IMG/VR virus record: IMGVR_UViG_3300045747_000145
Coordinates: 1 to 46,735 of that record
Reading direction: 5' to 3' (one strand)
DNA: 46,735 bases
DNA from: a virus
Each line of letters starts with the position of its first letter. The stretch's first letter is position 1. The notes under the pieces are model-generated. The model was not told the DNA's origin. It saw only the letters and a program-made list of their open reading frames with translations, and made no database searches. Positions 1 to 46,735 of this stretch are shown here, in pieces. The translations under genes and the position numbers were made by a program.

Positions 1-127
1 TTTCATAAAAGGCGACTCAATTGAAACTGAACACTTGTTTTTCTGGGAAACGTCTGTTGACCCAAAGGTGTTCAATGAAGGCGATTTGATTGCAGATGTT
101 TTTTTTGACTATCTTGAAAACGCATAA
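1..127 (+). CDS. C-terminal part of a hypothetical protein cut by the window start
   Basis: The open frame begins at base 2 and encodes 41 residues that are acidic and aromatic (residues include HLFFWETSVDP and end in DYLENA). Its stop TAA overlaps the next start as TAATG, which places it in the same operon as the following genes. No family is recognised. The frame continues exactly from the truncated gene at the other end of the window if the shared four bases TTTC are overlapped, giving one protein of about 93 residues. The coding reading is supported by frame, tight spacing and the join; function is unknown. Confidence 0.7.
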   Translation, partial: FIKGDSIETEHLFFWETSVDPKVFNEGDLIADVFFDYLENA

Positions 128-399
128 TGTCTTACCCGTGCCGATGCCGTCATTGCGATTCGCGGCGAAGTATCACCAGCAAGCAGTTTAAGAAAACTGG
201 CATTGACGGCTGGCGCGGGGTTTGCCGGAATTGCGGCGGTCGTAAATGGCGGCTGGACAAATGGCGCACCAAGCACGGCCTTGGAATAAAACCAACTTGC
301 CTTTGCTCGGGCTATTCGTTCCGGCATCGCAAGGGGTCGCTTTGGTGCATCCATCACCCGCGCGCAATCGAATTAAGGGAAGACACGCACCGTGCCTGA
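127..399 (+). CDS. cysteine-rich zinc-ribbon-like phage protein
   Basis: Encodes 90 residues. Cysteines sit in pairs typical of metal binding: CRC-x2-C near residue 5, C-x2-C near residue 33, C-x-C near residue 58 and a CIHHP motif near residue 74. The protein is rich in Arg and Lys, so nucleic-acid binding is plausible but inferred. The ATG overlaps the upstream stop (TAATG) and has no clear ribosome site of its own, suggesting translational coupling. Short proteins with this CRC...CSGYxFxHRxGS...CxHHP layout are familiar in proteobacterial phages without known function. Confidence 0.75.
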   Translation: MSYPCRCRHCDSRRSITSKQFKKTGIDGWRGVCRNCGGRKWRLDKWRTKHGLGIKPTCLCSGYSFRHRKGSLWCIHHPRAIELREDTHRA

Positions 400-799
400 A
401 AAACAAACAGCAGAGCAACGCTATCGCGCGAAGCCGGAAACGAAATTGCTTATCAAGAAGCGCGATGCGAAGCGACACGAAGACAAAATGAAAAAACTGT
501 GCGGGGATGATTATGTTGTTGGCGAACGCGGAAACAAAACCAAGGTGCGAAAAGTGCTGACCAAACCAATCATTCCGCCGCTGGGCGCGATGCTATACTT
601 TGCCAATCCCGACCCGCTTGTTGCCGCAAAAAGCGCATCATCAAAAACGGCGGCATCACGGGAGGCGAACCGGCATAAACCTTGTTCCAAGGGTTGCGGA
701 AGGCCGCGAAGCGTAAGTAAGGAAGGCGTTTGCACTTCGACCATGTGCCGCGAGTGTCGGCGCGTCGAACGCGATAGATTGAAGAGGTCAAGAGGATGA
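392..799 (+). CDS. hypothetical basic protein with C-terminal cysteine cluster, GTG start
   Basis: Encodes 135 residues. The start is GTG at 392, inside the end of the upstream gene, with GGGAAG about nine bases before it. The N-terminal third is very basic (YRAKPETKLLIKKRDAKRH) and the C-terminal part has C-x3-C and C-x2-C spacings, suggesting a zinc-bound, nucleic-acid-associated small protein. It sits between a zinc-ribbon protein and a small helix-turn-helix-like protein, each overlapping the next, so the three probably form one translational block. No named family recognised. Confidence 0.7.
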   Translation: MPEKQTAEQRYRAKPETKLLIKKRDAKRHEDKMKKLCGDDYVVGERGNKTKVRKVLTKPIIPPLGAMLYFANPDPLVAAKSASSKTAASREANRHKPCSKGCGRPRSVSKEGVCTSTMCRECRRVERDRLKRSRG

Positions 800-1011
800 C
801 AACCGAAGAAATGATTCTGAAGCAATACGGCGGAAGCGTGCCATTGTCCGGTGTTGCCAAGCTTATCGGACGCAAGCCCGCAACGATTCGCAACCAGATT
901 TGCGCGGGTACGTTTGAAATCAAAACAACCAAGGGGTTCAACGGTCGGCATTTTGCCGACTATCGTGAAATCGCCGCACATATCGACCGCATGGAAGCAA
1001 AGGCAACTTGA
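796..1011 (+). CDS. small helix-turn-helix DNA-binding protein (excisionase/AlpA size class)
   Basis: Encodes 71 residues, start ATG in an ATGA overlap with the previous stop. The segment from about residue 15 (PLSGVAKLIGRKPATIRNQICAG) reads as a helix-turn-helix of the MerR/AlpA/PrtN size class, followed by a short basic wing and a helix ending DYREIAAHIDRMEAK. Such proteins act as excisionases or transcription activators; which applies here cannot be told, and no integrase was seen. It is the last gene before an intrinsic terminator, so it closes the rightward unit that starts near 42 kb if the genome is circular. Confidence 0.65.
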   Translation: MTTEEMILKQYGGSVPLSGVAKLIGRKPATIRNQICAGTFEIKTTKGFNGRHFADYREIAAHIDRMEAKAT

Positions 1012-1018
1012 TGTTTCT

Positions 1019-1047
1019 GGGGTGAATTTTCTGTTCACCCCTTTTTC
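1019..1047 (+). terminator. intrinsic terminator
   Basis: Perfect 8-bp stem GGGGTGAA (1019-1026) and TTCACCCC (1034-1041) with a 7-base loop, followed directly by TTTTTC. It lies eight bases after the stop at 1011 and just before a strong promoter, so it separates two rightward transcription units. Confidence 0.9.
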
Positions 1048-1069
1048 TTGCTTCCTTTGTAAAAAAACA

Positions 1070-1098
1070 CTTTACAGGTAAAGCGGAAAGGGTATGAT
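1070..1098 (+). promoter_or_regulatory. sigma70-type promoter with overlapping dyad (P1)
   Basis: A -35 box TTTACA at 1071-1076, a 16-base spacer and a -10 box TATGAT at 1093-1098. A 14-bp dyad CTTTACAGGTAAAG (1070-1083) covers the -35 box and may be an operator. An A-rich run lies just upstream. The whole block is nearly the same as one on the minus strand at 29523-29550. It drives the genes from 1140. Confidence 0.8.
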
Positions 1099-1139
1099 TC
1101 GGGTTGTCGGATAACTCAACAACAACGAAGGGGAACGAA

Positions 1140-1793
1140 ATGGCAAAACTTCAATATCGCGGTAACTGCCCACTGTGCGGCGCACAACAAGCGGTTTTGC
1201 ATGGCGGAAAAGGAGTGATGGCAAAGCATGGCTACACCGTTGACAACGGTTGGTTCAACGGCGTTTGTAACGGTCAGAACCACCCGCCAATGCAAGTTGC
1301 GCGCGATGCCACTGAGCGCATGATTCACAACGTTCGCGCCGATGTCGAAAAACTTTTGCTTCAAGCCCAACAATTGAAAGACGGCAAGATTTTCCCGAGC
1401 GAAGTAAAAGACGGGACTTACACCTACGCCGGAATGAAGCGCGTTGCCAACATGATTCCTTTCGCAACAGCAACAGAACGCCAACAAAAGGAAGCTGTTG
1501 CAATCGCAATCACCAACACCGAAAACCGCGCCCGTGCCGGAACCGGATTTGCAAACGATATGGAAAACCTTTTGAACAACGTTTACGGCAAGCCGCTTCT
1601 TGAAGTGAAGGCCGCTGACGCGCCAACCCAGATTCGTGCCGGTGACAAAAGAAGATTTGAAAACGGTCGCATTGCTACTGTTCGGTATCAAGACGGTGCG
1701 CGGGTTTACTACACCGTAGCGAATACGGAAGGCAAGACGTTTCAGGGCTGGATTGGAACCCAAGCGTTCCGCAAGCTTCCGGTTGCTGAATAA
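1140..1793 (+). CDS. hypothetical protein with N-terminal zinc-ribbon motif
   Basis: Encodes 217 residues. ATG 1140 is chosen because AAGGGG lies seven bases upstream and the promoter -10 box at 1093-1098 excludes the earlier in-frame TTG at 1104. The N-terminus has C-P-L-C-G near residues 10-14 and a later Cys and His (GVCNGQNHPP), a possible zinc site. The middle is helical and the C-terminus (residues 170-217) looks like a small beta domain (GDKRRFENGRIATVRYQDG). First gene after P1, so probably expressed early. No family recognised. Confidence 0.75.
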   Translation: MAKLQYRGNCPLCGAQQAVLHGGKGVMAKHGYTVDNGWFNGVCNGQNHPPMQVARDATERMIHNVRADVEKLLLQAQQLKDGKIFPSEVKDGTYTYAGMKRVANMIPFATATERQQKEAVAIAITNTENRARAGTGFANDMENLLNNVYGKPLLEVKAADAPTQIRAGDKRRFENGRIATVRYQDGARVYYTVANTEGKTFQGWIGTQAFRKLPVAE

Positions 1794-1800
1794 AACCAAC

Positions 1801-1816
1801 GGGGGCGGAAGCCCCC
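1801..1816 (+). other. GNRA-loop RNA hairpin between genes
   Basis: GGGGGC, loop GGAA, GCCCCC: a very stable 6-bp stem closed by a GNRA tetraloop. No T-run follows on the plus strand, so it is more likely an mRNA stability or partial attenuation structure than a terminator. It sits eight bases after the upstream stop and just before the ribosome site of the next gene. Confidence 0.6.
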
Positions 1817-1832
1817 ATAAAGGGGAATGACC

Positions 1833-2063
1833 ATGAAAAACCAAATCCAGAAAATCCGCACCGTTGGCGATGCGCGCCGCAAAAAAATCCTTTTGGATAT
1901 GCGCCGCTTCCCAGAACCAAAGCCAACAAGCTTTCCGTTTTCCACGAATCCGGCAATCGGAAACCTGACGCGCAACGGTAAGACAGTGTTCTATGCGTAC
2001 ATTGCGGGCGCGTACACGGAAGGCGATGTTGATGCGCTTGAATCGGCCTTGAAGGGGAATTGA
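1833..2063 (+). CDS. hypothetical small protein
   Basis: Encodes 76 residues from ATG 1833. An ATG at 1827 is in frame, but the AAAGGGG at 1819-1825 would be only one base from it and is seven bases from 1833. The N-terminus is basic (MKNQIQKIRTVGDARRKK); the middle is proline-rich and the C-terminus acidic (EGDVDALESAL). No family recognised. Tightly packed within the P1 unit. Confidence 0.65.
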   Translation: MKNQIQKIRTVGDARRKKILLDMRRFPEPKPTSFPFSTNPAIGNLTRNGKTVFYAYIAGAYTEGDVDALESALKGN

Positions 2064-2064
2064 T

Positions 2065-2313
2065 ATGGCATCCAAACAATCATGCGAACGCCTTGCCGAA
2101 TCTTTCGGGTGTTCGCTGGACGCAACCAACACGGGCGCGGCTGGCGGCTGGTTGATTTCACTGGACGCGCCCGAAGGTAATTTGTTCAAGCATTCCGGTT
2201 GTTCGGTCGATTGCGACATTGCCGGAAACGGGGATACCTCGCCGGACTGGGCCAAGGCTGAACAATCCATTCGCGCGGCTATGCGCGGCGGTTTTGAATG
2301 CGACGAATCCTAA
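2065..2313 (+). CDS. hypothetical small protein with four cysteines
   Basis: Encodes 82 residues; AAGGGG lies nine bases before the ATG. Cysteines near residues 7, 16, 46 and 50 plus one at the C-terminus (CDES) suggest possible disulphides or metal binding, but no motif is clear. It follows the previous gene by one base. Function unknown. Confidence 0.65.
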   Translation: MASKQSCERLAESFGCSLDATNTGAAGGWLISLDAPEGNLFKHSGCSVDCDIAGNGDTSPDWAKAEQSIRAAMRGGFECDES

Positions 2314-2349
2314 ACCCTGTTGTATTTTTGATACACCTTAAAAAAAGAC

Positions 2350-2378
2350 TTGACTGGCGAAGCGAATAGTTAAACAAT
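2350..2378 (+). promoter_or_regulatory. putative promoter related to P1 (P3)
   Basis: TTGACT at 2350-2355 is preceded by AAAAAAAGAC, matching the upstream part of P1 and of the minus-strand promoter at 29523-29550. A -10-like AACAAT lies at 2373-2378 (17-base spacer), which is weak. It sits in the 105-base gap after the stop at 2313 and before the gene at 2419. Confidence 0.5.
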
Positions 2379-2418
2379 GAACCTGTCGAAACAAAACCAA
2401 CAAAGAAAGGCGGGCATC

Positions 2419-2583
2419 ATGGAAGTTTATGAAATCCCAAACACGTTCACCAATGACTTGACCCTTGATGAGCAAATCGCGCTTGGCATAAATGACTGGC
2501 AAGCCGAATGCAAAAACGGTCATGTGTATTTCGGAAAGACAAAAGCCGAAGCAGTCGAAAATGCAAACAAGGGAGGAAACTAA
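2419..2583 (+). CDS. hypothetical small acidic protein
   Basis: Encodes 54 residues (MEVYEIPNTF...). The ATG at 2419 has GAAAGG about nine bases upstream; an in-frame ATG at 2377 lies inside the candidate promoter and lacks a ribosome site. Composition is acidic with no recognisable motif. One base separates it from the next gene, so it is probably co-translated with it. Confidence 0.6.
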   Translation: MEVYEIPNTFTNDLTLDEQIALGINDWQAECKNGHVYFGKTKAEAVENANKGGN

Positions 2584-2584
2584 A

Positions 2585-3133
2585 ATGAACCAAGTCAAAA
2601 AAGCCAAAAGCAACCATGCCCAAGTTGCCGCCGCGCTGAAGAAGTTCGCCAAGGCAAACGGGCTGGTCGCCAGCGCAAAAAGCCAATCGTATTCGGGCGG
2701 TTCCAGCGTTAGCCTTTACGTGACTGACGTTCGCCCCGCGATGTTTGCGACACTTGAACAAGAAGGTGAACGCTACGTTTACGGACACTTCGACGGAATG
2801 CAAGACCTTTACGAATACAAGAAAGACCGCGAAGATTTGCCGATGGTGTCTTACGTGTTCGTAGAAAACGAAATTAGCGATGCGTTGCGTCAGCAGATTT
2901 GGGAATTCGCTGTTCAGTATTACGGATTCGATGATGCGCCCGCCAGCGTCAAGGATGCCAGCAACTACCGCGACAAAAACGGCGTGATTGAAAGGGACGG
3001 TCAGAACATGGTTTACCGTTTGTTTCGCGGCGCGTTTCCGAATGGCGCATTCTGGGAGTCGGTAGAGAATGCCGAACTTGCGGCGGCAACTGGCGAAGCG
3101 GCGGCGGCTGTAATTGCGAAGGCGATGGCTTAA
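2585..3133 (+). CDS. LPD29-like domain protein
   Basis: Encodes 182 residues from ATG 2585 (AAGGGAGG ten bases upstream). Residues about 25-80 contain SYSGGSSVSLYVTDVRP followed by a GHFDGMQDLYEY and a VSYVFVENEIS stretch. This resembles large polyvalent protein-associated domain 29, a small alpha-beta domain found alone in phages and fused in mobile-element polyproteins. The rest is helical with an Ala-rich C-terminus. The family match is by motif memory only and the function is unknown. Confidence 0.65.
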   Translation: MNQVKKAKSNHAQVAAALKKFAKANGLVASAKSQSYSGGSSVSLYVTDVRPAMFATLEQEGERYVYGHFDGMQDLYEYKKDREDLPMVSYVFVENEISDALRQQIWEFAVQYYGFDDAPASVKDASNYRDKNGVIERDGQNMVYRLFRGAFPNGAFWESVENAELAAATGEAAAAVIAKAMA

Positions 3134-3175
3134 TCAAGCGGCGGGGTTCGCCTCGCCATATTCAAGGGGAATGAA

Positions 3176-3679
3176 ATGGCGCGAAGAATACCCAATAACT
3201 GCCCCGCTTGCGGTCAGGTACACGGCGGGAACAAGGGGGCGGTTTGCTACAAGTGCATCAAAATCGTGTCCGACTATTACGCTCAAATTGCCAGCGGCGC
3301 AAATGACCTTTGCGTTGTGTCTCTTCCGGTTAGGGCTGAAATGCTTTGGCTGGGAGGAAAAGGGGCGGAGGCGGCAAGGCTGGCGAAGTGCCTGACGGAT
3401 GTTTTCGGCGGCTTCCCAGAATACCCGATTGGCGGCGGTCTTGAAGTAATTCCAACGTCAATATCGGATTATGACTTTCACCGATACGACAAGGGGCGCA
3501 TCGTCCGCAAGATGCAGGGAGAGGCGATCGAACGCCTTGCATGGCAAACGCGGCTTGCGTTGCTTGAAGCCCGCGCCGCTGGCGTTGTTGAAGGCCGCAA
3601 CCTTCTTGCGCAACTGGCGGCTGGCGAACTTACGAATGCAGATTTTGAACTCCGTTCCGGCCTAACTTCTCGGGGGTAG
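3176..3679 (+). CDS. hypothetical protein with N-terminal zinc ribbon
   Basis: Encodes 167 residues. ATG 3176 is six bases from AAGGGG and the N-terminus then reads with a clear C-x2-C (CPACGQ) and a second C-x2-C (CYKC), a treble-clef or ribbon zinc site in residues 9-28. The remainder is helical with no catalytic motif. An alternative ATG at 3171 is in another frame. It belongs to the P1/P3 unit of small early-type genes. Confidence 0.7.
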   Translation: MARRIPNNCPACGQVHGGNKGAVCYKCIKIVSDYYAQIASGANDLCVVSLPVRAEMLWLGGKGAEAARLAKCLTDVFGGFPEYPIGGGLEVIPTSISDYDFHRYDKGRIVRKMQGEAIERLAWQTRLALLEARAAGVVEGRNLLAQLAAGELTNADFELRSGLTSRG

Positions 3680-3683
3680 TAAA

Positions 3684-3857
3684 ATGATTGAAAACTTGAC
3701 TTTTTTAGCCATGTGTTTGATGCTGTTTTTCGCCGTGTTCGGCTGGCTGTTTGTCGCCCAACTGGCGTTGAAAAGCCTGTTCGGAATCGACTTCATTGAT
3801 TGGGCATGGAAGTTCACCGAACCAACAAAGCGGGGGAACGAATGGAATTCGCGCTGA
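3684..3857 (+). CDS. small membrane protein
   Basis: Encodes 57 residues starting MIENLTFLAM at 3684. Residues about 5-28 form one long hydrophobic segment, followed by an amphipathic stretch (SLFGIDFIDWAWKF) and a polar tail. GGGGG lies about eight bases before the ATG. The stop overlaps the start of the next gene by 16 bases. It is the first of several tiny membrane proteins in a row; no family recognised. Confidence 0.6.
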   Translation: MIENLTFLAMCLMLFFAVFGWLFVAQLALKSLFGIDFIDWAWKFTEPTKRGNEWNSR

Positions 3858-4021
3858 AGTTTTTCGCCTTCACGGGCATTGTGTTCTGGGTTGTCGTTTT
3901 GCTTATGCTGGCGAAGCTGATTCTTGAATGGGTTTGCCAGAAAAGCCCAAACGACTCTGAAGGCGATTTGGCGCGTTTTTGCGCACCCGAAGGCGGGGTT
4001 GTGAGGGAAAAGGTGCGATGA
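3842..4021 (+). CDS. small membrane protein
   Basis: Encodes 59 residues from ATG 3842, chosen because CGGGGGAACGA lies just upstream. One hydrophobic segment spans roughly residues 5-30, then a polar tail (CQKSPNDSEGD). It overlaps its neighbours at both ends, ending in an ATGA overlap with the next gene. Probably an inner-membrane peptide; role unknown. Confidence 0.6.
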   Translation: MEFALKFFAFTGIVFWVVVLLMLAKLILEWVCQKSPNDSEGDLARFCAPEGGVVREKVR

Positions 4022-4224
4022 ACGCGGCGCGGGCTGTTTTCGGGCTGATTCTGGGTATTATCTCCATGAACGCAACGCCAGAACAGCCGCCTTATGTTTT
4101 CATACTCGGGGAACCCTGTTCGTTGGCTTCAGACTTTGAAGACGGGGTTTGCATCATTCCCGAGGTTCTACGCAAGCCGCGCATCATCAAAAAGAAAAGG
4201 CACGTCAAGCATGTTCGCAAATGA
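4018..4224 (+). CDS. hypothetical small protein with hydrophobic N-terminus
   Basis: Encodes 68 residues from the ATGA-overlap start at 4018. The first about 16 residues (ARAVFGLILGIIS) look like a short signal or anchor; the C-terminus is strongly basic (KKKRHVKHVRK). Two cysteines (residues about 33 and 44) could form a disulphide if exported. No family recognised. Confidence 0.55.
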   Translation: MNAARAVFGLILGIISMNATPEQPPYVFILGEPCSLASDFEDGVCIIPEVLRKPRIIKKKRHVKHVRK

Positions 4225-4288
4225 CCCGATTCTGACGTTCGCCGCCTTCGTCTTCATCGTTTTTGTGCTGGCGTTGTTTCCAGACTAG
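4211..4288 (+). CDS. candidate 25-residue single-pass membrane peptide
   Basis: ATG at 4211 gives 25 residues, nearly all one hydrophobic helix (residues 9-23) with Asp at both ends. It overlaps the previous gene in another frame. No strong ribosome site (GGCACGTCAAGC precedes). Its stop TAG overlaps the stop of the minus-strand gene (4285-4287), so it is the last rightward frame before the strand switch. The membrane-like composition supports it, but its size keeps confidence low. Confidence 0.4.
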   Translation: MFANDPILTFAAFVFIVFVLALFPD

Positions 4289-4833
4289 AACCGATAGCCC
4301 AGCCCGCCGCCAACAAAGTAATCCCCGTCACTGTCAAGGTTGGCGTTTATTCCGGCGTGAACGGACTTCATTTGCAACAGGTCGGCGCGGAACGATAATC
4401 GCTCAACCTTCACGCCGCCCCGCTTCATGCCGTAGTCAATCCGCACTTCCCGCCTGAATTCAGCCGCCAGCCACGGCAACGGTTCGCGCCGAACGGTTGT
4501 TTCGACCTTGCCGGTCAAGTCATCAATGACGGTCACAACGGTTGTTGGATGGTCATCGGGTTTCACAACTTCCGCGTCAAGCACATGCTTATGCGGGTCG
4601 GCTTGAACGTCAGCAGGAAGGCCAAGTTCCTTTTTTGCCGGTTGCGTGTAAACGGCGACCTTTGGCGGCTTGATGTCTTCCTTGGGGGTATCTGCAACCC
4701 GAGGGGATTCAATCGCGCTGGTGACTGCACCAACGGGAGGCGGGGGCATTCTGAAATGGAACCACGCCGCGATTATCGCCACGGAGAGCGCGAACGATGC
4801 CGCGATGACCGCCCAACCTGTTTTATTGTCCAT
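4285..4833 (-). CDS. membrane-anchored spanin-like lysis protein
   Basis: Encodes 182 residues from ATG 4833 (AGAAGGT upstream), overlapping the holin-like gene by 11 bases. One N-terminal transmembrane helix (about residues 8-25), a proline-rich linker (IKPPKVAVYT), then a domain with VVTVIDDLTGKVETTVRREPLPWLA and a C-terminus of alternating strands ending in YRF. Similar small anchored periplasmic proteins occur next to holins in proteobacterial phages and are often proposed as inner-membrane spanins. No outer-membrane lipoprotein partner was found. Role as spanin is inferred from position and topology. Confidence 0.5.
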   Translation of the reverse strand: MDNKTGWAVIAASFALSVAIIAAWFHFRMPPPPVGAVTSAIESPRVADTPKEDIKPPKVAVYTQPAKKELGLPADVQADPHKHVLDAEVVKPDDHPTTVVTVIDDLTGKVETTVRREPLPWLAAEFRREVRIDYGMKRGGVKVERLSFRADLLQMKSVHAGINANLDSDGDYFVGGGLGYRF

Positions 4834-5125
4834 CGCGGGCGACCTTCTGGTTGTTGAATGTGTCGGCACTAAACCCAAGCAGGAAGGCCGCGCCAAACTG
4901 AACGCCGGAATGGTAGTCGGTCAATTCCCCAGCGAAGACCGCCGCAATGACCCCACCCGAAGCCGCCATGACAATCCCGACAGAAAGCTTTGGGTTCATT
5001 ACGAACCAGTCAATAACCCCGCCGTTGATTTCACCCTGCGCCCATTTCTTTACCGCGTGCGCAACGATACCCACAAAGGCGACCAAAAGAAAAATCAGCG
5101 TTGCAAACGAAAACAGCTTGTCCAT
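4823..5125 (-). CDS. holin-like membrane protein
   Basis: Encodes 100 residues with AGGGGG upstream. Three hydrophobic segments are visible at about residues 4-24, 48-66 and 73-88, separated by short charged loops, a size and topology expected of class I holins, which form inner-membrane lesions at lysis. Position next to the spanin-like and DUF5675 genes supports this. The first segment is followed by a charged stretch (HAVKKWAQGE). No family signature beyond topology, so holin is an inference. Confidence 0.55.
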   Translation of the reverse strand: MDKLFSFATLIFLLVAFVGIVAHAVKKWAQGEINGGVIDWFVMNPKLSVGIVMAASGGVIAAVFAGELTDYHSGVQFGAAFLLGFSADTFNNQKVARDGQ

Positions 5126-5127
5126 AC

Positions 5128-5580
5128 TTACCCCCTGATAACAGTCAACAAAAACTCTTCATGCTTCATGTTGTCTTCAAATTCAGCAATCGCCCCTTTG
5201 CTTTGCAAAACCGCCATTTGAAACTTGCCGCTTCCGGCAAACGTTTCCAGATTGCCAAGCTTTTTGCCAAGCGCGATGCACCCGAGCAATTGAGCAAACC
5301 GCCCCGCCGATTCGTCGCCCATGAAGTTAGCGGAATGAATCTGAATCATTGACCGATTCGGCACGTTGTAAACCATATAGCACCAACCATGTTTCGGGCT
5401 GTTGAACCATTTGCATTTGTAAGGTTTGCCAACTGGGGATGCAGGTATGCAACTGACCCCGTTCGCGTTGTCTTTCCAAGGCAATTCGCCGCACTTGAAC
5501 TTTGTGCCGTCATCAAGCACGAAGTCGCCAAACGTTCCGTCCATCGTGCTTGGTTTGCTGGTCAGGGTCGCGGCGCGCAT
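5128..5580 (-). CDS. DUF5675 family protein, lysis-cluster candidate
   Basis: Encodes 150 residues. The GTFGDFVLDDGTKFKCGELPW start, GVSCIPA segment and NRSMIQIHSANF...LLGCIALG core match DUF5675, a family common beside phage holins. The His and GC-I motif superficially recalls the His...GCxR arrangement of L,D-transpeptidase folds, but that is only a resemblance. No recognisable lysozyme, amidase or peptidase exists elsewhere in the window, so this is the best positional candidate for the missing cell-wall function. Start ATG overlaps the previous stop (TAATG). Confidence 0.7.
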   Translation of the reverse strand: MRAATLTSKPSTMDGTFGDFVLDDGTKFKCGELPWKDNANGVSCIPASPVGKPYKCKWFNSPKHGWCYMVYNVPNRSMIQIHSANFMGDESAGRFAQLLGCIALGKKLGNLETFAGSGKFQMAVLQSKGAIAEFEDNMKHEEFLLTVIRG

Positions 5581-6065
5581 TATTTAGCTGGAATGGTAAT
5601 TGTGACGGGAGGTTTTGGAATCAGATTTTGCTGAATCCATTCCTTCGCGCCAATCCCGAGAAGTACGACAAGGCCAATCATTATCGCCTTCGTTCCATCG
5701 GTGACTATTGATTGTTTCATGTTCTTCCAAAACTTCTTGGATTCTTCGGCATCGGTCATGCGGGTTTCGTGGTCATTGCGATGTCCGGAAACGTCCGGCT
5801 TTCCATCAACGTGCGGAAACGCTTTCACAAGAACCGTGACGCTGGAAATTTCGTCGGACATTCGCGCAAGTTCCGCGTTCGTTTGCGCATATTGCTTTTC
5901 CTCCCCATCCATGTGCGCAATAAACGCCGCGCCCTGTTCGGCAATTTGCACAGTCTGAACTCTGATTTGCGCCTGAATGTCGCGCACCATTTCAAAAAGC
6001 TGGGTCATTGCATGTTCCTGATTTCGCATTACCGCGCGGCGTTCAACCTTGATGTCTTCCGGCAT
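5580..6065 (-). CDS. coiled-coil protein with C-terminal membrane helix
   Basis: Encodes 161 residues if started at ATG 6065, which has GGAAG five bases upstream; ATGs at 6077 and 6086 are in frame, the latter in an ATGCTAA overlap with the upstream gene, so the start is uncertain. Residues about 10-90 are charged and heptad-like (coiled coil); residues about 125-142 (AIMIGLVVLLGIGA) form one membrane helix near the C-terminus. It may be a tail-anchored structural or lysis-associated protein. No family recognised. Confidence 0.6.
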   Translation of the reverse strand: MPEDIKVERRAVMRNQEHAMTQLFEMVRDIQAQIRVQTVQIAEQGAAFIAHMDGEEKQYAQTNAELARMSDEISSVTVLVKAFPHVDGKPDVSGHRNDHETRMTDAEESKKFWKNMKQSIVTDGTKAIMIGLVVLLGIGAKEWIQQNLIPKPPVTITIPAK

Positions 6066-6079
6066 TTTATCTTCCATTT

Positions 6080-6439
6080 TTAGCATTCGACTATATGACC
6101 TGCAACCATTGAATTCAGCAATGAACGCCAATTATCCGCCCCAAGCAGGTAATCGCGCCGCCAACATGGTTTGGCGTTGTACCAGTGTTCCACGCGAAGG
6201 CTGAACGTCCATTGCCGGTGATACCAGCGCGTGCCGCCGATGGTGCGCTTAAAAGGTCTCTCCCAGAACGTCAGCGTTCCAAATATCAAATTCCAAACAA
6301 TGTCGACCGAGCCGAACACGCCAAGCAACAACAGGGTCGCAATGCGCGGAACTATCAACATGGTTTTCCAGCCCTGCAACGCGCCGCCGTACCATTGGAA
6401 CCCGTAGAACATCAACGGGAACATCAACAGGAATTTCAT
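6080..6439 (-). CDS. hypothetical membrane protein
   Basis: Encodes 119 residues from ATG 6439 in an ATGA overlap with the upstream membrane protein. Two hydrophobic segments (about residues 1-14 and 28-56) precede an aromatic, basic C-terminus (RTIGGTRWYHRQWTFSLRVEHWYNAKPCW). Such paired membrane proteins lie between tail fibre and lysis genes in many related phages. Function unknown. Confidence 0.65.
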   Translation of the reverse strand: MKFLLMFPLMFYGFQWYGGALQGWKTMLIVPRIATLLLLGVFGSVDIVWNLIFGTLTFWERPFKRTIGGTRWYHRQWTFSLRVEHWYNAKPCWRRDYLLGADNWRSLLNSMVAGHIVEC

Positions 6440-7152
6440 GCCGCCATCCAAGGCTGAACGGTAAGCTTCAGGTTGCGCGTCGAACCGTTCTTTGCGTCCG
6501 CCAGTTGATGCAAATGCCAGCCGATAGTTATGCGCCAAGCGCGCGGAACGATAGGCCAACGATACAACCAAGTGAATTCAAAATAATGCTTTCCGTCACC
6601 GTTCATAAGATAACGTTCAAGCGTTCCCGCCGTGACTGTCGCAACGCCGTTGGCATAGCCAATGTTTACATCGTCATTGCCGATTACCAAAAATTCATAG
6701 ACAAGTTCGCGCGTGTCGATTGCCAACCCCGCCCAAGTGTCGTACCCGTATGCCGGATTCCGAAGTTGCCAAGCGACCGCGCAAACATACGCGAACAGCG
6801 GCGGTGTCATCCATGCCGCCCAACCCATTTCATTTCGGTGAAAGCTTTCATCCCCAACCGAAGGGTTATCATTGGTTTGCATCCAAGCAAGCCATCGCGG
6901 ATATGCGCCGGACATTCCAAACAGCCCCAACACGGGCGCGAACACTACCGCAAACAGCGTCACAACGATTCCGACCAGTGCCAGCCCATACCAGCGGAAA
7001 AACACCGTCGAACCGTGTTTTGCGGCCTCATAGGTGATTGCGAACGCCCCGACCATCACCGCGCCAGCAATCGCGCATTGCGCCGCATCGTTCCACGCAA
7101 CAAACAGCACGGCGGCAATCACCGCCAACCAGTTGACCAAAAGCTTTACCAT
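6436..7152 (-). CDS. multi-pass membrane protein
   Basis: Encodes 238 residues. At least three hydrophobic segments lie in the first 90 residues (about 5-22, 25-43, 52-80), another near residue 122, and the C-terminal third is soluble with many aromatic residues. AAGGGCGG precedes the ATG, which overlaps the upstream stop. It is translationally coupled to the next membrane protein and may act with it. No enzyme motif seen. Confidence 0.65.
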   Translation of the reverse strand: MVKLLVNWLAVIAAVLFVAWNDAAQCAIAGAVMVGAFAITYEAAKHGSTVFFRWYGLALVGIVVTLFAVVFAPVLGLFGMSGAYPRWLAWMQTNDNPSVGDESFHRNEMGWAAWMTPPLFAYVCAVAWQLRNPAYGYDTWAGLAIDTRELVYEFLVIGNDDVNIGYANGVATVTAGTLERYLMNGDGKHYFEFTWLYRWPIVPRAWRITIGWHLHQLADAKNGSTRNLKLTVQPWMAA

Positions 7153-7625
7153 GTGACCGCCCTTGCCTTTGCGATGGTTTTAACGCCAGCCAATTCCGCT
7201 TTTTTGTCCTGATATTTCTGGAAGGCTTGCCAGCCTTGCGCTGTGATTATTGACGCAAGCCCCTTGATGTCCGCATACGTGAAGGGAACGCGCGAATTGT
7301 CTTCAGCTACCCAGTAGAAACCAACGGGAAGCGTTTCGGCGGAATATCCGGCAAGTGCGCCGGTTATATTTTCCACGCTACCCGAGTCCGCCTGAAACAT
7401 TGCAGTCACGCCGCCTAACGTTGTGAGCGCAACCGATTGCACACGCTCCGTCATGTGCTTATCAGATAAATATATAATCTTTTCCGTCCGTATATCGTCA
7501 ATAGTTTCCACTTTTGGAGCGGGAATATATGGAATTGCGCCGCTTGGTATTTCTTGTTCGGCATACACAATAACCAGTTCGCCGCTTGCGAGAATGACCG
7601 CGATGTTTTCAGTGGCAATGTTCAT
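7146..7625 (-). CDS. DUF4376-type tail-fibre-associated protein
   Basis: Encodes 159 residues, strong GAGGGGGG before the ATG. The C-terminal part (FTYADIKGLASIITAQGWQAFQKYQDKKAELAGVKT) fits DUF4376, a helical domain found in small proteins or fibre C-termini next to phage tail fibre genes, where it is thought to help fibre assembly. The N-terminal part is beta-rich. Gene order directly after the fibre supports a chaperone or fibre-tip role; that role is inferred. Confidence 0.65.
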   Translation of the reverse strand: MNIATENIAVILASGELVIVYAEQEIPSGAIPYIPAPKVETIDDIRTEKIIYLSDKHMTERVQSVALTTLGGVTAMFQADSGSVENITGALAGYSAETLPVGFYWVAEDNSRVPFTYADIKGLASIITAQGWQAFQKYQDKKAELAGVKTIAKARAVTW

Positions 7626-7668
7626 TTAACCCCCCTCTTATTAATTTTTGTATTTCTGTGATTTTCAA

Positions 7669-9087
7669 TCACTTCCACGCGCGAAACTTTAGATTCCAGT
7701 TTGCGGGGGTTATGTACATGGGAGCACCCGCGTCAAGACGAGGTAAGCGAAGCGCCCCCGACGACCTGTAGTATAGATAGCCGCTAGTTGCAAACACCGC
7801 ACCAACCCATGCGGCATCACCATCGTCAGAAGTTATTGGAAATTCAAGCCCAACCGTATAACCGTACTCAGCAGCAATGCAAACTAGCGACAAAGTACAC
7901 AACGGAGGGACGATTCCCATTCCGTGCGCAACCTGAACGGTTGTCCATGCAGCGGGGAATGCCTGAAGCGCACTTGTGAAGACTAATGCGGTTGCCGCAT
8001 TGGCTGTGCCTTGCGCCGTTGCCGCGTTGCTCACCGCTGTATTTGCTGTGCCTTGCGCCGTTGCCGCGTTGCTCACCGCTGTATCTGCTGTGCCTTGCGC
8101 CGTTGCCGCCGCCGCTCTAGCGGTTGAGTCATTCGCGCTTCCGCTCATTGCGGATATTGGGGCGTAACCTGCCGCCGCGCCCGCTATGGTCAAGAACGCG
8201 GTTCCGGCGTTGTACATATTCACGCCGTCAGAATATATCGGGGTAACAAGCCCCTGCTGAACCGCAACGCCGACCCCGCCAACCGTAACGCAAGTGACGG
8301 AAAATGCGCCCGCCGTTCCGTTCACAACAACCCAATCCATTAACCACGCGGGGAAGATGATTTGAACGTTGCCGGTCAGCGTTCCGATCAGCTTTACAAC
8401 GCGCCGCGAAGCCTGAACCGATGTCAGGCTTACATTCGCATTTGTCAGGCCGGAAATCGTTACGCCGCCAACTTGGTCGCGCGGAATCCAGTTCGACGGA
8501 AAGCCCGTAATTGTTGCGCTTGCGACTGTCTGGGAATTCGTGACGGTATAAGTTCCAGTTCCGCCCGCACCAGTGCCAAGTGCTGTGATTTTTGTTCCGC
8601 TGATAATTGTCGAACCGGAAACAAGCTGGCCAACGCGGATTGTGCCGGAAGTGACAGCAGTTACAGTTAGCGTCCCGCCCGAAATGCTGCCAGTGAATAC
8701 AGGGCATTCGTCAGGATTTGAAACGTTGCCGTCTTCAGTTGAAACCCAGCTTCCAGAATTATCAGACAGTTGAAGAACTGCGCCCTTTGCATAACCGACA
8801 ACGTTTGCATTTGCGGCAAACCCCGAGTCATACGTGAACATCCCGCCACCGCCAAGCCAACGAAGGCTTGCTGTGATGTCAAAAAGCACGCCATTGAAGT
8901 CAAGCCCATACGGCGGCACGCCGCCGCCCGAAATCGGTTGCATGGTCAGCGGGGGGAATCCGTCATTATACGAAGCCGCTCCCGCAAGCACGCCGATTTG
9001 CGAACCGACTGGAACGGTGTTCTTCAGTGCGCCGGAACCGCCAGCGAACGAAAGGACGATTTTTGAAGGCTGTTGGCTAGATAACAA
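7669..9087 (-). CDS. tail fibre protein, TTG start
   Basis: Encodes 472 residues. The start is TTG at 9087: AGGGGG lies six bases upstream, while the earlier in-frame TTG at 9105 has no such site. N-terminal residues to about 110 look like the baseplate-attachment part; a beta module with [19 protein letters not shown] lies in the middle; three near-identical 14-residue repeats ([14 protein letters not shown]) form a shaft; the C-terminal 110 residues form a beta-rich tip likely to contact the host. It overlaps DUF2612 by 11 bases, the usual end of the baseplate block. Confidence 0.8.
8003..8110 (-). repeat. 42-bp tandem repeat in the tail fibre shaft
   Basis: Nearly identical 42-base units begin at 8003, 8045 and 8087 (the last partial), encoding 14-residue repeats. 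The near-perfect DNA identity suggests recent slippage or recombination and a shaft whose length can vary. Confidence 0.85.
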
Positions 9088-9664
9088 TTGGAACCCCCTG
9101 AACAAGCAACGAAGTTGTCACGCCCGTTGGCTTTGGCAAAATGCCGGACAACCCCAGTATTGATATTTCATACGGCGCAAGCGCGAAGTCAAACACGTAT
9201 TGCATTTGCATCGAACCCAAGTCGCTTGAATAGCACACGCCGCGACCGGCAAACAATAGGTTCATCAGCTTGTTCAATTGCGGCGCGGAACACGCCGTTA
9301 TGTTCGCAAGCGACTTGGCTAGAATCAACGTGCGAAACGCATCATCCCCAAGCGTGATAAGGCCATTGAAAATGGTGATGTTGTTGTAAAACGGGTAAAC
9401 ATTGAACGGCGAAAAGCTGTTTGCGGACTCTTCAAAACCGAAATACTGATTCAAGTTCACCACGGGAATATATCGCGTGACATCGACAAGCCGCCCGAGT
9501 ACGTCAAGCCCGTAACCTGTCGCTGTTTTTATGTCCAATTCTTTTGAAACGAAGTCGTTGATATTTCCAGACGGGTCAACCTCGTCATTGAATCGCGCAA
9601 GCCATTCCGTCAGGATTGGGCCTGTCGCATACTGGGAAATAATAGTTGACTGATAATTGTTCAT
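9077..9664 (-). CDS. DUF2612 baseplate protein
   Basis: Encodes 195 residues. The N-terminal [20 protein letters not shown], the [18 protein letters not shown] segment and the FxFEExxxSFxPFN region are the pattern of DUF2612, a baseplate wedge/fibre-connector family of contractile phages. It is coupled to the J-like gene (ATGA overlap) and followed by the fibre, so it probably joins baseplate wedge and fibre. Confidence 0.8.
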
Positions 9665-10869
9665 ACCATCGCCACTGTTATGTCACTAGCGGAAATGGTC
9701 GGTTCTTGGTCGATTCCCATTGTCACGCTTGTCAACGTTGCGGTCGAAGTTCCAAGCAAAATCGAAAGGATGTTTGCGAACGGGCTGGTCGCCGCAATTC
9801 CGGCATAGAACCTACCTGACACGATTTGCGAACCTATGCGCGCGCGCAATCCGCCATCAGTTCCGTTGAACGCGGCGATGATTGCGTTTTTTGTCAGGTT
9901 GATGATGTCGGAGGGAAGGTTTGCGTTATTCTGAAGCTGGACGGCAAACTTTACCGGCACGCTTGTCGGACGCTGGAATTTCACCGTATAGGCTGGGTAT
10001 GGCACATTGTAGCCGCTTGGGTCTGTCACGGTGACAGTCGTGTTTCCAACGTAGTCACAACCAAGCGACTTTTTGCCCCAAATCGCTTCAGCGACCGCTT
10101 GGCTTGTTCCGCCGACCGCTGCAACATAGATTGAGTTTTTCGCAATGCTGAAAGCGGTTGCGCCAACAGTGATTGCCGTCGCCGTGTTGTTTTCGTACAC
10201 GTAGCAATCAAGCACGCCGGACAGGCCGGACACGGCGGCATAAATGGCTTGCATCGAGCCGGAAGAGTTTGCTGTGACTGACGCCTTGCGCCGCGCTTCA
10301 AATGCAATGCGCGATTCGACTTCGCTTCCGGTCACGCCGTCAGTCGGATTGTTCACAGATTCCCAGCCCGTCACCGCTTGGTAAATCGTTGTCAGCGTGT
10401 TCGCCGTGCAAGCAATCGCGCCCGCAACGATATTCTTGAACGGTAGCGTCACGCTTCCGCCAACACCAATGACGCCGGATTGTGTGCATGTGTAAATGTT
10501 GCCATTGACATCGCGCGCCAGTGCGCCAAGCGGCACGGTTGCGCCGGTCAGGCCAACACAAACGGCGTTGACAACGGTACTTTGCGCGGGCGTGCGCGTC
10601 ATAAAATACAGGTTTCCAATGGCGTCCTGAAATCGACCGTCCGCATAGGTTGGGTCAATCATGTTGGCAACGTGCGCAATCTGGGAATTCTTGTCGGCAA
10701 TGATGGCGGCAAACGTGGTTGCCAATTGCCCTTGCGGGGTGTTCAGGGCTGGATTCAACTGACCGCCGAAAGCAGCATTGATGTCGGCAATGACGCCCGC
10801 CAGAATGTCAGCTTCGGACGGTAGAATTACCCCTGTACTTGTCCATTGAATCGCTGGAACGTTTGTCAT
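9661..10869 (-). CDS. baseplate J-like wedge protein
   Basis: Encodes 402 residues with AAAGGG upstream. The N-terminus (ILAGVIADINAAFGGQLNPALNTPQGQLATTFAAIIADKN), the YADGRFQDAIGNLYFMTRTPA segment and the later NPTDGVTGSEVESRIAFEARRKAS motif are typical of the baseplate J/gp47 family, a main component of the wedge that surrounds the tail tube and rearranges during contraction. It sits between the gp25-like and DUF2612 genes as expected. Confidence 0.92.
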   Translation of the reverse strand: MTNVPAIQWTSTGVILPSEADILAGVIADINAAFGGQLNPALNTPQGQLATTFAAIIADKNSQIAHVANMIDPTYADGRFQDAIGNLYFMTRTPAQSTVVNAVCVGLTGATVPLGALARDVNGNIYTCTQSGVIGVGGSVTLPFKNIVAGAIACTANTLTTIYQAVTGWESVNNPTDGVTGSEVESRIAFEARRKASVTANSSGSMQAIYAAVSGLSGVLDCYVYENNTATAITVGATAFSIAKNSIYVAAVGGTSQAVAEAIWGKKSLGCDYVGNTTVTVTDPSGYNVPYPAYTVKFQRPTSVPVKFAVQLQNNANLPSDIINLTKNAIIAAFNGTDGGLRARIGSQIVSGRFYAGIAATSPFANILSILLGTSTATLTSVTMGIDQEPTISASDITVAMV

Positions 10870-10904
10870 TTTCTGCCCTTTGGGTCGCTGTCTCGCGTTG
10901 CCAA

Positions 10905-11258
10905 TTAGAAAAACTGAACGTTGTTAGCCTGTCCGTTTATATCAATAATTTCGATGTTACCAGAAACGCGCCTGTCGTTGTACCAAAGGGCATTGCATTT
11001 AGCCTTTGCCACGTTAGGCACGGTCAGTGCGGCTTCCTGATAGTACGATTGAAGCAATGCCAGCTTGGGGGAGTTTCCAAGCACGTTTTCAAAGTACGGA
11101 ACCCCTTGGCTTGTGTCATAGTACATTTCGCCCAGAAACAAGCGGCACGCGCTGGCGACATCCTGCGCAATCGCATACGGTTCAGCCGCGACCGCAATGT
11201 TGCCGTTCGCGTCAACCAAAAAGTCCCATTGTGAAGGGTGAAGCAAAAGTGTCATCAT
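10905..11258 (-). CDS. gp25/GPW-like baseplate wedge protein
   Basis: Encodes 117 residues; ATG 11258 overlaps the upstream stop, with a second ATG directly after. The order DFLVDANGNIAVAAEPYAIAQDVASACRLFLGEMYYDTSQGVPYFENVLG is the signature of gp25-like wedge proteins, which prime sheath polymerisation. The segment EMYYDTSQGVP is the equivalent of the conserved gp25 core. Position before J supports the call. Confidence 0.85.
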   Translation of the reverse strand: MMTLLLHPSQWDFLVDANGNIAVAAEPYAIAQDVASACRLFLGEMYYDTSQGVPYFENVLGNSPKLALLQSYYQEAALTVPNVAKAKCNALWYNDRRVSGNIEIIDINGQANNVQFF

Positions 11259-11914
11259 ATCGGCAAACCCGTTACCCCAGCCCCGACCGTAACGCCGCCG
11301 TGCGTATGCGTTGAAAGATTCTTGCCGTTGCCCTTAACTTCGCCGGATGCCGTGACTTTTCCGGTCACAGCAACGTCACCCGTGATATTGATGTTTGTGG
11401 CGGCAATGGTCAAGTCTTTGCCGCTTGCCGCGTGAATTTCAATGCCGTCCGCGCTGAATCGAATAAACTGGGTCGGCTGGGCGTTCAGGATGCCGCCCAT
11501 GTATAAACCGTCAGCCATGCTGTTCCGGCGCGCGGAACCTGCGTTTCCGGCCTTCTGGGTCGATTTTACAACGCTTATGTCCCTGTCCGCGAACACGGCA
11601 ACCCCGATGTCACCAACGGCGGGGTCAAGGATGATGGCAGACACGCCGCCCTGCATTCGCACGTAGGGCAACTTGTAAACCGTCCCGTGACCGCCATCGA
11701 CAACCACGCCAGCCCCGTCAAGCACGTTGACCAATGGCTGAACGTCAACGAACCCGAACGGCGCAAGCGTGCCGGTATTCGTCACGGCGACCACCCTGAC
11801 CAGCGTTGCGATATTGGCGCGGCCTATAACCTGCCGAACCATAAACATGATTGCGTTATAGTCGCCCGCATAATCGGATGGCGCGGCGTTGCCCTGTTGG
11901 CCCAGTTCAGCCAT
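11255..11914 (-). CDS. gp138-type membrane-puncturing spike protein
   Basis: Encodes 219 residues from ATG 11914, chosen because AGGGG lies eight bases upstream and the usual family N-terminus starts here; an upstream ATG at 11992 would overlap the previous gene by 86 bases. An OB-fold region (residues about 25-115) is followed by a repeat-like beta-helix part (DLTIAATNINITGDVAVTGKVTASG) and a tip with HTHGG, as in the central spike where two histidines can hold a metal. It forms the needle below the hub. Confidence 0.85.
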   Translation of the reverse strand: MAELGQQGNAAPSDYAGDYNAIMFMVRQVIGRANIATLVRVVAVTNTGTLAPFGFVDVQPLVNVLDGAGVVVDGGHGTVYKLPYVRMQGGVSAIILDPAVGDIGVAVFADRDISVVKSTQKAGNAGSARRNSMADGLYMGGILNAQPTQFIRFSADGIEIHAASGKDLTIAATNINITGDVAVTGKVTASGEVKGNGKNLSTHTHGGVTVGAGVTGLPI

Positions 11915-12800
11915 TTGCTGACCCCTGACCGTTTGCCCATACGCATATATTTGTGAACCAGCGACCGTTTTGAACGTTCGATTCCAGTTCATGCGAAACC
12001 TGATTGACCGTCCAAACGCCGTTTGCCGCCGTGACTTGGCTTCCCTTTATTTCGATTTGATGCCCGAGTTTGATTTTGGGGTTGAACAGCGTCTTCACAA
12101 TCAACCCAGCCGAACTTGCCGTTGGATAGCCGACCATTCCGGTTGATGGCGAAACAACCACGGGCGGCGAACCTTTGTCGAAGCTTCCAAACATCGGGCG
12201 GATTTTCAAAAGCTTTTTCGTTGTGTCAAAGCTGTATTCAATCCCAGCCTCCCGAGCGCACTGGTCGATTTGCGATTTCACCGCGCCGTAAAAGTACCCC
12301 GTCACCGTTTCCGTGACCCCATCGTTTTGCAGTTCATAGCCGATTGAATTGGCAAGTTGCTTCATAACGAATTCGACCTTGGCAACATCCTTCAGCGATG
12401 TCGCCTTTGCGATGGTCATGGCGGCTTCCATGCTGGCGTGCGCCGTTATTTCAAGCGCGACATCGGGAGCGGAATTGAAATCGCCATAGGCTTCAAAGAT
12501 GGTTCCAGAATAAACCATTGTCATCGCGTCCGGCGTGTCGCCAGCAAAGACCGTGATTCTGTTTTTGCTTCTGATTTGATTTTGAAGGCAACCCACAACC
12601 GTCAACTGATTGATGACGTTCAGCGGTAAGCCATAGATTTTAATGCGGGCTTCGTTTTGCGCTTCGCCTCCCGCGTCATTCAAGTCGCAAACCATTCGGT
12701 GATTGATAAGCGTTTTGAATTCCGAAGGCGTGCCTCTTCCGTCCGCGCTTGGGTCAAGCTGGATTATCGCCCGCATGAATCTGTTGTTGAAGTCGGTCAC
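11907..12800 (-). CDS. baseplate hub protein (gp27/gp44-like), GTG start
   Basis: Encodes 297 residues. The start is GTG at 12800 overlapping the previous stop as GTGA. Beta-rich N-terminal half with INHRMVCDLNDAGGEAQNEARIKIYG, the middle ITAHASMEAAMTIA and the end GQIEIKGSQ...GVWTVNQVSHELES are the pattern of the trimeric hub that joins tube and spike. It precedes the spike gene as in related phages. Confidence 0.8.
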   Translation of the reverse strand: MTDFNNRFMRAIIQLDPSADGRGTPSEFKTLINHRMVCDLNDAGGEAQNEARIKIYGLPLNVINQLTVVGCLQNQIRSKNRITVFAGDTPDAMTMVYSGTIFEAYGDFNSAPDVALEITAHASMEAAMTIAKATSLKDVAKVEFVMKQLANSIGYELQNDGVTETVTGYFYGAVKSQIDQCAREAGIEYSFDTTKKLLKIRPMFGSFDKGSPPVVVSPSTGMVGYPTASSAGLIVKTLFNPKIKLGHQIEIKGSQVTAANGVWTVNQVSHELESNVQNGRWFTNICVWANGQGSANG

Positions 12801-13117
12801 GATATATCAACAGCCGCCGCTTCCGCCACTGTCAGGTATAGCAATTCAAACCGTGCGCCAAGGCCGGAATAGTCTGGGTCTGAACTTCCTTGCGTATCGT
12901 TAAACATGAAGTCGCCAGCGAAACCAAGGCAAGGCTTGTCAACCAACAGGTTTCGGTTTTGGCAAATCACGTACTGAACGCGCGGCGCATTCGCAACGAA
13001 CAGGTCGAAATAAAGCAACCCATCGGTTCCGGTATAAAGGTTTATTTTGCACACCTGACCGCCGACTTGTGTTGTGAAGTTCTGGTTTGGCGTTGCCAGT
13101 AGCGGAAGTATCAGCAT
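12797..13117 (-). CDS. baseplate plug protein (DUF6983/Pam3 plug-like)
   Basis: Encodes 106 residues. The pattern PLLATPNQNFTTQVGGQVCKINLYTGTDGLLYFDLFVAN and the C-terminal GDFMFNDTQGSSDPDYSGLGARFELLYL matches the small beta-barrel plug family known from cyanophage Pam3 and common in proteobacterial myophages. The start is in a TAATG overlap. It is thought to sit inside the hub; family call is by motif recall. Confidence 0.75.
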   Translation of the reverse strand: MLILPLLATPNQNFTTQVGGQVCKINLYTGTDGLLYFDLFVANAPRVQYVICQNRNLLVDKPCLGFAGDFMFNDTQGSSDPDYSGLGARFELLYLTVAEAAAVDIS

Positions 13118-13761
13118 TATGGTTTCACAGCCCCAGAAGTGTTGCCCAAGCTTTGCGAAGGCGATGCGCTGGGCGTTGCTGGCGAACCAACCTTTCCGGC
13201 TTGCGCGGTCGTTGAGATGGCTTCCATGATTTGAACAAAGCTGATTGCGACAACCAGAATGCCAAGGCCGTTTTTCAGTTCGCGCTTGTAGTCGTATCGC
13301 TCAACCGTCAGATTTTTATATGTTCCGGCTGGGGTAATCAGGCCGAAATACTCAATCGAATTCGACATTGCATCAAGCGTAGAAATGAACTTTTCTTTCT
13401 TCGCATCATCGCCGCCGACCGCAACCGTTACCTTCAAATTGAAAGGCGTGTGAATCTTGTTGTATGACGCGAACCCGCCGTTTTCAATCGGGTACGTTGA
13501 CACGTTGAAATTGTTAGTGAAGTCGATTCCGTGAAATGAATCTGGTTCAATCGCCGGTTCAAATCCGCCTGTCTTTTTGATGCCGGATGACAGACTGAAT
13601 GACACGCCTGTTTTTTTGTTTTCCGACTTCATGTTGTAAATTACCCAAGTCGGGTTGAGCATATCCAGAAGATTGCCCAGCACGCCCGACCCGAGCGTTA
13701 CGGCGGCGGCAACATAGTTACCCTTCAGCGGCGGAACCCCAGCAAGGAAAGGAAAGCCCAT
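13117..13761 (-). CDS. baseplate or tail hub-proximal protein
   Basis: Encodes 214 residues. The middle part (NNFNVSTYPIENGGFASYNKIHTPFNLKVTVAVGGDDAKKEKFISTLDAM) and FGLITPAGTYKNLTVERYDYKRELKNGLGILVVAISFVQIMEA are a conserved pattern in contractile phages directly after the tape measure gene. The position and beta-rich core suggest a distal-tube or hub adaptor. The C-terminus is low-complexity (Ser, Pro, Gln). Exact role inferred. Confidence 0.65.
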   Translation of the reverse strand: MGFPFLAGVPPLKGNYVAAAVTLGSGVLGNLLDMLNPTWVIYNMKSENKKTGVSFSLSSGIKKTGGFEPAIEPDSFHGIDFTNNFNVSTYPIENGGFASYNKIHTPFNLKVTVAVGGDDAKKEKFISTLDAMSNSIEYFGLITPAGTYKNLTVERYDYKRELKNGLGILVVAISFVQIMEAISTTAQAGKVGSPATPSASPSQSLGNTSGAVKP

Positions 13762-15158
13762 TATCGCGTACCCGATGCCGCCATTGCGGTCATGCGACTA
13801 TTCCCAACGGGTCGCAACTGTTGTTGCACAATGTTTCCGACTTCGCGCGCATCGGCTTTACCGGCATTGATGGTCACGTTGTTGTTCGTCACTTGGCTTG
13901 AACTCCGGTTGTTGTACAGGTAGGAATCGTCTGAATTGTACATGCCGCGCAAGCCGTTCATCATCCCGCCCATGCCGACCGAGCCGGACGCCTTGGGGGA
14001 TAGGAATGGCAAGAAGAATTCCGCAACGGCGTTTGCTTGGCGTGCCGCTGTCGCGCCGAAGTCGCCAACCGCGCCAACTATTTTTGAACCTGTCGGTTGC
14101 GCGCCATCCTTGCTTGTCTTTGTGATTCCCGTCAGCTTTTCAAATCCTATTGCGGCCTCTTTCAGTTTTTCGATAAGCTGAACAACAAACCCGATTGTTT
14201 TCCCGATAGCGTTTCCGACAACCTTGAACGCGGTCGCAACGGAATCAATTGCCGATGCAACACCCTTGACGGCAACAACCGTGCTTTCAATCCAATCGCT
14301 GAACTTGCCTTTGTTATCGTCAACCCACTTGGTCAGCTTCGGCAGGATTTCAAACAGTAGCGACCGCCCGACCTTCTCCAAGGATGTCATCAAAAACGCC
14401 CAATCTTTTTCAGCCTTGCGCGCCTCCAATCCTTGTTGCTTGGTAACGCCCGTCACTTTCGCGCCGTTGGCTACCTGTTCCCGTAGCTTCTGACTGCCCT
14501 GCTTGTACAGATTGAATGTTTCGGTATCAAGACCCATGAATTGCCGCGCCTTCAGCATCGCGTCAGAAGGGTCGATGTCGTTCAACTGTTTGAGCAAGTC
14601 CGCTTGGGCGTATATGAAAGATTCGGTGTCTTTGAACGCATTCTTGTCCATGCCGCCCGCTTTGAAATATCCGGTGACATCGGCGTTTGCAATGCCGCTG
14701 TGCATCGACGCAACAGCCATTGCCGCGCGGTCGATGGAAGACATCATTCCTTCAGCGGAACCGCCAGCTTGCCGCATTGCATAGCCGAAGCCCGACAGCT
14801 TTTCAACGCTGACATCAACGTTTTCGGACATTCTGGACATTGATGCGGTAAGCGAAACGCTGTCTTTGATGAACGAAACGATTCCTTTACCCGCCGTGAA
14901 TAGCGTCAGGAACGCAAGCGTTTCATTGCGAAGACGGGCGAACCCGTCAACCATTTCCTTATTGCGTTTTTTGTTTTCCTTGGCTTGCCGTTCGCGCTGT
15001 TTGTCAACGGCCTTTTCCGAGTCGGAAACTTCCTTGTCGCCCTTCTTGGTTTTCTTCACCAAGTTGTCACGCTCTTTGTCGGATTCCTTGACACCCTTCT
15101 TGTAACCAGAAGAGTCTAGCCCGAGCGTAACAATCAGCGCATCAATTATTGTTGCCAT
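13761..15158 (-). CDS. tail tape measure protein
   Basis: Encodes 465 residues; AAAGGT precedes the ATG. An N-terminal LxVTLGLDSSGYKKGVKES motif starts a long charged coiled coil (residues about 15-75), followed by hydrophobic helical segments and a Gly/Asn-rich C-terminus (NNNVTINAG). It sets tail length and is ejected with DNA. At about 1.5 angstrom per residue the tail would be about 70 nm, short for a myovirus. It follows the paired chaperone frames as usual. Confidence 0.88.
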   Translation of the reverse strand: MATIIDALIVTLGLDSSGYKKGVKESDKERDNLVKKTKKGDKEVSDSEKAVDKQRERQAKENKKRNKEMVDGFARLRNETLAFLTLFTAGKGIVSFIKDSVSLTASMSRMSENVDVSVEKLSGFGYAMRQAGGSAEGMMSSIDRAAMAVASMHSGIANADVTGYFKAGGMDKNAFKDTESFIYAQADLLKQLNDIDPSDAMLKARQFMGLDTETFNLYKQGSQKLREQVANGAKVTGVTKQQGLEARKAEKDWAFLMTSLEKVGRSLLFEILPKLTKWVDDNKGKFSDWIESTVVAVKGVASAIDSVATAFKVVGNAIGKTIGFVVQLIEKLKEAAIGFEKLTGITKTSKDGAQPTGSKIVGAVGDFGATAARQANAVAEFFLPFLSPKASGSVGMGGMMNGLRGMYNSDDSYLYNNRSSSQVTNNNVTINAGKADAREVGNIVQQQLRPVGNSRMTAMAASGTR

Positions 15159-15378
15159 TGCTCAGAACCTTTTGGTTGTATGCGTCAACATAGATGACTT
15201 CAAGCAGGTTGTGAACGTCTTCCATGCTCAACACGGTTTGCAGTTCAACCAGCGTTGCCGTGCCGGAAGAAACGATTACGGCGATTGAGCGCGGCACGTT
15301 TCTGTACCGTAGCAACTTCGTGTTTTCGCCGCCGCTTACCCCGAAGTCTATTTGATGGCGGCTTGCGAAAAATCCCAA
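15142..15378 (-). CDS. second tail assembly chaperone frame, probably reached by -1 frameshift
   Basis: Open frame overlapping the upstream chaperone gene by 31 bases in the -1 frame. It has no ATG and no good ribosome site: the first start is TTG 15378. The frame is open from just after a TGA about 70 bases upstream of the chaperone stop. The C-terminal part (ATLVELQTVLSMEDVHNLLEVIYVDAYNQ) resembles the G-T type second chaperone segment, and paired frames directly before a tape measure gene are a well-known arrangement. A run of five T in the overlap (T TTT TCG in frame) is the only visible slip candidate. Confidence 0.6.
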   Translation of the reverse strand: MGFFASRHQIDFGVSGGENTKLLRYRNVPRSIAVIVSSGTATLVELQTVLSMEDVHNLLEVIYVDAYNQKVLSNGNNN

Positions 15379-15749
15379 TGCAACCCGAACACCATCTTGC
15401 GCAACTTCATCCGTGTTTGAATTTCTTCAATATCGGATTCAATCAGGCCGCGAACAACGGTCGGCTTGCTGGCGTCCGGCACAATCTGAACGCAAGTCAT
15501 CATTTTTGCGAACAGCGGTTTCGCCTGTTCATAAGGAACCTTCCCGAGCGCACTAAGGCCGATTGACGCGATGCCAGCGAAGCCCATGTTTACGACATCA
15601 TCAGGCACTTCAACGCCCGCGTTCAGCAGGGCAAAGAACGCCTGAATTGCCCAGTCTTCAGCCTCAGACGCGGGAAGTTCCGTGACGCGGAAAACTTTGC
15701 CTTCGTCACGGTTTGCGTCTTCAACTGTCCAATCAAGTGTTTTCCGCAT
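15348..15749 (-). CDS. tail assembly chaperone, first frame
   Basis: Encodes 133 residues starting MRKTLDWTVEDANRDEGKVFRVTELPASEAEDWAIQAFFALLNAG. This is the usual opening of tail assembly chaperones in these phages. It lies between tube and tape measure genes. It binds the tape measure during tube assembly and is not expected in the virion. It starts right after the tube stop and its end overlaps the -1 frame described above. Confidence 0.75.
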   Translation of the reverse strand: MRKTLDWTVEDANRDEGKVFRVTELPASEAEDWAIQAFFALLNAGVEVPDDVVNMGFAGIASIGLSALGKVPYEQAKPLFAKMMTCVQIVPDASKPTVVRGLIESDIEEIQTRMKLRKMVFGLHWDFSQAAIK

Positions 15750-15752
15750 GGC

Positions 15753-16184
15753 TTACATTGGCGCGCGGGAAATGTTTTGAAACTCCAAAGAGAATTTGCG
15801 CGGTTGCAAAATCTTTTTGGCGGCTGACATCACCGATGCTTTTTTTAGGAACCCGCCCGTGAAGGCGTACACGAACCCGATTGACGGGATTGCGATGGTC
15901 GCGTTCGCCTTGTACTTGTCGCGCGCAATCGCTTCAGCCTGAATCCACGCATCAAAGATTGCCGCCGAAGTAGAGTCGGCCTGAAGCGTGATTTCCAGCG
16001 GCACGGCATACGGCACGAAACCGGCTGAAAGCTTGCCGTCAACGCCCATCGCGGTTTCCCCCATATCTAACTCTTCGGATGCGAAAGCATCGTCAACCGC
16101 GAACCCTTGAATCTGGACGGGGATGTTGTACAGGCTGGCGATTCCAATCATCAAAACCGCATTAGAACTTGTCAAAGTGGACAT
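15753..16184 (-). CDS. tail tube protein
   Basis: Encodes 143 residues from ATG 16184 with AAGGGG upstream; a longer frame opens at 16325 but would run into the sheath gene. The pattern IQGFAVDDAFASEELDMGETAMGVDGKLSAGFVPYAVPLEITLQADS...FDAWI is that of the tube protein following DUF3383 sheaths. Beta-rich, it forms the inner tube that the sheath drives through the envelope. Confidence 0.8.
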   Translation of the reverse strand: MSTLTSSNAVLMIGIASLYNIPVQIQGFAVDDAFASEELDMGETAMGVDGKLSAGFVPYAVPLEITLQADSTSAAIFDAWIQAEAIARDKYKANATIAIPSIGFVYAFTGGFLKKASVMSAAKKILQPRKFSLEFQNISRAPM

Positions 16185-16195
16185 CGTGTTTCCCC

Positions 16196-17668
16196 TTATT
16201 GAATAACGATTGAAGGCATGTTGATTTGCTGAACGCTTCCGCCGTCCATGTACCAGAACGAAATGGGCGGGGAAGTGCGACCAGAGCGCACTTGGGCGGT
16301 CGCCTGACCTACCAGCAAGTACCACCCGCGAGTGGAAAGCGTGCCGTCAATCACGCGACCGGCTTGATTGTTCACTTGCGCAACCTGCGCGGCGGACAAT
16401 GTGATTCCGGTGTTGATGCCGCCGAAGTTCAGCATTTGGTCAATCGGGGCTTGACACGCGCCAGCAATCAGCGTGTTGCCTTGCGTGCTGTACGGAATCG
16501 AGCCGGTTTGTGTCAACAGATTCATCAAGGCCAATTGGAATTGGCTATTCAGATAAATCTGATTCACGTATTCGTCAATGAACTTGTAAACGCCGGACAC
16601 AATGCCCTTGAAAAAGAACGTGAAGCCTTGGTTCGCGGTCGCGTACTGGCCCACGAAATTGTAGCCGTTCGCGGTCAGGGCGTTCGCAACGGTTTCGTTG
16701 GTGACGCTTGCGGCAAGGCCGGATTGATACTTGAACGCATACGTGATGCGCCCGTTGGTCGCGTTGAAATTCAGCGAAGCGGTTGTTCCAAGGACAAAGG
16801 CGGCGTGTGTCGCATCGCCATAAACGCCGACCGTGCCGGAATAACCAGCCGTCACAACGGATGCCATGAAAGTCGTTGTGTCTGGCGTAGTGATTGCACC
16901 GACCGCCGCCGTCCATCCGACATATGCGAAGCGATTGTTCTGACCGTTATTCCATGCCGACAGCGCAATTTTCACAGCGTCAAGCGGTTCGTAAACGGTC
17001 ATAAACGTTGCCCAGTTCAGGGAAATCGCCTTGATTGCATCCATCGCTGTCGCCGCAACCGCGATGTCCGCGCCAGCCGACACAACCGCGCCGGTCGCAA
17101 CCGTCAGGTTCAGGTTCGCCGCCAACGTGCCGGTTGCAACGGACATTGTTGATGCCGCGCCGGTCGTGCTGGAAGTGAACAGGAACGCGCCGCGCTGTGC
17201 ATCCCATGTGCATGTAGCCCCAAAGGTTGTGAAGCCCGCCGCGATGATTGTGGCGGCATTGCTGAACGATGTTGCGGCGGACAGGTTGATTGTTGCCGAT
17301 GTCTTTGGCGTGCCGTTGACGGAAATGGTCAGCACGCCGGAAAACGCCTGAAGCTGAGTCAGCGTCAACGCCAACGCGCCGCCGCGCAAGTAACCGGCAA
17401 CAGCCGCGTCATTGAATTGCGCGAACATCAGGTTCGCCGGAAGCAGGGTTGCGCCCTGATAGCCGCCGAAGTACACGGAAGCCAAAGCGGCTTCAGTCGA
17501 TGCCGAACCGAAGAATGCGGCAACGTCAGTTTGTGACGCGAACGACTTCAGCGTTCCAATCGGAACCGCCGTGTCCTTGGTTAGCATGATGCCGTTCAGG
17601 TTCAACGCCGAACCGCCGCCATTTATGACGCTGGGGATAATCTGGACAATCGCACTTGCTGGAATCAT
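16196..17668 (-). CDS. tail sheath protein, DUF3383 family
   Basis: Encodes 490 residues, AGGGG upstream. The N-terminus IVQIIPSVINGGGSALNLNGIMLTKDTAVPIGTLKSFASQTDVAAFFGSASTEAALASVYFGGYQGAT is characteristic of DUF3383 sheaths. The middle contains Ala/Gly/Thr-rich beta segments, and the C-terminus (VRSGRTSPPISFWYMDGGSVQQINMPSIVIQ) is the conserved last-strand region used for inter-subunit linking. It defines the phage as contractile-tailed. Confidence 0.92.
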   Translation of the reverse strand: MIPASAIVQIIPSVINGGGSALNLNGIMLTKDTAVPIGTLKSFASQTDVAAFFGSASTEAALASVYFGGYQGATLLPANLMFAQFNDAAVAGYLRGGALALTLTQLQAFSGVLTISVNGTPKTSATINLSAATSFSNAATIIAAGFTTFGATCTWDAQRGAFLFTSSTTGAASTMSVATGTLAANLNLTVATGAVVSAGADIAVAATAMDAIKAISLNWATFMTVYEPLDAVKIALSAWNNGQNNRFAYVGWTAAVGAITTPDTTTFMASVVTAGYSGTVGVYGDATHAAFVLGTTASLNFNATNGRITYAFKYQSGLAASVTNETVANALTANGYNFVGQYATANQGFTFFFKGIVSGVYKFIDEYVNQIYLNSQFQLALMNLLTQTGSIPYSTQGNTLIAGACQAPIDQMLNFGGINTGITLSAAQVAQVNNQAGRVIDGTLSTRGWYLLVGQATAQVRSGRTSPPISFWYMDGGSVQQINMPSIVIQ

Positions 17669-17687
17669 GGTGAACCCCTAAAAAAAG

Positions 17688-18206
17688 TTATGGAAAAGCG
17701 CGTTCAACGGAAATGGTGTCAACCGTCAAGCCTGTTGCTGTTTCTTGTGGTGTAGTGAACACCGTGTTCAACTGCAAAACTATTTCAAACGTCCAGCGTT
17801 CCAGATATTGCGCTTCGCCAGTGGTCAGTGGCATTTGCCGCGCATCGCCAGCAAACAGCGGCGCGATGTCGTAACCGGAAGTCCCAAGGCCGAACGCCTG
17901 AAATGCGTAATCATCCCGCATCAAACTTTGAAGCATTATCGCATTGTCTGAAGCGGTTGCGCCATAGCAGTCGATTTGAATTGTGTATTGTGTCGGGCGG
18001 GAAATCGTCTTTGTCAGGCCAGAAACGGAATCGACCGGCGTTGACAGTTCAATCGCCATCAATGGCGTCATGGTGATAAAGTCTCCAACCGGTATCGAAA
18101 CGCGGTTCACTTGCGCCCTTACAACCTCCACGCCAGCCGGAACAACCGACAGGATGAAATTGCGCAACGCCGTGAAGGTTGCCGCTTGCGGAATCGAATT
18201 TATCAT
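17688..18206 (-). CDS. neck/tail terminator protein (LIC_12616/gp12-like)
   Basis: Encodes 172 residues from the ATGA-overlap start 18206. Key segments are RAQVNRVSIPVGDFITMTPLMAIELSTP, QYTIQIDCYGATASDNAIMLQSLMRDDYAF and the YLERWTFEIVLQLNTVFTTPQETA end, a known layout of neck terminator proteins that close the tail tube and contact the head connector. Position just before the sheath agrees. Confidence 0.75.
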   Translation of the reverse strand: MINSIPQAATFTALRNFILSVVPAGVEVVRAQVNRVSIPVGDFITMTPLMAIELSTPVDSVSGLTKTISRPTQYTIQIDCYGATASDNAIMLQSLMRDDYAFQAFGLGTSGYDIAPLFAGDARQMPLTTGEAQYLERWTFEIVLQLNTVFTTPQETATGLTVDTISVERAFP

Positions 18207-18574
18207 TGACCGTCCAGTTGCATTGTTATGCCAACGCAAACCCAGTCAGGCCAGCGTTCCATTACCGTGTTCACCAAGTAGGTGCGCCCGTCGAATTGCA
18301 ACAGGTCGCCGCCCTTGCCCATGATGCGAAACACGCCCTCAAACTTTCCGTTCAAATACGCCTTTTGCGTCACGCCCTGAATGTTCAGGCCGTTCAATCG
18401 CTGAATGTCCGAACCGGATAAGGCTTGAACATCGCCGTCGATTTCAAGCGGGCTGTATTGCGGGGATTGCGTGCCGTCCGCGTCCGTCACGTAACCCGTG
18501 CTAACCTGAACCACCATCGCAATGCGCGGGTTTACCGCGCTGATAATTCCCGCTGTGATTCCCTGCAAATTCAT
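18203..18574 (-). CDS. probable head-tail completion protein
   Basis: Encodes 123 residues, starting and ending in ATGA overlaps. Beta-rich with KAYLNGKFEGVFRIMGKGGDLLQFDGRTYLVNTVMERWPDWVCVGI, a pattern common between gp10-like and terminator proteins in proteobacterial phages, where it is thought to be a head-closure or stopper protein. No exact family name recalled. Confidence 0.6.
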   Translation of the reverse strand: MNLQGITAGIISAVNPRIAMVVQVSTGYVTDADGTQSPQYSPLEIDGDVQALSGSDIQRLNGLNIQGVTQKAYLNGKFEGVFRIMGKGGDLLQFDGRTYLVNTVMERWPDWVCVGITMQLDGQ

Positions 18575-19077
18575 GTTGGAACTTTCGGCATATCGTGTCT
18601 GGTTTCCGCAACTTCATATTGAACAGAATTTATCATGTGACCCGTCCGAATCAAAGGCTTTGCCGTTGTTGTTGCGTTGTATTTCTTCGACTTCCCAATT
18701 CGCTGTGCAACCGTAGAAGCAGCAAGCGGCGGCGTGTTAGTGTCAATGACCGCTTGCTGAAGTTGCGCACCAATGCCCTGACCCATTGCAAGCAACGCCT
18801 TTTCGCCGTCGAACTTCTGGTACTTCAGGACTTGCCCAAGCGATTTGCCCCAGTCGCGCGACTTCATGCGAACCATGTTGGAAAAGAACGGTCGCGCCGG
18901 AATACGCGAAGTGCCGTAATTCTGTAACGCGGCAACCATTGCAACGCTTGTGCCGTCTGGGTAGGTTGCGCCATCCATGAACCCTATGCTGACCGATTCC
19001 GCCCTGCCCAGCCCCTTCTTAATGCGCTCCAAAACCGCTTTCAGCTTGTCGCCGCCCCTGAAGGTGATGGTTGTCAT
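18571..19077 (-). CDS. HK97 gp10/Mu gpG-like neck protein
   Basis: Encodes 168 residues from the ATGA-overlap start 19077 (an upstream in-frame start at 19191 lies inside the previous gene). The segment SVSIGFMDGATYPDGTSVAMVAALQNYGTSRIPARPFFSNMVRMKSRDWG and the later TGHMINSVQYEV match neck morphogenesis proteins of the gp10-like class. Acts in joining head and tail. Confidence 0.75.
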   Translation of the reverse strand: MTTITFRGGDKLKAVLERIKKGLGRAESVSIGFMDGATYPDGTSVAMVAALQNYGTSRIPARPFFSNMVRMKSRDWGKSLGQVLKYQKFDGEKALLAMGQGIGAQLQQAVIDTNTPPLAASTVAQRIGKSKKYNATTTAKPLIRTGHMINSVQYEVAETRHDMPKVPT

Positions 19078-19508
19078 CTTGCGTATGCCGCGCCGCTTTG
19101 CGGCCTTGATGCGCCCGCGAAATACTTGAACGTGCGATATGGTGCGGACGCTTGCCAGAAGGTCGCGCCGTACTGGGTTTGCATGAACCATGCCGCCGTG
19201 CCGGAAACCGCGCCCATGTCCGACCCGACCGACACGGAACCTTGCGATGCGCTGTTGATGCGCCCGACAAGCTGACTTGGCTTTTGCCCGTTCACTCCGA
19301 AGTTCAGCGCGAGAATGTGCGCCGCCATCATGTTCAATAGGACTGACCGCATACCACCAGCCGAAAAATCGGACACGGGGGATGCGTCAGTATTGTTGCA
19401 GAAAACGCCGCCTTCGTTCCAACAGGCTTCAACTGTCGGGTCTTCGATGCCGCCGAACTCGGGGTATCGTGCGCGAAACCGCGCCAAGTCGAAAACGACG
19501 ATTCCCAT
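19074..19508 (-). CDS. DUF4054 head-tail adaptor
   Basis: Encodes 144 residues. FRARYPEFGGIEDPTVEACWNEGGVFCNN, the MMAAHILALN segment and LVGRINSASQGSVSVGSDMG...QTQYGATFWQASAPYRTFKYF are the DUF4054 signature. The family forms the adaptor ring under the portal. Helical, in the usual place between capsid and neck genes. Confidence 0.88.
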   Translation of the reverse strand: MGIVVFDLARFRARYPEFGGIEDPTVEACWNEGGVFCNNTDASPVSDFSAGGMRSVLLNMMAAHILALNFGVNGQKPSQLVGRINSASQGSVSVGSDMGAVSGTAAWFMQTQYGATFWQASAPYRTFKYFAGASRPQSGAAYAR

Positions 19509-19509
19509 T

Positions 19510-19875
19510 TTATGCCGCCGCCTTTTTCAAGACAGCTTCCATCGACTCATCGGGCTTCACGCCGGTTGATTTGTCGTGCGGGTCGATACCTTCAAAGCCG
19601 GTTTTTACCTTGGTCATTTCCTTGGCCTTGGCGTCAATGGAATCGGCCTTTTCGTGCGCAAAGATGAAACCAGCCTTTACCGCTGGGTGATGTTGGTGTT
19701 GCTTGTGCCAAGCGTCCCAAAGGTCTTTGTCAACTTCCGTAACGCCCCATCCGCCCGCTATTTTGGAATGGTGCGCGCCCTTCAGCACAGCACTTGCCGA
19801 AATGGTGTTGTCCTGACCATACAGGTTGATTTGGAAACCGTTCGGAATTTTGCAACCAACAAGAATCTTCGCCAT
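19510..19875 (-). CDS. hypothetical virion-module protein
   Basis: Encodes 121 residues with GAGGGG upstream. The N-terminal part is beta-like (VGCKIPNGFQINLYGQDNTISASAVLKGAHHSKIAGGWGVTEVDKDLWDAWHKQH) and the C-terminal part is a charged helix (AHEKADSIDAKAKEMTKVKTG). Proteins with this pattern regularly follow the major capsid gene in DUF2184-type phages; function is not known to me. A strong hairpin lies between it and the capsid gene. Confidence 0.65.
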   Translation of the reverse strand: MAKILVGCKIPNGFQINLYGQDNTISASAVLKGAHHSKIAGGWGVTEVDKDLWDAWHKQHQHHPAVKAGFIFAHEKADSIDAKAKEMTKVKTGFEGIDPHDKSTGVKPDESMEAVLKKAAA

Positions 19876-19895
19876 TTTTTACCCCTCAAAGTTAG

Positions 19896-19919
19896 TGTGG
19901 GGGGACGATTCCCCCCACA
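19896..19919 (-). other. strong RNA hairpin after the major capsid gene
   Basis: TGTGGGGGG, six-base loop, CCCCCCACA: a 9-bp stem. On the minus strand no T-run follows, so it is more likely an mRNA stabiliser or partial attenuator that keeps capsid mRNA high relative to downstream genes than a full terminator. Confidence 0.65.
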
Positions 19920-19944
19920 TGCTTTTTGCTACATTTCGCCCAGC

Positions 19945-20970
19945 TTAGATGCCCAGCATCGAAGCAATCGCCGCTGGCAGACGGATGATCGCACCCCATG
20001 TGCCGGAAGTCTTCTTTTGTGCGTAGCTGGACAAATCGACCTTGACCGGATGCGCGCGCATCTTTTCATTGAATGCGCAATAGCCGGTATCCTGACCATC
20101 GACGCTTTCAACGAAGAATTGCGCCAGATTGCCCGCCGCCGTTGCGTATTGAACCGCAACTTCGATTCGGCAATTCGGGAAATTCTTCTTGATTTGGTCG
20201 AGAACGTTGACGTTGTACTGATTGGTTTTGGTCAACTGCGCTTCGCAAGTCGGCGTGATTGCCAGAACCAGTTTCGCATCACGCTCAACCAGCCCTTGCA
20301 ACTGGGTTTGCAGTTGAACGTACAGCGCAACGATGTCCGAATAGATTTCGGCGGCGGTCTTCAACGCCCATGTATTGCCGCCCGCGCCGGTTGTCGGGCT
20401 GATAGATGCCGGAAGGCTGGGGTCGTTCAGGATGCCGTAGTTCATCAGGCCGTTGATGCCGTAGAAATACGAATTGTTCAGGAACTTGTCCAGAATCAGC
20501 GTCGACGCAACGTTCAGGTTCGCGGCGTAGTTAATCTTTGCCTCGCCAGCGCGCGCAAGTTCCAGTTCGCCCCATTGGGTAACGGTCTGGAACAGGTAGC
20601 TTTGGCGGTTTACCCAGTTGATGTTTTGCCCAACGTTGCCGTTGTTGTTGAAATCGCCGTAGCTGGTGACTTGCCCCGTGCTTTCAACGACTGGGAACAT
20701 CGCGGTTTGCGTTGTCCAATCGCCCTTTTTGGTTTCGCCCAGAATCTGCGCGCCCTTGTTGGGGGTTGTCAGAATGCGAATCATTTCGGGGTCGAGGTAG
20801 TTCGTCAGGAACGCGGGGATGCCGCTGTTGCCCTGAGTCACCAACGCGGGGAGCGCGTCCATAGCAACGGACACGTCCATTGCCATTTCGTGCGGTTCGT
20901 ACAAGCCCTGCACCATCGGCGCAACGATGCCGAAGTTGGAAGCCAAAAACTTATGGTCGAATGGTTTCAT
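19945..20970 (-). CDS. major capsid protein, DUF2184 family
   Basis: Encodes 341 residues; GGGG lies 10 bases before the ATG. Typical DUF2184 segments: DYLDPEMIRILTTPNKGAQILGETKKGDWTT near residue 60, GNVGQNINWVNRQSYLFQTVTQWGELELARAGEAKINYAANLN near 110-150, GINGLMNYGILNDPSLPA, and the end PVKVDLSSYAQKKTSGTWGAIIRLPAAIASMLG. HK97-fold shell protein. Preceded by cement and protease/scaffold genes in normal order. Confidence 0.92.
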   Translation of the reverse strand: MKPFDHKFLASNFGIVAPMVQGLYEPHEMAMDVSVAMDALPALVTQGNSGIPAFLTNYLDPEMIRILTTPNKGAQILGETKKGDWTTQTAMFPVVESTGQVTSYGDFNNNGNVGQNINWVNRQSYLFQTVTQWGELELARAGEAKINYAANLNVASTLILDKFLNNSYFYGINGLMNYGILNDPSLPASISPTTGAGGNTWALKTAAEIYSDIVALYVQLQTQLQGLVERDAKLVLAITPTCEAQLTKTNQYNVNVLDQIKKNFPNCRIEVAVQYATAAGNLAQFFVESVDGQDTGYCAFNEKMRAHPVKVDLSSYAQKKTSGTWGAIIRLPAAIASMLGI

Positions 20971-20976
20971 TTTTTA

Positions 20977-21936
20977 TTAGCCCCAAGTGGAAATTTTGAC
21001 CAGTTCGTTCGCGGCGGCATTGCCGTCAACGAAGAACGCTGTTTGAATTGCGCCGGTTCCCGCAATCGCCGTGCTTGCAACAACAGTTGCGTTGGACACG
21101 ATATACGTGCCAGCCCCGCCCGTGCCAGTGCCGCGTGCCGTGACGATGGTTCCAGCCACAACGTTCGTGCCGGACAGGATTGCGCCAACCGCAACGGTTC
21201 CAGTCACAGTGCCGCCGACAGTCAGAACGCCCGAAGTCTGGGTGACGGTCGTGGAAGTAACAGTTTGCGGAATGCTGACTTCATACGTGCCGATTCCGCC
21301 CGCTGTGCCGGTCAGTTGCGCCAGCACGGTCGTACCGGAAACAACGTTTGTGCCGGACAGTGTGCCGCCAACCACGATTGCGCCCGAGCCAACGGCGGTC
21401 ACACTCATCACGGCAGTTCCATAACCGCCCGAGGGGGTCACGTTCTGCGCGATGCTTGCGGTCACGCTGGTTGCTGCTTGTGCGGCGATGCTGGAAGCGG
21501 AACCAGTGAATCCGGCAACGGTCGCGCCATCGGCGGCGGTCACAATTGCGCCGTCACTGTAACGGGCAAAAACAGCTTGTCCGCGAATCGCTTGGGTCGT
21601 GGTCTTCGCCCAGAATTCGCCACGGGTGAACAGGGTGACGGGCTGACCGGCAAGAATCGTGTTGTTGTAACCGTCAAACCATGTGGAAATGGTCGATTGC
21701 AGTTCATTTGCCACGAAGCCGGTCGGCTTGCCGCCATTCAGGGTGAAGCTGTTCGCTTGCTGGGTGTACGGGTCAATCCATGCGAAAGAACCGACCACCA
21801 ACCCCAGAATGCCAGCGATGAAGCCGCCAGCGTCAGCCAAGGCCGATGCGCGCGGATTCGCGGAAGCGAAGTCACCAGCTACCGCAACGGCGGGCTGGTT
21901 TTGAACCGATGTTTGAAACGATGCGATGTTTGGCAT
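20977..21936 (-). CDS. capsid cement/decoration protein with two inserted beta modules
   Basis: Encodes 319 residues. Residues 1-130 ([30 protein letters not shown]...[15 protein letters not shown]) match the Gp24-like structural cement family, usually 130-180 residues. The excess is two copies of a beta module with [19 protein letters not shown] and [19 protein letters not shown] (about 21239-21420 and 21065-21235). A related module is in the tail fibre gene. The final 25 residues resume a cement-like end ([22 protein letters not shown]). GAGAGG upstream of ATG. Confidence 0.8.
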
Positions 21937-21939
21937 TTT

Positions 21940-23205
21940 TTAACCTCTCTTCGGGATTACAGCGTTGGGGAAATCCTTCTTGAAGTCGCCAGAAGCGGAC
22001 AAGCCGGAATCGTTTGCCACGGGCGCGGCCTTCTTGCCCTTAGACAAGTCGAACAACGCTTTGAAGGCGGACGGATGAACGTCTTTCGTGTTCACGCCCA
22101 AATGGTCAAGCGCAAGCTTGTACACGCCAGCGGCGGAATCTTGCGCAACCACGGAACCGATGACCGGCTGAACGTCCAGTTCGGCGGCGTGAATGGCTTG
22201 CATACGCTTTACCGCACTGGCTTCAGCGGCGGCAATTGCAGCATCCATCGCGGCTTTGTCGTCTTTCTTGTCCTTGTCGGACTTCTCGAAAGCCTTGGCC
22301 TTGTCGTCTTCCTCATCGGAAGCGGCCTTTTCTTTCTTCGCCTTCATGCGGGCTTCATATTCTGCATCGGACTCACCTTCGCGTTGTTCGTCCTCATCGT
22401 CCGCGACCTTCGCTTTGGCTTTTTCCTTGTCTTCCTCTTCCTTGATGACGGTTTCCGCATCGCTTGCCAGAATCCGCGCCAAGTCCTTTTTTGAAATGCC
22501 CGCGTCCATTGCGACTTTCAGCGCGGCGGCGTGAGCAAGAATCAGTTTCTCTTTTCTCGTCATGGTAAATGTTCCTTGTAGGTTTAAGGGTTTTGAATCT
22601 GCAACAACAACGTCCGCGCCAGCGCGACCGACTTCGACAAGTGCAACATGATTGCCGATGATATTTGTCATGCGACCGTCATACGCCACGCCTTCAAAGG
22701 TTCCGGCTTCCATTACTGGGGTATAACGATACGAACAGGACAATTCGCATTGGTCGCGGGTTTCGATGCCGGCAATGGCGACCGACTCCCAGACAACCAA
22801 GGAATTTTTTAGATAAGGGAATTCAAACACGCAATCCGTTCCGGTCGAACCAACAACCAAGTCGGGTTGATGGTCTTCGGGTGATACCGGAACATGCTTC
22901 GACAGCAAGGGAATGTTATTGAACGAATCCGCCGCGCGCTTCAGTTCTTCGGGGTCGCGGTAAAGCTGATAAATCTTCTCGCCATCCAGCCCCAGCGTTT
23001 GCCAATTCGGAATTTCATGCCCGAAATACGGGTTGACAGTTGCCTTGCTGATATTGGAAGAGTCAACATGCAAACGCCCGTCGACATCCTTGCGGCGTGC
23101 CGAACGGTCGAAGGCAAGCAGATTGGCGGGCATTTCATCAAACGCCAACGCCAAGGGGGTTGCCCTTGGCTTGTACGCTGATTCAATGTGCCGTTGCTTC
23201 GTCAT
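21940..23205 (-). CDS. DUF2213 prohead protease fused to scaffold
   Basis: Encodes 421 residues from ATG 23205; an in-frame TTG at 23256 is less likely. Residues 1-215 carry the DUF2213 protease-like domain (DGRLHVDSSNISKATVNPYFGHEIP, NNIPLLSKHVPVS, LSCSYRYTPVMEAGTFEGVAYDGRMTNIIGNHVALVEVGRAG; the NHVALV segment holds the likely catalytic His). Residues about 215-421 are a highly charged coiled coil (KEEEDKEKAKAKVADDEDEQ) typical of scaffold, with a conserved tail end. An internal ATG with its own ribosome site at 22563 may give scaffold alone. Confidence 0.85.
   Translation of the reverse strand: MTKQRHIESAYKPRATPLALAFDEMPANLLAFDRSARRKDVDGRLHVDSSNISKATVNPYFGHEIPNWQTLGLDGEKIYQLYRDPEELKRAADSFNNIPLLSKHVPVSPEDHQPDLVVGSTGTDCVFEFPYLKNSLVVWESVAIAGIETRDQCELSCSYRYTPVMEAGTFEGVAYDGRMTNIIGNHVALVEVGRAGADVVVADSKPLNLQGTFTMTRKEKLILAHAAALKVAMDAGISKKDLARILASDAETVIKEEEDKEKAKAKVADDEDEQREGESDAEYEARMKAKKEKAASDEEDDKAKAFEKSDKDKKDDKAAMDAAIAAAEASAVKRMQAIHAAELDVQPVIGSVVAQDSAAGVYKLALDHLGVNTKDVHPSAFKALFDLSKGKKAAPVANDSGLSASGDFKKDFPNAVIPKRG
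22561..22578 (-). promoter_or_regulatory. internal ribosome site and start for a nested scaffold protein
   Basis: On the minus strand CAAGGAAC lies before an in-frame ATG (22563-22561) with nine bases between AAGGA and ATG. Translation from here would give a 207-residue protein (21940-22563) made only of the scaffold part, in the manner of lambda Nu3 inside C. The site is visible; its use is inferred. Confidence 0.5.
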
Positions 23206-23310
23206 TATTTCCGTTTCGCGCCTCGCGGCGTATTTGTCCGCCTCGCGGCGTTGCAAATTAACTTCGCGGCGACAGTATCACGCCGCTTTCTTTTAGGTCA
23301 AGGGGTTGGC

Positions 23311-23673
23311 CTAGTAAACCCGTGAAATTGGCAAGTTGGTGACATTCAACTGAACCGTTGCTTCCCGAGTATTACCCGCCGATGTCAGGAACAACGCGCG
23401 GACAATGTACGTGCCGACCGTCTTTCCGGCTGGGATAAGTCCGCCGCTGATTTGCACGATAATGACCTTGCCGATTGCGCCCGTAGTTCCGTCAGGGAAT
23501 GCAATGGTCGAAGCGTTGGCGACCGGCGTTCCAAACGTCAGGCCGGTAGTGTCAGCCGTCACCCCCGAAATCGACACGATGGTTTCGCCGACATTTAGGA
23601 TGTCAGTACAGTCGATGTCGTACCAAACGGATTCGCTGGTTCGCTTTTCAAGGTAAGGCGTTGCAATTTTCAT
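23311..23673 (-). CDS. Ig-like virion protein (fibre-tail adaptor type)
   Basis: Encodes 120 residues from the ATGA-overlap start 23673 with AAAGGA upstream. The order WYDIDCTDILNVGETIVSISGVTADTTGLTFGTPVANASTIAF...GLIPAGKTVGTYIVRALFLTSAGNTREATVQLNV is a typical seven-strand Ig-like phage protein sometimes labelled fibre-tail adaptor. It is coupled to the repeat protein upstream, suggesting a joint structure on the virion. Exact place is unknown. Confidence 0.6.
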   Translation of the reverse strand: MKIATPYLEKRTSESVWYDIDCTDILNVGETIVSISGVTADTTGLTFGTPVANASTIAFPDGTTGAIGKVIIVQISGGLIPAGKTVGTYIVRALFLTSAGNTREATVQLNVTNLPISRVY

Positions 23674-24662
23674 GGATTTTCCTTTGCGTGCCATATTGTG
23701 CCGCGTGCGGGAGGTCTTGCATAGCCCGCGCGGGCGGCAACGCGCCAAGCGTCACCCCGTCCGGCAACATGCCAGAACGGTCGCGTTGCTTCATTTGGTG
23801 CTTGCGAAAGCAGGGAACAATAATCATAAGCCGCCGCAAGTTCTGTGACGCTTGCGTTTATCACTCCCCAAGTGTTTGCGAAGTCGGTCGCCGCACCTAG
23901 TTCAGCAATGAAGGCGTTGGACAAGTGAATGCAAGACGCTGAATCAATCGCGATTGCCAATTCCTGAATCGACGCCGTTGCCATCTTTTGCGCTTGCGCA
24001 AAATCTGTTCCGGTAGTCGTTTCGCTTGCGCTTGCAACCAAAACCGAGTTTGCGGAAACGCTATCGGTTCCGGTTGCCGTTTCCGTGATTGACGCGGTTT
24101 GAATACCTGACCCAGCCGCCGAGGCGGTATCGGTTGCCGATGTCAGTTCGGACACGGACGCACCCATGATTGCAACAACGCTTTCCGCCGATGTCGCTGT
24201 TGCCGATTCCGTAATACCGGCGGCGCGCAAGGAAGTGTTTGAAGCGGTATCAGACGCGCTTGCCGTTTCCGTGATACCAACAGCAAGGACGCCCGACGAA
24301 GACGCGCTATCGGTCGCCGCGGTTGATTCTGTGATGCTTGCCGATGTTATCTTTGCCGCGCTTGTCGAATCTACTCCGGTTGCGCTTTCGGTGATGCTTG
24401 CGGTCAGCGGCGCGATGCCGGTTGACCCGTTCGCCGTTTCCGTTGCTGTTGTGGTTTCTGTTGCGTTTGCGGACAATGTTGCGATTGCGCTTTGCGTGTC
24501 AATCGCTGAAGCCGGTTCGGATATTGATGCCGCCCGCACAACCACCGCATCAAGCGCGTCAATCGCTGAAGCCGTTTCGGTGATGCTTGCAGTCAGTCCG
24601 CCGCCCGATGGTGCGGAATATCCGCCGTATGGGTTTAATCCAAACGGACTTTGCCCAAACAT
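23670..24662 (-). CDS. virion fibre-like protein of 13 ITExA-type repeats
   Basis: Encodes 330 residues. After a Gly-rich start (GQSPFGLNPYGGYSAPSGGG) about 13 imperfect repeats of 19-22 residues follow to about residue 275, core pattern A-S-I-T-E-[ST]-A-[ST]-A-x-D-[ST]-x-S-A, almost free of Lys and rich in Ala, Ser, Thr. The C-terminal 55 residues (PFWHVAGRGDAWRVAARAGYARP) are different, aromatic and basic. The regular period suggests an elongated beta-solenoid or fibre. It is coupled to an Ig-like protein and sits inside the head module. Confidence 0.7.
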   Translation of the reverse strand: MFGQSPFGLNPYGGYSAPSGGGLTASITETASAIDALDAVVVRAASISEPASAIDTQSAIATLSANATETTTATETANGSTGIAPLTASITESATGVDSTSAAKITSASITESTAATDSASSSGVLAVGITETASASDTASNTSLRAAGITESATATSAESVVAIMGASVSELTSATDTASAAGSGIQTASITETATGTDSVSANSVLVASASETTTGTDFAQAQKMATASIQELAIAIDSASCIHLSNAFIAELGAATDFANTWGVINASVTELAAAYDYCSLLSQAPNEATRPFWHVAGRGDAWRVAARAGYARPPARGTIWHAKENP

Positions 24663-24665
24663 GGC

Positions 24666-25028
24666 TTAAAGGGTTGCGGCAAGAATAAACAGGGCATCAA
24701 GGTCTGCGCCCAACGCTTCGCCTAGCGCAATCAGTTCTGGATTGCTTCGCTCAAACGTTGCCGAATATTGCCATTCGTCGCGCAAGTCGCGGCTTCCCGC
24801 CGCAACCATCAGTTCAACATCGTCGCGCCTTCCGATTTGATTCAATGCCAACCTGATTTGCTTTGGCGTAACTGATTGCGGAACGGTCACGCAAATCTGA
24901 TTCGGCACGCCGCCAGATTGCAGGAATGCCGCATACTCTTCAAAGGCCGCTTGGTCGGTCACGGGCTGAACAACAGCCCCGTCCGCATCGCGCGTCACCT
25001 GTCCGGTTTCATGGTTGTGCGTGAACAT
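24666..25028 (-). CDS. hypothetical fibre-associated protein
   Basis: Encodes 120 residues. The second half (VTPKQIRLALNQIGRRDDVELMVAAGSRDLRDEWQYSATFERSNPELIALGEALGADLDALFILAATL) is a helical domain seen at the end of many phage fibre-adjacent proteins, where position suggests a chaperone or fibre-cap role. N-terminal part has TGQVTRDADGAVVQPVTDQAAFEEYAAFLQSGG. It follows a fibre-like gene here, which fits. Confidence 0.6.
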   Translation of the reverse strand: MFTHNHETGQVTRDADGAVVQPVTDQAAFEEYAAFLQSGGVPNQICVTVPQSVTPKQIRLALNQIGRRDDVELMVAAGSRDLRDEWQYSATFERSNPELIALGEALGADLDALFILAATL

Positions 25029-25029
25029 T

Positions 25030-26241
25030 TTAGTGGTCGCTTTCTACATAGATACGGTTCACGCCAATAGCCGTTGTTGTGACCGTCACGTTTGCGGTTC
25101 CGTTCGACATTGTTACGCTTGGCCCCATAAATGTCGTATTTGCTGGCGGATTAGTTGACTTGCTTGTGTCAATCAATGTGTTTCCAACAACCACATCATC
25201 AAGGCGATAGTAAACCACCGTATCATTTGGTTTCATGTACATATAGAAGTCAAACACCTGACCAGCCGCAAGCGCGGCGTTCAGCGTAATCGCAACGTCC
25301 GTTTGTGTTGTTCCGTCCTTTGTGGAAAAGTTCAGCACAGTCGCCGCATCCGTCGACTTGTGCCATAAGCCGCACATTGAAATTGCCGGAACGGTATCGG
25401 ACGCGACTACAGCGGTTGTGCCTGAATGCAACCCAGCAAACAGCCGAACAGTCGCCGCAGGCCAAAGGTCGATACTGAATCGACTGAAGAAAAAGAACCC
25501 GCCCATTCCAGCCGCATTGCCGCGCCAGAATTGAGCCGCACCCGTAACGATTGAAGACACGCCCAAAACCTGATTGGTCGTTGTGGCAACGTTTGCCGAC
25601 CGCGTGCGCTTCAATTGGTTGAACATCGTCGGCGCGGTTGAAACAGGTGTCGGGTGCGAAATCGTTGTACCGACAGCCCAAGGCGTGCCGATGCTCAACC
25701 CTGCCGTACTTCCGGTGTTCGGCGTGTATAAAACAAAGTTATTTCCGAACATGGCGGGCTGAACGGGGGATTCAAGACCGCTTGGCGGCATCCAGTGCGG
25801 CAAAGTACGTCCCGCAACTTTTTTTGGATAGAAATACATTTCCCCGTCAACCGCTGGCGCGGGGTGATTCAGCACCGTCTTAAATTCAACCGCCCCGTTG
25901 TCATCATACTGAAGAACAGCGTCAGCCAATGGCGCAAGCGTCACCGTTTTGATGCCAGCCCCGAACGTTACAATAGCGCCAACCCCAGAACTTCCGGCAA
26001 GGATAGCCGCTCCGGTCGTGGTCAGTATATTTCCGGTGTTCCAAGTGAACAAAGCGGCTTGCCATAGACCCGCGCCATCATTCACGATGGCGTAACAGGT
26101 GTCCCCGTTTATCATAGCCAAATCAGGGGGGACGGTTCCGCCGAAAATACGGCATCCGGTAGTTGCGCCCGCAAGGGCGATGTTCGCCCCATCGGTTGAC
26201 GTTGTAATTTCTTGAACTAGGTCGCCAGTTCTATGTGCCAT
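25030..26241 (-). CDS. putative second fibre or spike-like virion protein
   Basis: Encodes 403 residues. The N-terminal 130 residues (DLVQEITTSTDGANIALAGATTGCRIFGGTVPPDLAMINGDTCYAIVNDGAGLWQAALFTWNTGNILTTT outline) resemble the leader of phage fibre proteins; the rest is beta-rich, with aromatic and Gly segments (GMGGFFFFSRFSIDLW, DFYMYMKPNDTVVYYRLDDVVVG) as in lectin-like or receptor-binding domains. It is far from the baseplate fibre gene and lies in the head module, so it could be a head fibre. No exact family recognised. Confidence 0.6.
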   Translation of the reverse strand: MAHRTGDLVQEITTSTDGANIALAGATTGCRIFGGTVPPDLAMINGDTCYAIVNDGAGLWQAALFTWNTGNILTTTGAAILAGSSGVGAIVTFGAGIKTVTLAPLADAVLQYDDNGAVEFKTVLNHPAPAVDGEMYFYPKKVAGRTLPHWMPPSGLESPVQPAMFGNNFVLYTPNTGSTAGLSIGTPWAVGTTISHPTPVSTAPTMFNQLKRTRSANVATTTNQVLGVSSIVTGAAQFWRGNAAGMGGFFFFSRFSIDLWPAATVRLFAGLHSGTTAVVASDTVPAISMCGLWHKSTDAATVLNFSTKDGTTQTDVAITLNAALAAGQVFDFYMYMKPNDTVVYYRLDDVVVGNTLIDTSKSTNPPANTTFMGPSVTMSNGTANVTVTTTAIGVNRIYVESDH

Positions 26242-26258
26242 ACATCACCCGCATTGAC

Positions 26259-26277
26259 GGGGGCGACTTGCGCCCCC
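26259..26277 (-). other. RNA hairpin between structural genes
   Basis: GGGGGCG, loop of five, CGCCCCC: a 7-bp GC stem in the 42-base gap between the gene ending at 26284 on its right and the start at 26241. No T-run follows on either strand; probably an mRNA processing or stability element. Confidence 0.5.
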
Positions 26278-26283
26278 TGTTGA

Positions 26284-26868
26284 TTACAAGCCCGTGCTGT
26301 ACGTGACGTTCAAGGTGTCCAAGTTCGCAACCGGCTTGTCGCCGCCGCTGAACAGGCCTGCCGACCACATTGCGCCGGAAGTGTTCCCGACCGCGCTGGT
26401 TGGCGCAACGCCAGCCGCATCCTTGATTGCCAGAAACACGCCCTTAATGGTGTCGGTTCCGACGATGCTGAACGATGCCGCCGTTGTCGCCAAGGCGCGT
26501 GCCGCCGCTGTGCCGAAGGTTGGGGCAACCCGAGCCGCGCACGTACCCGCTACAGCTTCCGTCCAAGTCGCGTGCGAAGCCATCGTGTTCGCGGCAACCG
26601 GCACAGAAACATAGCTGACGTTTGAAATCAGGCCCATGTAGTTCACCGCCGTATAGGCGGAACCCTTCAGGGCGCTGGTAAGCATAGCTTGAACGCCTTG
26701 GTCGCAAGTCACGTTTTCGATGGTGTCGCGCCATTTCAGAACGCCGTCCTTGTCGAAGCATTCGACCTCATAGCGTCCGGTCGCCTTCGCCATTTCAGCA
26801 ATCATCGCGCCAGCCATCACGCGCGCACTGGTAACGTCAACGCCGCTGCCTTTTTCGATATGGTTCAT
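26284..26868 (-). CDS. hypothetical virion structural protein
   Basis: Encodes 194 residues, ATGA-coupled to the upstream small gene. The segment ECFDKDGVLKWRDTIENVTCDQGVQAMLTSALKGSAYTAVNYMGLI, then beta-rich Ala/Thr segments and a final DTLNVTYSTGL, is a pattern of structural proteins found beside MuF genes in related phages. It probably decorates the head or supports the fibre encoded next. Role inferred from position. Confidence 0.65.
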   Translation of the reverse strand: MNHIEKGSGVDVTSARVMAGAMIAEMAKATGRYEVECFDKDGVLKWRDTIENVTCDQGVQAMLTSALKGSAYTAVNYMGLISNVSYVSVPVAANTMASHATWTEAVAGTCAARVAPTFGTAAARALATTAASFSIVGTDTIKGVFLAIKDAAGVAPTSAVGNTSGAMWSAGLFSGGDKPVANLDTLNVTYSTGL

Positions 26869-27044
26869 GCCGTCACCCCTTCAATTTCATCTTCCTTGAA
26901 AACGCGCGAATGCAGTTCGTCGCCTTCGGGGAATTCGACCTCATAGCAAACGTCATTGCCGACCAAAACCGGCTTGACAATCTTGCCCTTGATGACCGGA
27001 ACAACCTGTTGAACATCATCGCCAATCTTAAATTTAAGTGCCAT
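26865..27044 (-). CDS. small SH3/KOW-like protein
   Basis: Encodes 59 residues from ATG 27044 with AAGGGG upstream; its stop overlaps the next start (ATGA). The sequence KFKIGDDVQQVVPVIKGKIVKPVLVGNDVCYEVEFPEGD...RVFKEDEIE has the IGDxV...I.G.I.....xxYxVEF pattern of small SH3-like barrels. Such proteins occur in phage head modules with unknown role. The reading frame, ribosome site and coupling make it real despite its size. Confidence 0.75.
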   Translation of the reverse strand: MALKFKIGDDVQQVVPVIKGKIVKPVLVGNDVCYEVEFPEGDELHSRVFKEDEIEGVTA

Positions 27045-27111
27045 TTGAATCCCCTTGAACGTTTATCGGGTGCGAAAATAGGTGAAGAGGCCGCACATTA
27101 ACATGCCAGCC

Positions 27112-27900
27112 TTACATTTTGAAGCCCTTGACAATCGGTTGTGAAGTGCATCGGCAATTGATTTCTTCGCCGGTCTGGGTAAATTTGCCGTCCAGAAACA
27201 GCCCTTTGGCGATTTCGTACCGCTTCCCGTCCGCATTCAGGTGCGAAGCCCTTGGTTCCTTGCCCGCGTGCGAATGCTTCCAAATGGCGTGCGTCACCCC
27301 GATTTCGCGTTGCCGCGTTCGGTTCAGGGTAGAAGTAGCTTTATTATTTTGATCTCGGGCTATCAAGGCCGCGCGTTTCTTTGTCAGGCCATAGCGATGT
27401 TCAATCAGTTGCGCAAGCGTCCCAAGGTCGCGCCCGTTCTGGACGGATTGCATGACCAAGGTTTGAACGTGTCCCAAGTGCTGTTGCGCAATGGTGCGAA
27501 TCAGCCCGACATTTTCATTGATAACCGCCGCGTATGATGTCCGCATTGGCGCGGTCATCTTGAAGTTCACAGAAATGCCAATGTCATGCAGGATGGTTGC
27601 AAGCGTGCCGTCCGAGTATGACCGCGTGCGTTGAGCGAACCACTTGCCCAATTCTTCCGCGCCCGTGTCAAAGTTCATTTCCCATTGCTTCGACAGGGAA
27701 TCAAGGGTCGATTGAAGTTCGGTCGCTGGGTTGGCGTCCGTTGCGAATTGCTTGGCTTGCCGACGATACGAAGCCCTGACCCAGTACATAACGGATTCGT
27801 GCATTGCCAGAACCAATGCTTCAAGCTTGCGTTGGTATATAGCCCCGATGCCCGCGTTCGGGCGGACTGGGCGCAAAGCTTTTTCGCCAGCTTCCAGCAT
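27112..27900 (-). CDS. MuF-like (SPP1 gp7 family) head morphogenesis protein
   Basis: Encodes 262 residues; TAATG overlap with the gene before. Helical N-terminal half, then LARDQNNKATSTLNRTRQREIGVTHAIWKHSHAGKEPRASHLNADGKRYEIAKGLFLDG and the INCRCTSQPIV end, the standard MuF/gp7 signature (W..S.....R..H..ADG...xxG......CRC). It is a minor head protein near the portal that can be ejected with DNA. No C-terminal toxin extension is present here; that kind of extension is on the portal instead. Confidence 0.88.
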   Translation of the reverse strand: MLEAGEKALRPVRPNAGIGAIYQRKLEALVLAMHESVMYWVRASYRRQAKQFATDANPATELQSTLDSLSKQWEMNFDTGAEELGKWFAQRTRSYSDGTLATILHDIGISVNFKMTAPMRTSYAAVINENVGLIRTIAQQHLGHVQTLVMQSVQNGRDLGTLAQLIEHRYGLTKKRAALIARDQNNKATSTLNRTRQREIGVTHAIWKHSHAGKEPRASHLNADGKRYEIAKGLFLDGKFTQTGEEINCRCTSQPIVKGFKM

Positions 27901-28076
27901 TATGCCGCCATGCCGCCTTCGTCCAATTCCGCTTCAGCCGCCGCCTTCGCCGCCGCCGCCTTCGCCTTGTAGTCAGGGGTATTGGTGTACGCCTTGGCCT
28001 TGGCGATTTGCGCCGCCTCTTCGGCATTTTCCTTTGCTGCTTCCGATTCCGCCAAATCCCAATTGATGTTTGCCAC
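27900..28076 (-). CDS. small alanine/lysine-rich helical protein, GTG start
   Basis: Encodes 58 residues from GTG 28076 with AAAGGG seven to eight bases upstream; the stop overlaps the MuF ATG (TAATG). Composition is Ala, Lys, Glu with heptad-like order (AESEAAKENAEEAAQIAKAKA), so a short coiled coil. Probably co-translated with MuF. Function unknown. Confidence 0.65.
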   Translation of the reverse strand: MANINWDLAESEAAKENAEEAAQIAKAKAYTNTPDYKAKAAAAKAAAEAELDEGGMAA

Positions 28077-28154
28077 GATGAACCCTTTCGCAAATGGTTA
28101 TGCCCGCCAGATTAACACGGCAGGCGGGCTTTGTGGGTGTTGCCGTGTTGTTGT

Positions 28155-28490
28155 TTACGCTACCTTGCCAGCCGCCCAAAGCTTGTTGTATTGGTCGTAT
28201 GACATCGGAGTGAAGCCAATTGCCGCCAGTCTGGTCGCCACGCCTTCCGCAACCGGCTTCAGGCCGTCCAGAATGTCGCTGATTATCTTCGGTGCGCTTT
28301 CCTTGTGAAATCCCGCGCGCTGGGTGATTGCGAACCCGCCAATCACGTAATCCCACGAACTGTAGTTGTTGTAAACATCGACGCCACGGAACGAAAAAAC
28401 AGGCTTTCCGGTGTACTCGAAAAACTCCCGCATGTGTAGCGACTCTTTGGTTCGCCACGGGTTGATGACGCGCACGGTTGTTGTGTTCAT
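28155..28490 (-). CDS. hypothetical accessory protein
   Basis: Encodes 111 residues from ATG 28490 (GGAAGGT upstream). Soluble alpha-beta with VRVINPWRTKESLHMREFFEYTGKPVFSFRGVDVYNNYSSWDYVIGGFAITQRAGF. No family named. It is the last of five small genes driven by the promoter at 29523-29550 and is followed by a hairpin-forming inverted repeat GCCCGCC...GGCGGGC (28102-28129). Confidence 0.65.
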   Translation of the reverse strand: MNTTTVRVINPWRTKESLHMREFFEYTGKPVFSFRGVDVYNNYSSWDYVIGGFAITQRAGFHKESAPKIISDILDGLKPVAEGVATRLAAIGFTPMSYDQYNKLWAAGKVA

Positions 28491-28506
28491 TTTGCACCTT
28501 CCTTTC

Positions 28507-28728
28507 TTAGTCGTAACGATTAGGGTCAAGTCCGCACATTATTTCAATGTCGCCGCCGCGCGGGATGATTTTGTTGATTTGGATTACGGTCATTTCAACA
28601 TCAAGGTCAACGCCGTCCAACTTGGTCATTGCGGCAACCTTGGCGGCAAGGTCAGGACAGCGTGCGGCATAGTGCGCAACATGGCTTGCCTGAATTTCCA
28701 AAGCCTTGCGCGGGGTCATCATAATCAT
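28507..28728 (-). CDS. hypothetical small protein
   Basis: Encodes 73 residues; GCAGGG precedes the ATG. Helical N-terminal half (PRKALEIQASHVAHYAARCPDLAAKVAAMTKLDGVDLDVEM), polar C-terminus. Overlaps or abuts the neighbours in the small-gene cassette between portal and MuF. No family recognised. Confidence 0.65.
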   Translation of the reverse strand: MIMMTPRKALEIQASHVAHYAARCPDLAAKVAAMTKLDGVDLDVEMTVIQINKIIPRGGDIEIMCGLDPNRYD

Positions 28729-28729
28729 T

Positions 28730-28930
28730 TTATTTCCCTGCCTTTCTTGTCAATGGAATCAACTTCACCGAGTACGCGCAAAACTCCGACCATTCCGCAT
28801 CTGTCATGTTGTCGTTCGTGCCGGACAGATATGCAAAGCGGCTTCCGTTCGGTTCTGGGCGGGTCATCACAACGCGCCCAGTTGAAAGCTTGAACGGTGG
28901 GTTGCATTGAATCATTTTGATGGTCTGCAT
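28730..28930 (-). CDS. hypothetical small protein
   Basis: Encodes 66 residues from ATG 28930 (AAGGGGATTACC upstream). It reads MQTIKMIQCNPPFKLSTGRV then TRPEPNGSRFAYLSG and a basic end LTRKAGK. Compact alpha-beta type, no catalytic motif. Member of the portal-MuF small-gene cassette; function unknown. Confidence 0.65.
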   Translation of the reverse strand: MQTIKMIQCNPPFKLSTGRVVMTRPEPNGSRFAYLSGTNDNMTDAEWSEFCAYSVKLIPLTRKAGK

Positions 28931-28940
28931 GGTAATCCCC

Positions 28941-29300
28941 TTATACGCTGAATACATTTGCCGCGCCGCTGTTGTCGCAAAACACCACGCCGTTACGTCC
29001 GGCCTTCGGGCTTGCACTGGCGAGAATTTCGGCTTTGAACATCATCAGGTCTTCCGCGCTCAAAACATCAACCTTGGTTCCGCGCGCTTGCTGGAAGTTA
29101 TGCGCCCCCTTTGCCAACCAAACGGTTCCGTCATCAAGACGGATGAAGCCCGAACGGTTGTCGCTCTGAATGCGTGCCGCATTGTTTTGGCCTTCGTTCT
29201 GCATCGGGTAAACAATGAAGTCTTGCGCCTTCCGCATTCCCGCAAACTTCCCGTCAAAGCTTACGGTTCCCATCATGTTGATTTTAATATTCACAATCAT
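28941..29300 (-). CDS. hypothetical small protein
   Basis: Encodes 119 residues from ATG 29300 (GGGGGTGTGAA upstream). Beta-like N-terminus (MIVNIKINMMGTVSFDGKFAGMRKAQDFIVYPM) and a KAEILASASPKAGRNGVVF C-terminus. No family recognised. It follows a 58-residue gene by one base and belongs to the same cassette. Confidence 0.65.
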   Translation of the reverse strand: MIVNIKINMMGTVSFDGKFAGMRKAQDFIVYPMQNEGQNNAARIQSDNRSGFIRLDDGTVWLAKGAHNFQQARGTKVDVLSAEDLMMFKAEILASASPKAGRNGVVFCDNSGAANVFSV

Positions 29301-29301
29301 T

Positions 29302-29478
29302 TCACACCCCCATCTCTTCAATCGCCGTCACAACCTCTTCGGCGTAATAGTAGCCAGCGGTCGCTGGTGTCATTGCCTCAATTGCTGCATTGGCGCGAAG
29401 CAAGGCGGCTTCGTTGTTGTAACCGGCGTTCCAGAACATTCTCAACGCCATCAGTCTTGTTACCGCAATCCGTCCCAT
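29302..29478 (-). CDS. small helical protein, first gene of the cassette
   Basis: Encodes 58 residues starting MGRIAVTRLMALRMFWNAG at 29478 with GAAAGG upstream. Helical, with EAALLRANAAIEAM and a C-terminal VVTAIEEMGV. The stop is one base before the next ATG. It is the first gene after promoter P2 (29523-29550), 45 bases downstream of the -10 box. Function unknown. Confidence 0.7.
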   Translation of the reverse strand: MGRIAVTRLMALRMFWNAGYNNEAALLRANAAIEAMTPATAGYYYAEEVVTAIEEMGV

Positions 29479-29522
29479 TTCACACCAACCTTTCTTCGTT
29501 CGTTGTCACTTCCACAACCCCA

Positions 29523-29550
29523 ATTCTATGCTTTCCGTTTTACCTGTCAA
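29523..29550 (-). promoter_or_regulatory. sigma70-type promoter for the small-gene cassette (P2)
   Basis: On the minus strand TTGACA (29550-29545), a 16-base spacer and TAGAAT (29528-29523). The upstream A-run and spacer (GGTAAAACGGAAAG) nearly match P1 at 1071-1098, so both probably respond to the same phase signal. It restarts transcription right after a terminator. Confidence 0.85.
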
Positions 29551-29570
29551 GTGTTTTTTTATATTGAAGT

Positions 29571-29594
29571 GAAAGAAAAGCCCCCGAGGGGGCT
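29571..29594 (-). terminator. intrinsic terminator after the portal gene
   Basis: Minus strand stem AGCCCCC and GGGGGCT (29594-29579) closed by a two-base TC gap, followed by TTTTCTTTC. It ends the terminase-portal unit 20 bases after the portal stop at 29614 and precedes promoter P2. Confidence 0.85.
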
Positions 29595-29613
29595 GCTCCT
29601 GTTTTGCGGTCGG

Positions 29614-32118
29614 TCAGTGCTGATTCTTTGCCGTCAGAAGCGCGAACTTCTTTGCATCGACCAGCGGCTTGCCGTCCTTGCCCAGCTTGCCGGAATCAAG
29701 CAATTCCTTGGCAATCGCTGTCAGCTTTTCGGTTTCGGCAGCGGCGTCATACTTCGGTACATCATCCAGCGAACCAACGGCGGCTTCGTCAGGAAGCCCA
29801 AGGTTGTTTGTCACAACCACCTTGACGCGCGGGTTGTTGCGATATTCGTCGGAAATCTGCTTGATGGTCTTCGATGCGCCCGCGTGCGCCCCGACAAGCA
29901 CGCTGATTGATACAGAGCGTTCGCGCTTGATGTTCTGGGCAAACGCCTGTTCGATGTTGGCGTTGGTGTACGCAATCACAACATCGCCCTTGGTGACGTT
30001 CAGGGCTTCGTCAATCTTCTTGCTTGCGCTCCCCAGACTACCAAGCACGGAATCGTAAATAAGGCCGTCAGGACGCGCGCCCGTGACCTTCTGGGCGATT
30101 GGCATAGTGGTTGACTTACCCGAACCGCTTCCGCCCGCCGTGAACAGCGTTGGGCTTGCATCGCCCGCCTTGGCCTTCTCTTCCAGCGCGTGCGTGAAAA
30201 TAATCTTCGCCAGCTTGGAAGATGGTTCATGCACGGCGGCGGCAAGGTCGGGATTATTGGCGAAGTCGCCGTTCAGCTTTTTCACGAGGTCAGGGTCGAT
30301 GACGTTCTTGTTGTCATCGAAATACCGTTGAACAAGTTCATCCTTGTGGCGTTCAATGTAGTTGTGAAACGCGCCTTCGATGATATGTTGCGACTTGTCC
30401 AGCCCGCCCGAACGGACGTTGCCCTTCAAGTCCACATATCCATAGGTTCGCCGGTCTTCGCGGGTCTTTTGCGCCTTGGCTTCGCTTGGCGTCTTTACAC
30501 TTCCGCCGCCACCTGAACCGAATTGCCCATTGGTCGCGCGGTCGTGGTCGGACTCGCGCCAAGTCATATCGGCGGCAAGGTAATGCGTGTCAAGGAATGC
30601 GCGCGTGATTGCATCGTCAGCCTTCCCGCCGCCGCTTGGTATGTCTTCCGCGTCATCATCTTCGCCGCCCTGTTCCGGCACGGCGCTTGCGTCAAGGCTG
30701 TTGTAACCCGAGTCCTTATCGGCAACCAGCCGTTCCCGAACCTCTTCCGGCGCAATAACGCCCGACTGAATCAGCACAGCATCGGTGTCCGCCTTGGTCT
30801 TCTGGACGGTCGCCAGTTCGGCAACGTTCTGTTCTTCCAGCGGTTCAAATTCAAACACAATGTCGGGGTCGATTTCGCCGAATTCGTTCAGTTGCAGGAC
30901 ATCCAACACGACTTTCAAGTTCGGTTCAAAAATCGACTTTTGTTGGCCTAGCACGTATTCGTTCCACACCTGAAGTTCACCTTCAGATGATGCGTTAAGC
31001 CCCGAAGGTGTTACGCCCAATAACACTATCAGGGGGGTATTGGACACGGAAGACATTTGTTCTTGCGATTGTTGTTGCAAGCTGTCCAGCGTGCCAAGCG
31101 GGGTTGCCATTTGAAAGAACTCTTCCGAATCCTTGTCAATGACCATCAAGCCGCGATTGTCACGCATTTGGTTGAATAGCTTGGCGCGTTCCGCAAATCC
31201 GGCATCGTCACCGCCCTGCAATGCCGCCCCCATATTTGTCTTCAGGCCGGACACGCTGAACGAATGCACCAAGTCCGAAACGCTGTCGCGCGTGCGAATC
31301 CAGTTCTGAACATACGGTTGCGCCATTTGCGACATCGACAAGCCGCCGAAGTTGTAAGCGGCCTTCAGCAAGTCCGGCATCGGTCGGCTGACGAACATCA
31401 ACATGCGGGAAGCGTGAACCGTCTTGCCCATAACGTACCACTTGGAAGGCTTGTAATAATCCGGCGCAAGCGGGTCGGTCGCGTTGTATGCGCTCGGGTA
31501 TGTCCAAACAGGTTCGACCAGCCGGAAGCCCTTCAGCGAATCTTTCTTGATTTTTGCGCTGCGCATCAACAGCGGCGACTGAAGTTCGGCTTCATCATCT
31601 CGCGCAAGTCCACCCTTGGGTGATTCAACGTCTATGAACAACTGCCCGCGCCCAAAGAATCCATCATGTTCGGCGGCTTGCTTGAACAGGTCTTGAATGC
31701 CGAAGCGGGTCATTGCATCGACCAGCTTGGCAATCTTGTCGGTCTTGTCGCCGTCACCCTTGGCGGAAAGCTTGATGAACCGGCGCGTCATTGCCTTGGC
31801 GATTTCGGTTGAAATCTTCCGGTACTCGGGCATTTGGGAAAGCATGGACAGGGCAGGGTAGCCAATCCAATAGTTTGAAACGTATGCGTCATTCACGTAC
31901 TGGTAAGGGGTCGCGTCCATCGCAAGCGCACTGTCGCGCACGCCATCGGGGATGACGCCCTTGGGCGGTTCGTATCGCTTGAATTCAACAACAGGTTCCG
32001 GCTTCAGGGTTCGCGCCAGCGTTGCGCTTGTGATTCGCATGGGCTTCGCATCTTCGACGGGCTTCGCGTCTTGAACACCAAGGAAGGCGCGCAATTTGTT
32101 CCTGAACCATGTTTTCAT
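29614..32118 (-). CDS. DUF1073 portal protein fused to a zeta-toxin-like P-loop kinase domain
   Basis: Encodes 834 residues from ATG 32118 (AAGGG upstream); the frame also has a TTG at 32124. Residues about 1-480 are a DUF1073 portal (MPEYRKISTEIAKAMTRRFIK, NTPLIVLLGVTPSGLNASSEGELQVWNEYVLGQQ). After SDHDRATNGQFGSGGGG (about 523-539), a linker like those preceding cargo domains in phage head proteins, comes a second domain (about 575-834): Walker A GGSGSGKS (K668), an Asp 21 residues later (D689), R732/R734, and a GAHAGASKTIKQISDEYRNNPRVKVVVTNN end, all in the order seen in zeta/PezT kinases. The portal role is firm; kinase activity is inferred. Confidence 0.85.
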   Translation of the reverse strand: MKTWFRNKLRAFLGVQDAKPVEDAKPMRITSATLARTLKPEPVVEFKRYEPPKGVIPDGVRDSALAMDATPYQYVNDAYVSNYWIGYPALSMLSQMPEYRKISTEIAKAMTRRFIKLSAKGDGDKTDKIAKLVDAMTRFGIQDLFKQAAEHDGFFGRGQLFIDVESPKGGLARDDEAELQSPLLMRSAKIKKDSLKGFRLVEPVWTYPSAYNATDPLAPDYYKPSKWYVMGKTVHASRMLMFVSRPMPDLLKAAYNFGGLSMSQMAQPYVQNWIRTRDSVSDLVHSFSVSGLKTNMGAALQGGDDAGFAERAKLFNQMRDNRGLMVIDKDSEEFFQMATPLGTLDSLQQQSQEQMSSVSNTPLIVLLGVTPSGLNASSEGELQVWNEYVLGQQKSIFEPNLKVVLDVLQLNEFGEIDPDIVFEFEPLEEQNVAELATVQKTKADTDAVLIQSGVIAPEEVRERLVADKDSGYNSLDASAVPEQGGEDDDAEDIPSGGGKADDAITRAFLDTHYLAADMTWRESDHDRATNGQFGSGGGGSVKTPSEAKAQKTREDRRTYGYVDLKGNVRSGGLDKSQHIIEGAFHNYIERHKDELVQRYFDDNKNVIDPDLVKKLNGDFANNPDLAAAVHEPSSKLAKIIFTHALEEKAKAGDASPTLFTAGGSGSGKSTTMPIAQKVTGARPDGLIYDSVLGSLGSASKKIDEALNVTKGDVVIAYTNANIEQAFAQNIKRERSVSISVLVGAHAGASKTIKQISDEYRNNPRVKVVVTNNLGLPDEAAVGSLDDVPKYDAAAETEKLTAIAKELLDSGKLGKDGKPLVDAKKFALLTAKNQH

Positions 32119-32120
32119 TG

Positions 32121-33719
32121 TCAAACCCTTCGCAATAAGTCGCCCGAAATCCGCATAGGGGCGTTCGTGCCAGCATAGCAGATAACCACGGCGTCAGCCA
32201 AGTTCGGGCTTGCTGCATCATCGCCCAGCTTGTCCACAACGATTTTGCCCGCCCCGTTCGGCGTGTATGTCGGCTGTGACAATTCCGCGACCAACTGGGC
32301 GCGATTGTTCAATTCCGAGGGAATCACTATGATTTCAGCGAAATCGACTTTCATTCCCAGTTCGACCGCCCTGAATGTATTCTGGAACCGCAACCGCAAT
32401 TGCCACCATGCTTGCGCCTTCCGGTTGGCAAAGAAGTCTTTGTTCTTTCGCCCCTTCACCAGATTGTCAGAGTCGGGTTTCTGGACTTCCCCTGACCCGC
32501 GATATGCGTTCGCCGTAATGCGGTCGGGCGGTTCGCGCCCCTCATTGATTACCCGCGCATCACCCCTGCAACCCGAACCGATGCCGTCCGAGTCGTAATC
32601 GAACGCCTTCAGCCCGTAGTCATCGCACAGCCCAAACGCCCTTTGCACGGTGTAATAAATATCGCTGTCCTTGCCCGACCACTGTTCCAGCACTTCCAGC
32701 CGCACACCCAGCCGACCGGCAAAAGCGTTCTTGTCCTTGCCTTCGTCGGCAACGTCCAGCCCTGCCGTTTTGCCGCCGCTTGCGGAAATGCCAAGCTTCT
32801 TGTCGGCATCAATCGCGGCCTGAACCCATGCGGACGGAATCAACACGCCTTCGACCGAAGCGTTTTCGTCCATATCCACTTCTTGCGCCAGCGTTATCGA
32901 GTCAAGTTCAAATTTCTGTTTTTCATACCAAGCATCATCTTTGCGCGGGTCATCGCGCCAGTTGAACAAGAATTGCTTGATATTGCCGCGCCGCCTCTTC
33001 TGGGCGAATGGGTTGACCGTGCCGTTGACGCTGGACAGGTCAATTCGGCAATCGGTCGTTGCGGAAAGGGCGGCATCAATCAACTTTGGCCTTTCAAGGT
33101 GCGCCGCTTCGTCAACGAAATAGATTGACTGACGACCGCCGCGCCCTATCTTGTCGCCGCCCTCGCCGGTAATGATTGACCCCGATTCGGGAAACTCAAT
33201 CTTCATGTGGGTGCTGTGCTTGTCCCGCACCCAGCCGCCACGGAATTCGACCGGAAGCAGGGACATAAACATGCGGGCTTTTTCAAGCAAGCTGTCGGGG
33301 TCGCCAAGCGTGTCAACAAGTTCCGCCTTACGTGAACCCCAGCCAATCGACAGTTCGGGCGTGAACAGGCACAGCGTACAGCTTAAGGCCATCATCAACC
33401 ACGAAACGCCCATGTCGCGGCTTTTGGGTATCAAGCCACTTTCACCAGCCCGCCAACGGTCAATAACCCACGGAACCAATTCTTCCTGACGCGGGAACAA
33501 CAGGAACGGCATGGTCGCCGGTAAGTTTCGACGGGCAAGGCGCGGGTCATAGGTCATGCCGTGGTCGATTATGAATTGTGCCGGATTGTGCTTGTAGAAA
33601 AGCTTTAGGTCTGGAAGGCATTCAGGGTGCGCCCGAATCCATTTCAGCTTTTCGATGCGCCAAGCGAAAACCTTTGTATAGTCGGGGTTTTTAAAATCAA
33701 ACTCAAACGGCAACGGCAC
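32121..33719 (-). CDS. terL: terminase large subunit, GTG start
   Basis: Encodes 532 residues. The start is GTG at 33719, one base into the upstream stop (TAGTG). ATPase: Walker-A-like SRDMGVSW (residues 100-107), Walker B IYFVDEAAH with acidic pair about 203-204, and SSVNGTVNPF as coupling motif. Nuclease: GLDVADEGKDKNA (D322), FDYDSDGIGSG (D374-D378) and a late PNLADAVVI Asp. It cuts concatemers and pumps DNA into the head. Adjacent to TerS and portal as usual. Confidence 0.93.
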   Translation of the reverse strand: MPLPFEFDFKNPDYTKVFAWRIEKLKWIRAHPECLPDLKLFYKHNPAQFIIDHGMTYDPRLARRNLPATMPFLLFPRQEELVPWVIDRWRAGESGLIPKSRDMGVSWLMMALSCTLCLFTPELSIGWGSRKAELVDTLGDPDSLLEKARMFMSLLPVEFRGGWVRDKHSTHMKIEFPESGSIITGEGGDKIGRGGRQSIYFVDEAAHLERPKLIDAALSATTDCRIDLSSVNGTVNPFAQKRRRGNIKQFLFNWRDDPRKDDAWYEKQKFELDSITLAQEVDMDENASVEGVLIPSAWVQAAIDADKKLGISASGGKTAGLDVADEGKDKNAFAGRLGVRLEVLEQWSGKDSDIYYTVQRAFGLCDDYGLKAFDYDSDGIGSGCRGDARVINEGREPPDRITANAYRGSGEVQKPDSDNLVKGRKNKDFFANRKAQAWWQLRLRFQNTFRAVELGMKVDFAEIIVIPSELNNRAQLVAELSQPTYTPNGAGKIVVDKLGDDAASPNLADAVVICYAGTNAPMRISGDLLRRV

Positions 33720-34291
33720 TATCGCCCCGCAATCATGCGTTGATAGGTCTGGGCGGCTTCGATTGGGTCTTTGCCCAACTGCGCCACTTCGGTCGCCTCC
33801 GCCGCCTCTTTGCCTATTTCAGCGTCCATGAAGTCTTGATTGGTTTTCATCAGGCCAAGGCCAATTTGGGCGGCATTGTTCGCGCCAGCCTGAAATGCCA
33901 TCACCGACCGAATTGCTTCTTTGTTTTCTTCGATGGTCTTCCTTGGGTCGATAAGTTCCGCCTGTGCGTGCGCTATCAATGAAAGCTTTGCCGAGGTCTT
34001 TGCGCTCAGAGCGCCGGCTGTGGTCAGGCTCCCAAGCATAGCTTTCAGTTCGTCCGCGTACTTTCTGGTACGAACCTTCGTACCAATATCCAGATTTTCA
34101 AGCGCCAATTCAGCATCAACTAATTGTTTTCCAACCTCTTTTATTGTTCGTACCTTCGCACCAAAACGCTTCCTTATCGCACCTTCGGATATTCCGAATT
34201 CCTTTGCAAGCGAGTTTGCGGATTCGCCATTGAGAAGGCGGCGTTCTATGTCAGACCATTGCTTATCAGTAAGGGGGGATTTTCGTGCCAT
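33719..34291 (-). CDS. terS: terminase small subunit
   Basis: Encodes 190 residues. N-terminal helix-turn-helix (TDKQWSDIERRLLNGESANSLAKEFGISEGAIRKRFG, residues 7-43) binds the packaging site; a KVRT-rich region (GAKVRTIKE, GTKVRTRKY) follows, then a central helical oligomerisation part and a C-terminal tail for TerL. Directly upstream of terL. The gene also holds the repeats described as a candidate pac site. Confidence 0.85.
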   Translation of the reverse strand: MARKSPLTDKQWSDIERRLLNGESANSLAKEFGISEGAIRKRFGAKVRTIKEVGKQLVDAELALENLDIGTKVRTRKYADELKAMLGSLTTAGALSAKTSAKLSLIAHAQAELIDPRKTIEENKEAIRSVMAFQAGANNAAQIGLGLMKTNQDFMDAEIGKEAAEATEVAQLGKDPIEAAQTYQRMIAGR

Positions 34292-34351
34292 TTGGATTTG
34301 ATGCCCCGCACAGGGCGGGGTTAGTCAATTGTGATGGTTCGCATCGTACCA
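34067..34351. repeat. repeat/dyad cluster in and upstream of terS, candidate pac site
   Basis: GGTACGAACCTTCGTACC is an 18-base dyad at 34067-34084. TTCGTACCTTCGCACC at 34147-34162 is a tandem repeat. CGNACCTTCG occurs at 34071, 34149 and 34178. Upstream of the gene a related imperfect dyad GGTTCGCATCGTACC lies at 34337-34351. Packaging sites of headful phages often lie in or near terS. Protein-level repeats (KVRT) explain part of the pattern, so the role is only a candidate. Confidence 0.45.
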
Positions 34352-34377
34352 TAAGCAAAAACCCCCTTGCGGGGGCT
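34352..34377 (-). terminator. intrinsic terminator upstream of terS
   Basis: Minus strand AGCCCCC-GCAA-GGGGG (GNRA loop) followed by TTTTTGCTT. It ends the unit containing the gene at 34407-34667 and insulates terS. A second hairpin, CCCCGC and GCGGGG (34302-34318), lies in the terS leader. Confidence 0.85.
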
Positions 34378-34406
34378 TCTGGGTCTTCCTTGCGTCCTTT
34401 GTTACC

Positions 34407-34667
34407 TTACATGCCAGCCGGTCGCTTATCCATGCCCGCGCCGCCCAGAATGGTCGCAACGTCTTCAACGTGCAAACAGTCGCACATGCAAGCAATCGGG
34501 TCGGTCACGCCGCCCGCGTTCGGTTCGCGGCCTACTTGGACATATCCGTTGCAATAGTCGTTTCCGGCTACTGCGTCACGAATAACGCCAACGGCCTTGA
34601 CCTCTCCGCCTTCCAGCAAAACAACCTTGTCGCCATTATTGGCGGGTCTTCCGTTTCTGTAGTGCAT
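34407..34667 (-). CDS. hypothetical small protein with cysteines
   Basis: Encodes 86 residues from ATG 34667 with GAGGGGG upstream; an in-frame start at 34730 lies inside the previous gene. Beta-like N-terminus (PANNGDKVVLLEGGEVKAVGVIRDAVAGNDYCNGYVQVGRE) and a CMCDCLHVED motif that could bind metal. A short SH3-like fold is possible. Last gene before the terminator at 34352-34377. Function unknown. Confidence 0.65.
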   Translation of the reverse strand: MHYRNGRPANNGDKVVLLEGGEVKAVGVIRDAVAGNDYCNGYVQVGREPNAGGVTDPIACMCDCLHVEDVATILGGAGMDKRPAGM

Positions 34668-34711
34668 TTGAATCCCCCTCATTGAACGCGCCGAACCGGA
34701 CGGCGCAACCG

Positions 34712-35158
34712 TTACGCCGCAAACATCCAACCCAGCTTGGACAGGTCAACCGCGATTGGCGCATCACCCAGAACGTCAAGATGGATGGCATCGCACGGCA
34801 TTTCAACATCATCGGCCTCTTCGCCCATTTCGATGACCAGCTTGGTGTATTCGTCCACGTTTTCAGCCTTGACGCGCCATTGTGTCTGAAGGCCGGTCAG
34901 GTCTTGCCCGTCTTCAATGGGAACCCATGCCGGAACCTTGCCGGAACCAGACTCTTCGGCGGACGGCACGAACAAAAACACCTGTTCGCCCATCTTCATA
35001 ATCAGTTCGTTCCGCTTCTGGGCGAAGGCTTCACCCGCCGCATTCGCCTTGGCGACCATACGCATCACCCAGTATTTCGCCTTGGGGGGTAACGCGACCG
35101 CCGCGATTTGTTGAATTTCCTGTTGACTGTTCAGGATGTCGTTCAGTTTGACTTTCAT
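34712..35158 (-). CDS. hypothetical protein
   Basis: Encodes 148 residues from ATG 35158 with AAAGGG seven bases upstream; the frame stays open upstream to TTG 35287 but that part lacks a ribosome site. N-terminal helical region (NDILNSQQEIQQIAAVALPPKAKYWVMRMVAKANAAGEAFAQKRNELIMKMG) and acidic C-terminus. Similar helical proteins occur before terS in other phages. No named family. Confidence 0.65.
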   Translation of the reverse strand: MKVKLNDILNSQQEIQQIAAVALPPKAKYWVMRMVAKANAAGEAFAQKRNELIMKMGEQVFLFVPSAEESGSGKVPAWVPIEDGQDLTGLQTQWRVKAENVDEYTKLVIEMGEEADDVEMPCDAIHLDVLGDAPIAVDLSKLGWMFAA

Positions 35159-35289
35159 GGTTTCCCTTTCTAAGTTGGTTGGTTCGTTGGCGTTCACCCG
35201 ACAATTACACCGCTTGGCGGGAGTATCGCGTGTACTTGCCCCTTGTTCTGGGGTTTTCTGGTCACTTAGCTTGCGCTTAAACGCCAACG

Positions 35290-35372
35290 TCGATGCCGCC
35301 CGCCCGTTTTTTGCCTATCGGGCTTTGCCATCCCTGACCGCCCGCAAAGGACGGGCGAACGGGCGGCATCGA
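35290..35372. other. GC-rich inverted-repeat region in a 222-base intergenic gap
   Basis: TCGATGCCGCCCG (35290-35302) pairs with CGGGCGGCATCGA (35360-35372); inner CGCCCG and CGGGCG segments (35301-35306, 35352-35357, and CCGCCCGC at 35338-35345) allow alternative pairings. No T-run follows the stem on the minus strand, so it is not a normal terminator. The rest of 35159-35380 shows only short unconvincing frames. Could be a leader structure or a DNA-level site. Confidence 0.5.
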
Positions 35373-35380
35373 GATTAACG

Positions 35381-35590
35381 CTATCGCCTTCCCCTTGCTT
35401 CCAACCTCTTCCGTGTTTCATGGTCTTCGCGGCACTCGGGGGAGCAATAATACCCGTCCGCCCTCGCCCCGCAATTGTTCCAACACCATCCGGTTTTCAC
35501 CAAGGCGCGCGGTACGTGCTTACGAAACGCCAATTCCATTTGACTTATCACTTCACCCGCCTTGTCCGCCTTATCCGCTTCGTCCGCCAT
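35381..35590 (-). CDS. small zinc-finger-like protein
   Basis: Encodes 69 residues from ATG 35590; AGGGC lies six bases upstream. Acidic N-terminus (ADEADKADKAG), then GWCWNNCGARADGYYCSPECREDHETRKRLEARGRR with C-x3-C and C-x3-C spacing, a treble-clef-like zinc site next to a basic helix. It starts immediately after the T-run of a terminator, so its expression may depend on read-through. Family not named. Confidence 0.6.
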   Translation of the reverse strand: MADEADKADKAGEVISQMELAFRKHVPRALVKTGWCWNNCGARADGYYCSPECREDHETRKRLEARGRR

Positions 35591-35599
35591 GTTCGCCCT

Positions 35600-35637
35600 A
35601 AAAAATTCCCCAGCCGAAGGGGAGTTTCCGGCTGGGG
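35600..35637 (-). terminator. intrinsic terminator
   Basis: Minus strand 9-bp stem CCCCAGCCG and CGGCTGGGG with a 12-base loop, followed by AATTTTTT. It lies 73 bases after the Ref-like gene stop at 35710, and the T-run touches the ribosome site of the next gene. Confidence 0.88.
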
Positions 35638-35709
35638 TAATCTGCAACAAAGAAAGGTGCTTTGCTGCCCTTGGGAAAGGGCGGAACATCGCAAGCGAAT
35701 TGTGCAATT

Positions 35710-35997
35710 TCACAGCCGCCCAGTCAATAACAATCGCTCTGTAATCGCCAGCAATTCCGCTTGCGTCCCATATTTCGCTTCAAATCGCCGCTTCCAAGGG
35801 TGTATGGCTGGCGCATCCTCCCCGCCCGTCTGGTGATGCGGCGCGCACAGTGCCAGAACCTTCATTTCACAACCCGCCTTGGTTCGCCCGTCCGTGTGAT
35901 GGATTGAAACATGCGTGTTGGTTCGCCCATCTATCCGGCACGCTATACACCCCAGCGCGGCAACAGCGGCTTGATGCGCTTTTTCGTCTTTGGTCAT
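35710..35997 (-). CDS. Ref-family HNH nuclease
   Basis: Encodes 95 residues. GCIACRIDGRTNTHVSIHHTDGRTKAGCEMKVLALCAPHHQTGGEDAPAIHPWKRRFEAKYGTQAELL is the pattern of Ref (recombination enhancement function), the P1 RecA-dependent His-Me-finger nuclease: a C-x2-C pair, HH at about 33-34, LCxxHH at about 52-55 and the conserved HPWKRRFExxYGTQ. It probably makes RecA-directed cuts that aid recombination. It ends before a terminator. Confidence 0.8.
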   Translation of the reverse strand: MTKDEKAHQAAVAALGCIACRIDGRTNTHVSIHHTDGRTKAGCEMKVLALCAPHHQTGGEDAPAIHPWKRRFEAKYGTQAELLAITERLLLTGRL

Positions 35998-36474
35998 TCA
36001 CGCCACCTTTGCTGGTACTGATTTGAGCATGGCTATCGTGTCATCAATGAGCGTGTCAAACTTTGCTTGCGTTTCGTTTGACTTAGCATTCTGGCTATAT
36101 GATTCGCTGTCTGCTTGTTGCCAGTACGTTTGGCCTAATTGCCAAGACCTTCGCATTGCTTTTGTCACGGCGTCAATTGTATCGTCATCAACCAGCATCA
36201 TGCCTTCCGGTGGTATTGCTGGGTGGGTGTATAGTTTCATCCCTGCATATGGCGGGAAATACCAAATAGTTTCGTTTGCTTTACCTTGCACGCAAGCAAC
36301 AGGCTCTTGCTTATCGGCAGCATCAATCCTTGCCTGTAGATCATCACGCTCGACACGAAGGGCTTCGTAATCCTCGTACAGAACGTAATCTCCAGCATCG
36401 TCTTGATACATCTCCTCTCCTGTGACAGTTTCCATGTTCACGTATGGCAAGAATCTTTTAAGTTCTTCACTCAC
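35998..36474 (-). CDS. hypothetical protein, GTG start, low-GC insert
   Basis: Encodes 158 residues from GTG 36474 with a full GGAGG six bases upstream, overlapping the previous stop as GTGA. Contains a PVACVQGKANETIWYFPPYAGMKLYTHP segment, a PVA...LYTHP motif frequent in small phage proteins of unknown role. Codon use is more AT-rich than in neighbouring virion genes, as in the next three genes, suggesting acquisition. Confidence 0.65.
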   Translation of the reverse strand: MSEELKRFLPYVNMETVTGEEMYQDDAGDYVLYEDYEALRVERDDLQARIDAADKQEPVACVQGKANETIWYFPPYAGMKLYTHPAIPPEGMMLVDDDTIDAVTKAMRRSWQLGQTYWQQADSESYSQNAKSNETQAKFDTLIDDTIAMLKSVPAKVA

Positions 36475-36836
36475 TTTACACCTCCACGAAGTTTGTCGCA
36501 AAACTCTGCGTGTAAGCGCTGGTAGAACTCCGGCAATCCCTCCGCGAATTCTTGATTATTAAAATCAGAGTAGTCTCTATTCATCTGGGATACCAAGAAT
36601 TCCTTCACTCCTTCAGCCTTCACCCAAGCAAGGAACTTTGCGGAGGATTCTTTGGTGTTGGAGAGTGCTTGTTTAGCGGTTAAAAACACATAGCGATTTT
36701 CTCCCATGTGCTGGTCATCTACAATTATCCGCAATGCAGCATCCTTCTGCGCAATCTTCACCTCTGCTGCTTGCAGCTCTGCTTGCAATTGCTCAATCTG
36801 TTTGTTGTATATTTCAACCTTTGCAGCGTTTATCAT
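36471..36836 (-). CDS. hypothetical coiled-coil protein, low-GC insert
   Basis: Encodes 121 residues with AAGGA before the ATG. N-terminal heptads (VEIYNKQIEQLQAELQAAEVKIAQKDAALR) form a coiled coil; the C-terminal half has KFLAWVKAEGVKEFLVSQM and FYQRLHAEFCDKLRGG. It is coupled at both ends to other low-GC genes. Function unknown. Confidence 0.65.
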   Translation of the reverse strand: MINAAKVEIYNKQIEQLQAELQAAEVKIAQKDAALRIIVDDQHMGENRYVFLTAKQALSNTKESSAKFLAWVKAEGVKEFLVSQMNRDYSDFNNQEFAEGLPEFYQRLHAEFCDKLRGGVK

Positions 36837-36838
36837 GG

Positions 36839-37417
36839 CTATTCCTTAAATGTTGGGCGGACTATCAACGCTGTGTGGTACACCTCATCTTGCTTGTAGC
36901 GCACGTCAGTCCATTGACGCACGCGCAATTTGCCTTGCCACGTTTCCATGCAGCAGTAAGCAACCACCGGAGTCTCGCTTACTTCCTTCATGGCTTTGTC
37001 GTAGCCTTCTTGCTTAGCCTCAGACAGCATGGCGCTCATTTCCTCGTCGTTTTCGTACACTTCCTTCGTCACCTTAGCGCGTTCTTCTGCGCGGGCGGTG
37101 GATAGTTGTAGTTGCAACTCTTCAAAGTTATCACGCTCTGCAACTTCATCCGAAGTAGGAACGAATCTGGTAGCACGCCACAACTTAGCCTGATATGCCG
37201 CAAGCTTCTTCTCCAACTCTTCGATGGTTGCATTGGCGAACTTTAACTGCTCACGATTAAAGTCACTTGGTGTAGCTAATTGGCTACGCCTCTCAGCTTC
37301 CTTCTCCAACTCCGCAATACGTGCAGAGTTTTGCTCTTTGATTGCTTCCAATTCAACAACCAAATCGTTCACGGTTCCGCCGTTGACTTGCTCAAACTGC
37401 CCATATTTTTTACTCAT
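36839..37417 (-). CDS. hypothetical coiled-coil protein, low-GC insert
   Basis: Encodes 192 residues from ATG 37417 (GGGAG upstream). Long coiled coil over about residues 15-135 (ELEAIKEQNSARIAELEKEAERR), then SETPVVAYCCMETWQGKLRVRQWTDVRYKQDEVYHTALI, related in layout to the PVA...LYTHP-type ending of the gene at 35998. The two genes may share ancestry. Function unknown. Confidence 0.65.
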   Translation of the reverse strand: MSKKYGQFEQVNGGTVNDLVVELEAIKEQNSARIAELEKEAERRSQLATPSDFNREQLKFANATIEELEKKLAAYQAKLWRATRFVPTSDEVAERDNFEELQLQLSTARAEERAKVTKEVYENDEEMSAMLSEAKQEGYDKAMKEVSETPVVAYCCMETWQGKLRVRQWTDVRYKQDEVYHTALIVRPTFKE

Positions 37418-37456
37418 TTCAATTCTCCCTTTCAAACTGTTGCAAAATAACTTCAA

Positions 37457-37972
37457 TCATTTCGGCTTGCTGGTCTTCCGCTTTTTCTGCGGTCGGCGAT
37501 TATTGTTCTGCTCTGTCGCGGTCGCCCATCGAACATTTCCAACTTCATACCCGTGATTATTATCAATCCTGTCGATGGTGTGCTTTGGGCTTGGCTTTAA
37601 CCCAACGTGCTTAAAAAACTCTGCGAATGAATTTTTCCATTCATCGCACACGGTTATGCCGCGACCGCCATACAAGTGATATTTTTTATTGTTTTTTCTG
37701 TAGCATCTATCTTTCATGGCGCGCCACGACCTATATTCTGTTGTGCCTTCCATTCCGTGAACAAGGTTTGTTTTTCTTTTTGATTTTTCTTCAATAGAAA
37801 AACACCCGCAACTTTTGGAATGCCCAGAAGAAAGATGCGTAGAAGAAACTACTGTTTCGCTCCCGCAATCGCACAAGCATTTCCAGCTAACGTGCTTTCC
37901 TTTATTTTCTGCGCGGCAAACAACAAACAAGCGACTGAATTTTTTTCCTGCTAAATCATTTAATGCGGTCAT
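37457..37972 (-). CDS. HNH/AP2-type homing endonuclease
   Basis: Encodes 171 residues from ATG 37972 (AGGGG upstream). Opening GKKFSRLFVVCRAENKGKHVSWKCLCDCGSETVVSSTHLSSGHSKSCGC is the Zn-type DNA-recognition module, then TTEYRSWRAMKDRCYRKNNKKYHLYGGRGITVCDEWKNSFAEFFKHVG and IDRIDNNHGYEVGNVRWATATEQNNNRR, the standard free-standing homing endonuclease layout. Base composition is AT-rich. It probably mobilised this insert, although it has no intron around it. Confidence 0.82.
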   Translation of the reverse strand: MTALNDLAGKKFSRLFVVCRAENKGKHVSWKCLCDCGSETVVSSTHLSSGHSKSCGCFSIEEKSKRKTNLVHGMEGTTEYRSWRAMKDRCYRKNNKKYHLYGGRGITVCDEWKNSFAEFFKHVGLKPSPKHTIDRIDNNHGYEVGNVRWATATEQNNNRRPQKKRKTSKPK

Positions 37973-38061
37973 TTTGAAACCCCTAACGGTTATTGAAGGT
38001 TGTCGGTAATCCATCCGGTTAGGCGGCGGAAAGGCTTGCAAACCCTGTCCCGACATTCACA

Positions 38062-38604
38062 TCATCCATGAAAAGCAATTATGTTGTCAACAACTCTTTC
38101 AATCTCTTCGTGCGTCTTGTAGTTCGCGCAAACGTCACGCAACAAAACATCAATAATTGCTGAATATAGCTTTTCAAATTCAGCATCATCCATTTTCGTA
38201 AAACTGACCGACTTGGCACGCAACACCATTTCGCCACGAATATTAAAAGTCTGTTCGTACCATCCGGCGAGTATCGTTACATCCTCCCGAAATTGCTCAA
38301 AGTTCTTTTGCATAGCCTTGCCTTTATAGCTTTTCCGTTTTCGGTTCGGTTGCCACGCATCGAACCCAACATTCAGTAATGCAAAAAACTTACGGTGAAA
38401 TTTTGGGTTGCGGGGAAAGGTCATTTCAATCTCAATCACCTCGCCCGCTTCCATGCCCTTCACGCGATGCCAGAAACGCCGCCAAGCGCGTTTATCGTCG
38501 TTGCCCATACCATCCAGACAGCGAAATAGGAATTCGCGCACAGCGTCCCAGAATGCCGCCAGAACGGGAAACGCGATGTCCGTGCGAACGATGTTGAATT
38601 TCAT
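38062..38604 (-). CDS. DUF1367 protein
   Basis: Encodes 180 residues, ATGA-coupled to rusA. Key segments GEVIEIEMTFPRNPKFHRKFFALLNVGFDAWQP, FEQFREDVTILAGWYEQTFNIRGEMVLRAKSVSFTKMDDAEFEKLYSAIIDVLL match DUF1367, commonly next to Holliday-junction resolvase genes and thought to act in recombination like NinB. Role inferred from neighbours. Confidence 0.85.
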   Translation of the reverse strand: MKFNIVRTDIAFPVLAAFWDAVREFLFRCLDGMGNDDKRAWRRFWHRVKGMEAGEVIEIEMTFPRNPKFHRKFFALLNVGFDAWQPNRKRKSYKGKAMQKNFEQFREDVTILAGWYEQTFNIRGEMVLRAKSVSFTKMDDAEFEKLYSAIIDVLLRDVCANYKTHEEIERVVDNIIAFHG

Positions 38605-38972
38605 AGTTCCACCACCCTGACCATCAAGCCGCCGCCCTTCACGGGGTCGCCATACTGGGCGGAAATCTTGCGAACCTGTTTGTCGTCAATGTATGCAACA
38701 CCCTTCAGCGCGTCGATGGTAATTTTCAGGGCGTTATCCAAGTCCATCAAGACCGCCGAAGCCTCCCCGCATTTGCGCGCCTTTGGGTACAGAATGACAT
38801 CTACGGAAACAAGCTTGCCGGTCACTTTGGTTTTTGCCGCCGCCGCAATCCAAGCAACTTGCGTGCGGTATGACTTGGCTTCCGCCGAAACGTAAACGGT
38901 CACACGCCCGCGCAAGATGCCGGAACGCCAGTATTTGTTTGCGCTGACCGGATAAGGAAGTTGAAGAATCAT
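38601..38972 (-). CDS. rusA: RusA-like Holliday junction resolvase
   Basis: Encodes 123 residues from ATG 38972; a TTG at 38987 is in frame but is inside the previous gene. LPYPVSANKYWR at the N-terminus and the DLDNALKITIDALKGVAYIDDKQVRKISAQYG core carry the RusA catalytic aspartates (D-x-D-N and the following YIDD). It resolves recombination or replication intermediates before packaging. Next to DUF1367 as in many phages. Confidence 0.88.
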   Translation of the reverse strand: MILQLPYPVSANKYWRSGILRGRVTVYVSAEAKSYRTQVAWIAAAAKTKVTGKLVSVDVILYPKARKCGEASAVLMDLDNALKITIDALKGVAYIDDKQVRKISAQYGDPVKGGGLMVRVVEL

Positions 38973-39184
38973 TTTTTCATCCCGCAATCTTTTCGCTTCC
39001 TATCCCACATCATACAACGGGAAGCGATGCAATTTTTATCGTCAGCCGAAAAACCATCAAGCAGCTTTTCGGCAACCGATGCGCTTTTACTTTGCGCCGC
39101 GATATTCATGCACGCCGCCGCCGATATTGTCAGGCTAATTGAAACAAGCGGGCATCGTTTTTGTTTTGCTTCAGCTTCAGTCAT
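38969..39184 (-). CDS. hypothetical cysteine-containing small protein
   Basis: Encodes 71 residues from the ATGA-overlap start 39184. Cysteines near residues 11, 25, 52, 57 and 67 (CPL, CMN, CIASRCMMWDRKRKDC) suggest a metal or Fe-S site. Similar small proteins occur in accessory regions of proteobacterial phages. Function unknown. Confidence 0.65.
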   Translation of the reverse strand: MTEAEAKQKRCPLVSISLTISAAACMNIAAQSKSASVAEKLLDGFSADDKNCIASRCMMWDRKRKDCGMKK

Positions 39185-39516
39185 AGCGGCTTCCACACTG
39201 TACGCGGCGCGGCATGACCGCCGCCTTTTTTGGAATAGGCCAGCCCAGCCGATTCAACAACGCCAAGGCGTTTTGCTTGCATCGCAACCGAACCCCAAGC
39301 GCGGTTGTCGGGGGCGAACAGCGGAGAGCTATCATTTTCCGCATATTCAACAACGTCCTCAGTCAAGAATGTTTCGCCCAATGCTTTTTTTTGCCTTGCA
39401 AGTGATATGAAAAACGCCATCGCTAGAAATCTCCAATCCGCACGAACATCGTTCGCATGTTGCGCGGCTTGCGCCGCACCGTCTAAAGCCCCTTGCCAGT
39501 TCTTATTGCCGCCCAT
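39181..39516 (-). CDS. hypothetical winged-helix-like accessory protein
   Basis: Encodes 111 residues with AAAGGT upstream. Segments WRFLAMAFFISLARQKKALGETFLTEDVV and PLFAPDNRAWGSVAMQAKRLGVVESAGLAYSKK fit a family of small phage proteins in which a helix pair is followed by a conserved P-D-x-R-A-W-G. Function unknown; a DNA-binding role is possible. Confidence 0.65.
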   Translation of the reverse strand: MGGNKNWQGALDGAAQAAQHANDVRADWRFLAMAFFISLARQKKALGETFLTEDVVEYAENDSSPLFAPDNRAWGSVAMQAKRLGVVESAGLAYSKKGGGHAAPRTVWKPL

Positions 39517-39779
39517 CGCACGCCACCTTTCTCGTTTTCTTCTTCTTCAACCTTGGGAACCAAGGCTTCCTTTGCTTTGTTCACTTGCATTTGCTTTTTT
39601 AACTTGGTGCGCTTGTTTTCCGCATAGTGGTTTGGCACAAAGCACACGGTCAATTTATCAATCCCTTTGCCGCGCCGCGAATCGCCAACCTTCATCGGCG
39701 CAAGACAGCTATACAGCGGCGCGAAGATTGCGCACACGCATCGACCGCATATCTTTGACGGGTCGGGTTCGTTCGCCAT
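39483..39779 (-). CDS. hypothetical cysteine-containing basic protein
   Basis: Encodes 98 residues; start in a TAATG overlap. N-terminus KICGRCVCAIFAPLYSCLAP has four cysteines, then a basic middle (NKRTKLKKQMQVNKAKEALVPK) and an acidic patch. A zinc-bound nucleic-acid contact is plausible only by composition. It overlaps the next gene by 34 bases. Confidence 0.6.
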   Translation of the reverse strand: MANEPDPSKICGRCVCAIFAPLYSCLAPMKVGDSRRGKGIDKLTVCFVPNHYAENKRTKLKKQMQVNKAKEALVPKVEEEENEKGGVRWAAIRTGKGL

Positions 39780-40120
39780 TATTTCACCGGCTCAAATTTT
39801 CGCACGCCGTTCGCGCACGCTTGGATTATTTGCATTTGCAAGCCGCGACCGCGCGCATAACGAAATGCGTCATCGAAGTAAATCAGGTTCACGGCCTTTT
39901 TCAACCTATCAACCTCAATCACCCCAGCGTAACCCATGACATCACTGAACGCTTCTTGCGGGGTCATACCTTCATCCCTGTCGCGCGCCGCCGTCTGAAA
40001 CGCCGTGCCAAGGTAGGTGCAATAACATTCCTTGCGCGCCTTGCAATCAGTATTCCATGCGTCCGATTCGGCTTGAACGGAAACGCAAAATAACATCAGT
40101 GCTGCAAATATCGTTTTCAT
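39779..40120 (-). CDS. secreted small protein with signal peptide
   Basis: Encodes 113 residues; AAAGGG upstream. The first 17 residues (MKTIFAALMLFCVSVQA, cleavage after VQA) are a clear Sec signal. Mature part is helical with four or more cysteines (CKARKECYC, ACANG). A periplasmic phage protein in an early-type region may modify the envelope or exclude other phages; that is inference. No family recognised. Confidence 0.7.
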   Translation of the reverse strand: MKTIFAALMLFCVSVQAESDAWNTDCKARKECYCTYLGTAFQTAARDRDEGMTPQEAFSDVMGYAGVIEVDRLKKAVNLIYFDDAFRYARGRGLQMQIIQACANGVRKFEPVK

Positions 40121-40133
40121 AATTTACCCTTTC

Positions 40134-40811
40134 CTAGTGCGCAACATTTCCATATTTCAATACAAGCTTCGCCGCTTCAATCCTCATGCGAAACTCTTCC
40201 GCTTCAGGTTGTTTGTATTCAAGTGCAAGTTTTGATTCGCCAGCCGCTTCAAGCATTGAGTGAACCTGTTCCGGCGCAATCAATCCAATCGCATGTTCAA
40301 CCCCAAGCCGACCCAGCCGGACAGCTTCAGCAATTGGCGCGTCCCGACCGTTCTTGTCGCTGCCCATCGAAACGAACCATTGCGGCTTTTTGCCAGCCCG
40401 CCGCGCGTCATCGACAATGTGCTTGTAAGCTTCCTTGAACGCCATGCGCGCCCCGATGCTGTCGCCCTCATTCAACAACGGTTGAGCAAACCGCAACGCT
40501 TCCATCATTTCCGAAGTAACCACGGAAGTCGCCGATTCATCACGCGCGACCATCGACCAAGCCTCTTCGACTCCAAGGCGACCGTCAGGGCGAATCCGGT
40601 CGATTTGCTGAATCACATGGGCGGGCGTGATGGTGTTGTGTGGCGGGACGGCCTTCAGGTGTTCCGCGAAGCCTTGCGCAACATCGTCTAAATCGTAACC
40701 AACCAACAAACCCCACCACAATTTTTTTGTTGCCGTCGAAGTCTCCATGCGATACACAGGCATGACCGCATCCATCAAATCGCTGAATTTCTGTTTCTGA
40801 TTGTCGTTCAT
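40134..40811 (-). CDS. replication accessory protein (probable helicase-loader type)
   Basis: Encodes 225 residues, ATGA-coupled to the DUF1376 gene. The N-terminal half (FSDLMDAVMPVYRMETSTATKKLWWGLLVGYDLDDVAQGFAEHLKAVPPHNTITPAHVIQQI) resembles proteins that follow initiator genes in phages, in the place of lambda P. No P-loop is visible. Role as loader is inferred from position. Confidence 0.55.
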   Translation of the reverse strand: MNDNQKQKFSDLMDAVMPVYRMETSTATKKLWWGLLVGYDLDDVAQGFAEHLKAVPPHNTITPAHVIQQIDRIRPDGRLGVEEAWSMVARDESATSVVTSEMMEALRFAQPLLNEGDSIGARMAFKEAYKHIVDDARRAGKKPQWFVSMGSDKNGRDAPIAEAVRLGRLGVEHAIGLIAPEQVHSMLEAAGESKLALEYKQPEAEEFRMRIEAAKLVLKYGNVAH

Positions 40812-41614
40812 GTGATTACCTTTGCAATTCCGTCAAGTATGTCCAGTTCCGACCCTTTCACAAATTCAGCCGATGCCTTGGCGTTGTTTTGGTCGCGCTG
40901 TTGCTGTGCGGTCAAGAATTGACCAGAACCGCGTTTGGGCGCGTCCGGCTCTTTCCTGACCCAGTTGCGCCAAGTAGCGAGCCAGTCAAGCTTAGCGGCA
41001 TCTTTCCCGCCCTTGGCTCGCCAGTGGTCACGAAAGATGTCAGCGACTTTCCGAACATCTTCAGCCGACCAACTTGGCTTTTCCTGCAATGCCCAATCGC
41101 CGTACCCTTTCGGCAACACCCAATCGGCGCGTAAGCGCGAAGCGCGAACCACCGCTTTACTTTCCCCCACCAATTCAGGATTAACCCTGTTGGTTTCTGG
41201 TTCTTGGTTCTTGGTTAATGGTTCTTGGTTAATGGTTAGTGGTTTATGGTTAGGTGGCGGTTCGTTCACGACTAGAGCACGGTTCGTGCCTTTTTCTTTA
41301 CGATTCGTTTCTCGTTCAGTAGCGATTCGTTTGTTTGTTGCGGACTTTGAATGATATTCGGCTATCTCTTCGGCTATGCGGGATTGCACATAAACACCCC
41401 CGTCCAGAACAAAGAATTTGCGCAAAACAAATTCGACCGCCTCAATTTCAGCCAACGATGATGCCCAAGTCCATTCAATCGCATCTTCTCTCGTTGGGAA
41501 TTGTTCACGGTCATAGCACGCATCAATCAAAAGCGTGTACGAACCGTGCTGAAGCATGGATAAACGCCCCGCTTTCTTGGCGTAGTCGCCAAGGTTTCGC
41601 TTGTAATAGTGCAT
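40808..41614 (-). CDS. DUF1376 replication initiator-like protein
   Basis: Encodes 268 residues with GGGGGCGG upstream. Residues 1-70 (HYYKRNLGDYAKKAGRLSMLQHGSYTLLIDACYDREQFPTREDAIEWTWA) are DUF1376, a winged-helix domain of phage replication proteins. A central linker of Lys/Asn/Gln/Pro heptads (NHKPLTINQEPLTKNQEPE) is encoded by a 7-base tandem repeat, then a C-terminal helical domain (YGDWALQEKPSWSAEDVRKVADIFRDHWRAKGGKDAAKLDWLATWRNWV) that probably binds the partner. Architecture recalls lambda O. Confidence 0.8.
   Translation of the reverse strand: MHYYKRNLGDYAKKAGRLSMLQHGSYTLLIDACYDREQFPTREDAIEWTWASSLAEIEAVEFVLRKFFVLDGGVYVQSRIAEEIAEYHSKSATNKRIATERETNRKEKGTNRALVVNEPPPNHKPLTINQEPLTKNQEPETNRVNPELVGESKAVVRASRLRADWVLPKGYGDWALQEKPSWSAEDVRKVADIFRDHWRAKGGKDAAKLDWLATWRNWVRKEPDAPKRGSGQFLTAQQQRDQNNAKASAEFVKGSELDILDGIAKVIT
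41192..41254. repeat. nine tandem heptamers inside the DUF1376 gene, candidate replication origin
   Basis: Nine consecutive GGTTNNN units (GGTTCTT three times, GGTTAAT twice, and variants) fill 63 bases with no gap. Because seven is not a multiple of three, codon needs do not explain the period. A T-rich segment follows at 41290-41340. Iterons in the linker of the initiator gene are the lambda-type origin arrangement. Confidence 0.65.
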
Positions 41615-41626
41615 GGCCGCCCCCGA

Positions 41627-41890
41627 CTATGCTGAATAATCGAAGTTGTCCATTTCGTCCAAAAGTGCTTGCGGCTTGATTTTGCCTTTGGAAAGGTCAC
41701 GAATTCTATTTAGGTACTTCGTCGGGATTCGGGTTCTGCCGCGCATCCAATCGCCTACCGTCTGGGTATTGGACAAGCCAAGTTCGGTTGTGACTTGCGC
41801 ATGACCGCCAAGCGATTCGATTGCGCGCGTGATAACTACCGAGTGGCCTAGTGCGATTAACTCTTTATCGGTTCTTAACAATGTTGCCAT
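41627..41890 (-). CDS. Cro/YdaS-like helix-turn-helix regulator
   Basis: Encodes 87 residues from ATG 41890 (AAGGGGGCATC upstream); a longer frame to 41953 lacks support. SVVITRAIESLGGHAQVTTELGLSNTQTVGDWMRGRTRIPTKYLNRIRDLSKGKI is a YdaS/Cro-type HTH (residues about 18-65). It starts the leftward unit and probably represses the divergent region next to it. No partner repressor was found. Confidence 0.8.
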   Translation of the reverse strand: MATLLRTDKELIALGHSVVITRAIESLGGHAQVTTELGLSNTQTVGDWMRGRTRIPTKYLNRIRDLSKGKIKPQALLDEMDNFDYSA

Positions 41891-41908
41891 GATGCCCCCT
41901 TGTTGTTT

Positions 41909-41918
41909 GCAAATTTGC
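41909..41918. promoter_or_regulatory. palindrome in the regulator leader, candidate operator
   Basis: GCAAATTTGC is a perfect 10-bp palindrome 19 bases before the regulator ATG. On the minus strand a weak promoter TTGCTG, 17 bases, TAGCTT can be read a little further upstream. Half-site TTGC/GCAA recurs at 42042-42054. Confidence 0.45.
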
Positions 41919-42041
41919 TTTTTTAAGCTAACGCAAAAAACAGACTTCAGCAAGCTATTTTTTAACCATTTCGTGAATCGTTGATTTCATTGGGGTTTGC
42001 TGTTTTGTTGGTCTTTTGCATCATTCCGCATCATTTTTCAC

Positions 42042-42070
42042 TTGCGCGGCGCAATCTTCCTTGGTATATT
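42042..42070 (+). promoter_or_regulatory. rightward promoter with extended -10 and overlapping dyad
   Basis: TGGTATATT (42062-42070) is an extended -10; TTGCGC at 42042-42047 is 17 bases upstream. TTGCGC-G-GCGCAA (42042-42054) forms a 13-base dyad over the -35 box, a likely operator. GCATCATT is repeated at 42018 and 42028 just upstream. It serves the recombination unit. Confidence 0.7.
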
Positions 42071-42099
42071 GTCGGCACAATAACAAAGAAAGGGATTCA

Positions 42100-42303
42100 A
42101 TGAAAACGCTTGATGAACTATGCAGAGAGGAAGAGGCGGCGGCATTGGTCAAGGCGCGCGCTGAAATTGCCGCCGAAGCTGTTGATCCCGTTTACATCGC
42201 CCGCCACAAAAAGCGCATGGCTGAAATTGAAAGTCTTTATGACAACCTTTCGAGTGAAGCGGCTGAAGACGAAGATGAAGATGAAGAGGGGGGTGAGGAA
42301 TGA
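42100..42303 (+). CDS. small acidic protein
   Basis: Encodes 67 residues from ATG 42100 (AAAGGG upstream). Helical and ending in a long Glu/Asp run (EDEDEDEEGGEE). First gene of the rightward unit. Acidic C-termini are common in DNA mimics or single-strand-binding partner tails, but no function can be assigned. Confidence 0.65.
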   Translation: MKTLDELCREEEAAALVKARAEIAAEAVDPVYIARHKKRMAEIESLYDNLSSEAAEDEDEDEEGGEE

Positions 42304-42638
42304 AAATAAACGTGAACATCAACTTCCTTGGCATTCCGCTTGAAGTCGTTGGCTATTACAGCGCGGGCGAACCGGAACGCTGGAACGGGTTGACGGGCGT
42401 TGGTAATCCAGCCGAACCCGCATCGTTTGAATATGAGTCGGCGAAAATCACCGACTGCCCGCAAGCCGATGTTGAAACACTGTTGTCCAGCATTGCAGTC
42501 ACGCACACCACTTTCACGCGGAACGTTTGCAACCCGAACGTTGCGAAGCGTGAATTAACTTATCACGATGCGATTGAAGCCATTGAAATCGCCGTGATGG
42601 AATCTTATCAACCACAACAAGAAAGGGGTAAAGCATGA
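42300..42638 (+). CDS. hypothetical protein of the recombination unit
   Basis: Encodes 112 residues, ATGA overlap at both ends. N-terminus KINVNINFLGIPLEVVGYYSAGEPERWNG is beta-rich, followed by a polar helical C-terminus. Similar small proteins lie before recT in other phages. Function unknown. Confidence 0.65.
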   Translation: MKINVNINFLGIPLEVVGYYSAGEPERWNGLTGVGNPAEPASFEYESAKITDCPQADVETLLSSIAVTHTTFTRNVCNPNVAKRELTYHDAIEAIEIAVMESYQPQQERGKA

Positions 42639-43498
42639 CAACCGCCGTTGCAACAACAGGAAAGCAAACCTTGGTTCAGAAGTTCGCCGCCAAGTACAGC
42701 GTCGATGAAGCGAAGTTTCTGGACACGCTGAAGGCGACCGCGTTCAAACAGAAAGACAATGTTGCCATCACGAACGAACAAATGACGATGCTGCTTGTCG
42801 TTGCCGACCAATACGGGCTGAACCCGTTCACGAAAGAAATCTACGCATACCCCGACAAGGGCGCAATCGTTCCGGTTGTGTCGGTCGATGGCTGGGCGCG
42901 CATCATCAATGAGAATCCGCAAATGGACGGGCTGGAATTTGTCTATTCGCCGGAGACAACAACGCACAAGGGCAAGGTTGTTCACACGTGGATTGATTGC
43001 ATAATCACCCGCAAAGACCGCACAAAGCCAATCGTTGTGCGTGAATTTCTGGATGAAGTCATGCGGACGGTTTCATTCGCTACGCCTTGGGACACGCACC
43101 CGAAACGCCTACACCGTCACAAGACGTTAATTCAGTGTGCGCGCCTCGCGTTTGGTTTCGCCGGTATCTTCGACCAAGACGAAGCTGAACGAATCCTTGA
43201 AGCCGAAAAGACGGTTGAAGGCACAACAACGCAAGCGACCGGCAACAAGGTTGAAGCTGGCGAAGTCATCCTGCCTGACTATCCAGAAGCGGACTTGGCA
43301 AAAAATCTTCCGGTATGGAAAAACCTGATTGACGAAGGCAAGCAAACCGCCGAATCAATCGAAGCCAAGGCAAGCAATCGCTACAAGCTGACCGAAGCGC
43401 AATCGAAGACCATTCTTGCAATGAAGCCGACCGCGAAGACCGACCCGTTCGTTGCTGAAATGGAAGCCGCCGAACGCAACCAAGGGGAACAACAATGA
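42635..43498 (+). CDS. bet: RecT/Bet single-strand annealing protein
   Basis: Encodes 287 residues. MTMLLVVADQYGLNPFTKEIYAYPDKGAIVPVVSVDGWARIINENPQMDGLEFVYS (about residues 48-105) and the FATPWDTHPKRLHRHKTLIQCARLAFGFAGIFDQDEAERI segment are the Bet/RecT core. It anneals complementary single strands made by the exonuclease encoded next. Overlaps neighbours by 4 bases on each side. Confidence 0.92.
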   Translation: MTTAVATTGKQTLVQKFAAKYSVDEAKFLDTLKATAFKQKDNVAITNEQMTMLLVVADQYGLNPFTKEIYAYPDKGAIVPVVSVDGWARIINENPQMDGLEFVYSPETTTHKGKVVHTWIDCIITRKDRTKPIVVREFLDEVMRTVSFATPWDTHPKRLHRHKTLIQCARLAFGFAGIFDQDEAERILEAEKTVEGTTTQATGNKVEAGEVILPDYPEADLAKNLPVWKNLIDEGKQTAESIEAKASNRYKLTEAQSKTILAMKPTAKTDPFVAEMEAAERNQGEQQ

Positions 43499-45102
43499 AG
43501 CAACTGAATTTCAAGCAAGGCACGCCGGAATGGGCGGCATGGCGCGCAACGGTCGACAGCGCATCGGATGCGCCCGCGATGCTGGACGAAATGCCGCAAA
43601 AGACTCGCAACAAATTGGTCGAAGAGTATGCGACCGGCTTCAAGGCGGAACATTCGGATTTCATCAAGGATGTTGTGTTTCCAAACGGTCATCGCATCGA
43701 AGCGTTGTTGCGCCCGTTCGCTGAAAAGTTTTGGGAAGATGACTTGTTCCCAACGTGCGTTGAAAAGAACGTTGGCCTTCCCCGCCCGCTTGGCGCGTCA
43801 CTTGATGGTCAGTCGATGGATTGCGCGACCAATTGGGAATGCAAGTCGATGAACGACGAAATCCGCAAAACCAGCACGGCGGAAGATTTGCCGGTTCGGT
43901 ATCGCATCCAAATGGAACAAGGGCTTGAAGCCTCGGGCGCGGTTCGTTGCATATTCAGCGCGGGCAGTTTCGACAAAGACGGCAACATGACCGAAGAAAA
44001 GCATTTTCTTTATCTGACCGACCTTGAACTTCGTTCGCGCATTCTGTCCGGCTGGGCGCAATTTCACAAAGACGTTGCCGCATGGATTCCCAAAGCAATC
44101 ACGGAACCGCCCAAGGCTGAAGAAATAATTCAGCTTCCATCCGTCACGGTTCTGGTGTCCGGCGCGTTGCGCGAAAGCAACTTGAACGAAGTCACGCCGC
44201 TGTTCGACAAGTACCTTGCCGGAACAAATACAACGCTGGCGACCGATGAAGACTTTGCGAACGGCGAAGCGAACGGCAAGTTCAGCCGCGCAACCGCGAA
44301 GACCTTGAAGGCCAAAGCCAAGGAAGTCATCGACCAGATTGCTACGGTCAGCGATGCCGTTCGCACCTTGGAGCTATACGCCGGAAAGTTTGACGCGCTG
44401 GGCCTGAAGCTTGAAAAGGCCGTTACGGAACAGAAAAGCACAATCAAGCTGAACATTTCCATGAATGCGGCGAAGTCGTTCCGCGAACACGTTGCCGCGC
44501 TGGAAAAAGACATTGCGCCCGTTCGCTTGGTGACGGCTTGCCCGTTCTTTGATGAAGTGATGAAAAATCAGCGAACCATCGCAAGCCTTCACAACAAGGT
44601 TGATTCCGCCTTGGCGTTTGCCAAGGGTGACGCGCACACTGAGGCACTTTCTGTACTCTCAAAGCTTGCATGGCTGAAGTCGCTGGAATGCAAATATGAC
44701 CTGTTCCGCGACCTGCAAACTCTTATTCAGAAGCCAATCGAAGACTTTCAACTTATGGTCAATGCACGAATCGCTGAACAGGTTGCGCGTGAAGCGGAAG
44801 CAATCAAGGCGGCGGTCGCAAGGGCGGAAATTGCCAAGGCTGAAGCTGAAGCGGCGGCAAAGGCGGCGGCGCAAGTCGCTCAACCTGTCCAGCAACCAGC
44901 GGAAACAGCCCGCCAGCCCGTTCAAGCTTCCGCCCGCGCCGGTCAGCCTATCCAAGCGCAAAAAAACGCGTCAGCGGTCGAATTTGACGAAGTGACGGAT
45001 TTTCTGAAGTCCGCCCAGTTCAAGACCCAGAAAGACGCGGCCTTGGTTAAGCAATACCTGTTGGCTTTTGTCAATTATCAACAATCACGAAAAGGGGAAT
45101 AA
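43495..45102 (+). CDS. YqaJ-type recombination exonuclease with long C-terminal extension
   Basis: Encodes 535 residues. FKQGTPEWAAWRATVDSASDAPAMLDEMPQKTRNKLVEEYATG and PRPLGASLDGQSMDCATNWECKSMNDE give the PD-(D/E)xK nuclease core (D at LDG, E and K in WECK, residues about 100-118). YqaJ domains are about 200-220 residues; the remaining 300 contain a coiled-coil segment and an Ala/Gln/Pro-rich linker before a short helical end. It makes 3-prime tails for the RecT partner. Confidence 0.88.
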   Translation: MKQLNFKQGTPEWAAWRATVDSASDAPAMLDEMPQKTRNKLVEEYATGFKAEHSDFIKDVVFPNGHRIEALLRPFAEKFWEDDLFPTCVEKNVGLPRPLGASLDGQSMDCATNWECKSMNDEIRKTSTAEDLPVRYRIQMEQGLEASGAVRCIFSAGSFDKDGNMTEEKHFLYLTDLELRSRILSGWAQFHKDVAAWIPKAITEPPKAEEIIQLPSVTVLVSGALRESNLNEVTPLFDKYLAGTNTTLATDEDFANGEANGKFSRATAKTLKAKAKEVIDQIATVSDAVRTLELYAGKFDALGLKLEKAVTEQKSTIKLNISMNAAKSFREHVAALEKDIAPVRLVTACPFFDEVMKNQRTIASLHNKVDSALAFAKGDAHTEALSVLSKLAWLKSLECKYDLFRDLQTLIQKPIEDFQLMVNARIAEQVAREAEAIKAAVARAEIAKAEAEAAAKAAAQVAQPVQQPAETARQPVQASARAGQPIQAQKNASAVEFDEVTDFLKSAQFKTQKDAALVKQYLLAFVNYQQSRKGE

Positions 45103-45105
45103 AGC

Positions 45106-45885
45106 ATGACCGAAAAAACATTTCCATCACTGAAGGCAATGGCTGAAGCCAAAGTTGACGGCGTTTCAAAGACAACCAACTTTCAGGTTGACCCGCGCAT
45201 TATCACCGTGCAAGAAGGCTTCAACGCCCGCCCGATTGACCCTGACCATGTTGCCAGCATCAAGGGCGCGTATAAGGCGGGCGCATACCTTCCGCCGCTG
45301 TGCTTGCGCGTGTCGGATGGTGTCATTGTCATGGTTGACGGGCATCATCGCTTGGCGGCGTTGCTGGAATTGATTGCCGAAGGCGAAGAGGTTGCCCGCG
45401 TCGACGCCGTTCACTTCAGGGGCAACGATGCCGACCGCGTTGCGTTGATGCTGACCACTTCGCAAGGTAAGCCGCTGACCCCGCTGGAATCCGCGTTTCA
45501 ATACCGCAAGCTTGCCGCGTTCGGCTGGACGGTCAACGAAATTGCCGACCGCGTTGGCAAGTCCGGCACGCACATTGCGAACATGCTGGAACTTACCGAA
45601 GCAAACGCCGATGTCCTGTCGATGGTGTCCAACAAAGAAGTCGCGGCGGGTGTCGCTGTTCAGGCCGTCAAGCAACACGGCGACAACGCTGGGCAAGTGC
45701 TAGGCGAACATCTTCAGGAAGCCAAGGCGCGCGGCAAGTCCAAGGTATCGCCCAAGGCCGTCAAGCAAGACAAGCAGATTGACCCGCCGACACGCGGCGC
45801 GATTGCAACGCTTGTGTCCAAGCATTACCGGATTGCGATTGACGAAGCCGACCGGATAACGGCTGAATGCTTTGCGATGAAATGA
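45106..45885 (+). CDS. ParB-like DNA-binding protein
   Basis: Encodes 259 residues; AAGGGG upstream. N-terminal ParB/Srx domain: FNARPIDPDHVASIKGAYKAGAYLPPLCLRVSDGVIVMVDGHHRLAALLELIAEG with the VDGHHRL nucleotide-binding motif (about residues 75-85). Then GKPLTPLESAFQYRKLAAFGWTVNEIADRVGKSGTHIANMLEL, a KorB-type helix-turn-helix. Often seen in phages as a regulator or genome-handling protein; exact job here unknown. Confidence 0.85.
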   Translation: MTEKTFPSLKAMAEAKVDGVSKTTNFQVDPRIITVQEGFNARPIDPDHVASIKGAYKAGAYLPPLCLRVSDGVIVMVDGHHRLAALLELIAEGEEVARVDAVHFRGNDADRVALMLTTSQGKPLTPLESAFQYRKLAAFGWTVNEIADRVGKSGTHIANMLELTEANADVLSMVSNKEVAAGVAVQAVKQHGDNAGQVLGEHLQEAKARGKSKVSPKAVKQDKQIDPPTRGAIATLVSKHYRIAIDEADRITAECFAMK

Positions 45886-46274
45886 AAGTTATTTGCGACT
45901 ATTGCGGAAACGATGCCGAATTTGTTTCGGGTCGGGAAATCTACCCAAACCGACCGGATTTGGCATCAAACAAGTTTTGGCGTTGCGTGCCGTGCGGCGC
46001 ATACGTTGGTTGCCACAATCGCAACAAGAAGCTTGGATTCAGCGGCGATGAACCAAAGGGGCGGCTTGCAAAGGCAACACTTCGCCGCGCGAAGATTGCG
46101 GCACACGCCGCATTTGACCCGCTTTGGCAATACGGAGATATGACGCGCACCGAAGCTTATCAATGGTTGGCAAACGCCATGTGTCGCCAATTATCTGAAG
46201 TTCATATTGGGTATTTTGACACCAAGGAATGTAAGGAAGTTATTTTTTTAGTCAACGAAAGGAATCAAAAATGA
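45882..46274 (+). CDS. DUF3268 zinc-finger protein
   Basis: Encodes 130 residues from ATG 45882 in an overlap with the ParB-like stop. C-x2-C (CDYCG) at the start, RCVPCGAYVGCH in the middle and KGRLAKATLRRAKIAAHAAFDPLWQYGDMTRTEAYQWLANAM...VHIGYFDTKEC are the DUF3268 signature, a zinc-finger family in phages. Nucleic-acid role is presumed. Confidence 0.85.
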   Translation: MKVICDYCGNDAEFVSGREIYPNRPDLASNKFWRCVPCGAYVGCHNRNKKLGFSGDEPKGRLAKATLRRAKIAAHAAFDPLWQYGDMTRTEAYQWLANAMCRQLSEVHIGYFDTKECKEVIFLVNERNQK

Positions 46275-46570
46275 ACGCCAAAAACAAACCGGCCTTCCTA
46301 GCCATTGCAATGGACGCGGTTGAATCCTCCCAGATTGCCGCCATCGGTCACGCCTCCGCAATCAATGTGCTTTCGGTTCAGTTCATGCCAAACCGTTCCG
46401 GCGTGTCCAGCGTTTACCATTACGCGAATTTTACGGCGGACGACTTTGCCGCATTCAAGGCGGCGGAATCCAAGGGCGCGCACTTCAAGCAGTTCATCAA
46501 AAATGAAGTGGTGAAATACCCGTTCCAAAAAGTCGATTCAATTGTTTCGACCAAACCAGCGAACAAATAA
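46271..46570 (+). CDS. KTSC domain protein
   Basis: Encodes 99 residues, ATGA overlap. VESSQIAAIGHASAINVLSVQFMPNRSGVSSVYHYANFTADDFAAFKAAESKGAHFKQFIKN fits the KTSC domain (VESSxIxxIGYD...L.v.F....vY.Y..v....f..f..A.SkG..f...I). Here the final KTSC-like stretch reads KGAHF. Function of the domain is not known. Confidence 0.8.
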   Translation: MNAKNKPAFLAIAMDAVESSQIAAIGHASAINVLSVQFMPNRSGVSSVYHYANFTADDFAAFKAAESKGAHFKQFIKNEVVKYPFQKVDSIVSTKPANK

Positions 46571-46579
46571 GGGGGCGTT

Positions 46580-46735
46580 ATGGGAGAAATTATATACGGG
46601 AAGTTTAGTGAAAAAATCGAATTCAACGAAGATATTCCAGAAAGCGCAACACTTCTTGAACTTTGTTTTGAACGCTATGTTTGCGCCATTCAGCACCAAA
46701 CTGCATTTGGTCTGGCAGTAATTGCGGTTTATTTC
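46580..46735 (+). CDS. N-terminal part of a hypothetical protein cut by the window end
   Basis: ATG 46580 after GGGGG gives 52 residues (GEIIYGKFSEKIEFNEDIPESATLLELCFERYVCA...) to the end. The codon frame matches that of the fragment at 1-127 if TTTC (46732-46735) is the same as TTTC (1-4), giving a protein of about 93 residues. No family recognised. Confidence 0.7.
   Translation, partial: MGEIIYGKFSEKIEFNEDIPESATLLELCFERYVCAIQHQTAFGLAVIAVYF

Follow-up and report, generated by a model that had tools for sequence, protein, structure and literature searches.

A predicted zeta-type kinase of the shuffled ng_zeta1 class at the C-terminus of a phage portal protein

The portal protein encoded by the window (the whole 46.7-kb viral contig analysed here, from a contractile-tailed phage) carries at its C-terminus, in residues ~555–836, what is by sequence an intact zeta-type kinase. 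This domain is almost certainly a member of the shuffled class represented by ng_zeta1 of Neisseria gonorrhoeae; related kinases recur on several other carriers, and a short conserved tag precedes it. We give about an even chance to the explanation as a whole, in which an active portal-borne kinase is carried as head cargo, injected into the cell, and directed at a UDP-sugar from which the cell wall is made.

The portal gene and its kinase domain

The minus-strand genes of the window include those for TerS, TerL, portal, MuF, head protease, minor head protein, MCP, neck and sheath, and the kinase is, as in other head-packaged effector fusions, part of a head protein encoded within the head gene cluster (Table 1). 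Residues are numbered here from the TTG start; numbering from the ATG is two lower (K670 = K668, D691 = D689, D612 = D610), and positions 29614–30564 correspond to residues 521–836. An earlier sequence-only reading of this DNA described the ORF, its coordinates and its motifs correctly (GGSGSGKS with K670, D691 21 residues farther on, and the DHDRATNGQFG stretch), and its Arg732/734 are present as R734 and R736. Its identification of the protein as a portal is also borne out by the PF06381 match, whose score along the portal core exceeds the curated cut-off (272.5 bits against 33.8). The portal domain is homologous to the solved gp19 portals of phages E217 and Pa193 (PDB 9b41, E=1e-39; 8fvh, E=4e-39). 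It is followed by a linker at residues ~480–550 that is predicted to be disordered (pLDDT <50), and structure prediction makes residues 555–836 a well folded domain. The GC and GC3 values of the portal and kinase parts of the gene are alike, which gives no sign of a recent acquisition of the cargo. A portal 57% identical to that of the window (locus L004) has no cargo domain, and an Obolenskvirus portal likewise lacks one. From the portal-kinase gene to MuF, the window contains several small ORFs that match no family (28155–29321, minus strand); L004 has none there. Elsewhere in the window, a 330-aa protein built of imperfect ITESATATDSAS-like repeats (23670–24662, minus strand) has no PHROG match.

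Table 1. Coordinates of the portal-kinase gene, its parts and its neighbours in the window
Feature	Position	Strand	Remark
Portal-kinase fusion gene	29614..32124	(-)	836 aa from TTG; 834 aa from ATG at 32118, two codons in
PF06381 portal domain, residues 90-449	30778..31857	(-)	PF06381 E=5e-81
Cargo tag TWRESDHDRATNGQFGSGGGGSVKT, in predicted disordered linker	30490..30564	(-)	DHDRATNGQFG begins at residue 526
Predicted ng_zeta1-type (shuffled zeta) kinase domain, residues 555-836	29617..30462	(-)	Profile, AF2, Foldseek
D612 (D610 from ATG), predicted catalytic base	30289..30291	(-)	Equivalent of ng_zeta1 Asp56; invariant, 52/52
K615, equivalent of substrate-binding Lys59 of ng_zeta1	30280..30282	(-)	K or R in 52/52
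HEPSS motif, residues 632-636	30217..30231	(-)	E633 and S636 invariant, 52/52
Walker A GGSGSGKS, residues 664-671	30112..30135	(-)	K670 equivalent to ng_zeta1 Lys115, 52/52
D691 (earlier D689)	30052..30054	(-)	Conserved 51/52; not the predicted base, belongs to another block
Lid arginines R734, R736	29917..29925	(-)	52/52; R736 equivalent to ng_zeta1 Arg181
Large terminase subunit	32121..33719	(-)	PHROG 2; overlaps portal gene start
58-aa ORF directly before MuF, at companion-ORF position	27900..28076	(-)	Ala-rich; homology only suggestive
MuF head protein, cargo-free in the window	27112..27900	(-)	PF04233 E=8e-13
Head maturation protease, candidate cargo releaser	21940..23256	(-)	PHROG 2229 E=1e-127

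The isolated domain of the window scores 25.0 bits against PF06414 (cut-off 22.3), with only the P-loop region contributing; inside the full ORF the score is 19.1 bits, under that cut-off. A protein search with the window kinase alone found no match in viral or genome contigs. Relatives were fetched with a DNA pattern for FTAGGxGxGK, which gave 120 viral loci. One large family, in which VHEPSS precedes the P-loop and YDS/YDTN follows it, accounts for most of these. All 52 family members aligned for a kinase profile match PF06414 at E<=0.1 (best 1.7e-18), and the profile matches ng_zeta1 (6EPH/6EPI/6EPG) over the whole domain (254 positions) with E=4e-26. The AF2 model of the domain has a pLDDT of 94.9, and Foldseek against the PDB returns ng_zeta1 first (E=1e-11, TM 0.76), followed by AvrRxo1 and then by canonical zeta and PezT, the last two superposing poorly. 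The zeta-type reading thus withstands the search for another P-loop family, and on fold and profile we reject identification of the domain as a terminase or AAA protein or as a polynucleotide kinase. Polynucleotide kinases do occur among the weaker fold matches, but with an E value of 4e-3 against 1e-11 for ng_zeta1, and the zeta-type block and lid are present; action on DNA or RNA ends is hardly credible.

In ng_zeta1 two sequence blocks are swapped relative to other zeta toxins, which puts the catalytic Asp56 before the P-loop Lys115 (PMC5923241). The window domain agrees with this subclass in block order, in its equivalents of Asp56, Lys59, Lys115 and Arg181 (residue correspondences are those of the profile alignment), and in fold. 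Canonical zeta and PezT kinases have their catalytic Asp downstream of Walker A; the aligned D612 lies upstream of K670. Thus, the earlier proposal of a zeta-type P-loop kinase with a conserved active site holds, but its assignment to the pSM19035 zeta/PezT class gives way to the shuffled ng_zeta1 class. Canonical zeta-toxin domains are themselves C-terminal cargo of tagged portals (see below) at loci L173, L198, L240, L192 and L256 (PF06414 down to 5e-25), where the block LDPDxIKxxLPEF..NAAQVHEESS is downstream of the P-loop; its equivalent in the window, 'IDPDLVKKLNGDF..DLAAAVHEPSS', is upstream (shuffle support for this comparison varies, 0–5/300 among the five). Since Asp56 maps to D612 and the canonical block sits after the P-loop, D691, previously proposed as the catalytic base, is not predicted to be so, and the spacing of 21 residues that K668–D689 share with pSM19035 zeta is a coincidence. 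Both residues are nevertheless conserved among homologues, and the lack of conservation that the proposal named as a ground for its refutation is not seen.

In addition to the active-site residues in Table 1, K640, H747 and N774 are invariant (52/52). Substrate binding in ng_zeta1 involves Lys59, Asn75, Arg175 and Arg181, with Asn75 contacting UDP-MurNAc (PMC5923241). At the position of Asn75 the window has Ala and most relatives have Ser; the substrate of the window kinase may therefore differ from that of ng_zeta1. The window sequence lies on a long branch of the kinase tree and its close portal relative in L004 does without the domain, both of which might be expected if a dead domain were retained as a structural extension of the portal; this is, however, very improbable, as neither the window nor any of 51 diverse relatives has lost a catalytic residue and the reading frame is unbroken.

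Carriers of related kinases and the cargo tag

Close relatives of the kinase are found on PF06381 (DUF1073-type) portals of two subtypes and on MuF; others lie downstream of NUDIX, between NUDIX and a DUF2213 head protease, or in a small separate ORF of the head cluster. The carrier changes at least eight times on a quick tree of 43 kinases and five outgroup rows. Locus L068, with the order TerS, TerL, a cargo-free portal of 470 aa, a tagged 222-aa protein and a tagged kinase, is a split form of the fusion in L055. The 222-aa protein (L068:2541-3209, minus strand) has no recognised domain; with it, this phage encodes two tagged cargo proteins as separate genes. In Manatee Spring phage (MW202577) the protein that carries a related kinase is not a portal; no relative of the kinase domain of this phage was detectable in plasmid sequences. 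The sole exact-pattern match in bacterial genomes is an Acidobacteriaceae MAG, which is not usable for host assignment. Related kinases also occur within giant proteins of 1,900–3,000 aa, in the style of polyvalent proteins (L016, L030, L054, L059 and L080).

The tag ahead of the kinase has the consensus [FW]xExxH[PD]R[AD]xxG[QKR]F and is followed by a Gly-rich stretch; the window copy has HDR where most relatives have HPR. Among loci chosen by P-loop rather than by tag, all 53 assessable non-MuF kinases of the close family carry it, against none of nine MuF fusions and one of 105 other P-loop loci; these counts include many near-copy loci (there are 43 distinct kinases). A separate scan for HPRAxNGQFG found at least 98 distinct tags, and the F/W at -5 and E at -3, which lie outside the search pattern, are 100% conserved among the matches listed. 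At least 129 ORFs are tagged; among the matches listed, 74 are recognisable portals and 39 have the tag near the N-terminus, and most of these 39 have same-strand head or packaging genes in the locus, often adjacent (several of those without such neighbours come from short loci). Other cargo of tagged portals includes ADP-ribosyltransferase, PBECR1 RNase, LPD3 and canonical zeta, and GNAT-like and topoisomerase I-like domains also occur in tagged ORFs. One tagged portal (L217:9953-12385, plus strand) carries a eukaryotic-type topoisomerase I catalytic domain (PF01028, E=4e-13). The portals of L163 (cut at its start), L130, L152 and L138 have two consecutive tags with one domain behind each; in L163 no Pfam family matches the first of these domains (FIVYRV...RNAGNA).

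That the tag is a piece of the portal fold is ruled out, as it also occurs close to the N-terminus in small ORFs, and elsewhere with a NUDIX domain on one side and a protease domain on the other. No copy was found in the MCP, head protease or other head proteins of the window, so that nothing shows recognition of the tag by the protease, and the idea that the tag is a site also cut by the protease in the MCP is not supported.

A small ORF that accompanies the kinase

Kinase-bearing relatives have a companion ORF of 50–70 aa (FExAKxxWLKxLNGKS...). Its start is at -3 to +1 bases relative to the end of MuF-kinase genes and 9–54 bases past several portal-kinase or separate kinase genes; elsewhere the ORF lies 0.3–3.6 kb behind the kinase genes, often right before MuF. 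Where the portal-to-MuF interval is covered, it is present in 24 of 29 kinase loci and in none of 42 kinase-free loci. The raw table (24/40 vs 0/42, Fisher p=2e-10) scored re-fetched contigs outside the small-ORF set as negatives, and with near-copies in both groups its p value is not to be relied on. Conversely, all loci fetched by the companion ORF that have enough upstream sequence hold a kinase except L215 (match 4217–4378), the only one with the ORF and other portal cargo in place of the kinase, which is perhaps a relic of a cargo swap.

Comparison with ng_epsilon1, Pfam and PHROG found no homologue of the companion ORF, and its membership in any of these families was set aside. The window and its nearest relatives are among the five kinase loci that lack it. 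The 58-aa ORF in the corresponding position of the window scores 12.7 bits against it, a score reached by 1/200 shuffles, and is a positional counterpart only. The earlier statement that no epsilon-type antitoxin is visible is correct as far as known epsilon families go, yet the relatives do have this conserved small ORF along with their kinase. We consider this ORF, weakly recognisable in the window, a candidate inhibitor of the kinase. A broader reading, which we advance tentatively and hold somewhat less probable than its opposite, takes [FW]xExxHPR[AD]xxG[QKR]FxxG as a general head-cargo tag, a site that is recognised or cleaved in the course of packaging and release and that begins exchangeable enzymes on portals, on NUDIX/protease proteins and on separate small head-cluster proteins; in the same reading the kinase-linked ORF would be a new kind of antitoxin that holds the kinase off until it is packaged.

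Place in the virion, possible action and relation to known systems

The cryo-EM models of E217 and Pa193 gp19 extend to residue 528 of the 765; the C-terminal barrel faces the head interior, and Pa193 gp19 has no density past residue 528 (PMC10329688, PMC11042391). The unmodelled stretch of E217 gp19 (529–765) carries an InPase domain. Because these homologous barrels face inward and the C-terminal part is unseen, cargo at the portal C-terminus should be inside the head and either flexible or cut off; by this analogy the window kinase is very probably inside the virion. The head-borne cargo proposed by the sequence-only reading is thus likely, the kinase being fused to a portal in the head gene cluster and its relatives being on several head proteins.

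We envisage that the tag and disordered linker attach one kinase to each portal subunit, at the end that faces the capsid interior, with as many as twelve in a head. The kinase is probably released by cleavage, for which the head protease, acting near the tag, is the simplest candidate. The freed kinase would enter the cell together with the DNA and phosphorylate a UDP-sugar needed for the cell wall, and wall synthesis would be held back during entry or early infection. Cleavage, ejection, substrate and benefit are inferences, and release followed by injection could go either way. Injection needs cleavage, since an uncut portal could not be injected, and the fact that a covalent portal domain cannot enter a new cell uncut favours a kinase that works late in the producing cell, on free portals, where a wall block would aid lysis, the head would be a mere end point, and the companion ORF would restrain the kinase before assembly. 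E. coli is lysed by expression of ng_zeta1 (PMC5923241), and the companion ORF is directly behind the kinase ORF in several arrangements, as such late action might lead one to expect. On the other hand, the close-family kinase switches carriers, the identified ones being head proteins, and a lysis helper would need none; moreover, its tag is common to RNase, ADP-ribosyltransferase and other cargo. Late action therefore seems to us unlikely.

We lean slightly toward a UDP-sugar substrate; UDP-MurNAc, UDP-GlcNAc and UDP-glucose are all phosphorylated by ng_zeta1 (PMC5923241). An injected kinase might instead act as a counter-defence on some other nucleotide (NAD, as AvrRxo1 does, a defence second messenger, or ATP/NTP pools). 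AvrRxo1 is its next structural neighbour after ng_zeta1, the UDP-MurNAc-contacting Asn is not kept, and the ART, NUDIX and InPase cargoes found in the same slot act on nucleotides; but AvrRxo1 is absent at E<=1 from the profile search that finds ng_zeta1, and the ng_zeta1 Lys59 and lid arginines are retained. Another nucleotide is thus the less probable target, although it deserves some weight.

If the proposed scheme, with injection and a UDP-sugar target, is true, portals are exchangeable payload racks that place up to a dozen enzymes at the DNA exit point, and the shuffled zeta class joins the phage weaponry, with a candidate inhibitor. A strict tag common to unrelated cargo would let virion-borne effectors be found by sequence alone, and would allow one to address directly the packing and release of cargo and the means by which it is kept from harming the producing cell.

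The nearest known relative, ng_zeta1 (PMC5923241), is like the window kinase in whole-domain homology, shuffled order and the equivalents of Lys115, Asp56, Lys59 and the lid Arg. The window kinase differs in being fused to a portal, in having no C-terminal OB domain, in not keeping Asn75 and in having no detectable ng_epsilon1-like antitoxin. The passages of Iyer et al. 2017 that bear on such fusions (PMC5512222) report zeta-like kinases on MuF and in polyvalent proteins and other enzymes on portals, and propose injection and wall weakening by the zeta-like kinases. Their system thus resembles that of the window in having a zeta-like kinase on a phage head protein; in their zeta statement the carriers are MuF and conjugative polyvalent proteins, with no mention of portals, and in those passages no cargo tag was found under linker, signal or cleavage and no companion ORF was met. 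PBECR, 2H, ART and Nudix fusions on portals are likewise described in parts of the literature (PMC5512222, PMC9503650). A search of openly accessible journal articles (thus without subscription papers or preprints) found no paper on portal zeta kinases, and the articles consulted do not mention the shuffled class in phages, the tag or the companion ORF. MuF-zeta and portal-enzyme fusions were published in 2017; what appears to be new is the shuffled class on portals, together with the tag and the companion ORF.

Canonical zeta and PezT kinases, including the five on tagged portals, share the fold superfamily, and those five the cargo slot as well, but have their D and VHExSS after the P-loop where the window kinase has them before it. 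The T4 Alt and internal proteins are packaged in the head with a targeting sequence that is cut by the prohead protease. They are a working analogy for an enzyme packed in the head and injected; the tag differs from the T4 targeting sequence, and no sequence relation is shown. E217 gp19 (InPase) and the portal of Pseudomonas phage Orisa03 (ART) have the portal family and insertion point of the window protein with a different cargo enzyme; E217 is without the tag, and Orisa03 has the same tag as the window.
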